From: Dyella sp. AtDHG13
GTDB taxonomy: Bacteria; Pseudomonadota; Gammaproteobacteria; Xanthomonadales; Rhodanobacteraceae
Direction of reading: 5' to 3'
Length of the DNA stretch: 64,000 bases
NCBI RefSeq assembly: GCF_003201105.1
Contig: NZ_QICJ01000008.1
Span: 124,001 to 188,000, forward strand
The first letter of the stretch is position 1; each line of letters begins with the position of its first letter. The position numbers and the translations under genes were made by a program. A model generated the notes under the pieces. It was not told the DNA's origin, searched no databases, and saw only the letters and a list, made by a program, of their open reading frames with translations. Shown in pieces: positions 1 through 64,000 of the stretch.

Positions 1-706
1 GGATGCGCTTGGCGATGCCTTGCTGCAGCGCCAGCGTCTTCATGCGCAATTGCACGGTGCGCGGGCTGATGGGCGCGCCGCCGCGGCCCTTGAACACGGG
101 TTGCTCCGGCACCATGCCTTCCGCCTCGCCCAGCGCGCGCAGCGCGGCGATGGCGTGACGGCCCACCGGCACGATGCGCGTCTTGCTGCCCTTGCCCAGC
201 ACACGCACCTCGCCCTGCTGCAGATCCAGGTCGATCCAGCGCAGGCCGGTGAGTTCGGACAGGCGCAGGCCGGAGGAATAGAACAGCTCCAGCATCGCGC
301 GGTCGCGCAGGTTCAGCGCGCCCTCGGTCTGCGTTTCCACCAGCGAGGTGGCTTCGTCCACGTCGAGCACCTGCGGCAGCTTGCGGTGCACCTTGGGCCC
401 GCGCACGCCGGCGAGCGGATCGTGGTCCAGCAGCCCTTCGCGGGTGAGCTGGCGGAACAGGCTGCGGCAGGACGACAGCAGCCGTTGCAGGCTTTTCGGC
501 GACAGGCCGGCGCGATGCTCCGCGGCCACGAAGCCGCGCATGCGGTTGGGCTCCAGCGCGTTGAAACCGGCGACGCCCTGCGCCTCCATCCAGCGCAGCA
601 GCTTGGCCAGGTCGCGGCGGTAGCCGTCGACCGTATGCACCGACGCCTTCTTCTCTCCCGCAAGGCGGGCGAGCCAGGCGTCGACGTGCTCCCGCGGCGT
701 GGTCAT
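1..706 (-). CDS. xerC: Site-specific tyrosine recombinase XerC (partial, C-terminus beyond window edge)
   Basis: Tyrosine recombinase that with XerD resolves chromosome dimers at dif during division. The frame starts at an ATG ending at 706 and runs off the left edge after about 235 codons, against a usual length near 300. The N-terminal SAM-like core-binding domain (about residues 5-90) and the first half of the catalytic domain are visible. Catalytic Arg148 lies in 'SSGLRLSEL' and Lys172 in 'VLGKGSKTR', matching E. coli XerC numbering. The HxxR, second His and Tyr nucleophile would lie outside the window. It is the last visible gene of the lptM-dapF-DUF484-xerC operon, 9 bp after the DUF484 gene, an order also found in enterobacteria and xanthomonads. 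Confidence 0.95.
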   Translation of the reverse strand, partial: MTTPREHVDAWLARLAGEKKASVHTVDGYRRDLAKLLRWMEAQGVAGFNALEPNRMRGFVAAEHRAGLSPKSLQRLLSSCRSLFRQLTREGLLDHDPLAGVRGPKVHRKLPQVLDVDEATSLVETQTEGALNLRDRAMLELFYSSGLRLSELTGLRWIDLDLQQGEVRVLGKGSKTRIVPVGRHAIAALRALGEAEGMVPEQPVFKGRGGAPISPRTVQLRMKTLALQQGIAKRI

Positions 707-715
707 GGAAAGCGT

Positions 716-1399
716 CTAGAGCACTTCCTGCGAACGGAGCAGCGCGGCGGTGACGGTGCCGGCGATCATCTTGAGGAACACCGTGCCCATGCCGGGCTGG
801 AAATGGTCCGCGTCGCCGCTGCCGATGGCGAGGATGCCGAACTCGCCCAGCGGCATGATCGCGGCCGAGCGGATCTCCGGCGCATGGTCGCCGAACAGGC
901 GATACAGGCGCTCGGCCGAGAGGCGGCCCGCGATGGGTTCGTGGTGGGCGAGGAAATCGGCGAACTCCGGCACCTGAGAGCGGCCGCCCGGAACGTGCAC
1001 CAGCCAGTCGGCCGGCGGCAGGCCGGCGGGCCCGAACAGCATCAGGCGCACCTGGTCGGTCTGGAAATCCTCCGACAGCCGCGCCACCACGCTGCGCGCC
1101 GCGACGGCCGGCGTGCCGGCGCGCAGCACGGCCAGGTTGAGCTCATGCACGCGCTGCATCAGGCGCTCGTTTTCGGCGGCGATGGCGATGAGCGAAGCGA
1201 GCTGCTTTTCCAGCTCCGCGTTCTTCTCGCGCAGGCTTTGCAACTGGTAGACCGCCAGCGAGGCGACCCGCCCCTGCTCGCGCGGCAGCGTGAGCTGCGC
1301 GGCAATGTCGGGGTAATCGCTGAGAAATTCGGGATGACGGCGCAGGTAGTCCGCGACGTCGCTGGCGGAATGCGTGTCGGCGGTGGCGGTGTCGGACAT
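716..1399 (-). CDS. DUF484 family protein
   Basis: 227-residue protein of the DUF484 family (YigA type), regularly found between dapF and xerC. An N-terminal helical part contains 'DVADYLRRHPEFLSDYP', which is typical of the family. A heptad-like coiled coil follows at about residues 50-85, then a GAF-like C-terminal domain. Its biochemical role is not established. Genomic linkage to xerC suggests co-expression, not a proven functional tie. The ATG is preceded by GAGGTAGAC. The 87-bp gap to dapF may hold its own translation signals, but I see no clear promoter. Confidence 0.9.
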   Translation of the reverse strand: MSDTATADTHSASDVADYLRRHPEFLSDYPDIAAQLTLPREQGRVASLAVYQLQSLREKNAELEKQLASLIAIAAENERLMQRVHELNLAVLRAGTPAVAARSVVARLSEDFQTDQVRLMLFGPAGLPPADWLVHVPGGRSQVPEFADFLAHHEPIAGRLSAERLYRLFGDHAPEIRSAAIMPLGEFGILAIGSGDADHFQPGMGTVFLKMIAGTVTAALLRSQEVL

Positions 1400-1486
1400 G
1401 TCTACCTCGAAGGAGTCGATGCGTCGCGGGCCCGAGTGTGCGATGCCCGGCTACCGGCTTTCAACCGATACGGACAGGAGAAGGCG

Positions 1487-2320
1487 TCAACCCAGCCATT
1501 CGCCTTCGAAAACGAAGGTCGCCGGCCCCGTCATCCACAAGGTCTGCCCTGGCCCGGCCCAGTCGATGGTCAGCGTGCCGCCCGGCAGGCTGACGCGAAC
1601 CTGATCGTCCACCTCGTGGCGCAGGCGCAGCACCGCCATCGCCGCGCAGGCGCCGGTACCGCAGGCGCGCGTCCAGCCGCTGCCGCGCTCGTGCACGCGC
1701 AGGTTCAGCTTGCCGCGGTCGATCTTCTGCACGAAGCCCGTGTTGACCCCCTCGGGGAAGCGCTCGTGCGCGGTCAGCAGCGGGCCGAGGCGATCCAGCG
1801 CGGACGCCTGAAGGTCCGGCACCACCACCACCGCATGCGGATTGCCCATCGACAGCGCGCCGATTTCCAGCGTCTCGCCGTCCACCTCGATGGGGTAGCG
1901 GTCCGCTGCGGCGTCGGCCTGGAACGGAATGCGCGGCGGCTCCAGCACGGGCACGCCCATGTCCACCGTGACGGCGTTCGGGCCGCTCAGGCGCACCGTC
2001 ACCGGGCCGGACGGGCTTTCCAGCCGCACCGTGTCGCCCACGGCGAGTTCGCCCGCGCGATGCAGCCAGGCCGCCACGCAGCGCACGCCATTGCCGCACT
2101 GGCCCGACGGCGAGCCGTCGGCGTTCCAGATGCCGTAATAGAACGCGCACGAGGCATCACGCGGCGGCTCGATGCTGATCAGCTGGTCGAAGCCCACGCC
2201 GGTGTGGCGGTCGGCGATGGCGCGAATCTGCGCGGCGTCCAGCACAAACGGACGCTGGCGGCAATCGACCATCACGAAGTCGTTGCCTATGCCGTGCATC
2301 TTGGAAAACGAAAGCTGCAT
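1487..2320 (-). CDS. dapF: Diaminopimelate epimerase
   Basis: Converts LL- to meso-diaminopimelate for lysine and peptidoglycan synthesis in the cytoplasm, without cofactor. The 277-residue protein begins MQLSFSKMHGIGNDF, the family N-terminus. It carries both catalytic cysteines: Cys75 in 'SGQCGNGVRC' and Cys220 in 'RACGTGAC'. The start was set at 2320, where its ATG overlaps the stop of the upstream lipoprotein gene by one base (TAATG), implying translational coupling. A longer in-frame extension towards 2788 only re-reads the lipoprotein gene in another frame and was discarded. Confidence 0.97.
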   Translation of the reverse strand: MQLSFSKMHGIGNDFVMVDCRQRPFVLDAAQIRAIADRHTGVGFDQLISIEPPRDASCAFYYGIWNADGSPSGQCGNGVRCVAAWLHRAGELAVGDTVRLESPSGPVTVRLSGPNAVTVDMGVPVLEPPRIPFQADAAADRYPIEVDGETLEIGALSMGNPHAVVVVPDLQASALDRLGPLLTAHERFPEGVNTGFVQKIDRGKLNLRVHERGSGWTRACGTGACAAMAVLRLRHEVDDQVRVSLPGGTLTIDWAGPGQTLWMTGPATFVFEGEWLG

Positions 2321-2709
2321 TACATGAACTTGCCGCCGGTGATGCGGCCGTTGGCGTCCACATCGGCAAAGTAGCGGCTGTTGTTGCTGCGCAGCTCGCG
2401 CGTGGCGACGGTGCCGGGCAGCACCAGCAACACGTCCGGATAGGCCGCGCGGAACTGCTCCGGCGTCGGGTGCGTATCGATGAAGGCGTCGAACGCCTGC
2501 ATGTCGGTCACGAAGCCATGCACCGGCACGGGCGCGGCAGCCGCCGGCGCGGTCGGTGCCGCAGGCTTGGCGACAGGCGCCGCAGGTGCGACCGGATGCA
2601 CGGTGGCGGCGGGCGTCGCCTTGGGCATGTACAGCGGTCCCTTGTTGCCGCACCCGGCGAGCAGGGCAAGAGCGGAGCACAGCGGGAGCAGCAGGAGGGA
2701 TCGGCGCAT
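2320..2709 (-). CDS. LptM-like lipoprotein with an extra C-terminal domain
   Basis: 129-residue lipoprotein. Signal peptide with lipobox 'LAGC' at residues 17-20, then 'CGNKGPLYMP', the signature of LptM (YifL), the small outer-membrane lipoprotein that helps LptD/LptE assembly. A Pro/Ala-rich linker runs to about residue 62. A 66-residue domain follows, starting 'VHGFVTDMQAFDAFI' and ending 'GRITGGKF'. Known LptM proteins are short and end soon after the signature, so this domain is an addition. The same domain, about 80% identical, is the body of the separate lipoprotein at 11408-11698. The gene heads the dapF operon. LptM identity rests on motif and synteny; the role of the added domain is unknown. 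Confidence 0.85.
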   Translation of the reverse strand: MRRSLLLLPLCSALALLAGCGNKGPLYMPKATPAATVHPVAPAAPVAKPAAPTAPAAAAPVPVHGFVTDMQAFDAFIDTHPTPEQFRAAYPDVLLVLPGTVATRELRSNNSRYFADVDANGRITGGKFM

Positions 2710-2868
2710 GTCGGGGTATCCGGCGGGAACCGCCGCAGTATAGGCAAGCCAATAAAACGTGGCGAGCGAGCCGACTCGCGCGGTTCATCCCGGCGTGCGG
2801 GACCCGTCAGCCGCTATGATGCCGCCGTCGCCGCCCTGCGCGGTTTGAATGCCCAAAGACGTACGACG

Positions 2869-3540
2869 ATGGATTGGACCGCGCTGCTGCGCCTCCCCTC
2901 GACGATCCTGCTGATCCTGGCAGTGGTCGCGCTGATGTTCACCCTCTTCCAGCTGGTGGCGCTGCGCCATCGGCTCGACTACGGGCAGCGGCTGGCGGCG
3001 ACGGGCCGCGCCGTGCTGCTGCTCGTGGCCTTCGCGATCACCCTGGCGCTGGCCGGCATGGGCCTGGCCTTGCGCGGCTACCGCCTGCTCACCGAAGAAG
3101 CCCCGGTGGTCGACATCGACGCGCGCATCCTTTCGCCGCAGCGCTGGTTGCTCGTGCTGCACTGGCCCGACGGCACCATCCGCAGCGTGCCGGTATCCGG
3201 CGATGCGTGGCGCGTGGAAGCGGTGGTGCTGAAATGGAAGACGCCCCTGCTGCCGCCGCTCTACCGCCTCGACCGCCTGTCGGGCCGCTACGACGACCCC
3301 AACGACGAAATGCATGCACCGCGCACGGCGGTCGATTTCCGCGAAGCTGGCGACGTCGACCTGCTCGACCTGCACAAGCAGTACCCGCGCTGGATTCCGG
3401 ACGTCGACGTGCTGTTCGGCAGCGGCGTGTTCCTGCCGCTGGTCGACCAGGGGCATTACACGGTGAGCCTGATGCGCTCGGGCGCGCTGGTCGCGCGGCC
3501 GGACGAGGCGACGGAGCAGCGGATCGCGCAGCCGTTCTGA
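2869..3540 (+). CDS. Conserved inner-membrane protein of unknown function
   Basis: 223 residues. Two N-terminal membrane segments (about 10-32 and 45-67) are followed by a periplasmic or cytoplasmic domain of about 150 residues rich in Asp, Trp and Pro, with no motif I recognise. I recall relatives in Xanthomonadaceae carrying the loose name 'multidrug efflux pump', which the sequence does not justify. The gene is divergent from the lptM-dapF operon, with 158 bp between starts. A TATGAT hexamer at 2815-2820 is a possible -10 element. The ATG at 2869 was chosen because the first membrane helix starts right after it. The Shine-Dalgarno is weak. Confidence 0.75.
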   Translation: MDWTALLRLPSTILLILAVVALMFTLFQLVALRHRLDYGQRLAATGRAVLLLVAFAITLALAGMGLALRGYRLLTEEAPVVDIDARILSPQRWLLVLHWPDGTIRSVPVSGDAWRVEAVVLKWKTPLLPPLYRLDRLSGRYDDPNDEMHAPRTAVDFREAGDVDLLDLHKQYPRWIPDVDVLFGSGVFLPLVDQGHYTVSLMRSGALVARPDEATEQRIAQPF

Positions 3541-3591
3541 TGGCGCATGCAGCCTACGCGCGGCTCCTGCCTTGAACAGAGGCGGGAGCCG

Positions 3592-4065
3592 TCAGTCCAG
3601 GACTTTCTCGTACCGCCAGGCATCCGCTCCGTCGCCGTAGTAGCGCGCATACCGCCCCATGCGGACATAGCCCAGGCGCTCGTACAGCCGGATCGCATCG
3701 GCATTGTCGGTGCGCACTTCCAGGCGCAGGGAGGTGCAGCGGCGGCGCTTCGCCAGCTTTTCCGCAGCCTCCAGCAGGGCCGAGCCCACGCCCTTGCCGC
3801 GCGCTTCCGCCTTGGTGGCGATGGAATACAGCCGCGCCACCTGCGTGCCCTTGCGGAAGAACACCACGGCGGTGCCCAGGAAATGGCGGTGATTGGCGCT
3901 GGCGACGAGCACCTGCGCGCTTTCGCTGTCCAGGTGGCGCCGGTACTGGGCACGGCTCAGGCGATCGGTGGCGAAGCTGCTCTCTTCCAGGGCAACGAGG
4001 TCGTCGAGATCGGAAAGTTCGGCACGCCGCACGCGTACGGCGGCGGTCGCGGGCATGGGGGTCAT
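3592..4065 (-). CDS. GNAT family N-acetyltransferase (RimI-like)
   Basis: 157-residue acetyltransferase with the acetyl-CoA loop 'EARGKGVGSALL' and the C-terminal 'NADAIRLYERLGYVRMGR' stretch typical of RimI-type GNAT enzymes. The start at 4065 (MTPMPATAA) is preferred over an upstream frame extension to 4152, and the ATG at 4056 is a near alternative. It lies divergent to an RLAN-ATP-grasp ligase gene. This pairing of a GNAT with a RimK-like ligase is known from comparative genomics of amidoligases and suggests the two act on one peptide or small-molecule substrate. The substrate cannot be read from sequence, and ribosomal protein S18 acetylation is only one possibility. Confidence 0.88.
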   Translation of the reverse strand: MTPMPATAAVRVRRAELSDLDDLVALEESSFATDRLSRAQYRRHLDSESAQVLVASANHRHFLGTAVVFFRKGTQVARLYSIATKAEARGKGVGSALLEAAEKLAKRRRCTSLRLEVRTDNADAIRLYERLGYVRMGRYARYYGDGADAWRYEKVLD

Positions 4066-4379
4066 CAGGGGCGGTCCCGCTGGCGCGCAATGAAACAAGG
4101 CGCGCACTGTAGTCCCCCCAACCCACTGGGGCAACGATGACGTGTGGCGCATGTCAGAGCGTGTTCAAGCTCGGAAAGCCGCGCGTCGCAGGATGTAACG
4201 AAAAGGTGCATGGCGCGAACACGCGGGGTGACGGCGCCTGCCAACTTGAACCGCCTATGAGCCCGCCCGATGCGCCGACTTGTGCCGCGCCACGCATGTG
4301 CGCACACTGCGCCACTTGCGCCGTGCCGCCCCGTTTCCCCGCGTGACGACACTCCTCGGTTCCATCTGACAGAGGTGTC
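4066..4379. other. Intergenic region between divergent GNAT and ATP-grasp genes
   Basis: 314 bp with no convincing gene. It must hold the promoters of both divergent genes, but I see no good -35/-10 pair. The ATP-grasp gene has a clear Shine-Dalgarno, AGAGGTG, at about 4371-4377. Several short out-of-phase open frames cross the region and look like chance. Confidence 0.5.
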
Positions 4380-5864
4380 ATGACCCGTCTCGTCCTTGTT
4401 GTCGAGAAGGCCTCCGACTGGAGCGTCTACTACCCGTCCGCGGACGTGGTCACGGCGATGGATTACCTGCGCGAACCGGTCGGTGTCGACGATGAGCGCA
4501 CCCACGTCATCAACCTGTGCCGCAGCTACAAGTACCTGGGCACGGGCTATTACGTCTCGCTGCTGGCCGAGGCGCGCGGGCATCGCGTGATGCCGTCGGT
4601 GCGCACGGTGAACGACCTGCGCCGCCGCTCGCTGTACGGCCTGGAGATCGAGGACCTCAGCTCCAAGCTCACCCACTTCCTGCCGGCCGGCGGGCGCGAC
4701 ACCACCGACTTCGGCATCCTGGTCTACTTCGGCCAGACGGCACACCCGGCGCTGCAGGACCTGGCGCGCCAGGTGTTCGAAATGTTCCCCTGCCCGCTGC
4801 TGCGCATCGAGTTCGAGCGCGACCGCGTGTGGCAGATCAGCGCCATCAAGCCGGTGGGCCTGCACTCGCTGGACGATGCGCAGGAAGACGCTTTCGCCGA
4901 GGAGCTGGACCGCTTCAGCAAGAAGCTCTGGCGCAAGCCGAAGGCGCGCAGGCAGTTCCGCTACGACATCGCCATGCTGGTCGACCCGCACGAGGCGATG
5001 CCGCCGTCGAACAAGAAGGCGCAGAAGCTGTTCATCGCGGCGGGCAAGGAACTGGGCATCGAAGTCGATCCCATCGGCAAGAACGACTACCAGCGCCTGG
5101 CCGAATACGACGGCCTGTTCATCCGCGAGACCACCGCCAGCGACAACCACACCTATCGCTTCGCGCACCGCGCGGAGAAGGAAGGCATGGTGGTGATCGA
5201 CGATCCCGCCTCGATCCTGCGCTGCACGAACAAGATCTTCCTCAACGACCTGATGGTGTCGCGCAAACTCGCCGTGCCGCGCACCGAGATCCTCTACCGC
5301 GATGACGCCAAGGGCTTGAAGGAGCTATCGGAGAAGCTCGGCTATCCGCTGGTGCTGAAGATTCCGGACGGCTCGTTCTCGCGTGGCGTGGTGAAGGTGG
5401 AGAACGAGGCGGCGCTGGCCAAGGCCACGGCGGAACTGTTCCAGCACAGCGCCCTGTTGCTGGCGCAGGAATTCGTCTACACCGAATTCGACTGGCGCAT
5501 CGGCGTGCTCAACAACGAGCCGCTTTACGCGTGCAAATACTTCATGTCGCGCGGCCACTGGCAGATCTACAACCATGGCGCCAAGGGCGCATCCAAGTCC
5601 GGCGAATCGGAAACGCTGCCCATCGAGAAGGCGCCGGCCGACGTGGTGAAGCTGGCGCTCAAGGCCACGCAGGCCGTGGGCAATGGCCTCTACGGCGTGG
5701 ACATCAAGCGCGTCGGCGACAAGCCGGTGGTGATCGAGGTGAACGACAACCCGTCCATCGATGCGGGCGTCGAAGACGAGTATCTCGGCGACGAGCTCTA
5801 CAAGCGCATCATGCGGGAGTTCCTGCGGCGCATGGAGCTCAAGCGGGCGGGCGACACGGAATAA
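4380..5864 (+). CDS. RimK family ATP-grasp ligase with N-terminal RLAN domain
   Basis: 494-residue fusion. The N-terminal RLAN (RimK-like ATP-grasp N-terminal) domain spans about residues 1-190 and opens 'MTRLVLVVEKASDWSVYYP'. An ATP-grasp domain covers about 195-490, with the ATP-binding Lys in 'YPLVLKIPDGSFSRGVV' and metal-binding 'VVIEVNDNPSIDAG' near the C-terminus. Such enzymes form amide bonds between a carboxylate and an amine, with an acyl phosphate intermediate. RimK itself adds glutamates to ribosomal protein S6. RLAN-bearing homologues are predicted to make or modify peptides, often next to a GNAT gene as here. Start supported by AGAGGTG 3-9 bases upstream. The substrate is unknown. 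Confidence 0.9.
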   Translation: MTRLVLVVEKASDWSVYYPSADVVTAMDYLREPVGVDDERTHVINLCRSYKYLGTGYYVSLLAEARGHRVMPSVRTVNDLRRRSLYGLEIEDLSSKLTHFLPAGGRDTTDFGILVYFGQTAHPALQDLARQVFEMFPCPLLRIEFERDRVWQISAIKPVGLHSLDDAQEDAFAEELDRFSKKLWRKPKARRQFRYDIAMLVDPHEAMPPSNKKAQKLFIAAGKELGIEVDPIGKNDYQRLAEYDGLFIRETTASDNHTYRFAHRAEKEGMVVIDDPASILRCTNKIFLNDLMVSRKLAVPRTEILYRDDAKGLKELSEKLGYPLVLKIPDGSFSRGVVKVENEAALAKATAELFQHSALLLAQEFVYTEFDWRIGVLNNEPLYACKYFMSRGHWQIYNHGAKGASKSGESETLPIEKAPADVVKLALKATQAVGNGLYGVDIKRVGDKPVVIEVNDNPSIDAGVEDEYLGDELYKRIMREFLRRMELKRAGDTE

Positions 5865-5889
5865 TCCGCGCACGCCGCGGGGGGATTCC

Positions 5890-5996
5890 GGCAGTCCGTC
5901 CCTGGACTGCCGTCACGCGGGCGCGATCCATCGCGCCGCTCCGGCGAGGTGCCCACCATCGCACGGAGCCCCACGCCGCGGCGGTCCTGCCGCGGC
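5890..5996. other. Two perfect hairpins in the ATP-grasp gene 3' region
   Basis: Two 8-bp perfect stems with six-base loops follow the ATP-grasp gene: GGCAGTCC/GGACTGCC at 5890-5911 and GCCGCGGC/GCCGCGGC at 5975-5996. Neither has a T tract, so they are not canonical intrinsic terminators. They lie between converging transcripts (ATP-grasp plus, small membrane protein minus) and may help stop or protect either message. The rest of the roughly 150-bp gap shows nothing else. Confidence 0.4.
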
Positions 5997-6014
5997 ATCC
6001 ACTGCCAAGTGAAT

Positions 6015-6272
6015 TCAGTTCCAGATGAGCCGGGCCGCCGTGCGGCGGCGCGGGCGCGCCAGCAGGCCGAGCAGCTGGCGCGGCAGCGACGGCTCCAGTG
6101 CCAGCAGCACCACCAGCGGCGCGCCCACCAGCCAGAACGCGGGCGTCCAGCCGACGGTGTCCGTGTGGGCGGGCACCAGGGTGGTCAGCAACAGCGCGGC
6201 ACCGCCCAGCAGCCACAACAGGGCGGCACCAAGCAGGCGTTCGTGATGGGCGAGGCGGGTGGTCGGGCGCAT
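6015..6272 (-). CDS. Small two-helix membrane protein, hypothetical
   Basis: 85 residues starting MRPTTRLAHHERLL. Two hydrophobic segments (about residues 14-33 and 43-60) are joined by a short polar loop, and the C-terminus is basic and Arg-rich. No family recognised. It is divergent from aroE with 155 bp between starts. Composition and codon use look coding (high third-position GC), and the frame ends cleanly before the ATP-grasp gene's downstream hairpins. Likely a real inner-membrane protein, but small size keeps the confidence moderate. Confidence 0.6.
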   Translation of the reverse strand: MRPTTRLAHHERLLGAALLWLLGGAALLLTTLVPAHTDTVGWTPAFWLVGAPLVVLLALEPSLPRQLLGLLARPRRRTAARLIWN

Positions 6273-6427
6273 GGATGTGGTCCGTCGTCGTGTTGAGGCA
6301 AAGCGTGCCCGGCGCCGATCTCAAAACCTGCGATGCCACACGCGGCGTGGCTTGCGAGGCTAAAATGGGCGGTCCGGTTCATCCGGAATCCGCCTTAGGG
6401 CGGCACCGACTTTCATCAGGAGCGCGC

Positions 6428-7258
6428 ATGAGTGCAGGACAGTTCGCGGTATTCGGCCACCCCATCAGCCATTCGCTGTCGCCGCGCATCCACCAGGCGT
6501 TCGCGCGCCAGTTCGGGATCGAGCTGGAGTACCGCACCATCGACGCGGCGCCGGCCGATTTCGAAGCGGCGGTGCGCGATTTCTTCGCCAGCGGCGGCGG
6601 CGGCGCCAACGTGACGCTGCCGCACAAGGCGAGCGCCTTCGCCCTGGCCGACGAACGCAGCCAGGCCGCCAGCCGCGCCGGCACCGCCAACGTGCTCACT
6701 CCGCTGGCGGGCGGCCGACTCGCCGCGCACAACACCGATGGCGACGGCATGGTGCGCGACATCACCGAACGACACAGCGTGGACTTGCGCGGCCACACCG
6801 CCCTGCTGCTGGGCGCGGGCGGCGCGGCGCACGGCGTGGCGTGGTCGCTGCTGGATGCCGGCGTGGACACGCTGACCATCGTCAACCGCACGCCCGAGGC
6901 CGCCGACGTATTGGCTGACGCCATCGGCGAACCGGCGCGCGCGCATACGCGCTACTGGGAAGACCTGGCCGACCTGGGCGCGTTCGACCTGATCATCAAC
7001 GCGACCTCGGCCGGCGTGCTGGGCAAGTCGCTCGACCTGCCATTCGCCATCGTCGGCAACCGCGCGCTTTGCTATGACCTGTCCTACGGCGCGGCGGCCA
7101 CGGGCTTCCTCGCATGGGCACGCACGGCCGGCGCGCGCTACGCGTTCGACGGCCTGGGCATGCTCATCGAAACCGCGGCCGATACCTTCGAGCTGTGGCA
7201 TGGCAAGCGGCCGGACACCGATCCGGTGTATGCCGCACTGCGCGGTGAGTTCGGTTGA
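6428..7258 (+). CDS. aroE: Shikimate dehydrogenase (NADP+)
   Basis: Reduces 3-dehydroshikimate to shikimate in aromatic amino acid synthesis. 276 residues. Substrate-binding N-domain has 'GHPISHSLSP' at 10-19 and 'NVTLPHK' at 61-67 with catalytic Lys67. Catalytic Asp104 lies in 'HNTDGDG'. The nucleotide-binding loop is 'LLGAGGAAHG' near residue 130, and 'YGAAATGFL' closes the active site. The ATG at 6428 follows AGGAGC at 6418-6423. A TAAAAT hexamer at 6363-6368 may be its -10. An open frame extending upstream to 6098 is not conserved sequence. The gene ends four bases before the convergent outer-membrane gene. Confidence 0.97.
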   Translation: MSAGQFAVFGHPISHSLSPRIHQAFARQFGIELEYRTIDAAPADFEAAVRDFFASGGGGANVTLPHKASAFALADERSQAASRAGTANVLTPLAGGRLAAHNTDGDGMVRDITERHSVDLRGHTALLLGAGGAAHGVAWSLLDAGVDTLTIVNRTPEAADVLADAIGEPARAHTRYWEDLADLGAFDLIINATSAGVLGKSLDLPFAIVGNRALCYDLSYGAAATGFLAWARTAGARYAFDGLGMLIETAADTFELWHGKRPDTDPVYAALRGEFG

Positions 7259-7262
7259 GCGC

Positions 7263-8114
7263 TCACAGATGCAGCGTGGCCGATAGCAGCATGGGTTGAT
7301 CGGTGTGGCCGTTGGGCGCGCGGAACTCGTGGATCCAGCGGTATTGCACGTCCACGCCGCTGCCCATCCAGCGCGTGCTCCAGTTCAATTGCGGCCCCAC
7401 GCCCAGCGCATAGCCACCGCCATTCGTGCTGTTGGGCAGCCGGCCGGCTATGGGTGTGGTTATCGTGTTGTACGGCTGGATGGCGGCGGCGACGCCACCG
7501 AAGCCCCAGCCGTCCGCGTTGCGCCGCATGACCAGCGCTTCGATGCGGCCCACCGCGCCGTTCTGGTAGTTCGCCACGGCCTGGCGCGAGAACGTGCCTA
7601 CCGCCACGATGGTGGACGAGTCGACGCTTTCCGCTGACAACTCCCGCGTGTAAGCCACGCGGGGTTTCATGCTCCACACGCCCGCTGCACGGCCGTCCGC
7701 ATGGAGCGAATGCGAGACGATGCCCCAGGAAAGGGCGATGCGGTACGACGAGCCCAGTCGATAACTCGCCACCACCGGAACGATGGTTGTTTCCGTGATC
7801 GGGGACGGCACCGGAGCGGCCCAGTCCGCGGCGTACGACTGATCGACCAGCGACGCGAAATGCCAGCGTCCCTGCAACGTGCTCCACGGTCGAACAACTT
7901 CCGTGGTGGCCAGGCCCGGCCAGCCGACGTGCGCAACGGTGATGGATGGCCAACTGGCTTGCGCGTCTTGTGCCGGTACTGCGGCGAATCCCATGGAAGC
8001 GTCGCCGCGCGATACGTCCGTCGGCCAACGGTTGCCTTCCTGCTGCGCGCAGAGCAGGCCCGGCCACGCCAACGTGACCGCCGCCATCGCGGCAACACGC
8101 CACCACGCGCACAT
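7263..8114 (-). CDS. Putative outer-membrane beta-barrel protein
   Basis: 283 residues with a signal peptide 'MCAWWRVAAMAAVTLAWPGLLCAQQ', likely cleaved near the Cys/Ala at 21-23. The mature part has alternating hydrophobic strands rich in Gly, Ser, Trp and Tyr and ends 'LLSATLHL', consistent with a 10-12 strand barrel. It resembles 'MetA-pathway of phenol degradation' type barrels in general character, but I cannot assign it firmly. The start at 8114 was chosen because the signal peptide begins there; an upstream extension to 8201 would bury it. It is convergent with aroE and divergent from the PNGase-like gene. Confidence 0.7.
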   Translation of the reverse strand: MCAWWRVAAMAAVTLAWPGLLCAQQEGNRWPTDVSRGDASMGFAAVPAQDAQASWPSITVAHVGWPGLATTEVVRPWSTLQGRWHFASLVDQSYAADWAAPVPSPITETTIVPVVASYRLGSSYRIALSWGIVSHSLHADGRAAGVWSMKPRVAYTRELSAESVDSSTIVAVGTFSRQAVANYQNGAVGRIEALVMRRNADGWGFGGVAAAIQPYNTITTPIAGRLPNSTNGGGYALGVGPQLNWSTRWMGSGVDVQYRWIHEFRAPNGHTDQPMLLSATLHL

Positions 8115-8456
8115 AACGGTGTCCCCGGGCAAAAGCCGCTGTTCACCCCATGCGTCCGTGCGCAACGCGCATGCATCATCGGCGACGCAAACGAACAGCA
8201 CGTCGAAGAATGACGCACCACGGTCCGTGACCCGCGATTAGGGCACAGCCCTCGTCAACCCCTTGTGCAATCGGCGGCTTGACGACGTCGATGCCGCCAC
8301 CCGCCTGTGCGTTTGTGTGCAGGCGCACCCTTGGGCTGACGATTCCTTCACGTCAGGAACTTGCGGTCGCGCCGTGCGGACGTATGGACGTCCACGCGGC
8401 CCTTGGATCGTGTTAGCTTGCGCGGCGCAGGGGGCACATCGCGGGGAGAGAACGTC
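8115..8456. other. Intergenic region upstream of the PNGase A-like gene
   Basis: 342 bp between divergent genes. I see no gene. A weak imperfect hairpin lies near 8302-8325 (CGCCTG/CAGGCG arms). The Shine-Dalgarno GGGGAGAG at about 8443-8450 serves the downstream gene. No convincing -35/-10 pair. Confidence 0.4.
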
Positions 8457-10223
8457 ATGTTGCCTGGGGCTTTCATCCGTCATTCGGCGGCAGCCGTGTT
8501 GTTGGCGTCGCTGGCCGGTGGCTTTGTCACGCAAGCGGTGGCCGATCCGGTCGTCGGTTCCACCAATGTCGCGACGGCCGACCCGACCGTACCGCGTCCG
8601 CCGGGCCAGCCCTGCGTGGTGACCTTGTTCACCGACGTGACCTTCGACGACTTCAACACCCGGCCGTACAGCTACACGCCGCCCACCGCATGCAAGGGCG
8701 CGTGGGCCAAGGTGGTGCTGGAAGCCGATTTCTCGGTGACGGCCGGCCGCCAGTACGACCGCACCGCCACCTTGTGGTTGGGCGGCGTCAACCTGTATTT
8801 CGGCACCACGCAGGAGCCTTCGGCGGCGGTCTCGCCGGCCTGGCATGTCGAGCGCGACCTCACGGACTACTCGGCCCTGCTGCGCAACGCGGGCCAAGGC
8901 CAGGCCATCATCGGCAACGTGGTCAACAGCACCTACACCGGCGTGATCCATGGCACTGCACGCCTGTTGTTCTATCCGGCCTCGGTGGGCGCCCGCGCGG
9001 CGGCCGTGCCCGATGCGGTGTATCCGCTCGGCAGCGATGCGGTGGGCAGCACGGTGTCGCTCAACACCTCCGCCGACAAGCTGGCCCGCACGCTGACCTT
9101 GCCCACCAACGTGGAGCGCGCCTATCTGGACGTGTTCACCCAGAGCCAGAGCAGCGATGAGTTCTGGTACACCTGCGTGCCCGACGCGTATGCCTCGCAA
9201 ACCAACGAGTGCGGCGGCGGCAATTTCCGCGAGGCGGAAATCAGCATCGACGGCACGCCGGCCGGCGTCGCGCCGGTGTATCCGTGGGTCTATACCGGCG
9301 GCATCGACCCCTACATGTGGCGGCCGACGCCGGGCGTGCAGACGCTGAACTTCCTGCCCTACCGCGTGGACTTGACGCCATTCGCTGGGCAGCTCAGCGA
9401 TGGCAACCCGCATGAAGTCGCCGTGCAGGTGGCGGGCGCCAACAGCTATTTCTCCGCGACCGCCGCGTTGCTGGTGTATCGCGATGCGCATGCCAAGCAG
9501 GTGACCGGCAAGATCACGCGCAACACGCTGGTGGGCCAGGCGCCGACGCCGACCATCGGCAGCACGCTGGCGACGGCGAGCAACGGCGACGTGTCGGGCG
9601 CCGTCACCACCAAGCTCGATCGCCGCTTCGTCATCGAGGGCTACGCCAATACCTCGCACGGCCGCATCACCAGCACGGTGACGCAGAACACCGGCTTCGA
9701 CGACAAGCAGACCTTCACCATCAACAGCAGCACCTATCGCCAGCAGACCTGGCAGCGCACGTGGTCGGAGAGCACCAGCCAGAGCCGCCTGGGCAACTTC
9801 CTGACGGCGGAGCGGCATGAGCATTTCAACTATCCGTTCTCGCTCGACTACAACCAGCAGGTGGCGAGCGACGGCAGTTCCACCGCTGCGTCCACCGTGC
9901 ACCAGGGCTATCGCCAGCGCGACGAGCTGCGTCTGCTGGGCCTGACCGTGTACGGCGCCGATGTCGACAACACGGTCGACACGCAGGACACCCTGGCCTT
10001 CGACGCCAGCGGCAACCTCACGGGCCATAGCGGGCAGCAGAGCGCGCAGGCGTTCGCCTTCCACGACACGCTGGGCAGCTGCTACCGCGCCTCGCTCACC
10101 ACGCAGAGCGGCGCGGTGACCGGCTACGTGGCGGGCAAGGGCTGCCCGGATGGAGTGAACCGCGTGTCCTGGTTCGCTCATCCCGATGGATCGCCGGACA
10201 GCAGCCTGCTGCCGGGACGCTGA
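8457..10223 (+). CDS. Secreted PNGase A-like peptide-N4-(N-acetylglucosaminyl)asparagine amidase
   Basis: 588 residues with a signal peptide ending near residue 29 ('TQAVADP'). Residues about 50-190 show the PNGase A fold signature seen in the almond enzyme: 'CVVTLFTDVTFDDF', 'YTPPTACKGAWAKVVLE', 'GRQYDRTATLWLGGVNLY' and 'STYTGVIHGTARLLFYP'. PNGase A enzymes cut the bond between Asn and the N-glycan, including core alpha-1,3-fucosylated plant glycans. I recall acid-active members from related Rhodanobacteraceae. The protein is probably exported and used to strip host or environmental glycoproteins. The start at 8457 follows a strong GGGGAGAGA; a longer frame to 8361 has no signal peptide at its front. 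Transcript probably single-gene, ended by the hairpin at 10232-10264. Confidence 0.9.
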   Translation: MLPGAFIRHSAAAVLLASLAGGFVTQAVADPVVGSTNVATADPTVPRPPGQPCVVTLFTDVTFDDFNTRPYSYTPPTACKGAWAKVVLEADFSVTAGRQYDRTATLWLGGVNLYFGTTQEPSAAVSPAWHVERDLTDYSALLRNAGQGQAIIGNVVNSTYTGVIHGTARLLFYPASVGARAAAVPDAVYPLGSDAVGSTVSLNTSADKLARTLTLPTNVERAYLDVFTQSQSSDEFWYTCVPDAYASQTNECGGGNFREAEISIDGTPAGVAPVYPWVYTGGIDPYMWRPTPGVQTLNFLPYRVDLTPFAGQLSDGNPHEVAVQVAGANSYFSATAALLVYRDAHAKQVTGKITRNTLVGQAPTPTIGSTLATASNGDVSGAVTTKLDRRFVIEGYANTSHGRITSTVTQNTGFDDKQTFTINSSTYRQQTWQRTWSESTSQSRLGNFLTAERHEHFNYPFSLDYNQQVASDGSSTAASTVHQGYRQRDELRLLGLTVYGADVDNTVDTQDTLAFDASGNLTGHSGQQSAQAFAFHDTLGSCYRASLTTQSGAVTGYVAGKGCPDGVNRVSWFAHPDGSPDSSLLPGR

Positions 10224-10231
10224 CGGACTAT

Positions 10232-10264
10232 CGCCCGGCCCACGCCAGGCGCGTGGGCCGGGCG
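10232..10264 (+). terminator. Strong hairpin after the PNGase-like gene
   Basis: A perfect 14-bp GC-rich stem (CGCCCGGCCCACGC with its complement) and a five-base loop CAGGC start eight bases after the stop codon. No T run follows, so this may be a transcript-end stabiliser or a Rho-assisted stop. Confidence 0.55.
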
Positions 10265-10359
10265 GCACGTTGTGACGCGGGGCAACATCTCCGCAATATG
10301 CGACCTCTAAGCTTGCGCGCCCTGCCGGCGCGCCGGCTTTCATCGCTTATGTGTGGCCC

Positions 10360-11370
10360 ATGTCCCCCGCTTCGTCGCGCCGTCATGCTCAAGGTGTCAT
10401 CCGCTACAGCCTGCCCATCCTCATCGCGCTGATCGCCGTCGCCGGCGGCTTGATCTTCTGGCAGATCAGGCACGGCAACGCGGCCGATCAGCCGGCGAAT
10501 GAAGTCGCTGCGGCGTCCGGCCCGGTCGCGCACACCACGCTGGGCACCGACGAACTGCTGCAGCACGCGCGCGATGCGATGACCGCCCAGCGCCTGCTCG
10601 CCCCCGCCGGCAACAATGCGTTCGAGTTCTATCTGGCCGTGTTGCAGCGCCAGCCGGGCAACCGCGTGGCGCAGGACGCCTTGCGCGAGATCTTCCCGTT
10701 TGCCGCCAACGCCGCCGAGCAGGTCATCGATGCGGGTGACGACGCAGAAGCGCAGCGCGAGATCGAGCTGTTGGCGCGCGCCGATCCGCACAACTACACG
10801 CTGACCCTGTTGCAGTCCAAGTTGCAGGCACAGCGCGCGATGGCGCAGCAGCAGGCGCAACAGGCACAGCAGGCGAGCCGCCATGAGTCGGCAACGGCCC
10901 AGGCCAAGGCACCCGCACCGGCCGCCACACCCGCGCCCGTTCCCGCGGCGCCAGCGATGGTGACCGCGCAGGCGAAGCCGGCCAATGTCCCGGCGCCCTC
11001 TACGCCATCGGCCTTGCCGCTGCATGTTCCCTCCACGCCCGTGGAAGCTGCGCCCGCGTCCGCGGTGCATGCACGTCCGGTCGCAGCGGCGGACGCCACC
11101 GGCGCAGCGGTGCCGGTGCTGACGCATCGCGTGGAACCGGCGTATCCGCCCGAAGCCAAGCGCACGCGTCGCCAGGGCTGGGTGGACGTGACCTTCACCG
11201 TGCAGCCCGATGGCAGCGTGTCCGGCGCCAGCGTGGCGGATGCGGAGCCCAAGTATGTGTTCGATCGCGCGGCGCTCGCGGCAGTGTCGCGCTGGCAGTT
11301 CTCGCCGGGCATGCAGGACGGCAAACCCGTGGCGGCCCAGGTGCGCCAGCGCATCGAATTCCGCCTGTGA
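10360..11370 (+). CDS. TonB-family energy transducer with an N-terminal periplasmic repeat-like domain
   Basis: 336 residues. Short cytoplasmic N-terminus, one membrane helix (about 15-35), then a helical domain at about 62-160 ('LLAPAGNNAFEFYLAVLQ' region). Next comes a Gln-rich coiled stretch (160-175), a Pro/Ala-rich linker (180-250) and a TonB C-terminal domain (about 255-336: 'VEPAYPPEAKR', 'GWVDVTFTVQPDG', 'AALAAVSRWQFSPG'). TonB proteins pass proton-motive-force energy to outer-membrane receptors. Here the usual Pro-rich spanner is preceded by an extra helical domain whose close paralogue is encoded alone at 11837-12385. No ExbB/ExbD genes are nearby. The ATG at 10360 is preferred over a GTG three codons earlier; no clear Shine-Dalgarno. 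Confidence 0.88.
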   Translation: MSPASSRRHAQGVIRYSLPILIALIAVAGGLIFWQIRHGNAADQPANEVAAASGPVAHTTLGTDELLQHARDAMTAQRLLAPAGNNAFEFYLAVLQRQPGNRVAQDALREIFPFAANAAEQVIDAGDDAEAQREIELLARADPHNYTLTLLQSKLQAQRAMAQQQAQQAQQASRHESATAQAKAPAPAATPAPVPAAPAMVTAQAKPANVPAPSTPSALPLHVPSTPVEAAPASAVHARPVAAADATGAAVPVLTHRVEPAYPPEAKRTRRQGWVDVTFTVQPDGSVSGASVADAEPKYVFDRAALAAVSRWQFSPGMQDGKPVAAQVRQRIEFRL

Positions 11371-11407
11371 TGCCATAATCGACCGTGGCCCATCAAGGAG
11401 TCACGCC

Positions 11408-11698
11408 ATGCAGCGCTTCGTTGCCCCCGCCCTTCTCGCCGTCGCCATGGTCCTGGGTGGATGCCAGACCACGACGGCCGCCATGCCCGCGCCCGTGCAT
11501 GGCTTCGTCACCGACATGAAGGCGTTCGACGCGTTCATCGCGACGCATCCGACGCCGGAGCAGTTCCGCGCCGCGTATCCCGATGTGCAGCTGATGCTGC
11601 CGGGCATGGTGAGCACGATGGAATACCGCAGCAACAACAGCCGCTACTACGCAGAGCTGGACGCGAGCGGCCGCATCACCGGCGGGCACTTCAGCTGA
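11408..11698 (+). CDS. Small lipoprotein, C-terminal domain shared with the LptM-like protein
   Basis: 96 residues. Signal peptide with lipobox 'LGGC' at about 16-19, then almost directly the 66-residue domain 'VHGFVTDMKAFDAFI ... GRITGGHF'. That domain is about 80% identical to the C-terminal half of the LptM-like lipoprotein at 2320-2709. It lacks the LptM signature 'GNKGPLY'. AAGGAG at 11394-11399 sets the start. The gene follows the TonB gene by 37 bp and precedes the TonB-less paralogue, so the three may be co-transcribed. Function unknown. The duplication suggests the domain works independently at the outer membrane. Confidence 0.85.
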   Translation: MQRFVAPALLAVAMVLGGCQTTTAAMPAPVHGFVTDMKAFDAFIATHPTPEQFRAAYPDVQLMLPGMVSTMEYRSNNSRYYAELDASGRITGGHFS

Positions 11699-11736
11699 TC
11701 CGCGCGCACGCGCGGCCATGCGTGGGTGAGATGCAA

Positions 11737-11771
11737 GTCACATCGCTGACATGATGTATCACTAATGTGAC
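11737..11771. promoter_or_regulatory. Inverted repeat GTCACAT / ATGTGAC upstream of the TonB-less paralogue
   Basis: Seven-base perfect arms (11737-11743 and 11765-11771) around a 21-base AT-rich spacer, 65 bp before the start at 11837. It may be an operator or a hairpin ending the lipoprotein transcript. The arms are in the opposite orientation to a CRP site. Confidence 0.3.
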
Positions 11772-11836
11772 AGGCTTCCGCCGGGACGCCTGAGGGGCAG
11801 GTTCGCCTGAGCGCGGGTACATCATGCAGCGCCGCC

Positions 11837-12385
11837 ATGTCTCGTTTCGCTTTGCCCGCACGCCAGCGCGTGCTCGTCGTCGTTTCCCTGCTCGTCCTCA
11901 TCGCCATCGGTGGCGGCGTGTGGTTCTGGTCGACGGGATCGGCATCGGGCGTCGCAAGCAGCGCGGGCGTGGCCAGCGCATCGTCCTCGGGCGGCAAGGA
12001 CGACAACGGCGTGGGCATCCTGCTGGACCTGGCCTCGACCGCCGTGACCGAGAAGCGCCTCGTCGCGCCGGCCGGCAGCAATGCCTACGAGTTCTACCTC
12101 AGCGTGCTGCAGCTGGACCCGCAGAACAAGGTGGCGCAGGACGCCTTGCATGAAACCTTCCCGTCCGCCTCCGCCGACGTGGAACGCGCCATCAACGACA
12201 ACAACCTGGACGAAGCCCAGCGCGAACTGTCGCTGCTGCGCGAGTTCGACAGCACCAACTACATCCTCTCGCTGCTCGGCGGCAAGCTGGACGCCCAGCG
12301 CCAGATCCAGATCCGCCAGGACGAGGCGCGTGCCGCGGCCATGCAGGCGAAGCAGCAGTCGGCTGGCAACGGGTCGATGCTTTGA
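11837..12385 (+). CDS. Membrane-anchored paralogue of the TonB helical domain, lacking TonB
   Basis: 182 residues: a short basic N-terminus, one membrane helix (about 11-31), a Ser/Gly/Ala linker and a helical domain at about 60-155. By eye this domain matches residues 67-158 of the TonB-family protein at 10360 in roughly half of positions; shared blocks include 'APAG.NA.EFYL.VLQ' and 'EAQRE'. It ends in an Ala/Gln-rich tail with no TonB C-terminal domain. This looks like duplication plus domain loss, or the source of the TonB fusion. It could partner with or compete against the full TonB. Start ATG at 11837; no strong Shine-Dalgarno. Confidence 0.8.
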   Translation: MSRFALPARQRVLVVVSLLVLIAIGGGVWFWSTGSASGVASSAGVASASSSGGKDDNGVGILLDLASTAVTEKRLVAPAGSNAYEFYLSVLQLDPQNKVAQDALHETFPSASADVERAINDNNLDEAQRELSLLREFDSTNYILSLLGGKLDAQRQIQIRQDEARAAAMQAKQQSAGNGSML

Positions 12386-12437
12386 GCCTTTCGATGCTTT
12401 GAATCTGCTTGAACCCCGCGCGAGCGCCCAGCGCCTT

Positions 12438-12573
12438 CACCGTCATTCCGGCGTAGGCCGGAATCCAGTGACGGAAGTGATCGGTTATCGCGAGACGCAG
12501 CAAAGCATTCGACTCTTCGGCGAAAACCACGCCATGACGCCACTGGATTCCGGCCTGCGCCGGAATGACGGTG
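12438..12573. repeat. REP-like 136-bp inverted-repeat element, copy 1
   Basis: Two 33-base arms (12438-12470 and 12541-12573) are inverted copies with one mismatch. Each contains a nested palindrome ATTCCGGC..GCCGGAAT. The 70-base interior (with GATCGGTTATCGCG) also matches the interior of the element at 32308-32451 read in the opposite direction, so the whole unit is a dispersed element. It lies in the 249-bp gap between the TonB-less paralogue and the gamma-carbonic anhydrase gene, which hold opposite strands and converge here. Confidence 0.85.
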
Positions 12574-12634
12574 AGGGATAACCTGCGCTTAGGCGAGCTC
12601 GTGAGCAAACGCGATGACGTACAACCGCCTCGCA

Positions 12635-13171
12635 TCATTGCGCCGCGAGGTAATCGTCTTTGATTCGCACGTAGTGATCCGCCGAGTAGTGCAACTGCTC
12701 GATCTGCTTGTCGCTGAGCACGCGCACGAGTTTCGCCGGGTTGCCCAGCCACAGCTCGGCCTCGCCCACCACCTTGCCCGGTGGAATCACGCTGCCCGCG
12801 CCGACGAAGCCGTGCTTCTTCACCACCGCGCCATCGAGCACGGTGGCGTGCATGCCGATCAGGCAGTAGTCCTCGATGGTGCAGGCGTGGATCACCGCGC
12901 CGTGGCCGATGGTGACGCCCTCGCCGACGATGGTCGGCTGGCCGCCGGGCGTGTACGGGCCATCGTGCGTCACATGCACCACCGCGCCGTCCTGCACGTT
13001 GGTGCGCGCGCCGATGCGGATGAAGTGCACGTCGCCGCGCAACACCGCGCCCGGCCAGATCGACACATCGTCGAACAGCTCGACCGCGCCGATGACGGTG
13101 GACGCAGGGTCGACGTAGACGCGCTGGTGCAGCGTGGGCCAGATGCCCTTGTATTTGCGTAGAGGATCCAT
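12635..13171 (-). CDS. Gamma-carbonic anhydrase family protein (left-handed beta-helix)
   Basis: 178 residues with hexapeptide repeats forming a left-handed beta-helix ('ASTVIGAVELFDDVSIWPGA', 'GVTIGHGAVIHACTIED', 'VLDGAVVKKHGFVGAGS'). Candidate zinc ligands are His66 in 'VVHVTHDG', His90 and His95 in 'GHGAVIHAC', as in YrdA/Cam proteins. These trimeric cytosolic proteins bind zinc at subunit interfaces; many family members show weak or no carbonic anhydrase activity. The catalytic loop Glu residues of Methanosarcina Cam are not obvious, so it is closer to YrdA. A separate transcription unit. Confidence 0.93.
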   Translation of the reverse strand: MDPLRKYKGIWPTLHQRVYVDPASTVIGAVELFDDVSIWPGAVLRGDVHFIRIGARTNVQDGAVVHVTHDGPYTPGGQPTIVGEGVTIGHGAVIHACTIEDYCLIGMHATVLDGAVVKKHGFVGAGSVIPPGKVVGEAELWLGNPAKLVRVLSDKQIEQLHYSADHYVRIKDDYLAAQ

Positions 13172-13192
13172 GGACCTATGGTACGGCCAAGA

Positions 13193-13283
13193 GCGAGGAG
13201 TGAGGGAAGAGAAGTGAGAAAATAGAGTAAAGCCTGGGCTCGCTGCCCTCTCTCGCTACTTACTCCTCTTCACTCACTTCTCG
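13193..13283. repeat. GAGAAGTGAG inverted repeat, copy 1
   Basis: Arms of about 35 bases (13193-13227 and 13250-13283) with consensus GCGAGAAGTGAGTGAAGAG around a 22-base loop. It is the first of five copies in the window. The stop codon of the cNMP-patatin gene (13274-13276, minus) is formed by the repeat itself: its final codons GAG AAG TGA are the repeat core. It lies between the 5' end of the gamma-carbonic anhydrase gene and the 3' end of the patatin gene. Confidence 0.85.
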
Positions 13284-14992
13284 CCCTTTTCCAGCACGGC
13301 TCGGGTGTACAGGTATCCTGCTTCCATCGCCCGTTCCCAGTCTTTCCAGTCGAGCATGCCAATGTGTTCCAGCGGCGGCGTCAGCAGCAGGTCGGCGCGT
13401 TCGCGGCGGTGCTCGCTCGGTCCCTCGCTGTTGACCATGGCGGCGCGCACCAGTGTGGAGACGAGGCCGGGGCGCTGGATGTCCTGGCGTCCCATCAGCA
13501 GCTGCCACCACGGCGGCGTGGCGAATTCCTCGGCCGTCGTGAGCAGGGAAATTTCCGCGCGGATGTCGATGGCGGTGATGTGCGACAGGCCATCGTCGGC
13601 CATCACGTCGGTGGGCAGGTTGTCGACCAGGGCGCCGTCCACGAACACGCGGCCGTGGTGCAGCACCGGCGGCAGTACGCCGGGAATCGCGCTCGACGCA
13701 CGAAGCCACTGCCATAGCGGACCTTCGCGATGCACGCTCATGCCCTCGCCCGACAGGCAGGTGGACACGCAGAAGAACGGCAGCGTCAGGTCCTCGATGT
13801 CGAGCACGCCGAAGGCGCGGCGCAGCATCAGGGCGGCGCGACGGCCGCGCGTCAACGCGACGATGGGCAGCGTCCAGTCCGATAGCGGGCGGCCTTGCAC
13901 GAAGGCGCGGCGGAACGTCTCCACGGTGGCGTCCAGTTCCCATCCGGCCGCCACGCTGGCGCCGATGATCGCGCCGATGCTGGTGCCGCCCACGGCGTCG
14001 AAGGTATGGCCCGCTTCGTACAACGCCCGCAGCGCGCCCAGGTGCGCCACGCCGCGCGCGCCGCCGCCGGCCAGCACCAGCCCGCGCGCGTTGCCGCTGA
14101 TCACGCGCGCCAGCCGCGCGATATCGGTGCGGCCGCCGATGTGGTGGTGCTGCAGCTCGCCCTTGAACTCGCCGCGCCACCGCTTCGCCGCGCCGAGCGC
14201 GGGCTGCCGTCCCGGGTGCAGCAGGATCAGGTGGCGCGGACGATGGCCGGTGCGCGCAGGGTCCATCGGCATCGCCTCCGGCCAGGGGCGCGACGGCTGC
14301 GCCGCCAGCGTCGGCAGCAGCAGCACGTCAGCCTGCCGCAGGCAGCGTTCGCGCCACAGGCTGTCGCCCATGCTGTCCAGGTAGATGACGAAGCGGGCCT
14401 GCGCTTCGCGTTCGGCGAACCAGTCGCTGCCGCGGCCCGCGCCGTGTTCGGCATCGATCACCACGCAGCTGCCCCAGTGCTCCAGTTCCATCGCCAGCTG
14501 CATGGCCAGCGAACGGGCGGGCACGTCGGCGCTGGCGGGCAGCAGGGCGAAGGTGCGCGCGATGCCGGGGCTCTCGTCGCCCCGCATGCGCTCCTGCAGC
14601 CGGCCGATGGCCACCCGCGCCACGCCCAGCATGGCCTGCGGATGGCGCTGGATCAGCGCCTCATAGGCGGCCAGGTCCAGCCGTAGCAGTTCGCTGTCGC
14701 GCAGCGCCCTTGCCGTGTGGTGGCGGGGCTCGCCGGTGATCAGCCCGATCTCGCCGATGCTGTCGCCCGCAGCCACCAGGCGTACCCATTCGGTGGGCCC
14801 GGCAAAGACGCCCAGGCTGCCGCTGACCACGAAGTAAAGCGCGTCCGCCGGATCGCCCTGCTTGAACAGCGTGCGACCCCCGGGCAGGGAAAACCATTGC
14901 AGTTCAGGAACCAGTGCGGCCAGCGCCTCGTCCCCGAGGTGCCCGAACACGTCGCTTCGACGCAGCAGGGCGGAAAAATCGGGCTTGGACAT
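13274..14992 (-). CDS. Patatin-like phospholipase with N-terminal cyclic-nucleotide-binding domain (NTE-type)
   Basis: 572 residues. A cNMP-binding domain (about 10-130) includes 'GDSIGEIGLITGEPRHHTARA'-type phosphate-cassette sequence. A middle linker follows, then a patatin domain (about 300-500). The oxyanion loop is 'GGGARGVAHLG' (309-319), nucleophile Ser338 in 'GGTSIGA' and Asp452 in 'DGALVDNLP'. This is the bacterial counterpart of neuropathy target esterase, a lysophospholipase/esterase, and the cNMP domain suggests ligand control. The start MSKPDFSALL at 14992 was chosen because the longer frame would overlap the divergent prlC start. The C-terminus ends inside the copy 1 inverted repeat. 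Confidence 0.93.
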   Translation of the reverse strand: MSKPDFSALLRRSDVFGHLGDEALAALVPELQWFSLPGGRTLFKQGDPADALYFVVSGSLGVFAGPTEWVRLVAAGDSIGEIGLITGEPRHHTARALRDSELLRLDLAAYEALIQRHPQAMLGVARVAIGRLQERMRGDESPGIARTFALLPASADVPARSLAMQLAMELEHWGSCVVIDAEHGAGRGSDWFAEREAQARFVIYLDSMGDSLWRERCLRQADVLLLPTLAAQPSRPWPEAMPMDPARTGHRPRHLILLHPGRQPALGAAKRWRGEFKGELQHHHIGGRTDIARLARVISGNARGLVLAGGGARGVAHLGALRALYEAGHTFDAVGGTSIGAIIGASVAAGWELDATVETFRRAFVQGRPLSDWTLPIVALTRGRRAALMLRRAFGVLDIEDLTLPFFCVSTCLSGEGMSVHREGPLWQWLRASSAIPGVLPPVLHHGRVFVDGALVDNLPTDVMADDGLSHITAIDIRAEISLLTTAEEFATPPWWQLLMGRQDIQRPGLVSTLVRAAMVNSEGPSEHRRERADLLLTPPLEHIGMLDWKDWERAMEAGYLYTRAVLEKGEK

Positions 14993-15102
14993 GGCGCGGA
15001 ATGGTAGGGGCGGGTTGTGACAAATCCTGCGGGAGCCGATGTGACGGCGGCTTGATTTCGCCCCATCGGGTCGCCACGCTGGCGGGGCATTCAGGAGACA
15101 CC

Positions 15103-17145
15103 ATGGAACCGAACAATCCGCTGTTGGCCGACGACGCACTGCCGGCGTTTTCGCAGATCCGCCCCGAGCACGTCACCCCCGCCATCGACGCCCTGCTGGC
15201 CGACTACCGCGCCGGCATCGAGGCGCTGACCCGGCCCGGCGCGCCGCGCGATTTCGCCAGCGTCATGCTCACCCAGGAACGCCTGGAGCAACGCCTGGCG
15301 CGCGCCTGGGCGCCGGTGGGCCACCTGCACGCGGTGGCGGACAGCGAGGCATTGCGCGAGGTCTACGGCCCCGCCGAGGAAAAGCTCACCGACCACGCCA
15401 TCGAAGTGGGCCAGAACCGCGAGCTGTATCAGGCCGTGCAGGCGCTGGCCGACGCGCCGGAGTTCGCCAGCCTGCCGCGTCCCGAGCGCGCGCTGGTGGA
15501 ACATGCGCTGCGCGATTTCCGCCTGTCCGGCGTGGCGCTGGAAGAGCCTGCGCGTTCGCGCTATCGCGAGATCGGCGTGGAGCTGAGCCGCCTGTCCACC
15601 GAGTTCTCCAACGCCGTGCTCGACGCCACCGATGCGTGGCACGAGCACATCACCGATGAGCGCGACCTGGTGGGCATTCCCGAATCCGGCCGCGCGGTGC
15701 TGCGCCAGTACGCCAAGGAGCAGAACCTGGACGGCTACCTCGTCACGCTCAAGCAACCCAGCGTGCAGGCCGTGCTCACCTACGCCGACAACCGCGGCCT
15801 GCGCGAGCGCGTGTACTGGGCCTACCAGACGCGGGCCTCCGACCAGGGTCCGCAGGCCGGCAAGTTCGACAACAGCGAGCGCATCGAACGCATCATGGCC
15901 TTGCGCCACGAAGCGGCCCGCCTGCTCGGCTTCAACAATGCGGCGGAAGAATCGCTGGCCACCAAGATGGCCGGTTCGCCCGCCGAAGTGATGGAATTCC
16001 TGCGCGACCTCGCCAACCGCGCCAAGCCGGTGGCGCGCAAGGAGCTCAACGAACTGCGCGAGTTCGCCACCACCGTGCTGAAGCTCGACAACCTCGAGTC
16101 GTGGGACGTCGGCTACGCGTCCGAAAAACTGCGCCAGCGCGAGTACGACCTCGACGAGGAACAGCTCAAGCCTTATTTCCCGCTGCCGGCCGTGATCGAG
16201 GGCCTGTTCGGCCTCACCCAGCGCCTCTACGGCATCACGCTCAGCGTGCGCGACGATGTGGATACCTGGCATCCGGACGTGCGCTACTACGACGTGCGCG
16301 ATGCCGACGGCCGCGTGTTCGCTGGTGCCTATGTCGATCTCTATGCGCGCACCGGCAAGCGCGGCGGCGCGTGGATGGACGTATGCCGCGCCCGCTTCCG
16401 CGATGGCGATCATGAGCAATTGCCGGTCGCTTTCCTCACCTGCAACTTTGCGCCGCCCACCGAAGGCCGCCCCGCGCTGCTCACGCACGACGACGTGCTC
16501 ACCCTCTTCCACGAATTCGGCCACGGCCTGCATCACCTGCTGACCGAGATCAGGCTGCCTTCCATCGGCGGCATCGACGGCGTGGAATGGGACGCGGTGG
16601 AACTGCCCAGCCAGTTCATGGAGAACTTCGGCTGGAACCGCGAAGCACTCGACCTGTTCGCGCGCCACTACGAAACCGGCGAACGCCTGCCCGACGAACT
16701 GTTCCAGCGCATGCTCGCCGCGCGTCATTTTCACGCCGGCCTGTTCCTGGTGCGCCAGCTGGAATTCGGCATGTTCGATTTCCTGCTGCACCTGGAATAC
16801 GACCCGGCCAAGGGCGCGCGCACCATGCAGGTGCTGGAGGAAGTGCGCCACGACGTGGCCGTGCTGCATCCGCCGGCCTGGCAGCGCTTCCCGCATGCGT
16901 TCTCGCACATCTTCGCGGGCGGCTACGCGGCCGGCTACTACAGCTACCTATGGGCCGAACTGCTCAGCGCCGACGCCTTCGGCGAGTTCGAGGCACACGG
17001 CGTGATCGACCGCGCCACCGGCGACCGCTTCCGCAAGGAAGTCCTCTCCGTCGGCGCCAGCCGCCCCGCCCTCGAAAGCTTCATCGCCTTCCGCGGCCGC
17101 GCGCCGGAACCGGAGGCGCTGTTGAAGAGCCACGGCCTGATCTGA
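15103..17145 (+). CDS. prlC: Oligopeptidase A (M3 family metallopeptidase)
   Basis: 680 residues, the usual length. Cytoplasmic zinc peptidase that degrades oligopeptides, including cleaved signal peptides. Zinc site 'HEFGH' at residues 470-474, followed by 'VEWDAVELPSQFMENF', which supplies the third ligand Glu. 'AYVDLYARTGKRGGAWMD' is typical of the M3 fold. The ATG at 15103 is set by the upstream TCAGGAGA, and the frame upstream of it is not conserved. Divergent from the patatin gene with 110 bp between starts, which must hold both promoters. Confidence 0.96.
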   Translation: MEPNNPLLADDALPAFSQIRPEHVTPAIDALLADYRAGIEALTRPGAPRDFASVMLTQERLEQRLARAWAPVGHLHAVADSEALREVYGPAEEKLTDHAIEVGQNRELYQAVQALADAPEFASLPRPERALVEHALRDFRLSGVALEEPARSRYREIGVELSRLSTEFSNAVLDATDAWHEHITDERDLVGIPESGRAVLRQYAKEQNLDGYLVTLKQPSVQAVLTYADNRGLRERVYWAYQTRASDQGPQAGKFDNSERIERIMALRHEAARLLGFNNAAEESLATKMAGSPAEVMEFLRDLANRAKPVARKELNELREFATTVLKLDNLESWDVGYASEKLRQREYDLDEEQLKPYFPLPAVIEGLFGLTQRLYGITLSVRDDVDTWHPDVRYYDVRDADGRVFAGAYVDLYARTGKRGGAWMDVCRARFRDGDHEQLPVAFLTCNFAPPTEGRPALLTHDDVLTLFHEFGHGLHHLLTEIRLPSIGGIDGVEWDAVELPSQFMENFGWNREALDLFARHYETGERLPDELFQRMLAARHFHAGLFLVRQLEFGMFDFLLHLEYDPAKGARTMQVLEEVRHDVAVLHPPAWQRFPHAFSHIFAGGYAAGYYSYLWAELLSADAFGEFEAHGVIDRATGDRFRKEVLSVGASRPALESFIAFRGRAPEPEALLKSHGLI

Positions 17146-17202
17146 CTGCCCGCGCCGGCTGTCACGGCCGGCGCGCCCTTTCTCTCGCACAAGGATGTCC
17201 GC

Positions 17203-18948
17203 ATGAAAACGGCCGTTGCAGGCGTGTTGTGGCTGGTGTTTGGAATCGTGTTCGCAGCACCCGCGCGTGCTGCCGCTGCGGACTGCGTGGCCATCGACGT
17301 GAGCGTGGATGACGCGCATCGCGCCATCGATGTCACTTTCCGGCCACCGGCGTCGGTCACGCGCATTGCATTGCTGCCGCTGGCACCGTACAGCCGCAAG
17401 GCGCTTTGGCAGTCGCCCGATGGTTCGGCGCAGATCGAGGACGAGGCGATAGTCGCCGTGCCCGGTCATCGCGTTATGCATGTGCGCATGGACGCCTCGC
17501 GCACGCCCGAACGGCAGGATCGGGCGTACGCGCCCTTCCTGCGTTTCGCCGACGGTACCGTGGCCATCGATACGCAGCAGTTCCTGCGGCCCAAGGACAG
17601 CACGCAGAAGCTCTGCCAGCGCTACGTACCGGCGCACGGGCAGCAGGTCATCGGGTTTGGCCAAGCAGGCTCGGAGCCGCTCGATCTCGGCGATACGTCG
17701 CCGGTGGGGTACGTAGCCTTCGGCACGTCCTACGTGGAGCGGCATGGCGATCTGCTGTTCGCCATCGACAAGGGCACGCCGCCCGCCATCCGCGAAGGCG
17801 TGGCGAGAGACGTGCCGCGCCTAGTGGATTTCTACGTCCGTCGCCTGGGCCCGGCAAAGACACCCACGCTATTCCTCTTCATGCAGCCGGACGAACAGGG
17901 CGAGCGCAGCTTCCACGGCGATCACCTGCCGTCCTCCATCACCCTCGGATTGATGGGCTCCGGCTGGGACGCGCTGAAGGAGGCGGACTGGCAGCAGCTC
18001 ACCGGCTTCGTTGCCCACGAGCTTTTCCATACCTGGAACAGCGCGCCTGCGCTTGGCTCGCCCGAAGGCGAGGCCCTGCTGGTGAAGGAGGGCGGTGCGG
18101 AGCTCGCACGCGTGATGGCGACGGCGTCGCTGTCGAACCAGGCGCCGTCGCCATGGTTGCCGCGCGTGGGCAGCATGTACAACGCCTGCCTGTTCGATCT
18201 TCCGCCGGGACAATCCATCGCCAAGGCGCTGGACCAGCGCGCTCCCGGCGGACTGCCCTACGACTGTGGCGCTCCGCTAATGCTCGCACTGGCACTGGCC
18301 GCCAACCCGCATGATCCGGTCGCCGGCTATTTCGGGCTGTGGAAAACGCTCACCGAACAGCGTCGCGGCAAATCCCTGCCCGACTTTGCCTGGACGGACC
18401 TGATTCCGCCGGGCACGAAGCCCGCCGTGCGCGACGCGCTCTTGCATGCCATCCAGGCGCCTGATGCCTACGCCGAGGGCATGCAGGCGGCCTTTCGACA
18501 GCTGGGCGTGAAGGTCGAGCCGGCCCCGAAGCTCGATGCGGAAACCAGCCGCCGCTACGCGAGCACGCTCATGGCGCATCTCATGCGACTGGATTGCGGT
18601 GGCAGCGTCAGCATGTGGACGCTGCCGGACGGCTTCCTGCTCGACAAGTCCCTGTCCACCTGCCATGTGCTGAAGGTCGGCAATACGGTCGACGCATTGC
18701 TCGGCCAGCCCTTCGCCACGGCCGACCTGCGTGCGCTTTCCAGCCAAATGGCCGAACGTTGCGCACACGGCGAGCCCATCGAGGTGGGCTACCAGGGAGC
18801 CCCGGGCACGGTGCCGCCGGATGGCAGCGTTCCGTGCACGCAGCCGCTTCCCGCACTGCCGCAACCGGTGGTTTTTTTCAGCGGATTGGAAGATACGTCG
18901 GCGGCAGCGGAAGCCTCCGGTCCTTCATCGCCTACAATAGCCCGATGA
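17203..18948 (+). CDS. Secreted M61-like gluzincin peptidase
   Basis: 581 residues with a signal peptide ending 'PARAAAA' near residue 26. The zinc motif 'HELFHTWN' puts His272, Glu273 and His276 in place. The downstream 'KEGGAELA' offers the third ligand Glu, so the gluzincin site appears intact. 'HE.FHTWN' is characteristic of M61 glycyl aminopeptidases. The overall length fits, but I do not recognise the usual C-terminal PDZ domain, so substrate preference is open. It follows prlC by 57 bp and may share its transcript. Its stop overlaps the xthA start (ATGA), an odd coupling of a secreted peptidase with a DNA-repair gene. Confidence 0.82.
   Translation: MKTAVAGVLWLVFGIVFAAPARAAAADCVAIDVSVDDAHRAIDVTFRPPASVTRIALLPLAPYSRKALWQSPDGSAQIEDEAIVAVPGHRVMHVRMDASRTPERQDRAYAPFLRFADGTVAIDTQQFLRPKDSTQKLCQRYVPAHGQQVIGFGQAGSEPLDLGDTSPVGYVAFGTSYVERHGDLLFAIDKGTPPAIREGVARDVPRLVDFYVRRLGPAKTPTLFLFMQPDEQGERSFHGDHLPSSITLGLMGSGWDALKEADWQQLTGFVAHELFHTWNSAPALGSPEGEALLVKEGGAELARVMATASLSNQAPSPWLPRVGSMYNACLFDLPPGQSIAKALDQRAPGGLPYDCGAPLMLALALAANPHDPVAGYFGLWKTLTEQRRGKSLPDFAWTDLIPPGTKPAVRDALLHAIQAPDAYAEGMQAAFRQLGVKVEPAPKLDAETSRRYASTLMAHLMRLDCGGSVSMWTLPDGFLLDKSLSTCHVLKVGNTVDALLGQPFATADLRALSSQMAERCAHGEPIEVGYQGAPGTVPPDGSVPCTQPLPALPQPVVFFSGLEDTSAAAEASGPSSPTIAR
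18933..18938 (+). promoter_or_regulatory. Candidate -10 element TACAAT, leaderless start for xthA
   Basis: TACAAT lies exactly six bases before the xthA ATG, inside the end of the peptidase gene. No Shine-Dalgarno precedes that ATG. If used, transcription would begin at or next to the start codon. No good -35 hexamer is visible. Confidence 0.3.
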
Positions 18949-19724
18949 AAATCGCCTCATGGAACGTGAACTCGCTGAAGGTGCGCATCCCGCACCTGAC
19001 CCAGTGGCTGGCCGATGCAAAGCCGGACGTGGTCGCGCTGCAGGAAACCAAGCTGGAGGACGCCAAGTTTCCGGTGGATGAGCTGGCGGCGGCGGGTTAT
19101 CGCGCGGTGTTCTCCGGCCAGAAGACGTACAACGGCGTGGCGCTGCTGGCGCGCGCCGACGTGCACGGCGAATTCGAGGATGTGGTCACCGACATTCCGA
19201 ACCTGGACGATCCGCAGCGGCGCATCCTTGCCGCCACCATCGGCGGCGTGCGCGTGGTGGATCTGTACGTGGTCAACGGCAAGGCCGTGGGCGATGAAAA
19301 ATACGCCTACAAGCTCGACTGGCTGGCGAAGATGCGCGAGTTCCTGGCGCGCGAGATCGAGCGCCATCCCCACCTGGTGGTGCTGGGCGATTTCAACATC
19401 GCGCCGGACGACCGCGACGTCTACGACCCGGTGGCCTGGGGCGAGGACATCCTGTGCTCGCCGCCGGAGCGCGAGGCGCTCAAGCGCATCACGGATCTGG
19501 GCCTGCACGACAGCTTCCGCCTGTTCGAACCGGACGGTGAACACTACAGCTGGTGGGACTATCGTCAGGCGGCGTTCCGGCGCAACATGGGTCTGCGCAT
19601 CGACCTGATCCTGGTCGGCGACGCCCTCAAGTCCGCGGCCACCGCGGCCGCCATCGACCGCACCCCGCGGACCTGGGAACGCCCCTCCGATCACACGCCG
19701 GTAACGGTTGATCTGGATATCTAA
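18945..19724 (+). CDS. xthA: Exodeoxyribonuclease III
   Basis: 259 residues. Mg-dependent AP endonuclease and 3'-5' exonuclease in base-excision repair. Opens 'MKIASWNVNSLKVR'. Metal ligand Glu34 lies in 'ALQETKLED', 'GDFNIAPDDRDVYDP' carries the catalytic Asp/Asn pair, and 'RIDLILV' and 'ERPSDHTPV' give the C-terminal Asp-His. The start overlaps the preceding peptidase stop by four bases (ATGA). There is no Shine-Dalgarno, so expression depends on coupling or on the internal TACAAT promoter at 18933. Confidence 0.96.
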   Translation: MKIASWNVNSLKVRIPHLTQWLADAKPDVVALQETKLEDAKFPVDELAAAGYRAVFSGQKTYNGVALLARADVHGEFEDVVTDIPNLDDPQRRILAATIGGVRVVDLYVVNGKAVGDEKYAYKLDWLAKMREFLAREIERHPHLVVLGDFNIAPDDRDVYDPVAWGEDILCSPPEREALKRITDLGLHDSFRLFEPDGEHYSWWDYRQAAFRRNMGLRIDLILVGDALKSAATAAAIDRTPRTWERPSDHTPVTVDLDI

Positions 19725-19755
19725 GAAGACGGCAACACCGCACAACAGGCAGCTG

Positions 19756-20433
19756 ATGAATACACCCAAGACCGAATGGCCCAGTTCGCTAGGCGACGAC
19801 GAACTCGAGGAACTGGACCAATACCTGCGCGGCCACGTTGGCGAGGGCGATCTGCTGCTCGACGGCGTGCACGGGCTGCTCTCCGCGCTGGCGGTGGGCC
19901 CCACGCAGGTGCTGCCGGAAGAGTGGCTGCCTGAAGTGCTGCACGAACCCTTCAGCGACGAAACCGAAGGCAACCGCGTGCTGGCGCTGCTGGCCAAGCT
20001 CAACGATTCCATCGGCGCCGAACTCGACGTCGATGCCTACGAGCCGATTCTCGGCGAAGTGGAGACCGAGACCGGCCCGGTGCTTTCGGCGGCCGGCTGG
20101 TGCGAAGGCTTCAGCCGCGGCATCGACCTGCGCGCGGGCCTGTGGGAGAAGCGCCTGGCGGACGATCCGCAGCTGATGGAAATGCTGGGGCCGGTGATGG
20201 CGCTGGCAGTGGACGAAGGCATCCTCAGCGCGGACGCCGACTTCGAGAAGCTGAGCGACGAGGAATACGACGAGTGCCTGACCCAGGTGCCCGGCGTGCT
20301 CAACGCGGTGAACCAGTACTGGCACGAACACCCGGTGACCGACGCGGAGATCGAAGCCGCCGTGCGTCCCGCGGAAGACAAGAACCCGCAGACCGCGCCG
20401 CCGCGGCAGCGCAGCGGTCATTGGGTGCATTGA
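19756..20433 (+). CDS. UPF0149 family protein (YecA/YgfB type)
   Basis: 225 residues, strongly acidic. The UPF0149 helical domain is recognised by 'LDGVHGLLSALAVGP' and the Trp-rich 'AAGWCEGFSRGIDLRAGLW'. I do not see the C-terminal SEC-C zinc motif of full YecA proteins, so this is the short form. Function unknown. It follows xthA by 31 bp and is probably in the same transcript. Its TGA (20431-20433) is the first three bases of a GAGAAGTGAG repeat copy. Confidence 0.9.
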   Translation: MNTPKTEWPSSLGDDELEELDQYLRGHVGEGDLLLDGVHGLLSALAVGPTQVLPEEWLPEVLHEPFSDETEGNRVLALLAKLNDSIGAELDVDAYEPILGEVETETGPVLSAAGWCEGFSRGIDLRAGLWEKRLADDPQLMEMLGPVMALAVDEGILSADADFEKLSDEEYDECLTQVPGVLNAVNQYWHEHPVTDAEIEAAVRPAEDKNPQTAPPRQRSGHWVH

Positions 20434-20525
20434 GAGCAGCAGTGAGTGGAGAGAAGTGAGAAAAGTAGAGAAAGCTTTGGCTCGCTGCTCTCTCACTACT
20501 CACTCCTCTTCACTCACTTCTCGCT
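20431..20525. repeat. GAGAAGTGAG inverted repeat, copy 2
   Basis: Arms at about 20432-20473 and 20489-20527 pair imperfectly around a short loop. The left arm contains GGAGAGAAGTGAGAAAAG and the right arm ACTCCTCTTCACTCACTTCT. It starts at the stop codon of the UPF0149 gene and ends about 90 bp before the pirin start. Confidence 0.85.
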
Positions 20526-20615
20526 TTAAACGAACAATCCGTTCCGTTGGCGCCTCTTGGGCGCGGCGTGGCGCAGCGCCATCATGATGGGCAGTCCAAA
20601 CTCTTGGAGACCAAC

Positions 20616-21449
20616 ATGACCGAACGCAGCATTGTCCGCCGCATGCGCGGCGTCGATACGTCCGATGGCGCGGGCGTGCGGCTCAAGCGTGTCATCGGCC
20701 AGCCTGGCCTGGACATGCTCGATCCGTTCCTGTTGCTGGACGAGTTCCGTTCCGACCAGGCAGGCGATTACATCGCCGGCTTTCCCGAGCATCCGCATCG
20801 TGGTTTCGAAACCGTGACCTACATGCTCGCGGGCCACATGAAGCATCGCGACAACCACGGCAACAGCGGCGACCTGGTGCCGGGCAGCGTGCAGTGGATG
20901 ACCGCCGGCCGCGGCATCCTGCATTCGGAAATGCCCGAGCAGGAAGACGGCCTGATGTGGGGCTTCCAGCTGTGGGTGAACCTGCCGTCCAAGGACAAGA
21001 TGATCGCGCCGCGCTACCAGGACATCGGTCCGGAGCGCATCCCCGTCGCGCGTCCCGCCGAAGGCGTGGAGGTGAAGGTGATCGCCGGTGAGTTCGGCGG
21101 CGTGACCGGCCCGGTGGCCGAGATCGTCACACAGCCGATCTACCTGGATATCGCCGTGCAGCCCGGTGCGTCGGTGACCATTCCGCTGCCCGAAGGGCAC
21201 GCCGGCTTTGCCTACGTGTTCGACGGCAAGGATGCGGACGTGGCCGGCGAGCCGCTGGCCCGCAGCGAACTGGCGGTGCTGACGCGCAGCGGCGACCTGC
21301 GCATCGCCGGTCGCGACACGGCGGCGCGCGTGCTGCTGGTGGCCGGCCATCCGCTCAACGAGCCGGTGACCCGCTACGGACCGTTCGTGATGAATACGCC
21401 GGAAGAGATCCATCAGGCGATCGCCGACTTCCGCGCCGGCAAGTTTTAA
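20616..21449 (+). CDS. Pirin family protein
   Basis: 277-residue bicupin of the pirin family. Metal ligands His59 and His61 ('FPEHPHRGFETVTY'), His103 and Glu105 ('GILHSEMPE') are all present. Pirins bind iron; some act as quercetin dioxygenases and others bind regulatory proteins. The role here is not fixed by context. The start at 20616 follows CTTGGAGA. The gene is flanked on both sides by copies of the GAGAAGTGAG repeat, so it is likely a self-contained transcript. Confidence 0.94.
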   Translation: MTERSIVRRMRGVDTSDGAGVRLKRVIGQPGLDMLDPFLLLDEFRSDQAGDYIAGFPEHPHRGFETVTYMLAGHMKHRDNHGNSGDLVPGSVQWMTAGRGILHSEMPEQEDGLMWGFQLWVNLPSKDKMIAPRYQDIGPERIPVARPAEGVEVKVIAGEFGGVTGPVAEIVTQPIYLDIAVQPGASVTIPLPEGHAGFAYVFDGKDADVAGEPLARSELAVLTRSGDLRIAGRDTAARVLLVAGHPLNEPVTRYGPFVMNTPEEIHQAIADFRAGKF

Positions 21450-21453
21450 GTTC

Positions 21454-21630
21454 AGAAACGAGGGAAGAGGAGCGAGAAACGAGAGGGGCCGGTCGCCCTG
21501 GCTCACCGCTCCTCTTCCCGCTTGTCGTTCACCAGCCCATCGCTGTGATGGCGAGGCGGAACGTCGACGAGGCCTGGCCCTGGCTCTCGCTTTTCTCTCA
21601 CTCCTCACTTCTCTTCACTCACTCCTGCTC
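21454..21630. repeat. GAGAAGTGAG inverted repeat, copy 3 (compound, diverged)
   Basis: Begins five bases after the pirin stop. The left arm (about 21455-21490, with GGGAAGAGGAGCG) can pair with a nearby arm at about 21508-21525 or with the distant arm at 21585-21626 (TCTCACTCCTCACTTCTC). It therefore looks like two overlapping or nested copies. Sequence is more diverged than in the other copies. Confidence 0.65.
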
Positions 21631-21890
21631 TCAAGCCTTCGCCATGGCCGCCGTTAACCCTTCCGTAGAGGGGGAATCCGGCGGTGGCGGCACGGATGGC
21701 AAGATCGATGCATCTCCATCCGTGCCTGCCGCCGGGTTCACAAAATCAGCGGCTTAGGCCAGATGACGGGTTGTAAAACCATCTTAGCCTGTCGTTAAAT
21801 TGGCATTAATCCAAAGGGGTGCAACCGGCTGTATTATCTACTTACAGCTATTTGCGAAGAAAACACCTATAACTCGTTGTATTCATTAAT
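21631..21890. other. AT-rich upstream region of the SPFH-like gene
   Basis: 260 bp with no gene. From about 21770 the sequence becomes strikingly AT-rich for this genome (TTAAATTGGCATTAATCC; TATTAT at 21832-21837; TATAAC at 21868-21873). It probably holds the promoter of the 21891 gene. No -35/-10 pair with normal spacing can be fixed: TTGGCA at 21800 is 26 bases from TATTAT. Confidence 0.45.
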
Positions 21891-22349
21891 ATGAATGCCC
21901 TGATTACTCTCGTTGTCCTGGCCCTGATCGCGACGTTCGTCACCGCGATCAAGCGCGTGCCGGCCGACCAGGTGCATAGCCTCTATCGCCGGGGCAAGCC
22001 GTTCCGCCTGTTGCAGCCGGGCACCCATATGACTCTCCCGCTGATCGACCGCGTGGAGCACCGCATCAACCTCAGCGGCCAGGTGCTGCGTTTCGAGGAG
22101 CTGCTGCCCAATGCCCACGACGTGCGCGGTACCGTGTACTGGCAGGTGCTGGAGCCCGAGCGCGCCGACGCGGTGATCGACCAGGCCGACCAGCTGATCC
22201 GTGGCGGCGCCCTGGCCGCGCTGCGCGACGAGCCGGAGGCGTTCCGCGCCGACCGCCGCGACCTCGGCTCGCGCCTCAAGCAGAGCATGAATGGCGCGCT
22301 GCGCGAGCGCGGCATGATGGTTACGCGCGTGGAGCTGGAATTCGCCTGA
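21891..22349 (+). CDS. Short SPFH/band-7 domain-like membrane protein
   Basis: 152 residues. One N-terminal membrane helix (about 1-20), then a single SPFH-like unit: 'IKRVPADQVHSLYRRGKPFRLLQPG' region, 'HRINLSGQVLRFEE', 'VRGTVYWQVLEPERADAVI'. Full stomatin/prohibitin proteins are about 250-400 residues with a C-terminal coiled coil. Here the protein stops after the band-7 core, with only a short helix and 'GMMVTRVELEFA' at the end. It may be a compact family member or a truncated relic, but the frame is intact. A strong terminator follows at 22421-22446, so it is probably a single-gene transcript. Confidence 0.7.
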   Translation: MNALITLVVLALIATFVTAIKRVPADQVHSLYRRGKPFRLLQPGTHMTLPLIDRVEHRINLSGQVLRFEELLPNAHDVRGTVYWQVLEPERADAVIDQADQLIRGGALAALRDEPEAFRADRRDLGSRLKQSMNGALRERGMMVTRVELEFA

Positions 22350-22420
22350 TCCGGAGTGCTGCCGGATCAGGTCCGGGCCAAGGTGGCCTAAGAGCACCCG
22401 CCCCAGGGGAGACCCTTGAA

Positions 22421-22446
22421 GCCCGCCTCGGCGGGCTTTTTTCTTT
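22421..22446 (+). terminator. Intrinsic terminator after the SPFH-like gene
   Basis: Perfect stem AGCCCGCC / GGCGGGCT with a TC centre, followed by TTTTTTCTTT. Textbook Rho-independent terminator, 72 bases after the stop codon. Confidence 0.9.
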
Positions 22447-22536
22447 GGTTTTCCGCGGCACGAAGGCCGCTCAACTGGCGTCCGGGGCGGCACACCCGGA
22501 TACTTGCGGCCCCGTTTGATCAAGGCGTTTCCCTCG

Positions 22537-23172
22537 ATGACCTCCCGCACCGACCTGCAAACCCGGCTGGAACGCGGCATCGCCGCGCTTGGCGTGTCGT
22601 TGCCGGCCGGCGCGGCGGATCGGCTGCTGGATTACCAGGCGCTGCTGGCGCGCTGGAATGCCACCTACAACCTCACCGCCATCCGCGACCCGGGCGAGAT
22701 GGTGAGCCGCCATCTGGTCGATTCGCTGGCCATCCTGCCCTACGTGCAGGGCCAGACGCTGGCGGACCTGGGCACCGGACCGGGCCTGCCGGGCATTCCG
22801 CTGGCCATCGCCGCGCCGGAGCGGCAGGTGCTGCTGGTCGACTCCAACGGCAAGAAGGTCCGCTTCCTGCGCGAAGCCATCCGCTCACTCAAGCTTGAGA
22901 ACGTGCGTGCCGTGCAATCGCGCGTGGAAGAGGTGGAAGGCCAGTTCGACTGCATCACCGCCCGCGCCTTCGCCAGCCTTGAGGACATGCTGGCCTGGGG
23001 TGGTCACCTTTTGACCCAGGACGGCATCTGGCTCGCCATGAAGGGCAAGCATCCGGATGACGAGCTGCCCGGCGTGCCGGCCGGATTCGAGGTGCGCGCC
23101 ATCCACACGCTCGACGTGCCTGACGTGGGTGGCGAGCGCCATCTCGTGGTGTTGGGCCGCACAGCCGGTTGA
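22537..23172 (+). CDS. rsmG: 16S rRNA (guanine(527)-N(7))-methyltransferase
   Basis: 211 residues (GidB). Methylates N7 of G527 in the 16S 530 loop using SAM. The SAM-binding motif 'LADLGTGPGLPGIPLAI' and 'YNLTAIRDPGEMVSRHLVDSL' are diagnostic. Loss in other bacteria gives low-level streptomycin resistance. The start MTSRTDLQ at 22537 was chosen over an upstream frame. Upstream, mnmG (gidA), its partner in many genomes, is absent here, but downstream parA-parB keeps the usual order. Confidence 0.96.
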   Translation: MTSRTDLQTRLERGIAALGVSLPAGAADRLLDYQALLARWNATYNLTAIRDPGEMVSRHLVDSLAILPYVQGQTLADLGTGPGLPGIPLAIAAPERQVLLVDSNGKKVRFLREAIRSLKLENVRAVQSRVEEVEGQFDCITARAFASLEDMLAWGGHLLTQDGIWLAMKGKHPDDELPGVPAGFEVRAIHTLDVPDVGGERHLVVLGRTAG

Positions 23173-23222
23173 TCAGGCTGCTAATCTAGCCCCCTTTCAC
23201 TCGTTCACGGTCTCGACGACAC

Positions 23223-24089
23223 ATGGCCCGCATCATCGCTGTCGCCAACCAGAAGGGCGGCGTCGGCAAAACCACCACCGCCGTCAATCTCGCCGCCGCG
23301 CTGGCCGCCGCCAAGCGCAAGGTGCTGCTGGTCGATCTCGACCCGCAGGGCAATGCGACCATGGCCTCGGGCGTGGACAAGCACGAAGCCAAGCCCAACG
23401 GCTGCGAAGTGCTGCTGGACGAGGCGCCCATCGACAAGGCCATCGTCAAGACCGAGGCGAACTACGACCTGCTGCCCGGCAACGGCGACCTCACCGCCGC
23501 CGAGCTGAAGCTGATGGACGCGATTGCCCGCGAAGGCCGCCTCAAGGAACAGCTGGCCAAGGTCGCCGACCGCTACGACACCATCCTCATCGACTGTCCG
23601 CCTACGCTGCATTTGCTCACGCTCAATGCGTTGACCGCGGCCGATGGCCTGCTGGTGCCGGTGCAGTGCGAATACTTCGCGCTGGAAGGTCTTTCCAGCC
23701 TGCTCGACACGGTGAAGGCGGTGCGCCATCGCCTCAATCCGAACCTGGAGATCGAGGGCCTGCTGCGCACCATGTACGACGTGCGCAACAACCTCGGCAA
23801 CGAAGTGTCGGCGCAGCTCACCGCGCACTTCGGCGACAAGGTGCTGCGCTCGATCATTCCACGCAACGTGCGCCTCGCCGAGGCGCCCAGTCACGGCCAG
23901 CCGATTCACCTGTACGACCGCAGTTCGCGCGGCGCCATCGCCTATATCGGGCTGGCCGGCGAGATGATCCGGCGCGAGCGCGGCCTCAACGCCGCCGCGC
24001 AGGATCAGGCCCAGGACGTGGTGACGCCGGTGCTGCACGCCGAATCAGACGAGACGCTCGACGACGTCGTCGACATCCATCAGGAGTAA
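23223..24089 (+). CDS. parA: Chromosome partitioning ATPase ParA (Soj)
   Basis: 288 residues. Deviant Walker A 'KGGVGKTT' at 11-18 with the signature Lys, Walker A' 'LLVDLDPQGNAT' and 'ILIDCPP' as Walker B. Dimerises on ATP and binds DNA non-specifically, and with ParB-parS moves the origin region. It lacks an N-terminal HTH, as expected for chromosomal (type Ib-like) ParA. Followed by parB with two bases between stop and start. The C-terminal tail after residue 265 is acidic and longer than in minimal Soj. Confidence 0.96.
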   Translation: MARIIAVANQKGGVGKTTTAVNLAAALAAAKRKVLLVDLDPQGNATMASGVDKHEAKPNGCEVLLDEAPIDKAIVKTEANYDLLPGNGDLTAAELKLMDAIAREGRLKEQLAKVADRYDTILIDCPPTLHLLTLNALTAADGLLVPVQCEYFALEGLSSLLDTVKAVRHRLNPNLEIEGLLRTMYDVRNNLGNEVSAQLTAHFGDKVLRSIIPRNVRLAEAPSHGQPIHLYDRSSRGAIAYIGLAGEMIRRERGLNAAAQDQAQDVVTPVLHAESDETLDDVVDIHQE

Positions 24090-24091
24090 GC

Positions 24092-24964
24092 ATGTCCGCT
24101 GCGAAAAAACGGGGCCTGGGACGTGGGCTCGATGTGCTGCTGGGCGGCCACGACGAACCCGGCAAGCCCTCGGTACTGGAGCAGGAAGGCGAACTGCGCA
24201 CCCTGCCCATCCAGCACATCCAGCCCGGCAAGTACCAGCCGCGACGCCACTGGAACGACGAGGCGCTGGACGAACTGGCCGCCTCCATCCGCGCGCAGGG
24301 GCTTATCCAGCCGGTGGTGGTGCGCGAGATCGGCAAGAACCAGTTCGAGCTGATCGCCGGCGAACGCCGCTGGCGCGCCGCGCAGCGCGCGCAGCTGTCC
24401 GAACTGCCGGTGCTGGTGAAGGACGTGCCCGAAGTGGCCGTGCCGGCCATGGCGCTGATCGAGAACATCCAGCGCCAGGACCTGACCCCGCTGGAAGAAG
24501 CCGATGCGCTCAAGCGCCTGATCGACGATTTCGACCTCACCCACCAGCAGGCCGCCGACGCCGTGGGCCGCTCGCGCGCCGCCGTGTCCAACCTGCTGCG
24601 CCTTACCGAACTTCCCGCTTCCATCAAGCGCCTGCTCGACGAAGGCAAGCTGGAGATGGGCCACGCCCGCTGCCTGATCACCCTGCCCGAGAGCATGGCC
24701 GAAGGCCTGGCGCTGGAAGCATCCCGCCACGGCTGGAGCGTGCGCGAGCTGGAAGAGCACGCGCGCCGCGCGCAGACCGCGCCCAAGGGCAAGGCCAAGC
24801 ACGCGCCGGCCCGCGACCCGAACATCGATGCGCTGGAGCGCGAACTGGGCGAGCGCTTCGCCACGCGCGTGGAGCTGGCGCATGGGCGCGGCGGCAAGGG
24901 CAAGCTGGTGATCCACTATCACAGCAATGACGAGCTGGATGGGATCCTGGGGAAGATTCGCTGA
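24092..24964 (+). CDS. parB: Chromosome partitioning protein ParB (Spo0J)
   Basis: 290 residues. 'KRGLGRGLDVLLGG' at the N-terminus is the ParA-stimulating segment. The ParB/Srx CTPase domain contains 'GKYQPRRHW' and 'IAGERRWRAAQ', followed by 'ENIQRQDLTPLEEA'. The HTH is 'LTHQQAADAVGRSRAAVSNL', and the C-terminal dimerisation domain ends 'LDGILGKIR'. Shine-Dalgarno CAGGAG lies inside the end of parA. I find no parS palindrome (GTTTCACGTGAAAC core) by eye in this window. Confidence 0.96.
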   Translation: MSAAKKRGLGRGLDVLLGGHDEPGKPSVLEQEGELRTLPIQHIQPGKYQPRRHWNDEALDELAASIRAQGLIQPVVVREIGKNQFELIAGERRWRAAQRAQLSELPVLVKDVPEVAVPAMALIENIQRQDLTPLEEADALKRLIDDFDLTHQQAADAVGRSRAAVSNLLRLTELPASIKRLLDEGKLEMGHARCLITLPESMAEGLALEASRHGWSVRELEEHARRAQTAPKGKAKHAPARDPNIDALERELGERFATRVELAHGRGGKGKLVIHYHSNDELDGILGKIR

Positions 24965-24988
24965 GGCGCTATGACGTGCCGCGCACCT

Positions 24989-25171
24989 GCTCCCTCTCCC
25001 TTCCGGGGAGAGGGCTGGGGTGAGGGGTCAATCTCGCGAAGCCGCTCCGATGGGGCGGCTTTTTTGTTGCCCGCTAGACGCTTGGTGCTTGCCTGGATGA
25101 CGGCAAAGTTGAAGCCCTGAGGCGAGCACCCGCCCCTCACCCCAACCCTCTCCCCGGAGGGGGGAGGGAGC
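24989..25171. repeat. Inverted repeat with GGGGAGAGGG core arms around the parB terminator
   Basis: Two arms of about 38 bases (24989-25026 and 25133-25171) are inverted copies differing at about three positions. Each is internally palindromic (CTCTCCC..GGGAGAG) with a TGAGGGG flank. They bracket a 106-base centre containing the parB terminator. A single palindrome of similar core lies at 37678-37710. This is a REP/BIME-like arrangement. Confidence 0.75.
25040..25066 (+). terminator. Intrinsic terminator of the rsmG-parA-parB operon
   Basis: Nine-pair stem AGCCGCTCC / GGGGCGGCT (one T-G wobble) with loop GAT, followed by TTTTTT. Placed 76 bases after parB within the arms of the 24989-25171 inverted repeat. 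Confidence 0.9.
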
Positions 25172-25308
25172 TATGGGCACGGTTATCCACAGCGGCCATC
25201 CCTTCCGCGACATCCTCGCCACCCCTCTTGCCCCTGACGCCAAGCGCTCCACCCACTAGAATGGCGCCCTGGCGCCCCGCGCCTCCCGTTCAAGACAAGG
25301 CCCTCCCC

Positions 25309-26025
25309 ATGCCCCAGCTGTCCGTCGTCGTGCCGGTATTCAACGAGCGCGACAATATCCCGCCGCTGCTCGCCGAGATCGCCGCCGCCCTGCGTGGCAA
25401 GGTGGATTTCGAGGTCGTGTACGTGGACGACGATTCCAGCGACGACAGTGTGGCCGTGCTGGCGGCGGAGAAGCCGAAGTATCCGGAGCTGCGCATCGTG
25501 CGGCACCTGACGCGCAGCGGGCAGAGCACGGCGGTGTGGAATGGCGTGCGCGCGGCGCGTTCGCCGTGGATCGCCACGCTGGACGGCGATGGCCAGAACG
25601 ATCCCGCCGACATTCCCAAGCTGCTCGCCCAGCGCGACAAGAGCACGCCGGACGTGCGCCTGTTCGCCGGCTGGCGCACCATGCGCCGCGACAGCTTCAA
25701 CAAGCGCATTTCCTCCAAGATCGCCAACGCGGTGCGTTCGCGCATGCTCAAGGACTCCACGCCCGATACCGGCTGCGGCCTGAAGCTGTTCGATCGCGAA
25801 GTGTTCCTGCGCCTGCCCTACTTCGACCACATGCACCGCTATCTGCCGGCGCTGGTGAAACGCGCGGGCTTCCAGAGCACCAGCGTGCCGGTGGGCCATC
25901 GCCCGCGCACGGCGGGCACGTCCAAGTACGGCATGCTCGATCGCCTGTGGGTGGGCATTGCCGATCTGCGCGGCGTGGCGTGGCTCATGCGCCGTGGCAA
26001 GGTGACCCAGGTCGAAGAGATCTGA
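25309..26025 (+). CDS. Glycosyltransferase family 2, polyprenyl-phosphate mannosyltransferase-like
   Basis: 238 residues with a GT-A fold: 'LSVVVPVFNERDNI' at the N-terminus, 'VVYVDDDSSDDS' and the metal-binding 'ATLDGDGQND'. 'GCGLKLFDREVF' and 'AGTSKYG' are characteristic of dolichol-phosphate mannose synthase-like enzymes. It has no C-terminal membrane helices, like soluble DPM1-type enzymes. Such enzymes load a sugar onto undecaprenyl phosphate for later transfer in the periplasm, and could supply the ArnT-like protein at 44937, though that link is inference. A TAGAAT hexamer at 25257-25262 may be its -10. Confidence 0.9.
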   Translation: MPQLSVVVPVFNERDNIPPLLAEIAAALRGKVDFEVVYVDDDSSDDSVAVLAAEKPKYPELRIVRHLTRSGQSTAVWNGVRAARSPWIATLDGDGQNDPADIPKLLAQRDKSTPDVRLFAGWRTMRRDSFNKRISSKIANAVRSRMLKDSTPDTGCGLKLFDREVFLRLPYFDHMHRYLPALVKRAGFQSTSVPVGHRPRTAGTSKYGMLDRLWVGIADLRGVAWLMRRGKVTQVEEI

Positions 26026-26125
26026 GTCGCCGCGCTTTGCGCTGGCGCGCTTGCGGGTAACCGGGCTTCGACACGCTCTTCATCGGCGTATGCTGATGAT
26101 CCCTGCTTTGGGAGACCGCCCGCCC

Positions 26126-26491
26126 ATGAGCATTGCCGTCAAGCGCGTCTATGACCCGCCGGCCAAAAGCGATGGCTATCGCGTGCTGGTGGATCGCCTC
26201 TGGCCGCGCGGGCTGAAAAAGGACGATGCGGCGCTGGACGCGTGGAGCAAGGAGCTGGCGCCGTCCACCGCGCTGCGCAAATGGTTCGGCCACGATCCCG
26301 CGCGCTGGGAAGCGTTCCGGCATCGCTACGCATCGGAGCTCGATGCCGTCGCCGAGTATTGGCGGCCCTTGCTCACGCAGGCCGCGCGCCATCGCGTCAC
26401 CTTGCTGTTCGGCGCGCACGACGAAGAGCACAACAACGCGGTGGCCTTGAAGTGCTACCTCGACGCCTTGCTGAAGGAACACGCGCGCTGA
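26126..26491 (+). CDS. DUF488 family protein (YeaO-like)
   Basis: 121 residues. 'VKRVYDPPAKSDGYRVLVDRLWPRGLKKDDAALDAW' region and 'WFGHDPARWEAFRHRY' are typical of DUF488/YeaO proteins. Cytoplasmic with no known activity. The ATG at 26126 follows GGGAGA about 13 bases upstream, and TATGCT at about 26088 is a possible -10. It converges on the RssA-like patatin gene with only four bases between stops. Confidence 0.9.
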   Translation: MSIAVKRVYDPPAKSDGYRVLVDRLWPRGLKKDDAALDAWSKELAPSTALRKWFGHDPARWEAFRHRYASELDAVAEYWRPLLTQAARHRVTLLFGAHDEEHNNAVALKCYLDALLKEHAR

Positions 26492-26495
26492 CGCG

Positions 26496-27455
26496 TCACG
26501 GCCGCCCGGTGAACTGCCCTGCATGCGCGGGCTGCCAGTTGGCCAACGCCTCGCGCGCCTGCCGACGTCCCATCTCGATCAGTTCGGTCGCGCGATAGAA
26601 CTCGTAGACCGTCGCGACGTTGCGCGGCATGCGGATCAACAGGTCCGGTTCGTAGGCCGCCAGGCGCAACCGCGACAGATTCGCCTGCATCAGGTCCATC
26701 GATTGCATGAGCAGTTCCAGCATGCCTGGTTCGCGCGGCTTGTCGCTGCCATGCGGCATCAGCTTGCCGATGAATTCGCCGATGCGCGAGCGATAGCTGT
26801 CGCTGCCCGCCGTGGGCGTGGCGGAGACTTCGTCTGGAGACCCCGACTCCGGCGGGCCATCCATGCTCACCGCGAACAGGTAATCCGCCGGCTCGCGGAT
26901 CAGCGGCGTCACCGGCACGGGGTTGAGCAGGCCGCCGTCGATCAGGCGCCGCTCGGACAGTGTCTGTGGCCGGAAAATGGTGGGAATGGCGATGGACGCG
27001 CGGATGGCGTCGAACAGCGAGCCGCGCGTGAGCCAGACTTCGCGTTCGCGATCCAGGTCGGTCGCCACGGCGGTATAGGCCAGCGGCAGGTCCTCGATGG
27101 CGGCGTCGCCGATCAGGCCGCGCATGGTCTCGATGATGCGCTCGCCCTTGATCAGCCCGCCGCCGGACAGCGTCCAGTCGACCAGTTTGAGCACGTCCAT
27201 CTTCGCCAGCGAGCAAACCCAGTCGCGATACACGTCCAGCTTGCCCATGGCGTAGATGCCGCCGATGAGCGCGCCCATGGAGGTGCCCGCGATGGCGACG
27301 ATCTCGTAGCCGTGCGCCTCGATTTCCTCGATGGCGCCGATGTGCGCCAGACCCTTTGCGCCCCCGGAACCAAGCGCGAGCGCGATGGTCGGTTTCCTGG
27401 TGGCGGCAGCATCCGCGGGAAGCGTCGAGGGATCGGCGATATCGGTGGCGCTCAT
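26496..27455 (-). CDS. Patatin-like phospholipase family protein (RssA-like)
   Basis: 319 residues. Compact patatin domain with oxyanion loop 'GSGGAKGLAHIG' (about 30-41), nucleophile Ser in 'AGTSMGALIGG' and catalytic Asp in 'IDGGLLNPVPV'. RssA-type proteins are cytoplasmic esterases of unclear substrate. Unlike the 13274 patatin there is no cNMP domain. The C-terminal 80 residues are helical and contain 'VYEFYRATELIEMGRRQA', seen in this subfamily. Just upstream lies a copy of the GAGAAGTGAG repeat, so its promoter would have to sit in or beyond the repeat. Confidence 0.92.
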   Translation of the reverse strand: MSATDIADPSTLPADAAATRKPTIALALGSGGAKGLAHIGAIEEIEAHGYEIVAIAGTSMGALIGGIYAMGKLDVYRDWVCSLAKMDVLKLVDWTLSGGGLIKGERIIETMRGLIGDAAIEDLPLAYTAVATDLDREREVWLTRGSLFDAIRASIAIPTIFRPQTLSERRLIDGGLLNPVPVTPLIREPADYLFAVSMDGPPESGSPDEVSATPTAGSDSYRSRIGEFIGKLMPHGSDKPREPGMLELLMQSMDLMQANLSRLRLAAYEPDLLIRMPRNVATVYEFYRATELIEMGRRQAREALANWQPAHAGQFTGRP

Positions 27456-27466
27456 GAATACACGGC

Positions 27467-27561
27467 TGAGAAGTGAAGAGAGAGAAGTGAGAAACCAGAG
27501 AAGAGCGCACCGTCACGCGCTTCTCTCGTTTCTCACTCCTCTTTACCCGTTCCTCTCACTT
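27467..27561. repeat. GAGAAGTGAG inverted repeat, copy 4
   Basis: Arms 27467-27508 and 27517-27562 with a short loop. The TGA stop of the WYL-regulator gene (27556-27558, minus) lies in the right arm, so the gene's last sense codon and stop (AAG TGA) come from the repeat core. The other end lies 12 bases from the RssA-like gene's start codon. Confidence 0.85.
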
Positions 27562-28527
27562 ATAGCTACCCAGCGCGAGCTGCAGCTGGATCTTCATCTC
27601 CTCGCGCAGCGACAGCGGCGCGACCACTTCCGCATCCGGACCGTACTTGAGCACGTCCATCAGCAGTTCCTTGGAGTTGGAATAGGGCACCTGCAGTTCG
27701 TAGCGGCCGTCCGGCAGCCACTCGCCCTTCTGCTGCGAATGCCAGTGCTCGTCGGCCACCCAGCGCGCCGCGTGCTGCGAGAAGCGCAGCGTGGCCCAGG
27801 CCTTGGGTTTGCCGGCGAAGATGCCGTAGCTGGATGCCAGCGCGTCGTTGAGCTCCTGCTCGGGCACGTCGCGGGCGGCTTCCTCCAGCGCCTGCGGCTC
27901 GGCGATGCGGTCCACCGCAAAGCTGCGCAGCGCCTCGCGGTCGTGGTCCCACACGTCGAGGTACCAGTTGTCGCGATAGTGGGTCAGGCGCTGCGGCGAC
28001 ACGCGGCGGTGGCTGTCGGCATTGGTAGTGCGCGCGCGATAGCGGAAGCGCAGCTGCTTGCGCTCGAGCACGGCGCCGGCCACCACGCGGAACACCTGCT
28101 GGTCGAGCTTGCGCTCTCCCCAGGCGATCACGCGGATGCGTTCGATGGGCAGCGTCTTGCCGGTGCCCTGGTCGGACAGCAGGTGTTCGATGCGTGCCTT
28201 GAACGGCGCGAGCGCACCGGCCAGGACGCCGGGTCCGCTGCGGCCGATCAGTTCGTTGAGGGCAAGCAGCGCGGCCAGTTCGTCGGAGGTGAGCCACAGC
28301 CCCGGCAATTCGAAACGCTCGCCTTCGCCCACCGCGTAGCGGAACGCCGCATGCTCGCCGCCGGCGCTCTCGATCGGCGCGCCCAGCGCATCGCGCAGGA
28401 GCGCCACGTCGCGGTACAGCGTCGCTCGCGAGCACTCCAGCTCGTCCATCAGACGAGGCAGAGGCACGGGATAGTGCGCCGACTTGAGCAGTCGGTGCAG
28501 GGTCAGAATGCGCTCGTAACGATCCAT
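27556..28527 (-). CDS. WYL-domain transcriptional regulator (YafY-like)
   Basis: 323 residues. N-terminal winged HTH (about 1-60: 'RYERILTLHRLLKSAHYPVP', 'ELECSRATLYRDVALL'), a middle linker, a WYL domain (about 150-225; 'RRVSPQRLTHYRDNWYLDVWDH' carries the W-Y-L motif) and a C-terminal WCX extension. WYL proteins sense nucleic-acid or nucleotide ligands and regulate stress, DNA-damage or defence genes. No defence genes adjoin it here. The start MDRYERIL at 28527 was chosen because the HTH begins there. Divergent from a membrane-protein gene with 143 bp between. Confidence 0.93.
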   Translation of the reverse strand: MDRYERILTLHRLLKSAHYPVPLPRLMDELECSRATLYRDVALLRDALGAPIESAGGEHAAFRYAVGEGERFELPGLWLTSDELAALLALNELIGRSGPGVLAGALAPFKARIEHLLSDQGTGKTLPIERIRVIAWGERKLDQQVFRVVAGAVLERKQLRFRYRARTTNADSHRRVSPQRLTHYRDNWYLDVWDHDREALRSFAVDRIAEPQALEEAARDVPEQELNDALASSYGIFAGKPKAWATLRFSQHAARWVADEHWHSQQKGEWLPDGRYELQVPYSNSKELLMDVLKYGPDAEVVAPLSLREEMKIQLQLALGSYK

Positions 28528-28670
28528 GAAATGTTTTTCGACGGCTGCCTCCGCGTAGCATGCGCACCGTTGGCGGCAGCCGCAAGTCCAACCGACGGTG
28601 AAATTCATCAACACCACGCCGCGGTCACATGCGCGTGATCTACTCTTCACGTACAAAAGACACCACGCTC

Positions 28671-29597
28671 ATGAAGCCGCGCCATTCCGCTCAAAGGACT
28701 GACACCACGGGCTACGGACAGGCCCCCGTCCGGGCGCGGCCGCGACCGCTGGCGGCGACGCTGCTGCACGTCGGCGGCTATGCCGGCTTCGGCCTGTGGA
28801 TGGTGCTGGGGCTCGCGCTGGCGGTGGGGGTCTATCCCGATGGCCGCGGCGACGTGCTGGTGCCGATCGCGCTGGGCGCACTGCTGATCGCTGTGGGCGT
28901 GTTCGCGGCGTGCGTGCATTCGCGCTGGATGCCGCACTGGCACGGCTGGGTCATCGGCAAGGGTTCGCGGCCCACGCGCGATGCGCTGATCGCGCTCGGC
29001 TGCTGTCTTCCCGTGCTGGCGGTGGCCGGCCTGGCGCGCGGGGACAACACGTTCTGGGCCACGCGCCTCTCCGGCGCGGCCATGGCGCTCTGCAGCCTGT
29101 GCAGCCTGATCGTCACCGCCTACGCGGATGCCCGCCGGCAGGCGCCGGGCATCGATCATCACCTCGCCACGCAGTTGCCGCTGAGCCGCGTGGTGTCCGC
29201 CACTTATGGCGGCGGCTTGTGGCTGTGGCTGTGCGCGGCCGGCCAGGACAACGATGGTGCCGGTCTGCATGGCTTGGCCTGGATCGTCGGCCTGCTGGCG
29301 CTGGCGCTGCTGCGCGGCCTGGTGGAAAGCCTGCGCTGGCAGGCGGCGCTGCAGCGGGCGCAGATGCCACGGGGGCGGCTGGAGCTGCAGCCGGGGCGTT
29401 TCCTCGCCGCCCTGCTGGTTTACGCGGTGCCCAGCGTCGCACTGCTGCTGATGAGCTTCGGCACCGGCTGGCTCAGCCTGGCCCTGCTGGCCGCCGTCAG
29501 CTGCACCGTGGGTATGGCGACCGAGCTTAGTTTGTATGATGAAGCCCTGGCAGCCTTGCCAGACGGCCCCGAGGGGCCCGTCGCGCGCCAGCGATGA
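28671..29597 (+). CDS. Polytopic membrane protein of unknown function
   Basis: 308 residues with about eight predicted membrane helices (approximately 32-54, 61-81, 104-122, 132-150, 173-190, 200-218, 243-262, 266-284). The N-terminus is basic and cytoplasmic and the C-terminal tail acidic. Two Cys pairs (111-112; 141 and 144) and His82 are the only potentially functional polar residues I see in or near helices. No family recognised. It is divergent to the WYL regulator, which might control it, and is followed 86 bp later by the DUF481 gene. Confidence 0.7.
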   Translation: MKPRHSAQRTDTTGYGQAPVRARPRPLAATLLHVGGYAGFGLWMVLGLALAVGVYPDGRGDVLVPIALGALLIAVGVFAACVHSRWMPHWHGWVIGKGSRPTRDALIALGCCLPVLAVAGLARGDNTFWATRLSGAAMALCSLCSLIVTAYADARRQAPGIDHHLATQLPLSRVVSATYGGGLWLWLCAAGQDNDGAGLHGLAWIVGLLALALLRGLVESLRWQAALQRAQMPRGRLELQPGRFLAALLVYAVPSVALLLMSFGTGWLSLALLAAVSCTVGMATELSLYDEALAALPDGPEGPVARQR

Positions 29598-29683
29598 ACA
29601 CCCACGTCCCCGGTTCACAGGCAGTTCAATCCGCCCCGCTAAGGTGGCGTGCTGCCGTTTTAACGAAAAAGGAACAACTGCAC

Positions 29684-30523
29684 ATGAACAAGACCCTGAT
29701 GGCGGGCGCCCTGCTCGCGGCGCTGGTCAGTTTTGGCGCTCAGGCCGACGACACGTCATCCCCCAATCCGGCCAACAACGGCGGGTGGACGGGTTCGGGC
29801 GAATTCGGTTTCGCATCCTCCTATGGCAATTCCCGCTCGGAAAACGTCAACGCCAAGCTCGGCCTGAACCAGGAAAACGACCTGTGGAAGAACAACTTCT
29901 TCCTCAACGGCCTGCGCTCCAAGGGCGAAGTGCAGGTGCAGGACGCGCAGGGCAACACGGTCGACCGCCTCACCACCACGGCCAACCGCTATGACACCGG
30001 CGCCTCGGTGGGCTACAAGCTCGACCCGCGCAGCTACGTGGTGACCGCGCTGCGTTACGAGCACGACGACTTCGGCGCCAACCTGTGGCAGGGCATCGTG
30101 TCGGTGGGCTACGGCTATGTGGCGCTCAAGACCGACCGCACCGAGCTGTCGTTCGAAGTCGGTCCCGGTTACAAGCGTTATCGCCCGGCCGACGTCGACC
30201 AGTCGGTGACGGTGACCCAGCCCGACGGCACCACCGCCACCCAGACGGTGAAGGTGCGCCAGGACACCGTGAGCGAAGCGGTCGGCCGTGGCCTGATCAA
30301 CTACAAGTACCGTCTCACCGACAACACGGCCGTGGAAGACACGCTGCTGATCGAAGCGGGCTCGGACAACAAGTACTACCAGAACGACATCGGCCTGTCG
30401 GTCAGCATGACGCGCAAGATGGCGCTCAAGCTCGGCTACCAGGTGCGCTACAACAGCGACGTCCAGCCGGGCACGCAGAGCACCGATTCGCTGGTGACGA
30501 CCAACCTGGTCTACAACTTCTGA
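29684..30523 (+). CDS. DUF481 family outer-membrane protein (YdiY-like)
   Basis: 279 residues. Signal peptide 'MNKTLMAGALLAALVSFGAQA', cleaved before DDT. The mature protein opens 'GWTGSGEFGFASSYGNS', the DUF481 hallmark, continues as beta-strands with alternating aromatics and ends 'TTNLVYNF' with the C-terminal Phe used by the Bam machinery. DUF481 proteins are salt- or acid-induced outer-membrane barrels of unknown function. Strong Shine-Dalgarno AAAGGAAC eight to nine bases before the ATG. Ends convergent with hemC. Confidence 0.93.
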   Translation: MNKTLMAGALLAALVSFGAQADDTSSPNPANNGGWTGSGEFGFASSYGNSRSENVNAKLGLNQENDLWKNNFFLNGLRSKGEVQVQDAQGNTVDRLTTTANRYDTGASVGYKLDPRSYVVTALRYEHDDFGANLWQGIVSVGYGYVALKTDRTELSFEVGPGYKRYRPADVDQSVTVTQPDGTTATQTVKVRQDTVSEAVGRGLINYKYRLTDNTAVEDTLLIEAGSDNKYYQNDIGLSVSMTRKMALKLGYQVRYNSDVQPGTQSTDSLVTTNLVYNF

Positions 30524-30542
30524 GTCACGCGAGTGCGGGGAC

Positions 30543-30560
30543 GAGCGGCCATTGCCGCTC
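30543..30560. terminator. Hairpin between convergent DUF481 and hemC genes
   Basis: Perfect seven-pair stem GAGCGGC / GCCGCTC with loop CATT. On the plus strand a pyrimidine run TTCCCGCTGTCTTTTC follows. Probably ends the DUF481 transcript and possibly both. Confidence 0.55.
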
Positions 30561-30574
30561 TTCCCGCTGTCTTT

Positions 30575-31492
30575 TCAGCGGCCCAGCAGCGGGCCGGCGC
30601 CCAGATCGAACAAGGCCTGCGCCACGCGCTTGCCCAGCGCGTCGGCCTGGTCGCCCTCCGCTTCGGCCTGGGCCTGCAGCAGGCGGCCGCTGCTGACGTC
30701 GCCGACCATGCCCTGCAGATGCAGGCCGCGCTCGGTGACGGTGCACCACGCGCCCACGGGCACGGTGCAGCTGCCGCCCAGGGCCTGGTTCATGGCGCGC
30801 TCGGCGGTCACCGCCAGCCGCGTCTGGGCATCGTCCAGCGCGCGCAGCAGGTCCAGCACCTCGGGTTGATCGGAGCGGGCTTCGATGGCGATGGCCGCCT
30901 GCCCCGGCGCGGGCAGCCAATCCGGCGCGGAAAGGCGGCCGCGGATGCGGGAGGCAAGCCCGAGCCGCTCGAGCCCCGCGCAGGCGAGCAGGATCGCGTC
31001 GTAGTGGCCGGCGTCGAGCTTGGACAGCCGCGTGCCGACATTGCCGCGCAGGTCGAGCAGGGTCAGGTCGGGACGCACGCCGCGCAGCTGCGCCTGCCGC
31101 CGTAGCGACGAGGTACCCACGCGCGCGCCCAGCGGCAACGCGGCGAGATCGGCGTAGTCGTTGCTCACGAACGCATCGGCGGCATCGGCGCGGGGAAGGA
31201 TGGCCGGCAAGCTGAAGCCCGGTTCCAGGTCGGCGGGCACGTCCTTCAGCGAATGCACCGCGAGGTCCGCGCGGCCTTCCAGCATGGCCACTTCCAGTTC
31301 CTTGAGGAACAGCCCCTTGCCGCCGATGGTGGCCAGCGGCTTGTCGAGGATCTCGTCACCGCGCGTCGACAGCGGCACCAGCTCCACCACCAGCCCCGGA
31401 TGCGCGATGCGCAATTCCGCGGCGACGTGTTCGGCCTGCCAAAGGGCGAGCGCGCTCTTGCGGGTGGCGATACGCAGCAGGGTGGGCGTCAT
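30575..31492 (-). CDS. hemC: Hydroxymethylbilane synthase (porphobilinogen deaminase)
   Basis: 305 residues. Joins four porphobilinogens into hydroxymethylbilane in haem synthesis. Cys242 in '[11 protein letters not shown]' carries the dipyrromethane cofactor, catalytic Asp84 lies in 'VHSLKDVP', and '[11 protein letters not shown]' and '[10 protein letters not shown]' bind substrate carboxylates. In pseudomonads and relatives hemC sits directly after algZ-algR. Here the same order is kept on this strand, but a plus-strand TPR gene and a REP-like element lie between. hemD is not visible downstream; the next gene is on the other strand. Confidence 0.97.
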
Positions 31493-31630
31493 GGGGATCT
31501 CGTGCGAGGCGTTGCGCGCGGCTTCGTTGGGGACGGCATTGTGGCGTAATTATTGTCGCGGCTGCATTAGGTACGCAGTCGCAGCTAGGACTATGCTGAT
31601 ATCGGGATGGGGACAGCAAGGAGTGTTGTC

Positions 31631-32278
31631 ATGAAGATCCGCAGGATGGTTTGCACCCTGGTTTTCGCCATCGCGGGCGGCGTGGCGCTCGCGGCTCACG
31701 CGAGCACGATGCTGCCGGTGCTGATGCCGGACGGCCGCCCCTACACCGACCCGGATGTCACCGCGCGCGGGCTGCCTGAAGCCTCGCCCTTTCACCAGGG
31801 AAGCTATCCCGGCGCGTTTCCCGATATCTCGCCCGTGCGCAAGCTCACCGACGAAGGCTGGCTGGCGGCGAGCACGCATCGCGCGAGCGCGGCGCAGATC
31901 AACTTCCACCGCGCCCTGCGCATCAAGCCGAACGATCGCCGGCTGCTGTGGGCCTATGGCTGGAGCATGATCAACCTGGGCGATCCGGCCTGCGCGCTGG
32001 AAGCCTTCCAGCGCAATCTCTCCCTGCGTCCGGAACAGCGGCCGCAATGGGTGCCGATGGCGATGGCGCTGACCTATACCGCGTCGGGCCAGCGCGACGC
32101 GGCGCTGGCCTGGTATCGCGCGGCGGCCAAGAGCGATCCGGTGCGCTTCGGCACCGACAACGCCACCTTGCGCACCACCCTGCACTGGACCCCGAGCGAG
32201 CGTGTGCTGATCCGACAGCTGATCGGCTATGCGACGCAGGGCGATGACGCGGCGATGAGGGAGCTGGCTTCGCGCTGA
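31631..32278 (+). CDS. Exported TPR-like protein, hypothetical
   Basis: 215 residues. Signal peptide ending 'GGVALAAHAS' near residue 25. The mature region contains two or three TPR-like helical pairs (about 80-160: 'AAQINFHRALRIKPNDRRLLW', 'ALEAFQRNLSLRPEQRPQW', 'GQRDAALAWYRAAAKSDPV'). Probably periplasmic. Shine-Dalgarno AAGGAG ahead of the ATG at 31631. Divergent from hemC. It sits between hemC and algR where other species have nothing, so it looks like an insertion into conserved synteny. Function unknown. Confidence 0.8.
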   Translation: MKIRRMVCTLVFAIAGGVALAAHASTMLPVLMPDGRPYTDPDVTARGLPEASPFHQGSYPGAFPDISPVRKLTDEGWLAASTHRASAAQINFHRALRIKPNDRRLLWAYGWSMINLGDPACALEAFQRNLSLRPEQRPQWVPMAMALTYTASGQRDAALAWYRAAAKSDPVRFGTDNATLRTTLHWTPSERVLIRQLIGYATQGDDAAMRELASR

Positions 32279-32307
32279 AGGCGCTCTCTTCCCATCAACG
32301 CACATGT

Positions 32308-32451
32308 CCCCTCACCATCATTCCGGCGCAGGCCGGAATCCAGTGGCGTCACGGCACGGCTTTCGCGAAAGAGCCAAACGCTTTGAGGTCACGCGATAAC
32401 CGACCACTTTCGTGACTGGATTCCGGCCTGCGCCGGAATGACGGTGAGGGG
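32308..32451. repeat. REP-like inverted-repeat element, copy 2
   Basis: Arms at 32308-32343 and 32413-32451 are inverted copies with a single mismatch over about 36 bases, each with the ATTCCGGC..GCCGGAAT palindrome. The interior, read on the minus strand, matches that of copy 1 at 12438-12573 (shared TCGGTTATCGCG). The unit is therefore inserted in the opposite orientation. It lies between the convergent TPR and algR-like genes. Confidence 0.85.
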
Positions 32452-32520
32452 TAGCTCGCTTGCGCGAGATGGTGGACAGGCGTCAGCGTGCGCAAGACGC
32501 GGTGACACACCACTGCCGCA

Positions 32521-33225
32521 TCACCCCATGCGCAACAGCTTGCGCAACGCCGGCAGATTGCGCCGGCTCACTTCCGGCATCAGTTCCGTGCCGCCCAGCC
32601 GCGCGAGCACGCGGCCGTCGTTGAGCGTCTTCAGGCCGATCAGACGCTGCGCGGGCACCAGGCAGTTGCGGTGCAGGCGGATCAGGGTCTCGGGATAGGC
32701 CTCTTCCAGCTGGCGCAGCGAATCCTCCAGCAGCAGCTGGCCGCCGCGATGCTGCACCACCACGTATTTCTCTTCCGCCAGCAGGCAGACGACGTCGTCC
32801 AGCGCCACGCGCACCTGCTCGCCACGCAGGCGGCCGTGCAGGTAGCCGCCGGTGTCGCGCGGCGCCTGCTGCAGGCGCAGGCGCGCGCGCTGCAGGGCTT
32901 CGTTGAGCCGTTCCAGGCGCACGGGCTTCAGCAGGTAGTCCACCGCGCCCAGTTCGAACGCCTGCAGCGCGTGGCCTTCATAGGCGGTGCAGAACACCAC
33001 CAGCGGGCGCTTGCGCGCGGCCAGGCGCTGGGCGAGCGCGGTGCCGCTGATGCCGGGCATGTTGATGTCCAGCAGCAATACATCCGGTTGCAGGTCGCCC
33101 AGTGCTTCGAGCGCGGCTTCGCCGTCGGCCACGCTGCCCACGACTTCCACGTCGGCGCAGTCGCCGAGCAGCGCGGCCAGGCGGGTTCGTGCGAGGGGTT
33201 CGTCGTCAACGATGAGTACGCGCAT
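32521..33225 (-). CDS. LytTR-family response regulator (AlgR-like)
   Basis: 234 residues. Receiver domain with the acidic pocket Asp7/Asp8 and phospho-acceptor Asp53 in 'LLLDINMPG', then Lys in 'YLLKPVRLERL'. A LytTR DNA-binding domain (about 130-234) contains 'RLHRNCLVPAQRLIGL'. Partner of the histidine kinase immediately upstream (four bases apart). In Pseudomonas AlgR controls alginate, twitching and virulence genes; here targets are unknown, and no alginate genes are present. The start at 33225 (MRVLIVDDEP) is preferred over an extension into the kinase gene. Confidence 0.93.
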   Translation of the reverse strand: MRVLIVDDEPLARTRLAALLGDCADVEVVGSVADGEAALEALGDLQPDVLLLDINMPGISGTALAQRLAARKRPLVVFCTAYEGHALQAFELGAVDYLLKPVRLERLNEALQRARLRLQQAPRDTGGYLHGRLRGEQVRVALDDVVCLLAEEKYVVVQHRGGQLLLEDSLRQLEEAYPETLIRLHRNCLVPAQRLIGLKTLNDGRVLARLGGTELMPEVSRRNLPALRKLLRMG

Positions 33226-33229
33226 CGGT

Positions 33230-34276
33230 TCAGGGTGTAGGCAGTTCAAGCCGCACGACGAAACGGTCGCCGCGCGGACCGGAGATCACGCCGGCGCGTG
33301 GGCCGAAACGATAGGCCACGCGACGGCGCACGTTGTCCAGGCCATGGCCGTGGCCGCCGGGGGCGGGCGTGCCGGCCAGCGGGTTGTCGATTTCGATGAC
33401 GAGGCCGTCGCGCTCGCGCCGGCCGCGCAGGATCACCTCGCCACCTTCGCGCAGCGGCTGGATGCCGTGGCGCACGGCATTCTCCACCAGGGGCTGCAGC
33501 AGCAGGCGCGGCAAGGGAAAGTCGTCGGGAACATCGTCCAGCTCGCGCCGCACGCGCAGGCGTTCGCCCAGGCGCAGCTGTTCGATGTCGAGGTAGCGAT
33601 CGACCAGGCCGAGCTCCTCGCGCAGCGTGCCGTCGCGCGTGCCGTGTTCGCCCAGCGCGGCGCGGAAGAGTTCGGAGAGGTCTTCCACGCAGCGTTCCGC
33701 CGCTGCCGGGTCGACCCGCACCAGCGCGGCGACGGTGTTCATGCTGTTGAACAGGAAGTGCGGGCGGATGCGCGCCTGCAACGCGGCGACCTGCGCCTGC
33801 GAAACGGCCTCCAGCCGGGTCTGCCACTGCGCGAGCAGGTAGAAGTAGCGCAGCATCGCCGCGCCGAGCAGCGCGGCGATCACCGTGTTGTTGAGGACGA
33901 AGTCGCCGGCGGTATCGCGCAGCAGCTCCATCTGCATGGCGCCGTCCATCCAGTACACCACGGCGCTGCCGGCGGCGACGATCAGCACCATCGCCAGCCA
34001 CACGCCCGCGTACGACGCATGGCCGGGCAGCCGCTCGAACAGCGGTCGCAGCTTGCACAGGGCCACGCCGATCACCACCGCCAGCCAGTCGGCGAACAGC
34101 ATGCCGATGGAATAGCCGCGCCAGCCGTGGCTGTTGTTGGGCGCCAGCCACATCACGGTCACGGTGATGGACGCCGTGATCAGCAGCGCGAAGATCACCG
34201 GCCCGCTGCAGAAATCAGGCAGCGGACGATGATCGCCGCGGGCAGGCGCCGGTGTGGCGGTGGTGGACTCCCTCAT
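33230..34276 (-). CDS. Sensor histidine kinase (AlgZ/FimS-like, His_kinase family)
   Basis: 348 residues. Four to five membrane helices (about 26-46, 58-76, 92-110, 128-146) with small loops and no large sensor domain. The phospho-acceptor is His173 in 'RIRPHFLFNSMNTV', typical of the LytS/AlgZ class. The ATPase has 'LVENAVRHG' as N-box and 'GHGHGLDNVRRR' as G-box. Cognate regulator gene follows directly. Signal sensed is unknown, and the compact membrane domain suggests a membrane-borne cue. Confidence 0.92.
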   Translation of the reverse strand: MRESTTATPAPARGDHRPLPDFCSGPVIFALLITASITVTVMWLAPNNSHGWRGYSIGMLFADWLAVVIGVALCKLRPLFERLPGHASYAGVWLAMVLIVAAGSAVVYWMDGAMQMELLRDTAGDFVLNNTVIAALLGAAMLRYFYLLAQWQTRLEAVSQAQVAALQARIRPHFLFNSMNTVAALVRVDPAAAERCVEDLSELFRAALGEHGTRDGTLREELGLVDRYLDIEQLRLGERLRVRRELDDVPDDFPLPRLLLQPLVENAVRHGIQPLREGGEVILRGRRERDGLVIEIDNPLAGTPAPGGHGHGLDNVRRRVAYRFGPRAGVISGPRGDRFVVRLELPTP

Positions 34277-34331
34277 GGGCGGAAGTATGCCGCATGCGTA
34301 TCAGAGCTTTCTTGAGCGTAGTCGCGTCCGC

Positions 34332-34997
34332 TCAGGCTTCCAGCCGCGTGGTCATCCACTGGCGCAGGTCGGCCACTTCCTCGCCGCATACCGAATGCGG
34401 CATGGGATAGGTATGCCAGCTCACCAGGTAACCCAGCGACTGCAGCAGGTCGCGCGAATTCACGCCGCGCGTGAGCGGAACGATGGGGTCGGCCGTGCCG
34501 TGGCCCCAGAACACGGGCGTCTGCGCGTTGGCGAGGCTGCGTTCGGTGACGAACGCCTCCTGCAGGGGCAGGTAGGTGGACAGGGCGATCACGCCCGCGA
34601 GCTTTTCCGCATGGCGCAGCCCGGCCGACAGCGCGATGGCGCCGCCCTGCGAGAAGCCGGCCAGCAGGATCTGCGCGGTCGGCACGCCGCGTTCGTTCTC
34701 GCGCGCGATCAGCGCCTCCACGCTGGCGATGGACGCGCGCATGCCTGTCTCGTCCTGCCGGGAAATCAGGTCCACGCCGACGATGTCGTACCAGGCGCGC
34801 ATCGGCATGCCGCCGTTCACCGTCACCGGCCGCACCGGCGCATGCGGGAACACGAAGCGCAGCGCGGGCCACGAGGGCGATACCAGCTCCGGCACGATGG
34901 GCGCGAAGTCGTTGCCGTCGGCACCCAGGCCGTGCAGCCAGATCACGCTGTGGCTGGGGTTGGGGGCGGTTTCGATCTCGACGGTGGGCAGGGGCAT
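34332..34997 (-). CDS. Alpha/beta hydrolase, carboxylesterase/phospholipase family (EstB-like)
   Basis: 221 residues. Triad Ser116 in 'LAGFSQGGA', Asp170 in 'GHGTADPIV' and His201 in 'YPMPHSV'; oxyanion region 'WLHGLGADGND'. This family (Abhydrolase_2) covers bacterial carboxylesterases and homologues of acyl-protein thioesterase. Cytoplasmic, no signal peptide. It lies upstream of algZ on the same strand with 55 bp between, so it may be co-transcribed with the two-component genes. Confidence 0.93.
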   Translation of the reverse strand: MPLPTVEIETAPNPSHSVIWLHGLGADGNDFAPIVPELVSPSWPALRFVFPHAPVRPVTVNGGMPMRAWYDIVGVDLISRQDETGMRASIASVEALIARENERGVPTAQILLAGFSQGGAIALSAGLRHAEKLAGVIALSTYLPLQEAFVTERSLANAQTPVFWGHGTADPIVPLTRGVNSRDLLQSLGYLVSWHTYPMPHSVCGEEVADLRQWMTTRLEA

Positions 34998-35181
34998 GAG
35001 GGTTCGCCGGGCGTGGGGCTGCGGGAAGCATGCCTCGAAGACATGCGCGGGAACCTCACGAAACGCACGTTCCGCCGTCAGGGACGACAGGGCATGGATG
35101 CACGGTACGCGGAGTGGGCTCCCAGGGTAACCGCCAAGATTAGCTGCCTAGGCGATCAGTTTGAACCGGGACCATCGGCGC

Positions 35182-35209
35182 TTGTGCGCTTTCGGAGCTT
35201 GGCTATGCT
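35182..35209 (+). promoter_or_regulatory. Candidate sigma-70 promoter of the S9 peptidase gene
   Basis: TTGTGC (35182-35187), 16-base spacer, TATGCT (35204-35209), 26 bases before the ATG. Hexamers match the consensus only partly. The rest of the 238-bp gap (34998-35235) shows nothing else. Confidence 0.35.
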
Positions 35210-35235
35210 GCCCCGTTTTGACTGTGGAGCCCTCC

Positions 35236-37671
35236 ATGCGCCGAACGCTGTTCGCCGGCCTTGCCGCCCTCGCCGCGCTGCCCGCGGCGGCCCTGTCGCC
35301 CCCGTCGTCCGGCGGAGCGCTGGACCTGGAAACCATCATGGCCAGCCCCGACTGGATCGGCGCCGCGGTGGAACAGCCCTACTGGAGCGCGGACGGCCAC
35401 AGCCTGTACTACGCGCTCAAGCGCGACGGCAGCAAGGTGCGCGACCTGTACCGCGTGGACCCGGTCAGCGGCCAGAGCGTGAAGCTCGACCCCGCCGCCA
35501 TGGCGCAGGCGGAAGGCCCGTCGGTCTACGACCGCGCGCATCGCCATGCCGCCTACGTGATGCACGGTGACATCTTCATGGTCGACCTTTTCAGCGGCCG
35601 CCGCGTGCAGGTCACCCGCTCGACCGAGGCGGAATCCTCGCCGCGCTTCTCCAGCGACGGCCGCAGCCTGCAATACCGCCAGGGCAACAACTGGTTCGTC
35701 TACGACCTCGCCTCCGGCGTGAGCGGCCCGGCCGCCGTGCTGCGCTTCGTCGACGATCCGCAGGAAAAGAAGCCCGACCAGCTCAAGGACATGCAGCTGG
35801 AACTGTTCAAGTCGCTGCGCGAGAACAAGTCGGACAAGGACGCCGCACGCGCGAACGACGAGGCCATGCTGGCCGCCGACCCGGGCCGCGCGCCCAAGCC
35901 CATCTACCTGGGCGAAGGCGGCGAGCCGGCCGACACCGAGCTGTCGCCCGATGGCCGCTGGATGGTGGTGGTGACCAAGCCCAAGGGCGCGAAGGAAGGC
36001 AAGCACCCCGAAGTCACCCACTACGTCACCGAGTCCGGCTACGCCGAGCAGCAGGAAACGCGCGTCTACGTGGGGCACGACGATCCCGCGCCGCAGTCGC
36101 TGGTGCTGGTGGACCTGAAGTCGGCCAAGTTCTATCCGCTCAAGACCGATGCCCTGCCTGGCATCAAGGACGATCCGCTCAAGGACATCCGCGCCAAGAC
36201 CATCGCCGCCCTGCAGAAGGACGGCAAGGCCGACGAGGCCAAAGCGCTGAAGGCGCCCGACGTGCGCGCGGTGCGCATCGTCTCCAACGCCGACGACGGC
36301 GGCGGTGGCGGCGTCGTGTGGAGCGACGACGGCCAGAACGTCGCCATCCAGCTGCGCGCCATCGACAACAAGGACCGCTGGATCGCCAGCGTCGACTTCG
36401 ACAAGCATGCGCTGGTCAACCAGCACCGCCTCACCGACAACGCCTGGATCAACTGGAACTTCAACGATTTCGGCTGGCTCAAGGACGGCCGCACGCTGTG
36501 GTATCTCAGCGAGGAAACCGGCTACTCGCAGCTCTACACCAAGCCGCTCGGCGGCAAGGCCAAGGCGCTGACCAGCGGCACGTTCGAAGTGAGCCATCCG
36601 GCGCTGAGCGAAGACGGCCAATGGTTCTACGTGCGCACCAACCAGGTCGCGCCGTACAGCTACGACGTCTATCGCGTGCCCAGCGCGGGCGGCGAACTCG
36701 CGCGCCTCACGCAGTACCAGGGCATGGACGACTTCGCGCTGTCGCCGGACGGCCGCCAGCTGGCGGTGCTGCATTCCTCGCCGTACACGCTGGCGCAGTT
36801 GGCGGTGCAGGGCGTCGATGGCGGCACGCCGCGCGAACTCACCAACACCATGAAGCCGGCCTTCACCGCGCACGCGTGGATCCAGCCGAAGATCGTCGGC
36901 GTGCCGTCCTCGCACGGCGCGGGCACCATCTGGGCGAAGTACTACGGCCCGGCCGATGAAGCCGCCGCGGCGTCGCGTCCGGCGGTGATCTTCGTGCATG
37001 GCGCGGGCTACCTGCAGAACGTCACGCTGTCGTACTCCAACTACTTCCGCGAACAGATGTTCCACAACCTGCTGGTGCAGCAGGGCTACGTGGTGCTGGA
37101 CATGGACTACCGCGCCTCCGAAGGCTACGGCCGCGCATGGCGCACGGCGATCTACCGCCAGATGGGCCATCCGGAACTGGAAGACCTGCTCGACGGCAAG
37201 GCGTGGCTGGTGAAGAACCACGGCGTGGACCCCAAGCGCGTGGGCATGTACGGCGGCAGCTACGGCGGCTTCATGACGCTGATGTCGCTGCTGCGCGCGC
37301 CGGGTGAGTTCGCCGCCGGCTCCGCGCTGCGGCCGGTCACTGACTGGACCAGCTACAACCACGAGTACACGTCCAACATCCTCAACGATCCCCAGCTCGA
37401 CCCGGAGTCGTACCGGATCAGCTCGCCGATCAACTACGCCGACCAGCTGCAGGATCCGCTGCTGATGCAGCACGGCCTGATCGACGACAACGTGCTGACC
37501 AGCGACACCATTCGCCTGTACCAGCGCTTCATCGAGCTGCACAAGAACAACTTCTGGATGTCGCTGTATCCGATGGAACGCCACGGCTTCCAGCATCCGG
37601 ATTCGTGGTACGACGAATACCGTCGTATCGACGAGCTGTTCAATACGTACGTGAAGCCGGCGAAGCCGTAA
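35236..37671 (+). CDS. Secreted S9 family peptidase (DPP4/prolyl oligopeptidase-like)
   Basis: 811 residues. Signal peptide 'MRRTLFAGLAALAALPAAALS'. N-terminal WD40-like beta-propeller (about 40-560, repeated 'SPDGR' turns), then an alpha/beta-hydrolase domain. Nucleophile is Ser675 in 'YGGSYGGFM', Asp at 750/751 in 'HGLIDDNV', and His783 in 'MERHGFQHPDSW'. Likely a periplasmic or secreted dipeptidyl or acyl-aminoacyl peptidase acting with the other exported peptidases in the window (S10, M61-like). A 15-pair hairpin follows its stop. Confidence 0.95.
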   Translation: MRRTLFAGLAALAALPAAALSPPSSGGALDLETIMASPDWIGAAVEQPYWSADGHSLYYALKRDGSKVRDLYRVDPVSGQSVKLDPAAMAQAEGPSVYDRAHRHAAYVMHGDIFMVDLFSGRRVQVTRSTEAESSPRFSSDGRSLQYRQGNNWFVYDLASGVSGPAAVLRFVDDPQEKKPDQLKDMQLELFKSLRENKSDKDAARANDEAMLAADPGRAPKPIYLGEGGEPADTELSPDGRWMVVVTKPKGAKEGKHPEVTHYVTESGYAEQQETRVYVGHDDPAPQSLVLVDLKSAKFYPLKTDALPGIKDDPLKDIRAKTIAALQKDGKADEAKALKAPDVRAVRIVSNADDGGGGGVVWSDDGQNVAIQLRAIDNKDRWIASVDFDKHALVNQHRLTDNAWINWNFNDFGWLKDGRTLWYLSEETGYSQLYTKPLGGKAKALTSGTFEVSHPALSEDGQWFYVRTNQVAPYSYDVYRVPSAGGELARLTQYQGMDDFALSPDGRQLAVLHSSPYTLAQLAVQGVDGGTPRELTNTMKPAFTAHAWIQPKIVGVPSSHGAGTIWAKYYGPADEAAAASRPAVIFVHGAGYLQNVTLSYSNYFREQMFHNLLVQQGYVVLDMDYRASEGYGRAWRTAIYRQMGHPELEDLLDGKAWLVKNHGVDPKRVGMYGGSYGGFMTLMSLLRAPGEFAAGSALRPVTDWTSYNHEYTSNILNDPQLDPESYRISSPINYADQLQDPLLMQHGLIDDNVLTSDTIRLYQRFIELHKNNFWMSLYPMERHGFQHPDSWYDEYRRIDELFNTYVKPAKP

Positions 37672-37677
37672 GGTGCT

Positions 37678-37710
37678 CGCACCCTCTCCCCGCGACGGGG
37701 AGAGGGTGCG
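37678..37710. terminator. 15-bp perfect hairpin between convergent genes
   Basis: CGCACCCTCTCCCCG and its exact complement with loop CGA, six bases after the S9 stop and eight bases before the GT4 stop on the other strand. No T tract. Its core resembles the arms of the 24989-25171 repeat, so it is probably a REP-type element doing duty at two 3' ends. Confidence 0.6.
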
Positions 37711-37718
37711 CAACAGTG

Positions 37719-38834
37719 TTACCGCAAGCCGAGCAAGCGCTCGTAAGCGGCTTCGGTGCGCCCCACGAACAACGGCAGGCCGAACTCCCGCTCGGCGTGT
37801 TCCCGCGCCACCGCGCCCATCGCCGGCAGCGCATCGCGCTGTTCCACCAGCCGCGTCACCGCGGCAGCGATGGCATCCGGATCGCGCACCGGCACCAGCC
37901 AGCCATCGGTTCCCTCGCGGATGTTTTCCGGCAGCCCCGCGTAGTCCGTCAGCAACACCGGCTTGCCCATCGCCATCATCTCGCGGCACGCGAACGAAAT
38001 GGTCTCCACGTCGTAGGAGAGCACGAAGCCCGCGTCGAGCGCCGCGACCATGCCGCGCGCATCGGTCAGCACGCCGGGAAACACCACTTGCCCGGCCAGC
38101 CCGAGCTGCGCGACGCGCTCGAGCTCGTCTGCCTTCGGCGGCACGCCGGCGACAAGCACGCGCAGCCGGCTGCGCACGTCGGCAGATAGCCGGGGCAGCG
38201 CTTCCATCAGGTCCATCCAGCCCTTGTAGCTGGCGGTGCCGGCATTGCTTCCGAGCAGAAACAGATGGTCGTCACCGCCGTTCCAGCGGGCGCGCTCCGC
38301 CTTCGCTGCGTCGGCGGGCCACGGCGACCAGCGCTCGACGTCGACGCCGTTGTAGACGGTTTCGATGCGGCAACGGCGATAGGCGGTGCGCAGCAGTTCC
38401 CTGCGCGTGCATTCGCATACCGCGATCACCAGATCGGTGCGCCGCGCGCGCAAGGCGTTGCCGATACCGCGCACGGGCTTGGAGTTGTGCTTGGTCCATA
38501 CCAGCGCGGGCCGCTTCGGCGGCATCGCCGACAGCACCAGGCGATGGTCGGCCGAGCCGTTGACGTGGACGATGTCGAAGGCCTGCCGGTGCAGATAGTC
38601 GGCCAGCTGCGCGCGCGCGCGTCGCCGTGCCTTCCATCGGTTCAGGCCGTTGGGAAACGGCTGGTCCAGCACGAACACGCCGGGCAAGGCACGCGCCTCG
38701 CGGTTGAGCCGGCTGCCGGGCGGAGCGGCCACGTGCACCTCGTGGCGTGACGCCAGCGCCGCCGCCAGCTCGCGGATATAGGTGGTGTGGCCGCCGCCAT
38801 CGCCCGCATGGAAGTTCGTGTAGAGCAGCTTCAT
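37719..38834 (-). CDS. Glycosyltransferase family 4
   Basis: 371 residues, GT-B fold. N-terminal 'MKLLYTNFHAGDGGGHTTYI' Gly-rich loop, 'ETVYNGVDVERW', and the C-terminal nucleotide-sugar site around 'DAGFVLSYDVETISFACREMMAMGKPV', where the usual E-x7-E motif falls. Retaining transferase, probably for LPS core or O-antigen. Start ATG (38832-38834) overlaps the stop of the preceding GT2 gene (ATGA). It is the last gene of a five-gene minus-strand cluster. Confidence 0.93.
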   Translation of the reverse strand: MKLLYTNFHAGDGGGHTTYIRELAAALASRHEVHVAAPPGSRLNREARALPGVFVLDQPFPNGLNRWKARRRARAQLADYLHRQAFDIVHVNGSADHRLVLSAMPPKRPALVWTKHNSKPVRGIGNALRARRTDLVIAVCECTRRELLRTAYRRCRIETVYNGVDVERWSPWPADAAKAERARWNGGDDHLFLLGSNAGTASYKGWMDLMEALPRLSADVRSRLRVLVAGVPPKADELERVAQLGLAGQVVFPGVLTDARGMVAALDAGFVLSYDVETISFACREMMAMGKPVLLTDYAGLPENIREGTDGWLVPVRDPDAIAAAVTRLVEQRDALPAMGAVAREHAEREFGLPLFVGRTEAAYERLLGLR

Positions 38835-39673
38835 GCGGCGTGCGCGTCGTCGTCGAGCAGATCGACGTGCTGGTTCACGCCGCGCTCGCACCAGGTGATG
38901 CCCTCGGTGCGCGTGGCATGGAACAGGCGATTGTTCGGCAGGTCCATGTCGTCGACGTCCGGCGGCGAACGCGAGTTGTGCCACAGGTGCACGGCGAGCG
39001 CGGCCCATTTGAGCGCGCGCCGTTTCAGGCCGGCGTTTTCCAGCCGCGCGGCCAGCTCGCGGTCTTCGGCGCCGTAGCCTTCCATGCGCTCGTCGAAGCC
39101 GTTCACGCGCAGCAGGTCGTCGCGCCAGAAGCTCATGTTGCAGCTCATCACGCGGCCGCCGTTGCGCGAACGCGCCTTCCAGCGCGCGAGCAGGGGCGCG
39201 CGGAATGCGTACAGCCGGCGCGTGCCGTCGAATTCGTCGAAGTTGGCCGTGGACCACGGCGCGAACACCGGCGCCTTGCCGGCGAGCAGGCGCTGCGATT
39301 CCTCGGGCGTGGCCTTGATGCGCCCGCCCTGCAGGAAGTAGCCGCGCTCGGCCAGCATCAGGTGGTCGGCGACGAAGTGCGGATGCACCAGCATGTCGCC
39401 GTCGAGCAGGATCACGTAGTCGCCACGGCTCGCCGCGATGCCGCGATTGCGCGCACGCGCGGCGCGGAAGCCCTTGTCTTCATGCCATATGTGGCGGAGC
39501 GGCACGGGGAAATCCCGCTGCAGGCGATCGATCAACGCGGCGGTTTCCGCGCCGGAGCCGTCATCCGCCACCAGCACTTCGTCGGGCAGGCAGGTCTGGG
39601 CAGCCACGCTGCGCAGCAAGGCCTCGAGGGCGCCTGGCCAGTTGTAGGTGATGACGATCAGCGAGACTTTCAT
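38831..39673 (-). CDS. Glycosyltransferase family 2
   Basis: 280 residues, GT-A fold: 'VSLIVITYNWPGALEALLRS', 'VLVADDGSG', the DxD 'ILLDGDMLVHP', and a C-terminal galactosyltransferase-like part 'GGRVMSCNMSFWRDDLLRVNGFDERMEGYGAEDREL' in which the final acidic stretch is catalytic. Clearly paralogous to the GT2 at 40887-41777. Overlaps both neighbours by four bases. No membrane helices, so it acts at the cytoplasmic face on a lipid-linked acceptor. Confidence 0.93.
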   Translation of the reverse strand: MKVSLIVITYNWPGALEALLRSVAAQTCLPDEVLVADDGSGAETAALIDRLQRDFPVPLRHIWHEDKGFRAARARNRGIAASRGDYVILLDGDMLVHPHFVADHLMLAERGYFLQGGRIKATPEESQRLLAGKAPVFAPWSTANFDEFDGTRRLYAFRAPLLARWKARSRNGGRVMSCNMSFWRDDLLRVNGFDERMEGYGAEDRELAARLENAGLKRRALKWAALAVHLWHNSRSPPDVDDMDLPNNRLFHATRTEGITWCERGVNQHVDLLDDDAHAA

Positions 39674-40890
39674 GCCGCGTTCGCGCCGCTCCTGTCGGCA
39701 GGCCGGTCCAGCGACAGACTAAGCGCCAGCGGCAGCCAGGTGATCAGCCAGACCGGGCGAGGGCTGTCGATCAGGTGGGGCAGGTCGAACTGCACCAGCA
39801 CCGTGCCGAACACCCACAGGCCCAGGATGATCGTGCCCAGCGCTTCGCGCCGGTGGCGCCAGCCCGCCCAGCCCACGGCCAGCCAGATGCCCGTCCACAG
39901 CACGAGGCCGGGAATGCCCAGCTCGATCGCCAGCTGGCTGTACATGTTGTGCGCGTGGGTCAGCACCTCGCCGCCCGCCGAGAACGTGAACGGCGTGCCT
40001 TCGCCGAGGCCTCGCCAGGGATGCTCGAGGAACAGGTGCATGGACTGCGCGAAGATCTCCGGCCGCAGCGACCACCCGCGCGCCATCAGCATCTGCGCGC
40101 CGACCAGGGCGCTGATCACGCCCAGCCCGACTAGCAGCCCGGCATAGAGCCAGGCGCGGCGGCCACCCTGGCACAGCACCATCACCACCAGCGCCAGGAA
40201 CAAGGCAGCCAGGGCGCTGCGCCCGAGCGTGAGCAGCACGAACAGGGCGAGCGTGGCGATCGCCAGCCATTTGGCCGCCAGCCACAGCTTGCCGTCCAAG
40301 CGCCACGGCCACAGCCACAGCAGGGCCGCGCCCATGCCGCCGGCAGCGAGGTTGGAATTGCCCATCACGCCGAAACCAATCAGCCGTCCATCCGGCTGGG
40401 GTGCGAGCAGGCTCTGCACGATGGCCACGCCGGCCACCAGCGCCATCGCCAGGCCGCAGCCCACGAACAGGCGCCGGGTGAGGTCCTCATCCCGACCCAA
40501 GGCCTGCTGCCACGCGAACAGGAACAACAGGATGCTGACGTTGTGCCCGGCTTCGTCCGCCCGGCGGACGGTATGTCCCCAGGCCAGCGTGAGCAGTCCC
40601 CAGGCCAGCAGCAGCACGACCCAGGGCACCAGCGGACGGCGCCAGAAATCCAGCCCGCGCGACGGCCGCGCGATGAACAGCACCAGCGCCGGCAGATACA
40701 AGATCAGCACCAGCACGCGCTGGTAGATCTTGCCTGGGTTGTACGAGGCGCCCGCCGGCATGACGGCCATGCCCAGGATCAGCCACACCATGCCCAGCAC
40801 CAGCAGGCGCAGCAGCCAGCGCGTGGCGGGGCCTTGCGTGGCGAGGGAGCCGATAGCGGACACGTCCGCCTTGAACTGCACGTCGTTCAT
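39670..40890 (-). CDS. O-antigen ligase family membrane protein
   Basis: 406 residues with about ten to twelve membrane helices and a large periplasmic loop near the C-terminal third containing 'HAHNMYSQLAIELGIPG', the Wzy_C/WaaL signature with the key His. WaaL ligases transfer undecaprenyl-linked glycan to lipid A-core; related Wzy proteins polymerise O units. Sequence alone does not separate these two, and I call the family only. Embedded between two GT2 genes with four-base ATGA overlaps at both ends. Confidence 0.9.
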   Translation of the reverse strand: MNDVQFKADVSAIGSLATQGPATRWLLRLLVLGMVWLILGMAVMPAGASYNPGKIYQRVLVLILYLPALVLFIARPSRGLDFWRRPLVPWVVLLLAWGLLTLAWGHTVRRADEAGHNVSILLFLFAWQQALGRDEDLTRRLFVGCGLAMALVAGVAIVQSLLAPQPDGRLIGFGVMGNSNLAAGGMGAALLWLWPWRLDGKLWLAAKWLAIATLALFVLLTLGRSALAALFLALVVMVLCQGGRRAWLYAGLLVGLGVISALVGAQMLMARGWSLRPEIFAQSMHLFLEHPWRGLGEGTPFTFSAGGEVLTHAHNMYSQLAIELGIPGLVLWTGIWLAVGWAGWRHRREALGTIILGLWVFGTVLVQFDLPHLIDSPRPVWLITWLPLALSLSLDRPADRSGANAA

Positions 40891-41777
40891 CGAGCAGCCG
40901 CCTCGTCCCGCAGGTCCGCCGGGGGCTGGACGAAATCGGCCAGATGGCCGTCCAGTCCGTGCTCGGCGCGAATCAGCCCCGCGTCGCGGGCGGCATACAG
41001 CAGCACGTTGTTGGGCAGGCTGGGGTCGGCCGGGTCCGGCGGCGCCACGCTGCGGTGTTCCAGGTGCAGCGCCAGCGCGGCGAACTTGATCTGGCTGCGG
41101 CGCAGGCCGGCGTGCCGCAGGCGCAGGTCGATCTCCAGGTCTTCGCTGCCGTAGCCATGCATGCGTTCGTCATAGCCGTTGACCCGTATCAGGTCCTCGC
41201 GCCAGAAACTCACGTTGCAGCCCATTGGGTGGCCGCTGGAGCGCGACTTGAGCCGCGCCAGCCAGGGCAGCCGCAGCGTGTGGTGCCGGCGGCCGAAGTG
41301 GTAGGTGCTGCGGTCCTTGTCGTCGCGGAAATAGGCGTCGGTGAACCAGCCGAAGCGCGGCTTGCCACCGGCGATCAGCCGCGCGGTTTCCTCGACGGTG
41401 GTGCGGATGCGCGTGCCCTGCAGGAAGCGCCCCGGCCGCGCCAGGGCCAGATGGTCGGCCACGAAATGGCGGTGGATCACCATGTCGCCGTCGACCTGGA
41501 TGATGTAGTCGCCCCGCGAGGCGGCAATGCCGCGGTTGAGGATGCGCGCCTTGCGGAACCCTTCGTCGGGCTGCCACACATGGCGCAGCGGCACCGGAAA
41601 GTCGCGGGCGATGGTGCGCAGCAGCTCGGCGGTGTCCTCGCGCGAGCCGTCGTCGACGATGATCACCTCGTCGGGCAGCCGGCTCTGCGCGGCCACGGCA
41701 CGCAAGACCAGCGCGAGCGCCTCCTTCCAGTTATAGGTGGAGATGATCATGGAGACGCTGTTCGCGGACTTGGGCAT
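40887..41777 (-). CDS. Glycosyltransferase family 2
   Basis: 296 residues from MPKSANSVSM. Same architecture as the 38831-39673 gene: 'VSMIISTYNWKEALALVLRA', 'VIIVDDGSRED', DxD 'IQVDGDMVIH' and the C-terminal 'MGCNVSFWREDLIRVNGYDERMHGYGSEDLEI' acidic motif. The two proteins look like a tandem duplication separated by the ligase gene. A longer frame to 41828 is possible, but its extra 17 residues are not GT sequence. Follows the unknown GT gene by 110 bp. Confidence 0.92.
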   Translation of the reverse strand: MPKSANSVSMIISTYNWKEALALVLRAVAAQSRLPDEVIIVDDGSREDTAELLRTIARDFPVPLRHVWQPDEGFRKARILNRGIAASRGDYIIQVDGDMVIHRHFVADHLALARPGRFLQGTRIRTTVEETARLIAGGKPRFGWFTDAYFRDDKDRSTYHFGRRHHTLRLPWLARLKSRSSGHPMGCNVSFWREDLIRVNGYDERMHGYGSEDLEIDLRLRHAGLRRSQIKFAALALHLEHRSVAPPDPADPSLPNNVLLYAARDAGLIRAEHGLDGHLADFVQPPADLRDEAAAR

Positions 41778-41887
41778 GGGCTTGGCTGGTCTTTCTGGTC
41801 TCACCCGCGACAACCCCGCGGCCGGCAACGCCCAAGGCTACCCGCGGGCGCAGTAATGCCGCATAAAGCCGCGGCGGGCGCGAACGG

Positions 41888-42790
41888 CTAGGTCAGGATC
41901 CTCGCCATGAACGCATCCACCAGCAACGGATGACGGTCGTACTGGTGCACGATGGGCGCCACCTGGCGATCCTCGTTGAGCAGCAGGCCGTCCGGCGAAA
42001 GCGAAAAATCGGCCGGCTGCATGCAGCCGACCGTGGCGATGCGCGAGCTTAGCGGCTGGCACAGCCGGGGCATACTCAGCTCATCGCAATACAACAATTT
42101 GTTGTGGTGGGCCTGGTCGTAGTTGGCCGTCTTGGTGATGCGGAACGGCAGGCGCATGATCTCCGCCAGCATCTTGTCGATGTATTCGCGCATGGAGCGC
42201 GCATCGCCGATCACCACGCCGGCGCAGGAAATCTGCCGGGCGCCGATGCGCTGGAGCATGTCCTCGCCATACGCGCCCAGGATCCACTTGCGGTTGTACG
42301 ACTCGCCGGCGAGCGTGAGCGACTCGATCTCCATGCCCACGCTCAGGCCGCCCTCGTACCGCTCGAACGGCTCGGCCTGGAACACGACGTCGCGCACGTC
42401 GGTCAGCATCACGTGGTCGAAGCCCGGATGCGTGCGCAGGTAATCGTCGTAATGGAAATGGCGGGTGATGTGCGGCATGCCCTGGAAGCGCAGCATCCTG
42501 CGCTTGAGCGCGGGCGAGGCTTCGGCCGGCATCATCGCGAACAGGCGCTTGAAGCAGGAACGCCAGAACTTGGCATAGCGGCGGATGCCGTCGACCACCA
42601 CCAGGTCCAGCTCCAGCGAAGGGGCATGGGTCTGCGCCATGGCGCGGATAGGCTCGCACTGGTCCTTGTATACGAACAGCGCCAGCCGGCCCTGAAAACC
42701 GGTCATCGCCAGGCTTTGCACGAAAGGACGCAAGTCCTTGGCGGCATAGCCGGTGGCCATGCCGAGTACCAGATTGCCTTGCCCAGCCAT
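41888..42790 (-). CDS. Putative glycosyltransferase of unassigned family
   Basis: 300 residues. N-terminal 'NLVLGMATGYAAKDLRPFVQSL' and 'GRLALFVYKDQ' look like a GT-A nucleotide-binding start. 'HVMLTDVRDVVFQAEPF' (about 127-143) gives Asp131 and Asp134 as likely metal ligands, similar to stem-less GT8/GT34-like proteins. A late conserved-looking part is 'YDQAHHNKLLYCDEL'. I cannot name the family. Good Shine-Dalgarno GGAGGGTAGGA before the ATG at 42790. First gene of the minus-strand LPS cluster, divergent from the WaaE-like gene, so sugar transfer to LPS is a reasonable inference. Confidence 0.75.
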   Translation of the reverse strand: MAGQGNLVLGMATGYAAKDLRPFVQSLAMTGFQGRLALFVYKDQCEPIRAMAQTHAPSLELDLVVVDGIRRYAKFWRSCFKRLFAMMPAEASPALKRRMLRFQGMPHITRHFHYDDYLRTHPGFDHVMLTDVRDVVFQAEPFERYEGGLSVGMEIESLTLAGESYNRKWILGAYGEDMLQRIGARQISCAGVVIGDARSMREYIDKMLAEIMRLPFRITKTANYDQAHHNKLLYCDELSMPRLCQPLSSRIATVGCMQPADFSLSPDGLLLNEDRQVAPIVHQYDRHPLLVDAFMARILT

Positions 42791-42972
42791 TCCTACCCTC
42801 CAGCAGATCGCCGGTGCGTCACATACGACCGACTGGTCCACGATCCAGCCCTGCGGGCGTTCCCGCCAAGGCCTCGCGCGCGGCCCCGTGCCGTGTGCGA
42901 GGGCCGCATATTAGCGAAACGAGGCCTCATTTAGCGTTACCGCCGTCGCTGCCCGCGCAGTGCCGCAGGCCC

Positions 42973-42978
42973 TAGAAT
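42973..42978 (+). promoter_or_regulatory. Candidate -10 element TAGAAT, leaderless start
   Basis: TAGAAT lies exactly six bases before the ATG at 42985, and no Shine-Dalgarno precedes the ATG. A transcript from here would be leaderless. The same geometry appears at xthA. The -35 region is not convincing. Confidence 0.3.
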
Positions 42979-42984
42979 GGCCAG

Positions 42985-43800
42985 ATGCAAACCTTCCCGC
43001 TGACCCTCGTGGTCATTACCTACAACGAGGCCAGCTGCATTGGGCGTTGCCTGGACAGCGTGCCGTTCGCGGCCGAGAAGCTGGTCATCGACAGCGGCAG
43101 CACCGACGACACGGTCGCCATCGCCCAGGCGCACGGCGCCCGCGTGGTGCACCAGGACTGGCTGGGCTTCGGCCCGCAGCGCAATTTCGCTACCACGCAG
43201 TGCAGTAACGACTGGATCCTGGCGCTGGACGCCGACGAATACCTCTCGCCCGAGCTGGCCGACGAGCTGATGCAGCGACTGCCCGCCCTGATGGCCAGCG
43301 ACGCCTGCGCGGCCTACCTGCGGCGCGCCACCATCTTCATGGGCGCACCGATGCGCTGGTACCTGCCGGCGATGGGCGAGAAGATGGCCCGCCTGTTCCA
43401 TCGCGACCGTGCCCGCTGGGCGGACGTGCGCGTGCACGAATCGCTGCGTTTCGATGGCCCGTCGGTCACGCTCAAGGCCAGCTTCAACCACGAGAACAAC
43501 CCCAGCCTGCCGCAGAAGCAGATCAAGGTGCTGCGCTATGCGGAACTCAAATGCCGCGACTGGCTGGAGAAGGGCAAGCCGGTGCGCATGTGGCAGACGC
43601 CATTCGTATACCTGCTGGCCTTCATCAAGGATTATGTCCTGCGGCTGGGTTTTCTCGACGGCTGGCGCGGCTTCGTGATCGCCCAGACCGCCGCCTCCTA
43701 CGCCGCCTACAAGCGCATGCGCTACTACGAAATGCGCCGCAACCCCGCTTCTGTGCAATACGGTGCGGACGCCCTTCTCCGCCACGGCATCGATCGATGA
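42985..43800 (+). CDS. Glycosyltransferase family 2, WaaE/KdtX-like LPS core enzyme
   Basis: 271 residues: 'LTLVVITYNEASCIGRCLDS', 'LVIDSGSTDDTV', 'GPQRNFATTQCSNDWILALDADEYLS', and 'ARWADVRVHESLRFDG'. This combination is typical of lipopolysaccharide core heptose beta-1,4-glucosyltransferases (WaaE/KdtX). The C-terminal amphipathic segment 'FVYLLAFIKDYVLRLGFLDG' probably binds the inner membrane. The TGA overlaps the next gene's ATG. The acceptor sugar is inferred from family only. Confidence 0.9.
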   Translation: MQTFPLTLVVITYNEASCIGRCLDSVPFAAEKLVIDSGSTDDTVAIAQAHGARVVHQDWLGFGPQRNFATTQCSNDWILALDADEYLSPELADELMQRLPALMASDACAAYLRRATIFMGAPMRWYLPAMGEKMARLFHRDRARWADVRVHESLRFDGPSVTLKASFNHENNPSLPQKQIKVLRYAELKCRDWLEKGKPVRMWQTPFVYLLAFIKDYVLRLGFLDGWRGFVIAQTAASYAAYKRMRYYEMRRNPASVQYGADALLRHGIDR

Positions 43801-44846
43801 GCAAGCAGCCCGCTCCCAAACAGCATTACCTTCTCTACGGCTCCGAGCGCTACGCGCTGGCCATTCTCCGTCCCGTGCAGGACGCCATCCGCGCGCGCGG
43901 CGACGAAGCCGCCTGGTTCTTCGACGGCCCCGGCGCCGAAGACCTGGTGGAAGGCGAGCGCCTGCTCACGGTGGAGGAAGTGCGCGCGTGGAAGCCGCGC
44001 GCGGTCATCACCTCCAGCAATGCGGTGCCGCATTTCTTCCCCGGCGTGAAGGTGGAAACTTTCCACGGCTTCGACGCGGGCAAGCCGCGCCACATCTACG
44101 TGCGCGGTTTCTTCGACCTCTACTGCACCACCGGCCCGCGCGACACGGCGCAGTTCAAGGCCATCGCCGATCGCGTGGGGCATTTTTCCGTGGTCGAAAC
44201 GGGCTTCCCCAAGATCGACCCCTTCATGCGGGAAATCACCGGGCCGATCCCGCCGGTGCGCCAGCCGCCCGTCATCCTCTACCACTCCACCTTCTCTCCC
44301 TCGTGGAGCGCGGCGGAAACCCTGTACGAGGAAGTGAAGCGCCTCTCGCGCGACGGTCGCTGGCGCTGGATCGTCACCTTCCATCCGAAGATGAACCCGG
44401 ACACGGTGGCCAAGTACAAGGCGCTGCAGAACGAGTACCTGACGTTCGCCGAAAACGACAACATCCTCGAGCTGTTCCCGCAGGTGGACATGATGTGCTC
44501 GGATACGTCCTCCGCGCTCAACGAGTTCCTGCTCACCGGCAAGCCCGTGGTGACGTTCAAGAACCGCCGGCCCGGACCGCAGCTGATCGACATCGACGAT
44601 GCCGCCCAGTTCGAGCCGGCCATCGAGCGGGCGCTGTCGCGGCCGCCCGAACTGATGCAGGCCATCCGCGAATACGGCGACGCCATCCATCCCTACCGCG
44701 ACGGCCATTCGAGCGAGCGCATCCTGCAGGCCATCGACGACTTCATCGCGGCGGGCGGGCGCAATCGTCGCCGTAAGCCGTGGAATCTGTGGCGAAAACT
44801 CAAGATCCGGCGCCGTATCGGCTATTGGGGGCCGGCGGGCTGGTAA
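43797..44846 (+). CDS. CDP-glycerol glycerophosphotransferase family protein
   Basis: 349 residues, GT-B-like. 'VETFHGFDAGKPRH', 'VVETGFPKIDPF', 'ILYHSTFSPSWS', 'WIVTFHPKMNP' and 'MMCSDTSSALNEFLLTGKPVVTF' are the conserved blocks of the TagB/TagF/SpsB glycerophosphotransferase family. In Gram-positives these build teichoic acids. In Gram-negatives they add glycerol phosphate or related groups to surface glycans. Translationally coupled to the WaaE-like gene by ATGA overlap, implying modification of the LPS core. No CDP-glycerol synthesis gene (tagD-like) is in the window, so the donor is uncertain. The C-terminus is very basic. Confidence 0.9.
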   Translation: MSKQPAPKQHYLLYGSERYALAILRPVQDAIRARGDEAAWFFDGPGAEDLVEGERLLTVEEVRAWKPRAVITSSNAVPHFFPGVKVETFHGFDAGKPRHIYVRGFFDLYCTTGPRDTAQFKAIADRVGHFSVVETGFPKIDPFMREITGPIPPVRQPPVILYHSTFSPSWSAAETLYEEVKRLSRDGRWRWIVTFHPKMNPDTVAKYKALQNEYLTFAENDNILELFPQVDMMCSDTSSALNEFLLTGKPVVTFKNRRPGPQLIDIDDAAQFEPAIERALSRPPELMQAIREYGDAIHPYRDGHSSERILQAIDDFIAAGGRNRRRKPWNLWRKLKIRRRIGYWGPAGW

Positions 44847-44936
44847 GGCTGCACGGCGCGGTCGGATGGCCGGGTCAGCGTGGAGCAGGCTTGGCTCGCG
44901 ATAGAATCCGTCTCAATCCCATCAAGAAGACTGCCC

Positions 44937-46643
44937 GTGGCATCCAGCAGCTATAGCCGCTCCGAACACCTGCGCTCCCTCTGGCCCTGGCTGCCGTTGT
45001 GGACGCTGGTCGCCCTGCTGGCGATCTTCTCGCACGGCCCCATGCCGCTGTACTCCACGCGCACCCTCGCGGTGGCGTGGGAAATGTTCAACCAGCACCA
45101 TTGGCTGGTGCCGCACATCAATGGCGCGCCGTACAGCGAAAAGGTGCCGCTGCTGTTCTGGCTGATCCACGCCGGCTGGTTCGTGTTTGGCGTGAACGAC
45201 GTGTGGCCACGCGTGCTCGAGGTGATCTTCGGCGGCACGCAGCTGGTGCTGGTGTCCGTGCTGGCGCAGCGGCTGTTTCCAAACCGCCCGTGGGTGGCCA
45301 AGGGCGCGCCGTGGATGCTGCTGGCGCTGGGCTACGCGTTCCTGTTCGGTCTGCAGATCATGTACGAGGTGCTGCTGGCCGTGTGGGTGCTGGCGGCCCT
45401 GCTGTGCCTGACGCCCAAGCCGCGGCGCGCCGAGCCGCGCTGGGTGCTGTTCGGCCTGTGCGTGGGCGCGGGCCTGCTCACCAAGGGCCCGGTGATGTTC
45501 CTGCACGTGGCCTTTCCGTTCCTGCTTGGCCCGCTGTGGAACGACTGGGCGCGCGACAACCGCGCGCGCTGGTATGCGCGCGGCGTGCTGGCGCTGCTGC
45601 TGGGCGGCGCGATGCTGCTGGCCTGGGCGTTGCCGGCCGGCTTCAGCGGCGGCGAGGCGTACCGCCAGCGCCTGTTCTTCACGCAGACGGCCGGACGCGT
45701 GGTCAACGCGTTCGACCACGCGCGCCCGTTCTGGTGGTATCTGCCGATGATCCCGGCGCTGCTGTTCCCCTTCAGCGGCTGGCCGCGCGCCTGGGCCGCG
45801 CTGATCACGCTGCGCCGCCCGCTCGACGCCGGCCTGCGCTTCGCGTTGTGCTGGCTGGTGCCGGTGATGGTGGTGTTCTCCTTCATCAGCGGCAAGCAGC
45901 TGTATTACCCGCTGCCCGAATACGCCGGCGCCGCCCTGCTGATCGCGGGAGCCATCGCGGCGCTGCGCGACCAGCGGCCCGCGCTGGCCAACAACCCGTG
46001 GCTGGGCACCTGGCCGCTGGGCGTGGGCGGCATCCTGTTCGGCGTGTTCCTGTTCGTGCTGCCGGTGCTGGTGTCGCACAACGACCTGCACGGCGAATGG
46101 TTCGACACCACCCAGCGCTACAGCCGTTTCTTCAGCGTGGTGTTCGTGCTGCTGGGCGCGCTGCTGCTGCTGCGCGGCCGCGGTGAAATGCGCCGCCTCG
46201 CCTTCGCCGGCCTGGTCGGCACGCTGGCGCTCAACACGCTATTCACCCTGACCATGTGGCAGAACTTCGACCTGCGGCCGTCGTCCCAGCTGCTGGGCGC
46301 GGCGGACGCGGAAAACCGCGCCATCGGCATGCTCGGCAACTACGAGGGGCAGTTCCATTTCGCCGGTCGCCTCACTCACTCCATCGAGCGCCTGTACGAA
46401 GGCGAATCGCTGCAGCAGTTCGCGCAGGCGCATCCCGATGGGCTGATCGTGGAGCATCCGGAAAAGCTCACCAACGACTCGCTGCGCTACGCCCTGCTGG
46501 TGCAGCCGTTCCGCTCGACCTGGGTGGTGATCTGGCCGGCGAAGTCGCTGGCCGAGCTGCGCGCCGGACGCGTGCCGGCGGAGCCGCCGCATCCGACCCG
46601 GGTCTACCAGGTCGACGAGTGGCGCGTGCGCGCCCTGCAATGA
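44937..46643 (+). CDS. ArnT-like glycosyltransferase (GT39/GT83 family) membrane protein
   Basis: 568 residues from a GTG, with about 12 membrane helices. The first periplasmic loop has 'HINGAPYSEKVPLLFWLIHAGW', matching the catalytic-loop pattern of PMT/ArnT enzymes, which use an undecaprenyl-phosphate sugar and transfer it to lipid A or protein. The C-terminal ~120 residues are periplasmic. No ATG lies before the first helix. GTG 44937 was preferred over GTG 44880 because TAGAAT at 44902-44907 could be its -10, but the choice is uncertain. arnA/B/C/D genes are not nearby, so aminoarabinose is not implied. The DPM1-like gene at 25309 is a possible donor maker. Confidence 0.88.
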   Translation: MASSSYSRSEHLRSLWPWLPLWTLVALLAIFSHGPMPLYSTRTLAVAWEMFNQHHWLVPHINGAPYSEKVPLLFWLIHAGWFVFGVNDVWPRVLEVIFGGTQLVLVSVLAQRLFPNRPWVAKGAPWMLLALGYAFLFGLQIMYEVLLAVWVLAALLCLTPKPRRAEPRWVLFGLCVGAGLLTKGPVMFLHVAFPFLLGPLWNDWARDNRARWYARGVLALLLGGAMLLAWALPAGFSGGEAYRQRLFFTQTAGRVVNAFDHARPFWWYLPMIPALLFPFSGWPRAWAALITLRRPLDAGLRFALCWLVPVMVVFSFISGKQLYYPLPEYAGAALLIAGAIAALRDQRPALANNPWLGTWPLGVGGILFGVFLFVLPVLVSHNDLHGEWFDTTQRYSRFFSVVFVLLGALLLLRGRGEMRRLAFAGLVGTLALNTLFTLTMWQNFDLRPSSQLLGAADAENRAIGMLGNYEGQFHFAGRLTHSIERLYEGESLQQFAQAHPDGLIVEHPEKLTNDSLRYALLVQPFRSTWVVIWPAKSLAELRAGRVPAEPPHPTRVYQVDEWRVRALQ

Positions 46644-46963
46644 ACGACGCCCTGATCGCCAACCTACGAGCGCAGTGCGGCGGGCCGCGCGATGGCGCGC
46701 TGCTGCGCTTCTCGCTGGGCAACGCCCTGCTCAATGCAGGCGATGCGGCCGCAGCGATTCCGGAGTTACGCCAGGCCGTCGCCTTCGACGCGGGCTATTC
46801 CGCCGCCTGGAAACTGCTGGGCAAGGCCTGCCTTGCCGTGGATGACAAGAACGGTGCAGCCGACGCCTGGCGGCAAGGCATCAGCGCCGCCCAGGCGCGC
46901 GGCGACAAGCAGGCGGAAAAGGAAATGACCGTATTCCTGCGGCGACTGGAGAAGCAGGAGTGA
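46640..46963 (+). CDS. Small tetratricopeptide-repeat protein
   Basis: 107 residues, three TPR-like helix pairs ('DGALLRFSLGNALLNAGDAAAA', 'AAWKLLGKACLAVDDKNGAADA', 'AQARGDKQAEKEMTVFL'). Soluble, no signal peptide. The ATG overlaps the ArnT-like stop (ATGA). Probably a scaffold or chaperone for a neighbouring gene product; function unknown. The final codons GAG TGA sit at the edge of repeat copy 5. Confidence 0.85.
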   Translation: MNDALIANLRAQCGGPRDGALLRFSLGNALLNAGDAAAAIPELRQAVAFDAGYSAAWKLLGKACLAVDDKNGAADAWRQGISAAQARGDKQAEKEMTVFLRRLEKQE

Positions 46964-47036
46964 GTAAAGAGTAGTGAGAAGTGAGAGACGAGCGCCGTGC
47001 TCTCTCTGTTTTCTCACTCCTCTTCACTCGTTTCTA
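46958..47036. repeat. GAGAAGTGAG inverted repeat, copy 5
   Basis: Arms 46958-46996 and 46997-47035 with almost no loop. The left edge overlaps the TGA of the TPR gene, and the right edge overlaps the TAG (47034-47036, minus) of the lipid A acyltransferase gene. The element fills the whole space between the two convergent stop codons. Confidence 0.85.
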
Positions 47037-47915
47037 GTCATACGGGCTGCGCCACGTATCCGACGAATACCGCTTGTAGTGCCACTGGTACTGCGAGAAG
47101 GCCAGTTCCACGCAGTTCTCTACGCCCTGGTTGAGGGCGCGGCAGGCGACGGCAAGGTCCCCGTCAGCCAGCCCTTCCGGCGCCGGCATCAGGTGGATGC
47201 GGAAACCCTCGCCGCGGGGCAGGCGTTCGGCGAAGGCGAACAGCACCGTCGCGCCGGTGCGCGCGGCCAGCCGGGGCAGCAGCACCATGGTCAGGGCGTT
47301 CTGGCTGAAGAACGGCGCCACTTCGCCCTCGCCCGCGCGCGGTTTCTGGTCCGGCAGGATGCCCACCGTGCCGCCTGCCGCCAGTCGCTTGTACAGCGTG
47401 CGCACGCCGGCGCCCTCGGCGCGCACCTGCTCCGGCGCCAGCGCGCCGCGCACCTTGCGCAGCAGGCCTTCGATCGCGGCGATGCGCGGGGGCCGGTAGA
47501 GGATGGCCATCGCCGTCTTGCGGCACAGCCAGTAGTTGAGCAGTTCCCAGCAGCCCAGGTGCGGCGCGGCGATGATCACGCCCTTGCCCGAGGCCAGCGC
47601 GGCATCGAACAAGGCCTCGCCGCGCACCTCGCGCACCATGTCCAGCGCGCGCTCGGCGTCGTTGCCCCAGATCTTGGCGATCTCGGTGGCGGAGCGGCCG
47701 CTGTCTTCCATCACCTGGCGCAGCAGGGCGGCGTGCGCCTCATCGTCCAGCGAGGGACGCACCAGCTTGAGGTTCACCGACGTGGTGTGCGCCGTGCCGC
47801 TGCGCAGCGCCAGCGAGAGGCGGCCGATGCCCGCGCCGATGGCGTGCAGCACGCGCAGCGGCAGCAGGCCGAACAGGCGCAGGAGGAGGTAGAGAAAGTA
47901 GATGTCGAATCGCAT
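47034..47915 (-). CDS. Lysophospholipid/lipid A acyltransferase (LpxL/HtrB family)
   Basis: 293 residues. N-terminal membrane helix (about 5-25). The acyltransferase HX4E motif is His119-Glu124 in 'APHLGCWE', and '[19 protein letters not shown]' carries the later conserved Asp-Gln-Lys. LpxL/LpxM enzymes add secondary acyl chains to Kdo2-lipid A at the inner membrane; which position is used cannot be told. The start MRFDIYFLY at 47915 is preferred over an upstream extension. Sits next to the LPS glycosyltransferases, consistent with lipid A maturation. Confidence 0.92.
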
Positions 47916-48047
47916 GGGCGACGCAGTGTAACGAACCGCCCGCGCGCCGGGGTCAGCCGTCAACGGATGGTCGCCCCTTCCCGTTCCCTGCGTCGAAGGC
48001 TACCGCGCCGAGCTAAGCTTTCGCCTCCTCCTGCCGTTACCTCATCG

Positions 48048-48488
48048 ATGATCGCCCTGATCCAGCGCGTCCTGTCCGCCCGTGTCGACGTCGAAAACAC
48101 CACCGTGGGCGCCATCGGGCCCGGCCTGCTGGCGCTGGTCGCCGTGCAGCCGGGCGACGACGAGGCGCGCACGAAGCGCATGCTGGAACGCCTGCTCGGC
48201 TACCGCGTGTTCGCCGACGAACAGGGTCGCATGAACCGCTCCCTGGCTGACACTGGCGGCGAGCTGTTGCTGGTCAGCCAGTTCACCCTGGCGGCCGACA
48301 CCCGCTCGGGCATGCGGCCCAGCTTCACCCGCGCCGCCACCCCGGACGAGGGCCGCCGCTGGTTCGACCGGCTGGTCGAACTGGCCCGCGCGGCGCACCC
48401 CAGGGTGGAAATCGGACGCTTCGGCGCCCATATGCAGGTACATCTGGTCAACGACGGCCCGGTCACCTTCTGGCTGGAGACCCCATGA
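48048..48488 (+). CDS. dtd: D-aminoacyl-tRNA deacylase
   Basis: 146 residues. Removes D-amino acids (and glycine from tRNA-Ala) wrongly attached to tRNA. Opens '[16 protein letters not shown]'. '[20 protein letters not shown]' includes the SQFTL catalytic-site motif, and '[11 protein letters not shown]' carries the cross-subunit Gly-cis-Pro. Full length. Divergent from the lipid A acyltransferase gene with 132 bp between starts. The next gene, rpoD, has its own promoter. Confidence 0.97.
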
Positions 48489-48596
48489 GCGCTCCGTTCC
48501 TCGCCGTGGCTGGGCCCGCATCCACGAAATCACCGGAAGATGCCGATTTGGCGCGATTTTTGCGTATCGGCCTTCCTCTTTTTCTTCCTTGAAAAC

Positions 48597-48625
48597 TGGT
48601 CAAAAAAGCATCACATCGGTATACT
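48597..48625 (+). promoter_or_regulatory. Candidate promoter of rpoD
   Basis: TGGTCA (48597-48602), 17-base spacer, TATACT (48620-48625) in a locally AT-rich stretch, 29 bases before the rpoD ATG. Shine-Dalgarno-like GGCGGTAGG follows. A TTGAAA at 48589 would give too long a spacer. Confidence 0.55.
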
Positions 48626-48654
48626 GATCGGTTCCTGCATACGCGGCGGTAGGT

Positions 48655-50514
<1,860 letters not shown>

Positions 50515-50540
50515 GCACTACGCTGGTGCAAGTTGCAGGG

Positions 50541-50565
50541 AGCCCCGCGAAAGCGGGGCTTTTTG
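50541..50565 (+). terminator. Intrinsic terminator of rpoD
   Basis: Stem AGCCCCGC / GCGGGGCT with a GAAA tetraloop, followed by a T run, 27 bases after the rpoD stop. Canonical. Confidence 0.93.
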
Positions 50566-50611
50566 TTGGCGCGACCTGTTGGCGCAATGCGCGGCGTTGC
50601 AACGGCGCGGC

Positions 50612-50986
50612 TCAACCGCCGGCGTCGTAGAAGAACTGCTCGCTGACGATCTTGTCGTCCTTCACGTGGTACACGCAGATCTCGGTCATGGTGACGCGGC
50701 CGTATTCCTTCATGGTCACGTCCATGGTCATCACTACGCTGAACCAGTTGCCGGCGATCAGCGGTTCGCTGACCTCCAGGCCGTGCATCTGCACCACGTT
50801 GGCCTGGAAGCGCTTGCCCTTCTCCAGGATGGCGTCGAGGCCCTTCACATTACCCAGGGGGCCTTCCGCCATGGCGGCGGGCTCAATGCTCTCGGCGTCC
50901 TTGGCGTACAGCTCGTGCTGTGCTTCCTCGAACTGGCCGTGGCGGCACATGGCCACCAGGCGCTTGGCGACGGCTTCGGTGCTCAT
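50612..50986 (-). CDS. SnoaL-like (NTF2 fold) domain protein
   Basis: 124 residues of the SnoaL/NTF2-like superfamily: N-terminal helices 'EAVAKRLVAMCRHGQFEEAQHEL', then beta-strands ending 'TEICVYHVKDDKIVSEQFFY'. These small dimers are enzymes or ligand binders of many kinds, and no catalytic residue set lets me choose. No signal peptide. Convergent with rpoD, 98 bp beyond the S10 peptidase gene stop on the same strand. Confidence 0.88.
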   Translation of the reverse strand: MSTEAVAKRLVAMCRHGQFEEAQHELYAKDAESIEPAAMAEGPLGNVKGLDAILEKGKRFQANVVQMHGLEVSEPLIAGNWFSVVMTMDVTMKEYGRVTMTEICVYHVKDDKIVSEQFFYDAGG

Positions 50987-51082
50987 ACGGAACCTCCGGC
51001 TGGCGAGGCCCGCGAGCGTAGCGCCGGCCGCGGCATGCAGGCGTGAAGGCGCGCCGGGGCCGGCGCACCTTCACCTTGCTCA

Positions 51083-52687
51083 TCAGTGCTTGCCGACGTT
51101 GTCTGTGTCTTCGATGAAGCGCGCCACGTTGTCGTGCAGCTTCTTCAGCGAATCCTCGTGGGCGTACACCATGTGGCCCGAGGGATACCACGCGTAGGAG
51201 ATGTTCTTCTCCAGGCTCGCCGGGATCGGCATGTGGTGCATCTCGTAATCCGCCGCGAAGTAGGGCGTGGCCAGGTCGTAGTAGCCGCCGTTGAGCGAAA
51301 CGCGCAAGCCGGGGTTGGTCTTCATCGCGGTGGCGAGGTCGGGCATCACGTTGGTCGACTGCTGCAGTGCCTCGGTGGCGCCGGGCGCCTTGTGCGCGAA
51401 ATCCCAGTGGTCGATGTCCGCGAACAGGCGATAGGTCTGCCCTTCGCCGAACTTCAGCTGACGGCGCACGTAGTCGTTGAAGGCGGCCACGTAGGCGGAG
51501 CTGATCGCCGAAGACTGCGGATCGTACTCGGACGACTTGCTCAGCGGGTCCAGCGATGGCCCGGAGAAGCGCGTATCCAGGCGTCCCGTGGTGATGTCGC
51601 CATCCGCCTGCAGCTCGTGCTCGAACATGCCGCCGTCGACGCGCAGGTTGGCCTTCAGCAGATACGCCACCGGCAGGCCGGTGTACTGGTGCAGCTTCTG
51701 CGCGACCGCCTGCTTGCGCGACGCATCCAGGCGCGAGCCCTGCATCAATGCCGAGGCGTATTCACCGATGGCGTACTGCTCCACCTCGCGCAGGAAGGCT
51801 TCCTGGTCCGCCGGCTGCTGCGGCAGCTTGTGGTGGTAGTACGCCGTGGCGGCGAACGTGGGCAGGCCCACCACGTACGGCAGGTCCACGCCGGGATTGT
51901 TGCCTGGCCCGTCGATGCTGGTGTCGAAGTTGAGGATCTGCGACAGCAGGATCACGCCATTGAGATCGACGCTGTCCTCGTTTTCCAGGATGTTCGCCAC
52001 CACGGCCGAGCGCGTGGTGCCGTAGCTTTCGCCGAACAGGTATTTGGGCGAGTTCCAGCGGTTGTATTTCGACAGGAACTGCGTGATGAACTGCGCGAAG
52101 GCGTGGGCATCGCCATCGACGCTGTAGATGGCCTTCTTGCGGTCCTTCATCTGCTCTTCGCGCTTGCCCTTGTCGGCGTCGTCCGCGATCAGGCGGCTGA
52201 AACCCGCGCCGGGCGCGTCGATGAACACGAGGTCCGAGGCATCGAGCAGGCTGTAATCGTTGTTCACCAGCCCGTACGGCGCGGCCGGCGTGTGCGAATC
52301 GTCGCTGGTCACCACGCGCTTGGGCCCGAACGCGCCCATGTGCAGCCACACCGTCGCCGAGCCCGGGCCGCCGTTGTAGATGAAGGTGATCGGCCGCTTG
52401 CCCGGTTCCACGCCCTTCTTGAGGTACGCGGTGTAGAACATGCTGACCTGCGGCTCGTTCTCCTTGTCGCCCGTGCCGTGCAGCACCAGCGTCCCGGCCA
52501 CGGCCTTGTAGTCGACGCTCTTGCCTTCCACCTTCACCGTGCCCGAGGTCTCCGACGACTGCGGCTTGAGCAGCGCGGCATCGGGCTTGTCCTCGGGCTT
52601 GTCGTTCTTGTCTTTCTTGTCGGCGGCGTGGACGGCCGTGCCGAGCAGCAGCGTGGCCAGGGCCACGGCGAGGGAAAGCTTGCGCAT
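51083..52687 (-). CDS. Secreted S10 family serine carboxypeptidase-like protein
   Basis: 534 residues. Signal peptide 'MRKLSLAVALATLLLGTAVHA', then a Lys/Asp-rich low-complexity stretch. 'FIYNGGPGSATVWLHMGAFGP' forms the oxyanion region, 'LFGESYGTTRSA' carries the nucleophile Ser, 'LNGGYYDLATP' the Asp and 'YPSGHMVY' the His. The family removes C-terminal residues at acid pH. Bacterial members are common in Xanthomonadales and probably act in the periplasm or outside the cell. Own transcript. A 125-bp gap to the DUF3617 gene upstream. Confidence 0.94.
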   Translation of the reverse strand: MRKLSLAVALATLLLGTAVHAADKKDKNDKPEDKPDAALLKPQSSETSGTVKVEGKSVDYKAVAGTLVLHGTGDKENEPQVSMFYTAYLKKGVEPGKRPITFIYNGGPGSATVWLHMGAFGPKRVVTSDDSHTPAAPYGLVNNDYSLLDASDLVFIDAPGAGFSRLIADDADKGKREEQMKDRKKAIYSVDGDAHAFAQFITQFLSKYNRWNSPKYLFGESYGTTRSAVVANILENEDSVDLNGVILLSQILNFDTSIDGPGNNPGVDLPYVVGLPTFAATAYYHHKLPQQPADQEAFLREVEQYAIGEYASALMQGSRLDASRKQAVAQKLHQYTGLPVAYLLKANLRVDGGMFEHELQADGDITTGRLDTRFSGPSLDPLSKSSEYDPQSSAISSAYVAAFNDYVRRQLKFGEGQTYRLFADIDHWDFAHKAPGATEALQQSTNVMPDLATAMKTNPGLRVSLNGGYYDLATPYFAADYEMHHMPIPASLEKNISYAWYPSGHMVYAHEDSLKKLHDNVARFIEDTDNVGKH

Positions 52688-52812
52688 GTAGAGGGAACCT
52701 CGGGAGGGGCGCGGGGGCGCGATGCGCCAGCTTAGGCACCGGTGTCCGTCGGTTTCATACGCCAGAAGTCATTGCCTGCTGCGCGCTACATGCCGGCGCC
52801 AGGGAGAGAACC

Positions 52813-53283
52813 TCAGTCCTTCGGACTCGTGCACGCCGCATAGCGGCGCCCTTCCACCTGCACCACGTCCTGGCCCTTGATGCTGATGCCGGCGGTGTAA
52901 TGCTCCGCCGAGTCGAACTTCACCCTGCCTCGCGCCGCATCCGTCAGGCCCTGGCATTGCAGCGTCCAGCTCAGTGCCGTGCTGCTGCGATGCGGATCGG
53001 CGCGCTCGCATTGCGTGTAGCCCGGCACGGGCAGCTGGGCGAACTCGGGCCACGGGTCCGGGCCTTCGTCCACGCAATGCCAGGCCACCTGCGGCGGGCC
53101 TTCCTTGCCGTGCTCGAACACGCGGGTGACGATCTTCCACAGGCCGGGCATGGCCTGGAAATCGCCGGGGTCGGCGTGGCCGGGCTCGCCGACGAAGGCG
53201 GCGCCCAGCAGCACCAGCACGGCGAGCGCACGGGCCACGGCGTGGCCGCGGCCTCCCGAAGCGGATGGATGGTTCGTTTTCAT
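52813..53283 (-). CDS. Exported DUF3617 family protein
   Basis: 156 residues. Signal peptide from MKTNHPSASGG through 'LAVLVLLGAAFVGEPGHA'. The mature part begins 'DPGDFQAMPGLWKIVTRV', the DUF3617 opening, with Cys residues in 'WHCVDEG', 'YTQCERA', 'LQCQGL' and 'AACTSPKD' that could form two disulfides. Periplasmic, function unknown. The start at 53283 is chosen because the signal peptide follows it; an extension to 53310 would reach into the terminator hairpin. Confidence 0.88.
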   Translation of the reverse strand: MKTNHPSASGGRGHAVARALAVLVLLGAAFVGEPGHADPGDFQAMPGLWKIVTRVFEHGKEGPPQVAWHCVDEGPDPWPEFAQLPVPGYTQCERADPHRSSTALSWTLQCQGLTDAARGRVKFDSAEHYTAGISIKGQDVVQVEGRRYAACTSPKD

Positions 53284-53311
53284 GGGCGGCGACGATTCCC
53301 GACACAGCAAG

Positions 53312-53336
53312 AACCCCGCCCTGCATGGGCGGGGTT
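53312..53336 (-). terminator. Hairpin terminator after the phosphoesterase gene
   Basis: Ten-pair perfect stem AACCCCGCCC / GGGCGGGGTT with a five-base loop. On the minus strand it is followed by CTTGCT, so the T tract is weak. It lies 17 bases beyond the phosphoesterase stop and before the DUF3617 start. Confidence 0.7.
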
Positions 53337-53353
53337 CGATCCCTGCTATTGGA

Positions 53354-55366
53354 TCAGTCCTGTGTTTCAGCTGCTGCGTAGCTGTGGCCGTGGCCGTCGC
53401 GGTCGAAGTCGAACATGTTCATCAGGTTGCCGATGGCCGGCGCGTTGAGCGGCACATACGGGTTGTTGGGCAGCGACACCGGGTTGGGCAGGTTGTCGCG
53501 GCTGCGGCTGGAGATGGTTTCGTGCAGGCCCCAGTTGGCTTCCACGAATTTGTCGAAGGACACGTGGTCGTAGTAGGTGTGCACCACGCGGCCGCCTTCG
53601 GAGAAGCGCGACACCACCAGCAGCGGGATGCGCGTGCCGTCGCCGAAGAAGTCCACCGGCTGCACGTAGCCCGAATCGTAGTAGCCGCCGCCTTCGTCGA
53701 AGGTCACCATGATCACGGTGTCGTTCCACACCTTCGGGTTGGCCTTGGCCATGTCCACGATCTTCTTCACGTAGCCTTCGAACAGATCCAGCTTGGACGA
53801 GGCCGGATGGCCGTCCAGGATGCCGTCCGGCTTGGCGATGGACACCGCCGGCAGCGTGTCGTTCTGGATGTCGTTGTACAGGTCGGTGATGTCCTGGTTG
53901 TTCGCGCGCAGCTTCGGATTGGTCATGACCTGCGTGGAGTACAGGAACGGATCGCAGATGTTGCAGAACGTGCCGGCCTCGCCGTTCTCCTTGCCGCCCG
54001 CATAGCCTTCGCCGTAGTACTTCCACGACACGTGGTGGCGGGTGAGCAGCAGCGCGAGGTTGTCCTGGCGCGTCGGCGGGATGGTGAACTGGTTGGCGCC
54101 CAGCGGCGCCGGCGTGCCGTCGCCCAGGTAGCCCGGGTTGTAGTTGTTCACCAGGTAGTACGCGTTCTTCTTGCAGTCGGTGCCGTGGAAGGTGTGGTAC
54201 GGCAGAGACTTGAGGTAATCCTTCACGGCGCCCACGCCGGGCTGTGTGTCATCGGCGCAGTTCACGTAGGAGCCGCCGCTGTAGCCGTCCTGCACGTACC
54301 AGTTGTTGGTGCCAGGCTGCGCGTCGGGATTTTCGATCTGGTTCGACGGCGGTGTGGCCGGTTCGCCGTTGGCATCGGCGTAGTAGATCAGGTCGCCGAA
54401 GCCCAGCATGATGTGGTTGGCGCCCGTGCCGCCCATCACCGACTGGTGGAAGTTGTCGCTCAGCGTGTAGGTGCGGGCCAGCTCCGCGAAGTACGGCGCG
54501 TCGCCCTTGGCGATGTTGAGGAACTGCATCGCGGTCGAGCCTTCGCCCGTGGTCTGGTCGTCGAAGCCGGCCGGCTGCGCCTTGCCGTTGGTGCCCGCGC
54601 CCACGGTGGTTTCCACCCACGGGAACAGGTCCATGCGGCAACCGCTGGGGTTCTTCTCGGTAGCGGCGCTGGCGTCGCAGTCCATCTGCTGCCACATCTG
54701 GAAGAAGCGGTGCACCGGGCTGTTGGCGTAGTCGTCGTAGCTGATCGATGCATGCATGTCGACCGGCGCATTGGCCAGCACCGACGGGAAGCGCGTGTCC
54801 ACCACGTCGTTGGGCAGGCCGGTGCCGCCGGCGGCGAGCTCGCTGTAGGCGCTGGCCGGCAGGGCAGGCTCGATGGCCTGCGCCTGCGCGGCCGAGGCGA
54901 ACGGCGCCTGCGTGGGCGCGCCGCCGGTGTTCATGCGCGGCAGCGAGGTGTAGGCGGTGGTGTGCGTGGGCGCCAGCGCGAACTTGCCGGTGCTGCTGGC
55001 CTGCCACTGCCTGGCGGCCGCGACGTTCGGGCCCGGCGTGCCGTCGGCGTTGACGATGCCTTCGGACAGCAGGTTGTGCACGCTCTGGCCCTTCGGCGGC
55101 GTGTACGTGGCGAACACATGGTCGAACGTGCGGTTCTCGCCGATCAGCAGGATCACGTGCTTGATGGGCGTGCGGGTGCGATCGCTGCGATCGTCGCCGT
55201 CGCGGCCCGGCGTGTGCAGCACGGTGACGCCGCTCGCGGGAGCCTGTGCAGCCGCGGTGGCAGTCGGAGTGGAATTGCTCTGGGCGCTCACCACGCCGGC
55301 CAGGCCGACGGCAAGCGTACCAAGGGCAAGCGGCAACAAGCGCTTGCGGACGTGCGTCATGGACAT
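53354..55366 (-). CDS. Secreted phosphoesterase (acid phosphatase / phospholipase C superfamily)
   Basis: 670 residues. Signal peptide ending 'AGVVSAQS' near 28. The phosphoesterase (PF04185-type) core opens 'IKHVILLIGENRTFDHVFATY' (about 68-88), where Glu-Asn bind metal and Thr sits where the nucleophile lies in AcpA-type enzymes. Later metal ligands lie in 'VTFDEGGGYYDSGY' and 'YYDHVSFDKFVE'. Family members hydrolyse phosphomonoesters or phospholipids in the periplasm or outside the cell. Long Ala/Thr/Pro-rich N-terminal linker. Shine-Dalgarno AGGAGA nine bases before the ATG. Possible phosphate control is inference; no clear Pho box found. Confidence 0.9.
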   Translation of the reverse strand: MSMTHVRKRLLPLALGTLAVGLAGVVSAQSNSTPTATAAAQAPASGVTVLHTPGRDGDDRSDRTRTPIKHVILLIGENRTFDHVFATYTPPKGQSVHNLLSEGIVNADGTPGPNVAAARQWQASSTGKFALAPTHTTAYTSLPRMNTGGAPTQAPFASAAQAQAIEPALPASAYSELAAGGTGLPNDVVDTRFPSVLANAPVDMHASISYDDYANSPVHRFFQMWQQMDCDASAATEKNPSGCRMDLFPWVETTVGAGTNGKAQPAGFDDQTTGEGSTAMQFLNIAKGDAPYFAELARTYTLSDNFHQSVMGGTGANHIMLGFGDLIYYADANGEPATPPSNQIENPDAQPGTNNWYVQDGYSGGSYVNCADDTQPGVGAVKDYLKSLPYHTFHGTDCKKNAYYLVNNYNPGYLGDGTPAPLGANQFTIPPTRQDNLALLLTRHHVSWKYYGEGYAGGKENGEAGTFCNICDPFLYSTQVMTNPKLRANNQDITDLYNDIQNDTLPAVSIAKPDGILDGHPASSKLDLFEGYVKKIVDMAKANPKVWNDTVIMVTFDEGGGYYDSGYVQPVDFFGDGTRIPLLVVSRFSEGGRVVHTYYDHVSFDKFVEANWGLHETISSRSRDNLPNPVSLPNNPYVPLNAPAIGNLMNMFDFDRDGHGHSYAAAETQD

Positions 55367-55715
55367 GACTTCGTTCTCCTGCAGCGATCCCTGGGAAGGG
55401 CTGCGTGAGTGGTCCCCCTGATTGACCGGCGCCTGTTCGCAACGTGGAGGGGCGCGGCCGGCGGCGAGTCTGGTCCGCGCAGATGACGGACCCTTGGCGC
55501 TTTTGCGACAGCGATGACGCGCTAGATGACAGTGCCAAGACGCCGCAAATCCTTGCGCGCCTGCATGCAGCGCAAAGCCTGTGGCTACGCGATCAACGCG
55601 TGCGGTGCGCGCGACGCGTTCGCCCTGTCGGCAAGAAATTGCTTTTGCATCGATGCAGGAAGAGGGTGCGGAAGTGTGCGATATCGCACGCTCGCGCGAC
55701 GGCGCGCACGCGGCC
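55367..55715. other. 349-bp intergenic region with two perfect palindromes
   Basis: No gene seen. TGCATCGATGCA (55646-55657) and GTGCGATATCGCAC (55676-55689) are perfect palindromes 18 bases apart just downstream of the oxidase gene's stop. They could be operators for the phosphoesterase gene (starting 280-310 bp away) or transcript-end structures of the oxidase gene. No T tract follows either. No confident promoter elsewhere. Confidence 0.4.
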
Positions 55716-57371
55716 TCACGCCGGCAGCAGCTGGAACGGCCGCATCATCTCGTTGTCTTCGTGCTCCAGCAGATGGCAGTGCCACACGTAGCGGCCGGGC
55801 TCGCCCTCGAAGCGCGCGATGATGCGCGTGACCATGCCGGGGTCGGCACGCACGGTGTCCTTCCAACCCATCTCTTCAGGGTCCGGCGGTATCGCGGGCC
55901 CGGTGTACTTCAGCGTCTTGCTCTCGTTCCACGCGAACAGGTCGAACGGCCGGCGATCGAGCACCTGGAAGCGCACCAGGTGCAGATGCATCGGATGCGC
56001 ATCGCCGGTGAGGTTCACCATGCTCCAGATTTCCGTGCTGTCCTGCCGCGGATCTTCGGTAACGGGCGCCGACCAGTGCTTGCCGCCGAGCATCATCATC
56101 ATCGGGCTGCCGCCGGCGTCGTCCTGTTCGCCCAGCGTGAGCACGCGTTCGCGCACGGCGCTGGCCGCGGCGATGCGCTCGATGGTGCGCAAGGTGGCCG
56201 GCACCACGCTGGTGTCCTTGCGGCCGCGATCGCGCACGCGGAATGCCATGATGGCTTCCGCCTGCTGGCGCAGCTGCACCTGCTTGCCGTCCATGCCGGA
56301 GAAATCGATGATCACGTCAGCACGCTCGGCCGGATACAGCGTGACGTGCGGGCGCGTAAGCGGCGCGGCGAGCAACCCCTGGTCGCTGGCGATCTGCTGG
56401 AAGCTCAAACCGTCGGACAACGACAGCGCATAGAAGCGCGTGTTGGCGGCGTTGATCAGGCGCAGGCGATAGCGGCGCGGCTCCACCTCCAGGTAGGGAT
56501 ACAGCTTGCCGTTGCACAGGATGGCGTTGCCCTGGCATTCGGACACCCACGGCGCATCCGGATCGTCGGACACGGGGTAATACAGCTGCCCGTCCGTCGC
56601 GATCAGCCGGTCGCACAGGATCAGCGGCAGATCGCATTCGCCCGTGGGCAGGTTGAGCGCGCGCTCCGCATCGTCCTCGATCAGGTACGCCCCGAGCAGG
56701 CCGGCGTAGATGTTCAAGCGCGTGATGCCCATGGCGTGGTCGTGATACCACAGCGTGGCCGCATCCTGCGCGTTGGGATAACGGCTGACGGCCGAACGGC
56801 CGGGCTCGAACCAGTCCTCCGGATAGCCATCGCTCGATGCCGCCACGCGCGCGCCGTGCACGTGCGCCACGGTGCGCACTTCCGGCTTGTCGCGCTCGGC
56901 GCCGTGGATGTTGTGGTCGATCGGCAGGAAGTGTTTCGTCGGCAGCGCGTTCGCCCATTCGATCAGCAGTGTTTCGTTGCGCCTGGCGACGATGGTGGGG
57001 CCGGGAAACGCGCCGTTATAGCCCCATAGCGGCGTTGGCGGCAGGTCGCGATGCAGCTTCGCCTTGAACGCGCGCATCTCCATCCGGTACAGCGGCAACT
57101 GTCGGCCAGGATGCGCGGGGTCGCTGTGCTGGCCCACCGGCTTGGCCACGGCGGGCAATGGCAAGGGATCCACGAAGCGCGCCAGCGTTACCGGATTCAC
57201 CAGTGGCACCTTGGGCGCGGCGAGCGGCGGCATGGCCATGCGCGGCATCTTCTCGTTGCCGATGGCGGGCGCGGGCCATGCCAGCAGGCCCAATTCCATC
57301 GCCGTGGCCGCGCCGGCCATATCGAGCAGGCCACGCAGGAACTGGCGGCGTGAAGCGTTGGTGCGAGTCAT
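55716..57371 (-). CDS. Multicopper oxidase (CotA/bilirubin-oxidase-like), Tat-exported
   Basis: 551 residues. Twin-arginine signal 'SRRQFLRGLLD' at 7-17, so export is in folded form. Copper ligands in the four expected places: 'VAHVHGA', 'LWYHDHAMG', 'HPMHLHLVRF' and the C-terminal 'WHCHLLEHEDNEMM', whose Cys is the type 1 ligand and whose Met nine or so residues later is axial. Closer to CotA/bilirubin oxidase than to CueO; the cluster 'GGSPMMMML' is Met-rich but short. Substrate unknown (phenols, bilirubin or metals possible). Confidence 0.93.
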   Translation of the reverse strand: MTRTNASRRQFLRGLLDMAGAATAMELGLLAWPAPAIGNEKMPRMAMPPLAAPKVPLVNPVTLARFVDPLPLPAVAKPVGQHSDPAHPGRQLPLYRMEMRAFKAKLHRDLPPTPLWGYNGAFPGPTIVARRNETLLIEWANALPTKHFLPIDHNIHGAERDKPEVRTVAHVHGARVAASSDGYPEDWFEPGRSAVSRYPNAQDAATLWYHDHAMGITRLNIYAGLLGAYLIEDDAERALNLPTGECDLPLILCDRLIATDGQLYYPVSDDPDAPWVSECQGNAILCNGKLYPYLEVEPRRYRLRLINAANTRFYALSLSDGLSFQQIASDQGLLAAPLTRPHVTLYPAERADVIIDFSGMDGKQVQLRQQAEAIMAFRVRDRGRKDTSVVPATLRTIERIAAASAVRERVLTLGEQDDAGGSPMMMMLGGKHWSAPVTEDPRQDSTEIWSMVNLTGDAHPMHLHLVRFQVLDRRPFDLFAWNESKTLKYTGPAIPPDPEEMGWKDTVRADPGMVTRIIARFEGEPGRYVWHCHLLEHEDNEMMRPFQLLPA

Positions 57372-57464
57372 CCGGCGACCTTAGGCAGGCCGGATGACAG
57401 TCGCGTGGCAAAGCGTGAAGGGCCGCTCACCCCGCGCGCACGCTGGCGCGAAGGGCGAGGTCGC

Positions 57465-58934
57465 TCACTCCGCGGAGGCCGGAACGCCCTGACCGGTGGT
57501 GGGTGCCTGCTGGCCGGCGACGGCGGCCACGTCGTCCTGCCCTGCTTTCTCGATGGGCGTGGCGAGCATGCGTGCGCGGCGCCAGCCGCCCCACTTGTAG
57601 TAGCCCATGGCCATCAGCATCGAGGCGAGCGAGCCCAGCGGAAAACTCCACCAGATGGAGTCGGCGCCAAGATGCGGCGCCAGCGCCACGGCGAACGGCG
57701 GACGGATCAGCCACATCGAGATGAACAGGATCACCAGCGGCGGCACCACCGCGCCGGTGGAACGCACCACGCCGAACAGCACGAAGGTGACGCCGAAGAA
57801 CATGAAAGACCACACCGCGATGCTGTTGAGGTGCTCGGCCAGCGTCAGCGCCTGCGCGTCGTTGGGCAGGAACAGCCCCAGCGCCGCGTGATTGAACAGG
57901 TAGATCACCCCGATCAGGCAACCGCTGAGCAGGAAGTTGTAGAGCACGCCCACGCGCGTGATGCGGCTCACGCGATCCCACAGCCGGGCGCCCACGTTCT
58001 GCGCCGCCATGGAGGACACCGCCGCGCCGATCGCCATCGCCGGCATCTGCACATAGGTCCACAACTGCGTGGCGGCGCCGTAAGCCGCGGTGGTCTTGGA
58101 GCCGTACTCGTTCACCATGTGGATCATGATCATGGCGGAGCTGGAGATCACGATCATCTGCAGGCCCATCGGCAGGCCCTTCACCACCAGCGAACGCAGG
58201 ATTTCCCGATCCGGCCGCAGATAGCCGAGCTCGTGGCGGGTCAGGCGCAGGAAGTGCTTGCGCCGGTACAGCGTGAACACCAGGGCGAACAGCGCGATGG
58301 TCTGCGCGATCAGCGTGGAGGTCGCCGAGCCGGCAATGCCCAGGCGCGGAAACGGCCCCACGCCGAAGATCAGCAAGGGGTTGAACACGATGTCCATCAG
58401 CACCGACAACGCCATGAACACGAACGGCGTGCGCGAATCGCCCGCGCCGCGCAGCGTCATCATCAGGAAGTTGTAGAAGAACATCGACGGCACGGCGACG
58501 AAGATGATGCGCAGGTACGGCACCGCGAAGGCCTGCGCATCGGCCGGCGTGTTGAGCGCGCGCAGCATCCACGGCGTGCCGACATAGCCGCCGATCGCCA
58601 CCAGCACCGATACCGACACGAAGAACGTCACGCCGGTGCCCACCACGCGCTTGGCCTCCAGCATGTTGCGCGCGCCCAGGCTCTGGCCGATCAGGATGGT
58701 GCACGCCATGCTCAGGCCGAACACCGCGCCGAGCAGCAGGAACAGGATCAGGTTGGCGTTGCTCACCGCCGTGAGCGCCGCTTCGCCCAGGTAGTGGCCG
58801 ATCCACATGGCGTTGACCGAGCCGTTGAGCGACTGCAGCACCGTGCTGCCCAGGATGGGCAGGGCGAACATCAGCAGCGTGCGCGCGATCGGTCCTTCGG
58901 TAAGCAGCGGCTGCCTTGCAGCAATGGATGACAT
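57465..58934 (-). CDS. MATE family efflux transporter
   Basis: 489 residues with 12 membrane helices in two homologous halves. 'PILGSTVLQSLNGSVNAMWIGHYLGEAAL' region and 'MACTILIGQSLGARN' in the N-half, and 'AIGAAVSSMAAQNVGAR' in the C-half, are MATE hallmarks. Exports drugs or metabolites using Na+ or H+. The start MSSIAARQP at 58934 was chosen because upstream sequence would overlap the DUF2239 gene's 3' end. The DUF2239 gene ends 32 bp upstream on the same strand, so the two may be co-transcribed. Confidence 0.94.
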   Translation of the reverse strand: MSSIAARQPLLTEGPIARTLLMFALPILGSTVLQSLNGSVNAMWIGHYLGEAALTAVSNANLILFLLLGAVFGLSMACTILIGQSLGARNMLEAKRVVGTGVTFFVSVSVLVAIGGYVGTPWMLRALNTPADAQAFAVPYLRIIFVAVPSMFFYNFLMMTLRGAGDSRTPFVFMALSVLMDIVFNPLLIFGVGPFPRLGIAGSATSTLIAQTIALFALVFTLYRRKHFLRLTRHELGYLRPDREILRSLVVKGLPMGLQMIVISSSAMIMIHMVNEYGSKTTAAYGAATQLWTYVQMPAMAIGAAVSSMAAQNVGARLWDRVSRITRVGVLYNFLLSGCLIGVIYLFNHAALGLFLPNDAQALTLAEHLNSIAVWSFMFFGVTFVLFGVVRSTGAVVPPLVILFISMWLIRPPFAVALAPHLGADSIWWSFPLGSLASMLMAMGYYKWGGWRRARMLATPIEKAGQDDVAAVAGQQAPTTGQGVPASAE

Positions 58935-58966
58935 CGAAAGAGTTCCGCGAAAGGGGAAAGGGGGAA

Positions 58967-59563
58967 TCAGTCGCCCGCGACGGCGGCCTGCCATGCGCGC
59001 GCCGCGAGCCGACGCACATGCTCGCGCACATCGGCGGGCCATGCATCCGTCAATTGATGGAAACGCTCGCGCTCCTTGCGCCAGAACGCGCGCGATGCTT
59101 CTTCGTGATGGGCCAGGTTACCCGTCATCGCGCTCATGAAGCGATCGACCGCCTCGCCCGCCAGGCGCACGGCATCGCGCTCGCGATGGCTGCGACGCGC
59201 TTCCTCCACCAGGCGCCGCAAGGTCGCCGAGGCGCCGCCCGGCTGTTCGGCCAGCCAGTCCCAGTGCCGTGGCAGCAAGGTGACCTCGCGCGCGATCACG
59301 CCAAGGCGCGGACGGCCGGGGCCGCGCGGCGCGGGTTCCTCGTCCGTCGATGGCTTGGGCAGGCGGGCGAGCACGTCGTCCGGCGCGCCGCGCAGGTCCA
59401 GTTCCACCGGTCGGCTACTGAGCTCGTCGAAGACCAGCACCGGTCCCGCGGCACCGGCATCGACCGCGCGCTTGACCGCCAGCGCTACCTCGCTCAGCGA
59501 ACCCGATGCGATGCGACGGTGGCCATCGAAGGCGATGCAGGCAGGCGTATCGGCCATCGGCAT
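58967..59563 (-). CDS. DUF2239 family protein
   Basis: 198 residues. 'CIAFDGHRRIASGSLSEVALAVKRAV' and 'LVFDELSSRPVELDLRG' match the DUF2239 N-terminus. The middle 'APRGPGRPRLGVIAREVTLLPRHWDWL' and 'GGASATLRRLVEEARR' are also typical of the family. 'GRPRLGV' looks like an AT-hook-type DNA-binding patch, and the following helices resemble a ribbon-helix-helix-like unit, which is my inference. Cytoplasmic, function unknown. Precedes the MATE gene. Confidence 0.9.
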   Translation of the reverse strand: MPMADTPACIAFDGHRRIASGSLSEVALAVKRAVDAGAAGPVLVFDELSSRPVELDLRGAPDDVLARLPKPSTDEEPAPRGPGRPRLGVIAREVTLLPRHWDWLAEQPGGASATLRRLVEEARRSHRERDAVRLAGEAVDRFMSAMTGNLAHHEEASRAFWRKERERFHQLTDAWPADVREHVRRLAARAWQAAVAGD

Positions 59564-59682
59564 TGTTTTATCCGGGTATAAACAGGGCGCGCAGTGTGCG
59601 CCGGCAGGGCGCCAAGGTCAACAGGCGCCGCCGGTCCCAGGCCGCGCGCTACCATTTGCCCACTTTCCGCAAAGCGTGCCCC

Positions 59683-60603
59683 ATGGTCATCCACCCGCCG
59701 CAACGCTCGCTCCGGCTGATGCTGTTCACCCTGCGCGGCTCGATCATTCCGGTGATCTGGAAGCGCGTGCTCGGCATGATGCTGCTGTCCGTCGCCGTGG
59801 TGGCGGTGGAACGGCACCTGCCGCGCACCGGCGTGGAACTGGGCGCCATTCCGCCCACCCTGATGGGGCTGACGCTGGCGATCTTCCTGGGCTTTCGCAA
59901 CACCGTGGCCTACCAGCGCTGGTGGGATGCGCGAACCCTGTGGGGCGAGCTGCTGATCGTGCTGCGCAACCTTGCCCGCCAGACCATGAGCCTGCCCGAG
60001 GGCCTCAGTGTGCAGGAGCGCGAACGGATGGTGCACCGCCTGATCGCCTTCGCCCACGCGCTGCGCCATCACCTGCGCGGCACGCCGCCCGGCGACGAGG
60101 TCTCGCGTTGGCTCACGGCGGAGGACCAGGCGGCGCTCGCGGGCCGTCCCAATCCGCCGAACCTGCTGCTCGGGCTGATCGCGCAGGGCTACGCGCAGCT
60201 GCATCGCGACGGCCGGCTGGATGCCATCCTGCTGGCCAGCATCGATGCGCAGGTGACGCGCGCCTCGTACGTGCTAGGCGGCTGCGAGCGCATCCAGGGG
60301 ACGCCGATTCCGTTCGCCTACATCCTGCTACTCCATCGCACCGTCTACATCTACTGCCTGCTGCTGCCGTTCTGCCTGATCGGCAGCGTGGGCTGGGTGA
60401 CGCCGCTGATGGTGGGCGTGCTGTCCTACACCTTCTTCGGGCTCGATGCGCTGGGCGACCAGATCGAGAACCCGTTCGACCGCCTGCCCAACGACCTGCC
60501 GCTCGACGCCATGTGCCGCACCATCGAGATCGGCCTTGGCGAACTCCTGGGCGAGCACGACCTGCCGGCGCCGCTGCAGCCGGTCGACGGCGTGCTCATG
60601 TAA
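59683..60603 (+). CDS. Bestrophin family ion channel-like protein (YneE-like)
   Basis: 306 residues. 'LFTLRGSIIPVIWKRVLGMM' and 'LAIFLGFRNTVAYQRWWDARTLWGEL' are the conserved bestrophin blocks, and 'DALGDQIENPFDRLPNDLPL' is the family's acidic C-terminal signature. Bacterial bestrophins form pentameric channels in the inner membrane, and Klebsiella homologue KpBest conducts cations. Start ATG at 59683; an upstream frame reaching 59506 would overlap the DUF2239 gene antisense. Divergent from DUF2239 with 119 bp between. Confidence 0.94.
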   Translation: MVIHPPQRSLRLMLFTLRGSIIPVIWKRVLGMMLLSVAVVAVERHLPRTGVELGAIPPTLMGLTLAIFLGFRNTVAYQRWWDARTLWGELLIVLRNLARQTMSLPEGLSVQERERMVHRLIAFAHALRHHLRGTPPGDEVSRWLTAEDQAALAGRPNPPNLLLGLIAQGYAQLHRDGRLDAILLASIDAQVTRASYVLGGCERIQGTPIPFAYILLLHRTVYIYCLLLPFCLIGSVGWVTPLMVGVLSYTFFGLDALGDQIENPFDRLPNDLPLDAMCRTIEIGLGELLGEHDLPAPLQPVDGVLM

Positions 60604-60874
60604 GGCGAAGCGCAACAGCGCTTTTTGCAGAAAAACGGGATTTCGCAAGCCCCACGTCAGCCCTTGCCGTAGTTTTACGGTGATTTCGGCACGTATTTCA
60701 CACGGGCCGAGACAGACTGTTGCCGTGCGCAAAAAAGGACCCCCCGCGCACTTGTGCCGCCCAGGCAACGCACTGTTGCCTCGATTCGACCTATTTCCAG
60801 TACCGGTCGGTCCAGTTAAGTAATTATACTAGGCGGTGCATAAATCCCTCCCCAAGCAAAAAAGAAGAACTGCC

Positions 60875-61390
60875 ATGCGATCTTCCCTCCTGCGCAGTGC
60901 CGCAGCGTTCGCACTGATAGCTGTTTCCGCCTCGGCCGTGGCCGACCCGCGCATCGAAATCAACGGCGGCCGAAGCTACTCCGACGGCTACTGGACCAAT
61001 ACCGCCTGGATCGAAGCCATCTGGGGCGAGCACAACCTCGGCAACAGCCGCATCACCTGGGCGCCGATGGCCTCGCTGGGTTTCATCAACGGCCGCAACG
61101 TCGCGCGCTACGGCAACGCCGTGTCCGATGACGTGTGGCTGGGCGGCGGCGGTTTCCGTATCCGCTACGGCGGCGCCGACGACTGGTATCACCACCTGTT
61201 CTGGAACACGGAAATCGCTGTCCAGGCCGGACGCACCTTGGCTTTGAGCAGCGGCGGCGAGTTCGTCAACTCCGTGGGCTGGGCTGGCGAGCACTGGACT
61301 TTCCAGATTCGCCATGCGTCCAACGCGGGGATCAAGGGGTCCAATCGAGGCGAGACGATGGCGCTGGTGGGGTTTGCGTTCAATCCCTGA
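60875..61390 (+). CDS. PagL-like lipid A 3-O-deacylase (acyloxyacyl hydrolase)
   Basis: 171 residues. Signal peptide 'MRSSLLRSAAAFALIAVSASAVA'. Eight-strand barrel of PagL size. The catalytic stretch 'RHASNAGIKGSNRGETM' supplies His147, Ser149 and Glu160, fitting the PagL His-Ser-Glu triad pattern 'H.SNAG'. It ends 'GFAFNP' rather than in a terminal Phe. PagL removes the 3-O acyl chain from lipid A in the outer membrane and lowers endotoxicity. Shine-Dalgarno AAAGAAGA; a TATACT at 60825-60830 may be the -10. Followed by an intrinsic terminator. Confidence 0.88.
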   Translation: MRSSLLRSAAAFALIAVSASAVADPRIEINGGRSYSDGYWTNTAWIEAIWGEHNLGNSRITWAPMASLGFINGRNVARYGNAVSDDVWLGGGGFRIRYGGADDWYHHLFWNTEIAVQAGRTLALSSGGEFVNSVGWAGEHWTFQIRHASNAGIKGSNRGETMALVGFAFNP

Positions 61391-61417
61391 GGCGTGTGGC
61401 TAGTGATGGATACGATG

Positions 61418-61446
61418 ACGGCCCTTTGGGGCCGTTGTTGTTTGGA
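61418..61446 (+). terminator. Terminator of the pagL-like gene
   Basis: Seven-pair stem ACGGCCC / GGGCCGT with loop TTTG, followed by TGTTGTTTGG. T-rich tail is interrupted but serviceable. Lies 28 bases after the stop. Confidence 0.7.
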
Positions 61447-61548
61447 TGGCTAAATGGATTTGGCGGGTGTTTTGCGTGAGGCTTTGTTCTGCTCTCTTTG
61501 CGCGGTTTGGAGGGCTGGGGCATGGTGCTTCGTGGTGGTTTGGGTCAC

Positions 61549-62045
61549 TTGCCTCGCCGTTTCATTCTTTAGCCGTCATTCCTGCGAAGGCAGGAATCCA
61601 GTGACTTTGCGCTGGGTTGTCGCGTAAAGGTTGATCGGCTCTTTTCAGCGTTCCCGCAACCTGGCCGCCTGCGCGGCGGGCGTTCCGACCTCCTGCCGGA
61701 GGCCGGGTCACTTTCTCTTGCTTGCCCAAGAGAAAGTAACCAAAGAGAAGGGCCGCCCGGAATCGGCGCCTATCGGGCTGAAGCCCGATAGGTTCGCGGA
61801 CGGGTTGCGGGGTTTGTCGACAGGGCATCCTGCCCTGACGACAAACTGGCTCGCATCCTTGCGAGCCACCCTGCGGGCTATTCCTCCACCCGCCCGCCGC
61901 CTCATACGGGGACCCGTAGATCAAGAGCATCGAGCCGACGGCTCGTGCCGCTGCGCGGCACATTGCGTCGTGGCAGGCGCTGAGCGCCTGCTTCAGAGCA
62001 CAAGTGATGCGCTAATGACGGCTAAAGAACAAAACAGCGAGGCAA
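61549..62045. mobile_element. 497-bp MITE-like element with 32-bp terminal inverted repeats and a hairpin array
   Basis: The ends 61549-61580 and 62014-62045 are inverted copies, 29 of 32 bases identical, with a perfect inner block TTCTTTAGCCGTCATT of 16. Inside lie at least eight perfect or near-perfect hairpins: 61578-61597; 61710-61737 (11 pairs); 61769-61792 (11 pairs); 61812-61846 (8+7 pairs); 61848-61867 (8 pairs); 61905-61918; 61931-61945; 61946-61960; 61974-61990 (8 pairs). No frame in it looks like a protein. The left end also matches half of the REP-like element seen at 12438 and 32308. No target-site duplication is obvious. It lies between the PagL-like gene and the RND pump gene. 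Confidence 0.75.
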
Positions 62046-62129
62046 GGCCGCACTCACCATCGTAAAGTTGGCAATGCGCCATAAAGACAGCACCGCCCCG
62101 CGTCCAACAAGAGCGAGAAAAACCAACCC

Positions 62130-64000
62130 TCACCCCGCCGCCATCTGCGCCTTCAACGCGCGCTTCGCCGCTTTCTTCTCGCGACGTTTCTCCTTGCGGA
62201 TCTTGCGATCGTAATTCCACAGATAGATCGCCGGCGTGCTCAGCAAGGTCAGCAGCTGCGACACCAGCAGGCCACCCACGATGGCTACGCCCAGCGGCTG
62301 GCGCATTTCCGAGCCCACGCCGAAGCCGATGGCCAGCGGCAGCGCCGCGCCCATCGCCACGAGGGTGGTCATCGTGATCGGGCGGAAGCGCACCAGGGCG
62401 GCTTCCTTGATCGCGTCGGGTGGCGACAGGCCGCGTTCGCGTTGCGCGACGAGGGCGAAGTCCACCATCAGGATCGCGTTTTTCTTCACGATGCCGATCA
62501 GCATCAGGATCGCGATGATCGCCATCAGGGTGAGCTGTGTCTGCGTCACCAGCATGGCGAGGAAGGCGCCCATGCCTGCGGCCGGCAGGGTGGAAAGGAT
62601 GGTCAGCGGGTGGCCCAGGCTTTCGTAGAGGATGCCGAGCACGATGTACATCGCCACGATGGCGCCGATGAGCAGCACCATGCCGTTGCTCTTGGCCTGC
62701 TGCAGGCGCTGGTTCTGGCCGGTCCATTCCACGCGCACGCCTTCGGGCAGGCCCGCGAGGATCGCAGCGTTGCTCACCAGGCGCGTGCCCACGTCCTGCG
62801 ACACGTCCTTGGCCAGGTTGTAGGTGATGGTCGAGGCTTCCAGCTGGTTGTGGTGGCGGATGCGCATCGGGCTCATGTTGGGCTCGATATGCGCGATGGC
62901 GGACAGCGGGATCATTTCCGCCTTCGCGTTGCGCACGCGCACGTTGAGCAGGGTCTCGGGGCTCAGCGAGGTGGCGGAGCTGGAGGTCAGCACCACCCAG
63001 TACTGGTTGATGTCCGAGTAGATGATCGACACCTGCCGCTGGCCGAACGAGTTGAACAGCGCGGTGTCCACGTCGCCCATGGTCACGCCCAGGCGGCTGG
63101 CGGCGTTGCGGTCCACCTTCAGCTTCTGCTGCTTGCCGACCAGGTCGAAGTTGCTGCCGACGTCGCGGAACTCCTTCATCTTGCGCATCTGCTGCACCAT
63201 CTTCAGCGTCCACGGCTGCAGGTCTTCGCCGTTGCTGCCGATGAGCTGGAATTCGTAGGCGCCGCCCTTGTCGCCGCTGCCGCCGCCGCCGAGGAACTGC
63301 ACCAGGCTCAGCGACACGCGGATGCCGGGAAGCTGGTCGTACTGCTTGGCGAGGCGCTCCATCACCACCTTGGCGCTGTCGTGGCGATCGTTGGGGCCGC
63401 TGCCCTTGGGCTTGAGGTCTACGAACATGCTGCCGGAGTTGCCCACCGCGCCGGTGCCGTCGTTGCCGCCCAGCGTGGTGAGCACGTCGAGCACGGCCGG
63501 GTCCTTCTTCATGATGTCGGCGGCCTTCTGCGCCTGCGTCGCCATCAGCGTGGGCGAGATGTTGGCGTCCGCGCGGATGTCGCCCTGGATCATGCCGATG
63601 TCTTCCTCGGGCATGAAGTTACCGCCGGCGGTCGCCACCACGGCGGCGCCCAGCGCGAAGGTGGCCAGCAGCAGGATGATCGGCTGCCAGCGCATCAGCC
63701 GGCGATGGCGCATGGCCCAGTCCAGGCCGCGCTCGTACACGCGCTGCACGCCCTTGTCGAAGCGCTCCAGCGCCTGCTCCACGCGGCCCGGCGTGCGCTC
63801 GCCCGGCTCCTCGTGCTTGAGGAACTTGCCGCACAGCGCCGGCGTCAGCGTGAGCGACACGATGGCCGAGATCACCACCGCCACCGCCAGCGTCACCGAG
63901 AACTCGCGCAGCAGCTTGATCAGCATGTTGTTGCCGAACAGCAGCGGCGCGAACACCGCCACCAGCGACAGGGTGATCGACACCACGGTGAAGCCGATCT
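62130..64000 (-). CDS. RND multidrug efflux permease (AcrB/MdtB/MdtC-like), partial
   Basis: About 622 C-terminal residues of an inner-membrane RND pump; the N-terminal 400 or so lie beyond the right edge. Visible sequence opens 'IGFTVVSITLSLVAVFAPLLF' (TM5 region of RND pumps). It then shows the large periplasmic loop with PC/PN-type subdomains ('GNFMPEEDIGMIQGD') and the last helices 'MLIGIVKKNAILMVDFAL', whose Lys takes part in proton relay. The relay Asp pair of TM4 is outside the window. The tail is strongly basic (KEKRREKKAAKRALK). Resembles MdtB/MdtC or HAE1 pumps; the substrate is unknown. Partner adaptor genes would lie beyond the edge. Confidence 0.92.
   Translation of the reverse strand, partial: IGFTVVSITLSLVAVFAPLLFGNNMLIKLLREFSVTLAVAVVISAIVSLTLTPALCGKFLKHEEPGERTPGRVEQALERFDKGVQRVYERGLDWAMRHRRLMRWQPIILLLATFALGAAVVATAGGNFMPEEDIGMIQGDIRADANISPTLMATQAQKAADIMKKDPAVLDVLTTLGGNDGTGAVGNSGSMFVDLKPKGSGPNDRHDSAKVVMERLAKQYDQLPGIRVSLSLVQFLGGGGSGDKGGAYEFQLIGSNGEDLQPWTLKMVQQMRKMKEFRDVGSNFDLVGKQQKLKVDRNAASRLGVTMGDVDTALFNSFGQRQVSIIYSDINQYWVVLTSSSATSLSPETLLNVRVRNAKAEMIPLSAIAHIEPNMSPMRIRHHNQLEASTITYNLAKDVSQDVGTRLVSNAAILAGLPEGVRVEWTGQNQRLQQAKSNGMVLLIGAIVAMYIVLGILYESLGHPLTILSTLPAAGMGAFLAMLVTQTQLTLMAIIAILMLIGIVKKNAILMVDFALVAQRERGLSPPDAIKEAALVRFRPITMTTLVAMGAALPLAIGFGVGSEMRQPLGVAIVGGLLVSQLLTLLSTPAIYLWNYDRKIRKEKRREKKAAKRALKAQMAAG

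Follow-up and report, generated by a model that had tools for sequence, protein, structure and literature searches.

A REP-bounded intergenic repeat of Dyella sp. AtDHG13 with a putative CsrA-decoy RNA core

Results

The DNA analysed here, called the window, is a 64-kb stretch of the genome of Dyella sp. AtDHG13. The element under study occupies positions 61548 to 62046 and is intergenic, lying between two convergent open reading frames (ORFs). By eye and from the translation alone, the left-hand ORF (60836-61390, plus strand) is PagL/OmpW-like and the right-hand ORF (62130-63986, minus strand) is RND transporter-like; the stop codon of the latter is 83 nt from the element. Coding sequence was rejected as an explanation, the ORFs overlapping the element being judged spurious by eye, and a search of Rfam at the curated cut-offs gave no match anywhere in the window.

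The initial annotation had described long terminal inverted repeats and an array of hairpins, and we recovered both. The terminal repeats comprise 33 nt each (61548-61580 on the plus strand, 62014-62046 on the minus strand), are 91% complementary and reach one base beyond the ends first given. By script, ten hairpins were found within the element (exact stems of at least 5 bp, loops of 4-7), including 61689-61702, 61710-61737, 61769-61792, 61821-61837, 61847-61868 and a REP hairpin at 61578-61597. The fold z-score was -11.0 for the plus strand as RNA and -12.5 for the minus strand as DNA, and in both cases 0 of 100 dinucleotide shuffles folded as well. Three more hairpins lie beyond the conserved core described below, between 61931 and 61991 (61931-61945, seen by eye, 61945-61961 and 61973-61991).

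The left terminus carries a CGTC-tagged REP (61574-61601, plus strand) with an 8-bp stem starting with AT, a 4-nt loop and a CCA tail, matching the description of CGTC-1 REPs in section 6 of PMC3733652. Judged by eye, the likeness of the right terminus to the left end stops within the REP after CGTCATT; the copy in the window has a single arm, and its right terminus ends inside the REP. It had been claimed that the left terminus reuses half of a REP found elsewhere in the window, and this proved correct: the REP (five matches, 0 expected) recurs at 12441-12570 and 32316-32443. These two regions are inverted pairs of CGTC REPs, the members of which are ~100 bp apart.

Mobilisation by a TnpA_REP-like route, which had also been suggested, is unsupported because a Y1/REP transposase was not found in the Dyella genome: the Y1_Tnp family (PF01797) had 0 matches there, and the control search was positive in E. 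coli. Within the genus, Y1 genes occur in 11 of 20 genomes, and genomes without one are still rich in matches to the element (64 in G010, 68 in G011 and 50 in G012). Four of the 15 Y1 places were made into loci, and no such REP, triplex hairpin (see below) or family match was found within ~1.5 kb of these four. REPs mobilised by RAYT/TnpA_REP (BIMEs) have a GTAG tag and a Y1 (HUH) tyrosine transposase in the genome; here the tag is CGTC and the transposase was not found. Taking these results together, we reject TnpA_REP mobilisation for this genome. The transposase search, which covered the Y1_Tnp family only, gave no candidate that accounts for the spread of the copies. In the account of PMC3733652, CGTC REPs have no dedicated transposase and no known means of spreading.

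The element is multicopy; a single-copy region would have spoken against the initial annotation. The genome contains at least 75 matches to the element and its flanks (601-base query; 40 of 177 candidates scored). Among 31 core copies of at least 280 nt, including that of the window, the median pairwise likeness is 89.7% and the maximum 99.1% (465 pairs); the two cores that are 99.1% identical lie ~20 kb apart. Two inverted arms were detected by the module finder in 14 loci of this genome, and such two-armed forms are ~1.1 kb long. Terminal inverted repeats and many copies are the hallmarks of MITEs and other non-autonomous transposons, and both are present here.

Homologues in relatives form a repeat family with common termini. 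Family matches occur in all 20 genus genomes, our own among them. At the level of the order, a DNA search found matches in 48 of 200 genomes, with few candidates scored per genome, and a covariance-model search in 45 of 121, the E-values of this model (R1) being rough. A scan of a genome collection returned at least 118 stretches; the 80 listed include candidate members from Rhodanobacter, Dyella, Xanthomonas, Pseudomonas, Stutzerimonas, Variovorax and Thiobacillus, and a Holosporales stretch that was not member-like on inspection. A strict pattern search across the phylum matched 1 of 398 genomes, which says little about the spread, because the same pattern misses the copies of our own genome. 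Plasmid and phage origins were rejected: matches occur in only 2 of 72,556 plasmid records, or 3 when the query was shortened, and in 0 of 50,697 phage records. Family matches were likewise absent from 20,395 E. coli records. In the fusobacterial replicon of Ilyobacter polytropus (NC_014633.1, 663205-663254) a stretch of 52 bases matches the triplex hairpin at 88.5%, with six places there. In open-licence papers, judged by their titles and abstracts, we recognised no description of the composite element, which does not prove that none exists.

Empty sites in sister strains had been proposed as a check, and copies are indeed present or absent at orthologous loci. At one locus (L009), 84-92 bp without family sequence separate the conserved flanks in six of seven sisters; the seventh has 712 bp with family matches and our genome 1420 bp. 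The empty sites L236-L241, from six sisters, have by eye, between the convergent genes, a short stem-loop of variable sequence, where our genome has the 1.1-kb form. At a second locus (L012), 9 of 19 sisters have both flanks, six of them with family matches and three without; in the other ten, whose left flank falls outside the locus, family matches lie beside the right flank in six and none were found in four. Next to the RND-like gene of the window locus, G018 has a gap of ~60 bp, and the gap in G009 contains nothing but another hairpin. Family matches stand beside this gene in G005, G012, G015 and G006, and G008 and G001 show a related hairpin, the loop of which is enlarged; G010 and G013 were left out of this reading. 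By eye, L223 and L225, also beside the RND-like gene, contain triplex-type hairpins with a further hairpin cluster in place of the loop. Since presence varies among sisters at orthologous sites, copies evidently come and go. Empty sites were thus seen, but the intergenic DNA is too diverged for placing the junctions of a target-site duplication.

The element also sits at the breakpoint of an 8.6-kb block (52800-61457), which, in each of the ten sisters fetched, points the other way with respect to the RND-like gene. The far breakpoint has no family copy. A simple inversion was rejected: in the nine sisters examined, the sequence beyond the block is absent from the window except for short repeats, and the rearrangement was therefore larger or had several steps.

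Beyond what had been noted initially, we found a branched core fold, GGA loops conserved on the minus strand and a co-varying third strand on one hairpin. The core spans 61682-61914, and its fold is common to 28 selected copies from several genera. These copies (alignment A3) are 28 of the 39 rows of alignment A2, which holds 39 of 102 cluster representatives of 213 arms; an alignment of modules (A1) comprised 47 of 48 chosen modules. L101, L110, L117, L133, L137, L147, L155, L180, L186, L205 and L209 were left out of A3 owing to gaps, inserts or a Pseudomonas-type middle.

RNAalifold predicted 64 pairs from these rows, and 44 of them change on both sides, so that the stems pass the covariance check that had been called for. 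Pairing was possible in 97.0% of 1779 cells (shuffles 80.7 ± 0.5), and the covariation score was 0.458 (shuffles 0.160 ± 0.008); for every fold measure, 0 of 500 shuffles reached the observed value. When the partner was slid by 1-3 columns as a control, 41-49% of the cells paired. The test leans towards structure, because the rows tested are those from which the structure was inferred. The fold comprises, on the minus strand, hairpin H2 (61685-61706), an outer closing helix (61756-61759/61907-61910; four pairs, one changed on both sides), hairpin H4 (61768-61793) and a long-range helix (61796-61811/61883-61897; 8 of 11 pairs changed on both sides) enclosing H5, H6 and a 3-bp hairpin.

These pair counts are those of the aligned plus strand. 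G-T and A-C swap places when the minus strand is read, and 1675 of 1779 cells pair there (94% compared with 97%). Wobble is scarce outside the long-range helix (8 G-T and 11 A-C among 1444 cells), which is compatible with palindromes kept perfect at the DNA level. The long-range helix itself has 34 G-T and 6 A-C among 308 cells, and a column pair that was set aside (92-120) is G-T in 26 of 27. Both would fit the plus strand, if either, and not the strand with the GGA loops.

One hairpin is part of a module on the minus strand (61706-61754). It consists of a stem (61706-61720/61727-61741), a third strand (61742-61749) and a loop (61721-61726) that can pair with a tail (61750-61754), by three of four pairs in window-type copies. 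The tract that follows the stem mirrors its purine strand: across 26 stem types the mirror identity in a fixed register was 0.855, compared with 0.662 ± 0.026 by permutation (0 of 5000). Registers ±1 were below chance and register +2 had a small excess (44 of 5000 permutations). A direct-repeat relation, which did not exceed chance in register 0 and did so slightly at -1 (167 of 5000 permutations), was rejected, as was a Watson-Crick relation, which was at chance level. Read on the minus strand, the third strand matches a parallel Hoogsteen pattern (T.A-T, C.G-C) at 0.927 over 22 stem types, compared with 0.710 ± 0.033 when permuted (0 of 10000). At most one Hoogsteen break occurs in 117 of 123 modules, and 66 have none. 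For this test antisense readings were excluded and a purine-rich third strand was required; the mirror test left four antisense readings among 132 modules, and an earlier third-strand test that included antisense readings gave 0.734 against 0.558. Among 131 six-base loops, 106 can pair with the tail at all four bases; seven sequence combinations are represented, and a single fixed offset accounts for 101 of the 106. This count takes the best of four offsets without a permutation control.

Along the minus strand, the tail comes first and is followed by the third strand, one side of the stem, the loop and the other side of the stem; the module is thereby predicted to form an H-type pseudoknot in which loop 1 occupies the major groove of stem 2. 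Telomerase RNA contains an H-type pseudoknot of the same topology, and the pyrimidine-motif triple helix is the type compatible with RNA. Going by sequence only, 61706-61749 also has the Y-R-R blocks of at least 8 nt of a class II intrastrand triplex motif. The genome contains 50 exact TM_ECO motifs (backward control 0), 16 of which lie within 50 bp of a family match. Elsewhere in the window, 24992-25026 (plus) and 25134-25168 (minus) form an inverted pair of G/C-rich TM_ECO-type triplex motifs. Support for the triplex comes from the covariation of the third strand and not from the motif search alone; the functionality of bacterial triplex motifs, an old question, therefore becomes directly testable.

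Two neighbouring hairpins of the minus strand display GGA in their loops, H5 (61812-61846) with C-AGGAT-G (61827-61831) and H6 (61847-61868) with C-AAGGAT-G (61855-61860 in the helix of the alignment). The A(N)GGA hairpin loop is the recognition motif of CsrA/RsmA. In the 28 rows, minus-type A(N)GGA loops occur in H5 of 28, H6 of 26, H4 of 15 and H2 of 2, and in the triplex hairpin and H7 of none; GGA is absent from the opposite strand of all six loops tested. Over 199 arms, GGA is present in 403 of 655 hairpin loops on the minus-type strand and in 41 of 655 on the other, and hairpins elsewhere in the same loci gave 24 and 32 of 588 for the two strands. Two or more GGA loops occur in 146 of the 199 arms, and several GGA hairpin loops per RNA are also a feature of RNAs that sequester CsrA/RsmA.

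In our genome, which has one csrA gene, hairpins of any kind occur in 32 of 46 arms found, and at least two GGA loops are carried by 30 of the 32, giving 61 in all. The remaining 14 arms have no hairpin and hence no GGA loop, which counts against a decoy function. These 14 are second arms of two-armed copies, L009 1565-1764 and other left arms, in which no hairpin of at least 6 bp follows the triplex module.

The window copy has no match to TwoAYGGAY (RF01731), neither at the gathering score nor at E<=10, and thus falls outside this family by the cut-off of the covariance model; its two adjacent GGA loops are AGGAT and AAGGAT, not AYGGAY. RF01731 matches were found in five loci, four from Pseudomonas/Stutzerimonas and L209. 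Seven of the ten matches listed exceed the curated 43 bits, and six of the ten lie opposite a mapped module, at H5-H6, with four in neighbouring arms. RF01731 belongs to Rfam clan CL00106, together with RsmY and RsmW.

Among 86 placed copies, 33 lie in convergent, 51 in tandem and 2 in divergent gaps, compared with 43, 194 and 62 background gaps without a module; 44 copies at the edges of loci and 4 that overlap predicted genes were set aside, and gene contexts come from codon-usage gene calls made in this analysis. An earlier count of 88 that included sister loci gave 43, 44 and 1. According to PMC3733652, REPs likewise avoid divergent gaps. In tandem contexts the GGA strand showed no preference for the direction of the neighbouring gene (25 co-directional, 30 not), which speaks against an RNA role, as does a search for sigma-70-like promoters in 61380-62400, which gave no match. 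A strand preference of the module in a first set (19 vs 7, p 0.029) was not reproduced (20 vs 13, then 25 vs 30 for GGA arms) and was discarded. The minus strand has three terminator-like sites, including H6 (shuffles 1.0 ± 1.2).

Discussion

Among the readings offered by the initial annotation, two are reasonable, namely a non-autonomous element and a structured RNA, while the TnpA_REP-like route is not supported. Our preferred interpretation, to which we assign a probability of about 0.5, is that the element is a copy of a non-autonomous, REP-bounded intergenic repeat with a TwoAYGGAY-like CsrA-decoy RNA core. Transcription of the minus strand, for example by read-through from the RND-like gene, would produce an RNA displaying two hairpins with A(N)GGA loops next to the triple-helix pseudoknot. 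The displayed GGA loops may bind CsrA/RsmA, and dozens of copies could then titrate the regulator as a dispersed decoy or serve as 3'-end tags. If the GGA arms are transcribed, ~60 such loops per genome would constitute a large, dispersed CsrA buffer. We put forward a wider proposal more tentatively: a mobile family might scatter CsrA/RsmA decoys, braced by a co-varying triple-helix pseudoknot with the topology of telomerase RNA, through many genomes of a bacterial order, copy number and sites setting the pool of free regulator.

A purely DNA-level selfish repeat of the foldback or BIME-like kind is a rather doubtful alternative that still deserves serious attention. Single-stranded DNA would fold during replication or transcription and be recognised at its loops by some enzyme, and the likeness to CsrA targets would be incidental. 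The CGTC-REP end and the 33-nt terminal inverted repeats would be expected of such an element, as would the short empty sites in six of seven sisters at one locus, the two nearly identical cores ~20 kb apart and the two-armed inverted forms; the near lack of G-T wobble in the local hairpins and the missing orientation preference also agree with it. However, the GGA loops are strand-asymmetric, relatives have matches to an RNA family in the CsrA clan, the third strand on the GGA strand is of the RNA-compatible pyrimidine type, and the Y1_Tnp search revealed no transposase candidate.

Improbable in our judgement is a structural 3'-end element, which would act between genes as a bidirectional transcription barrier or mRNA stabiliser and would have no dedicated protein partner. 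Such a role would account for the rarity of divergent placements, for the terminator-like sites of the minus strand and for the stem-loop that six sisters have in place of the element at one locus, but it leaves the conserved GGA loops unexplained, and selection against promoter damage would give the same placement. Neutral debris, in which template switching corrects quasi-palindromes and so creates hairpin co-variation without function, predicts stems of almost perfect Watson-Crick pairing with scarce wobble intermediates, as the local hairpins show, but is quite improbable because template switching yields inverted or direct repeats and not a conserved mirror relation of the third strand, and because the loops are conserved although the stems change.

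The CsrA-decoy reading can be compared with several known systems. With CGTC-tagged REPs, including the Neisseria dRS3 mosaic elements, as portrayed in PMC3733652, our element shares the CGTC tag, 8-bp stem, 4-nt loop and CCA tail, the mosaic association with other repeats and the want of a known dedicated transposase; it differs in having a structured body of 0.5-1.1 kb between REP ends. The intrastrand triplex motifs (PIT/TM_ECO) of PMC4666352 have the same Y-R-R block order and stems of 8-10 nt. In contrast to these, the core module is rich in A/T, co-varies across genera in both its third strand and a loop-tail pairing, and has the RNA-compatible pyrimidine-motif topology on its other strand.

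TwoAYGGAY resembles the core in its two neighbouring GGA-loop hairpins within a closing stem, and Pseudomonas/Stutzerimonas members match at H5-H6. The window copy differs in giving no match, and its hairpin pair lies inside a longer fold with a triple-helix pseudoknot and within a REP-bounded multicopy element. TwoAYGGAY was regarded in PMC2864571 as a probable RNA that is probably not cis-regulatory, and PMC4333381 already proposed that it binds CsrA. The family described here thus joins TwoAYGGAY, an RNA motif of unproven function, with CGTC REPs, whose means of spread is not known.

CsrB/RsmY/RsmZ-type RNAs and RsmU, finally, likewise have several stable hairpins with GGA loops on a single strand. 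These RNAs are encoded at dedicated single loci, whereas the element occurs in tens of dispersed copies and its transcription is putative. RsmU of Xanthomonas is presented in PMC7694677 as an RsmA-sequestering sRNA derived from a 3'UTR, and, as a point against the decoy reading, a change of all four of its GGA motifs is reported there not to have abolished RsmA binding in vitro.
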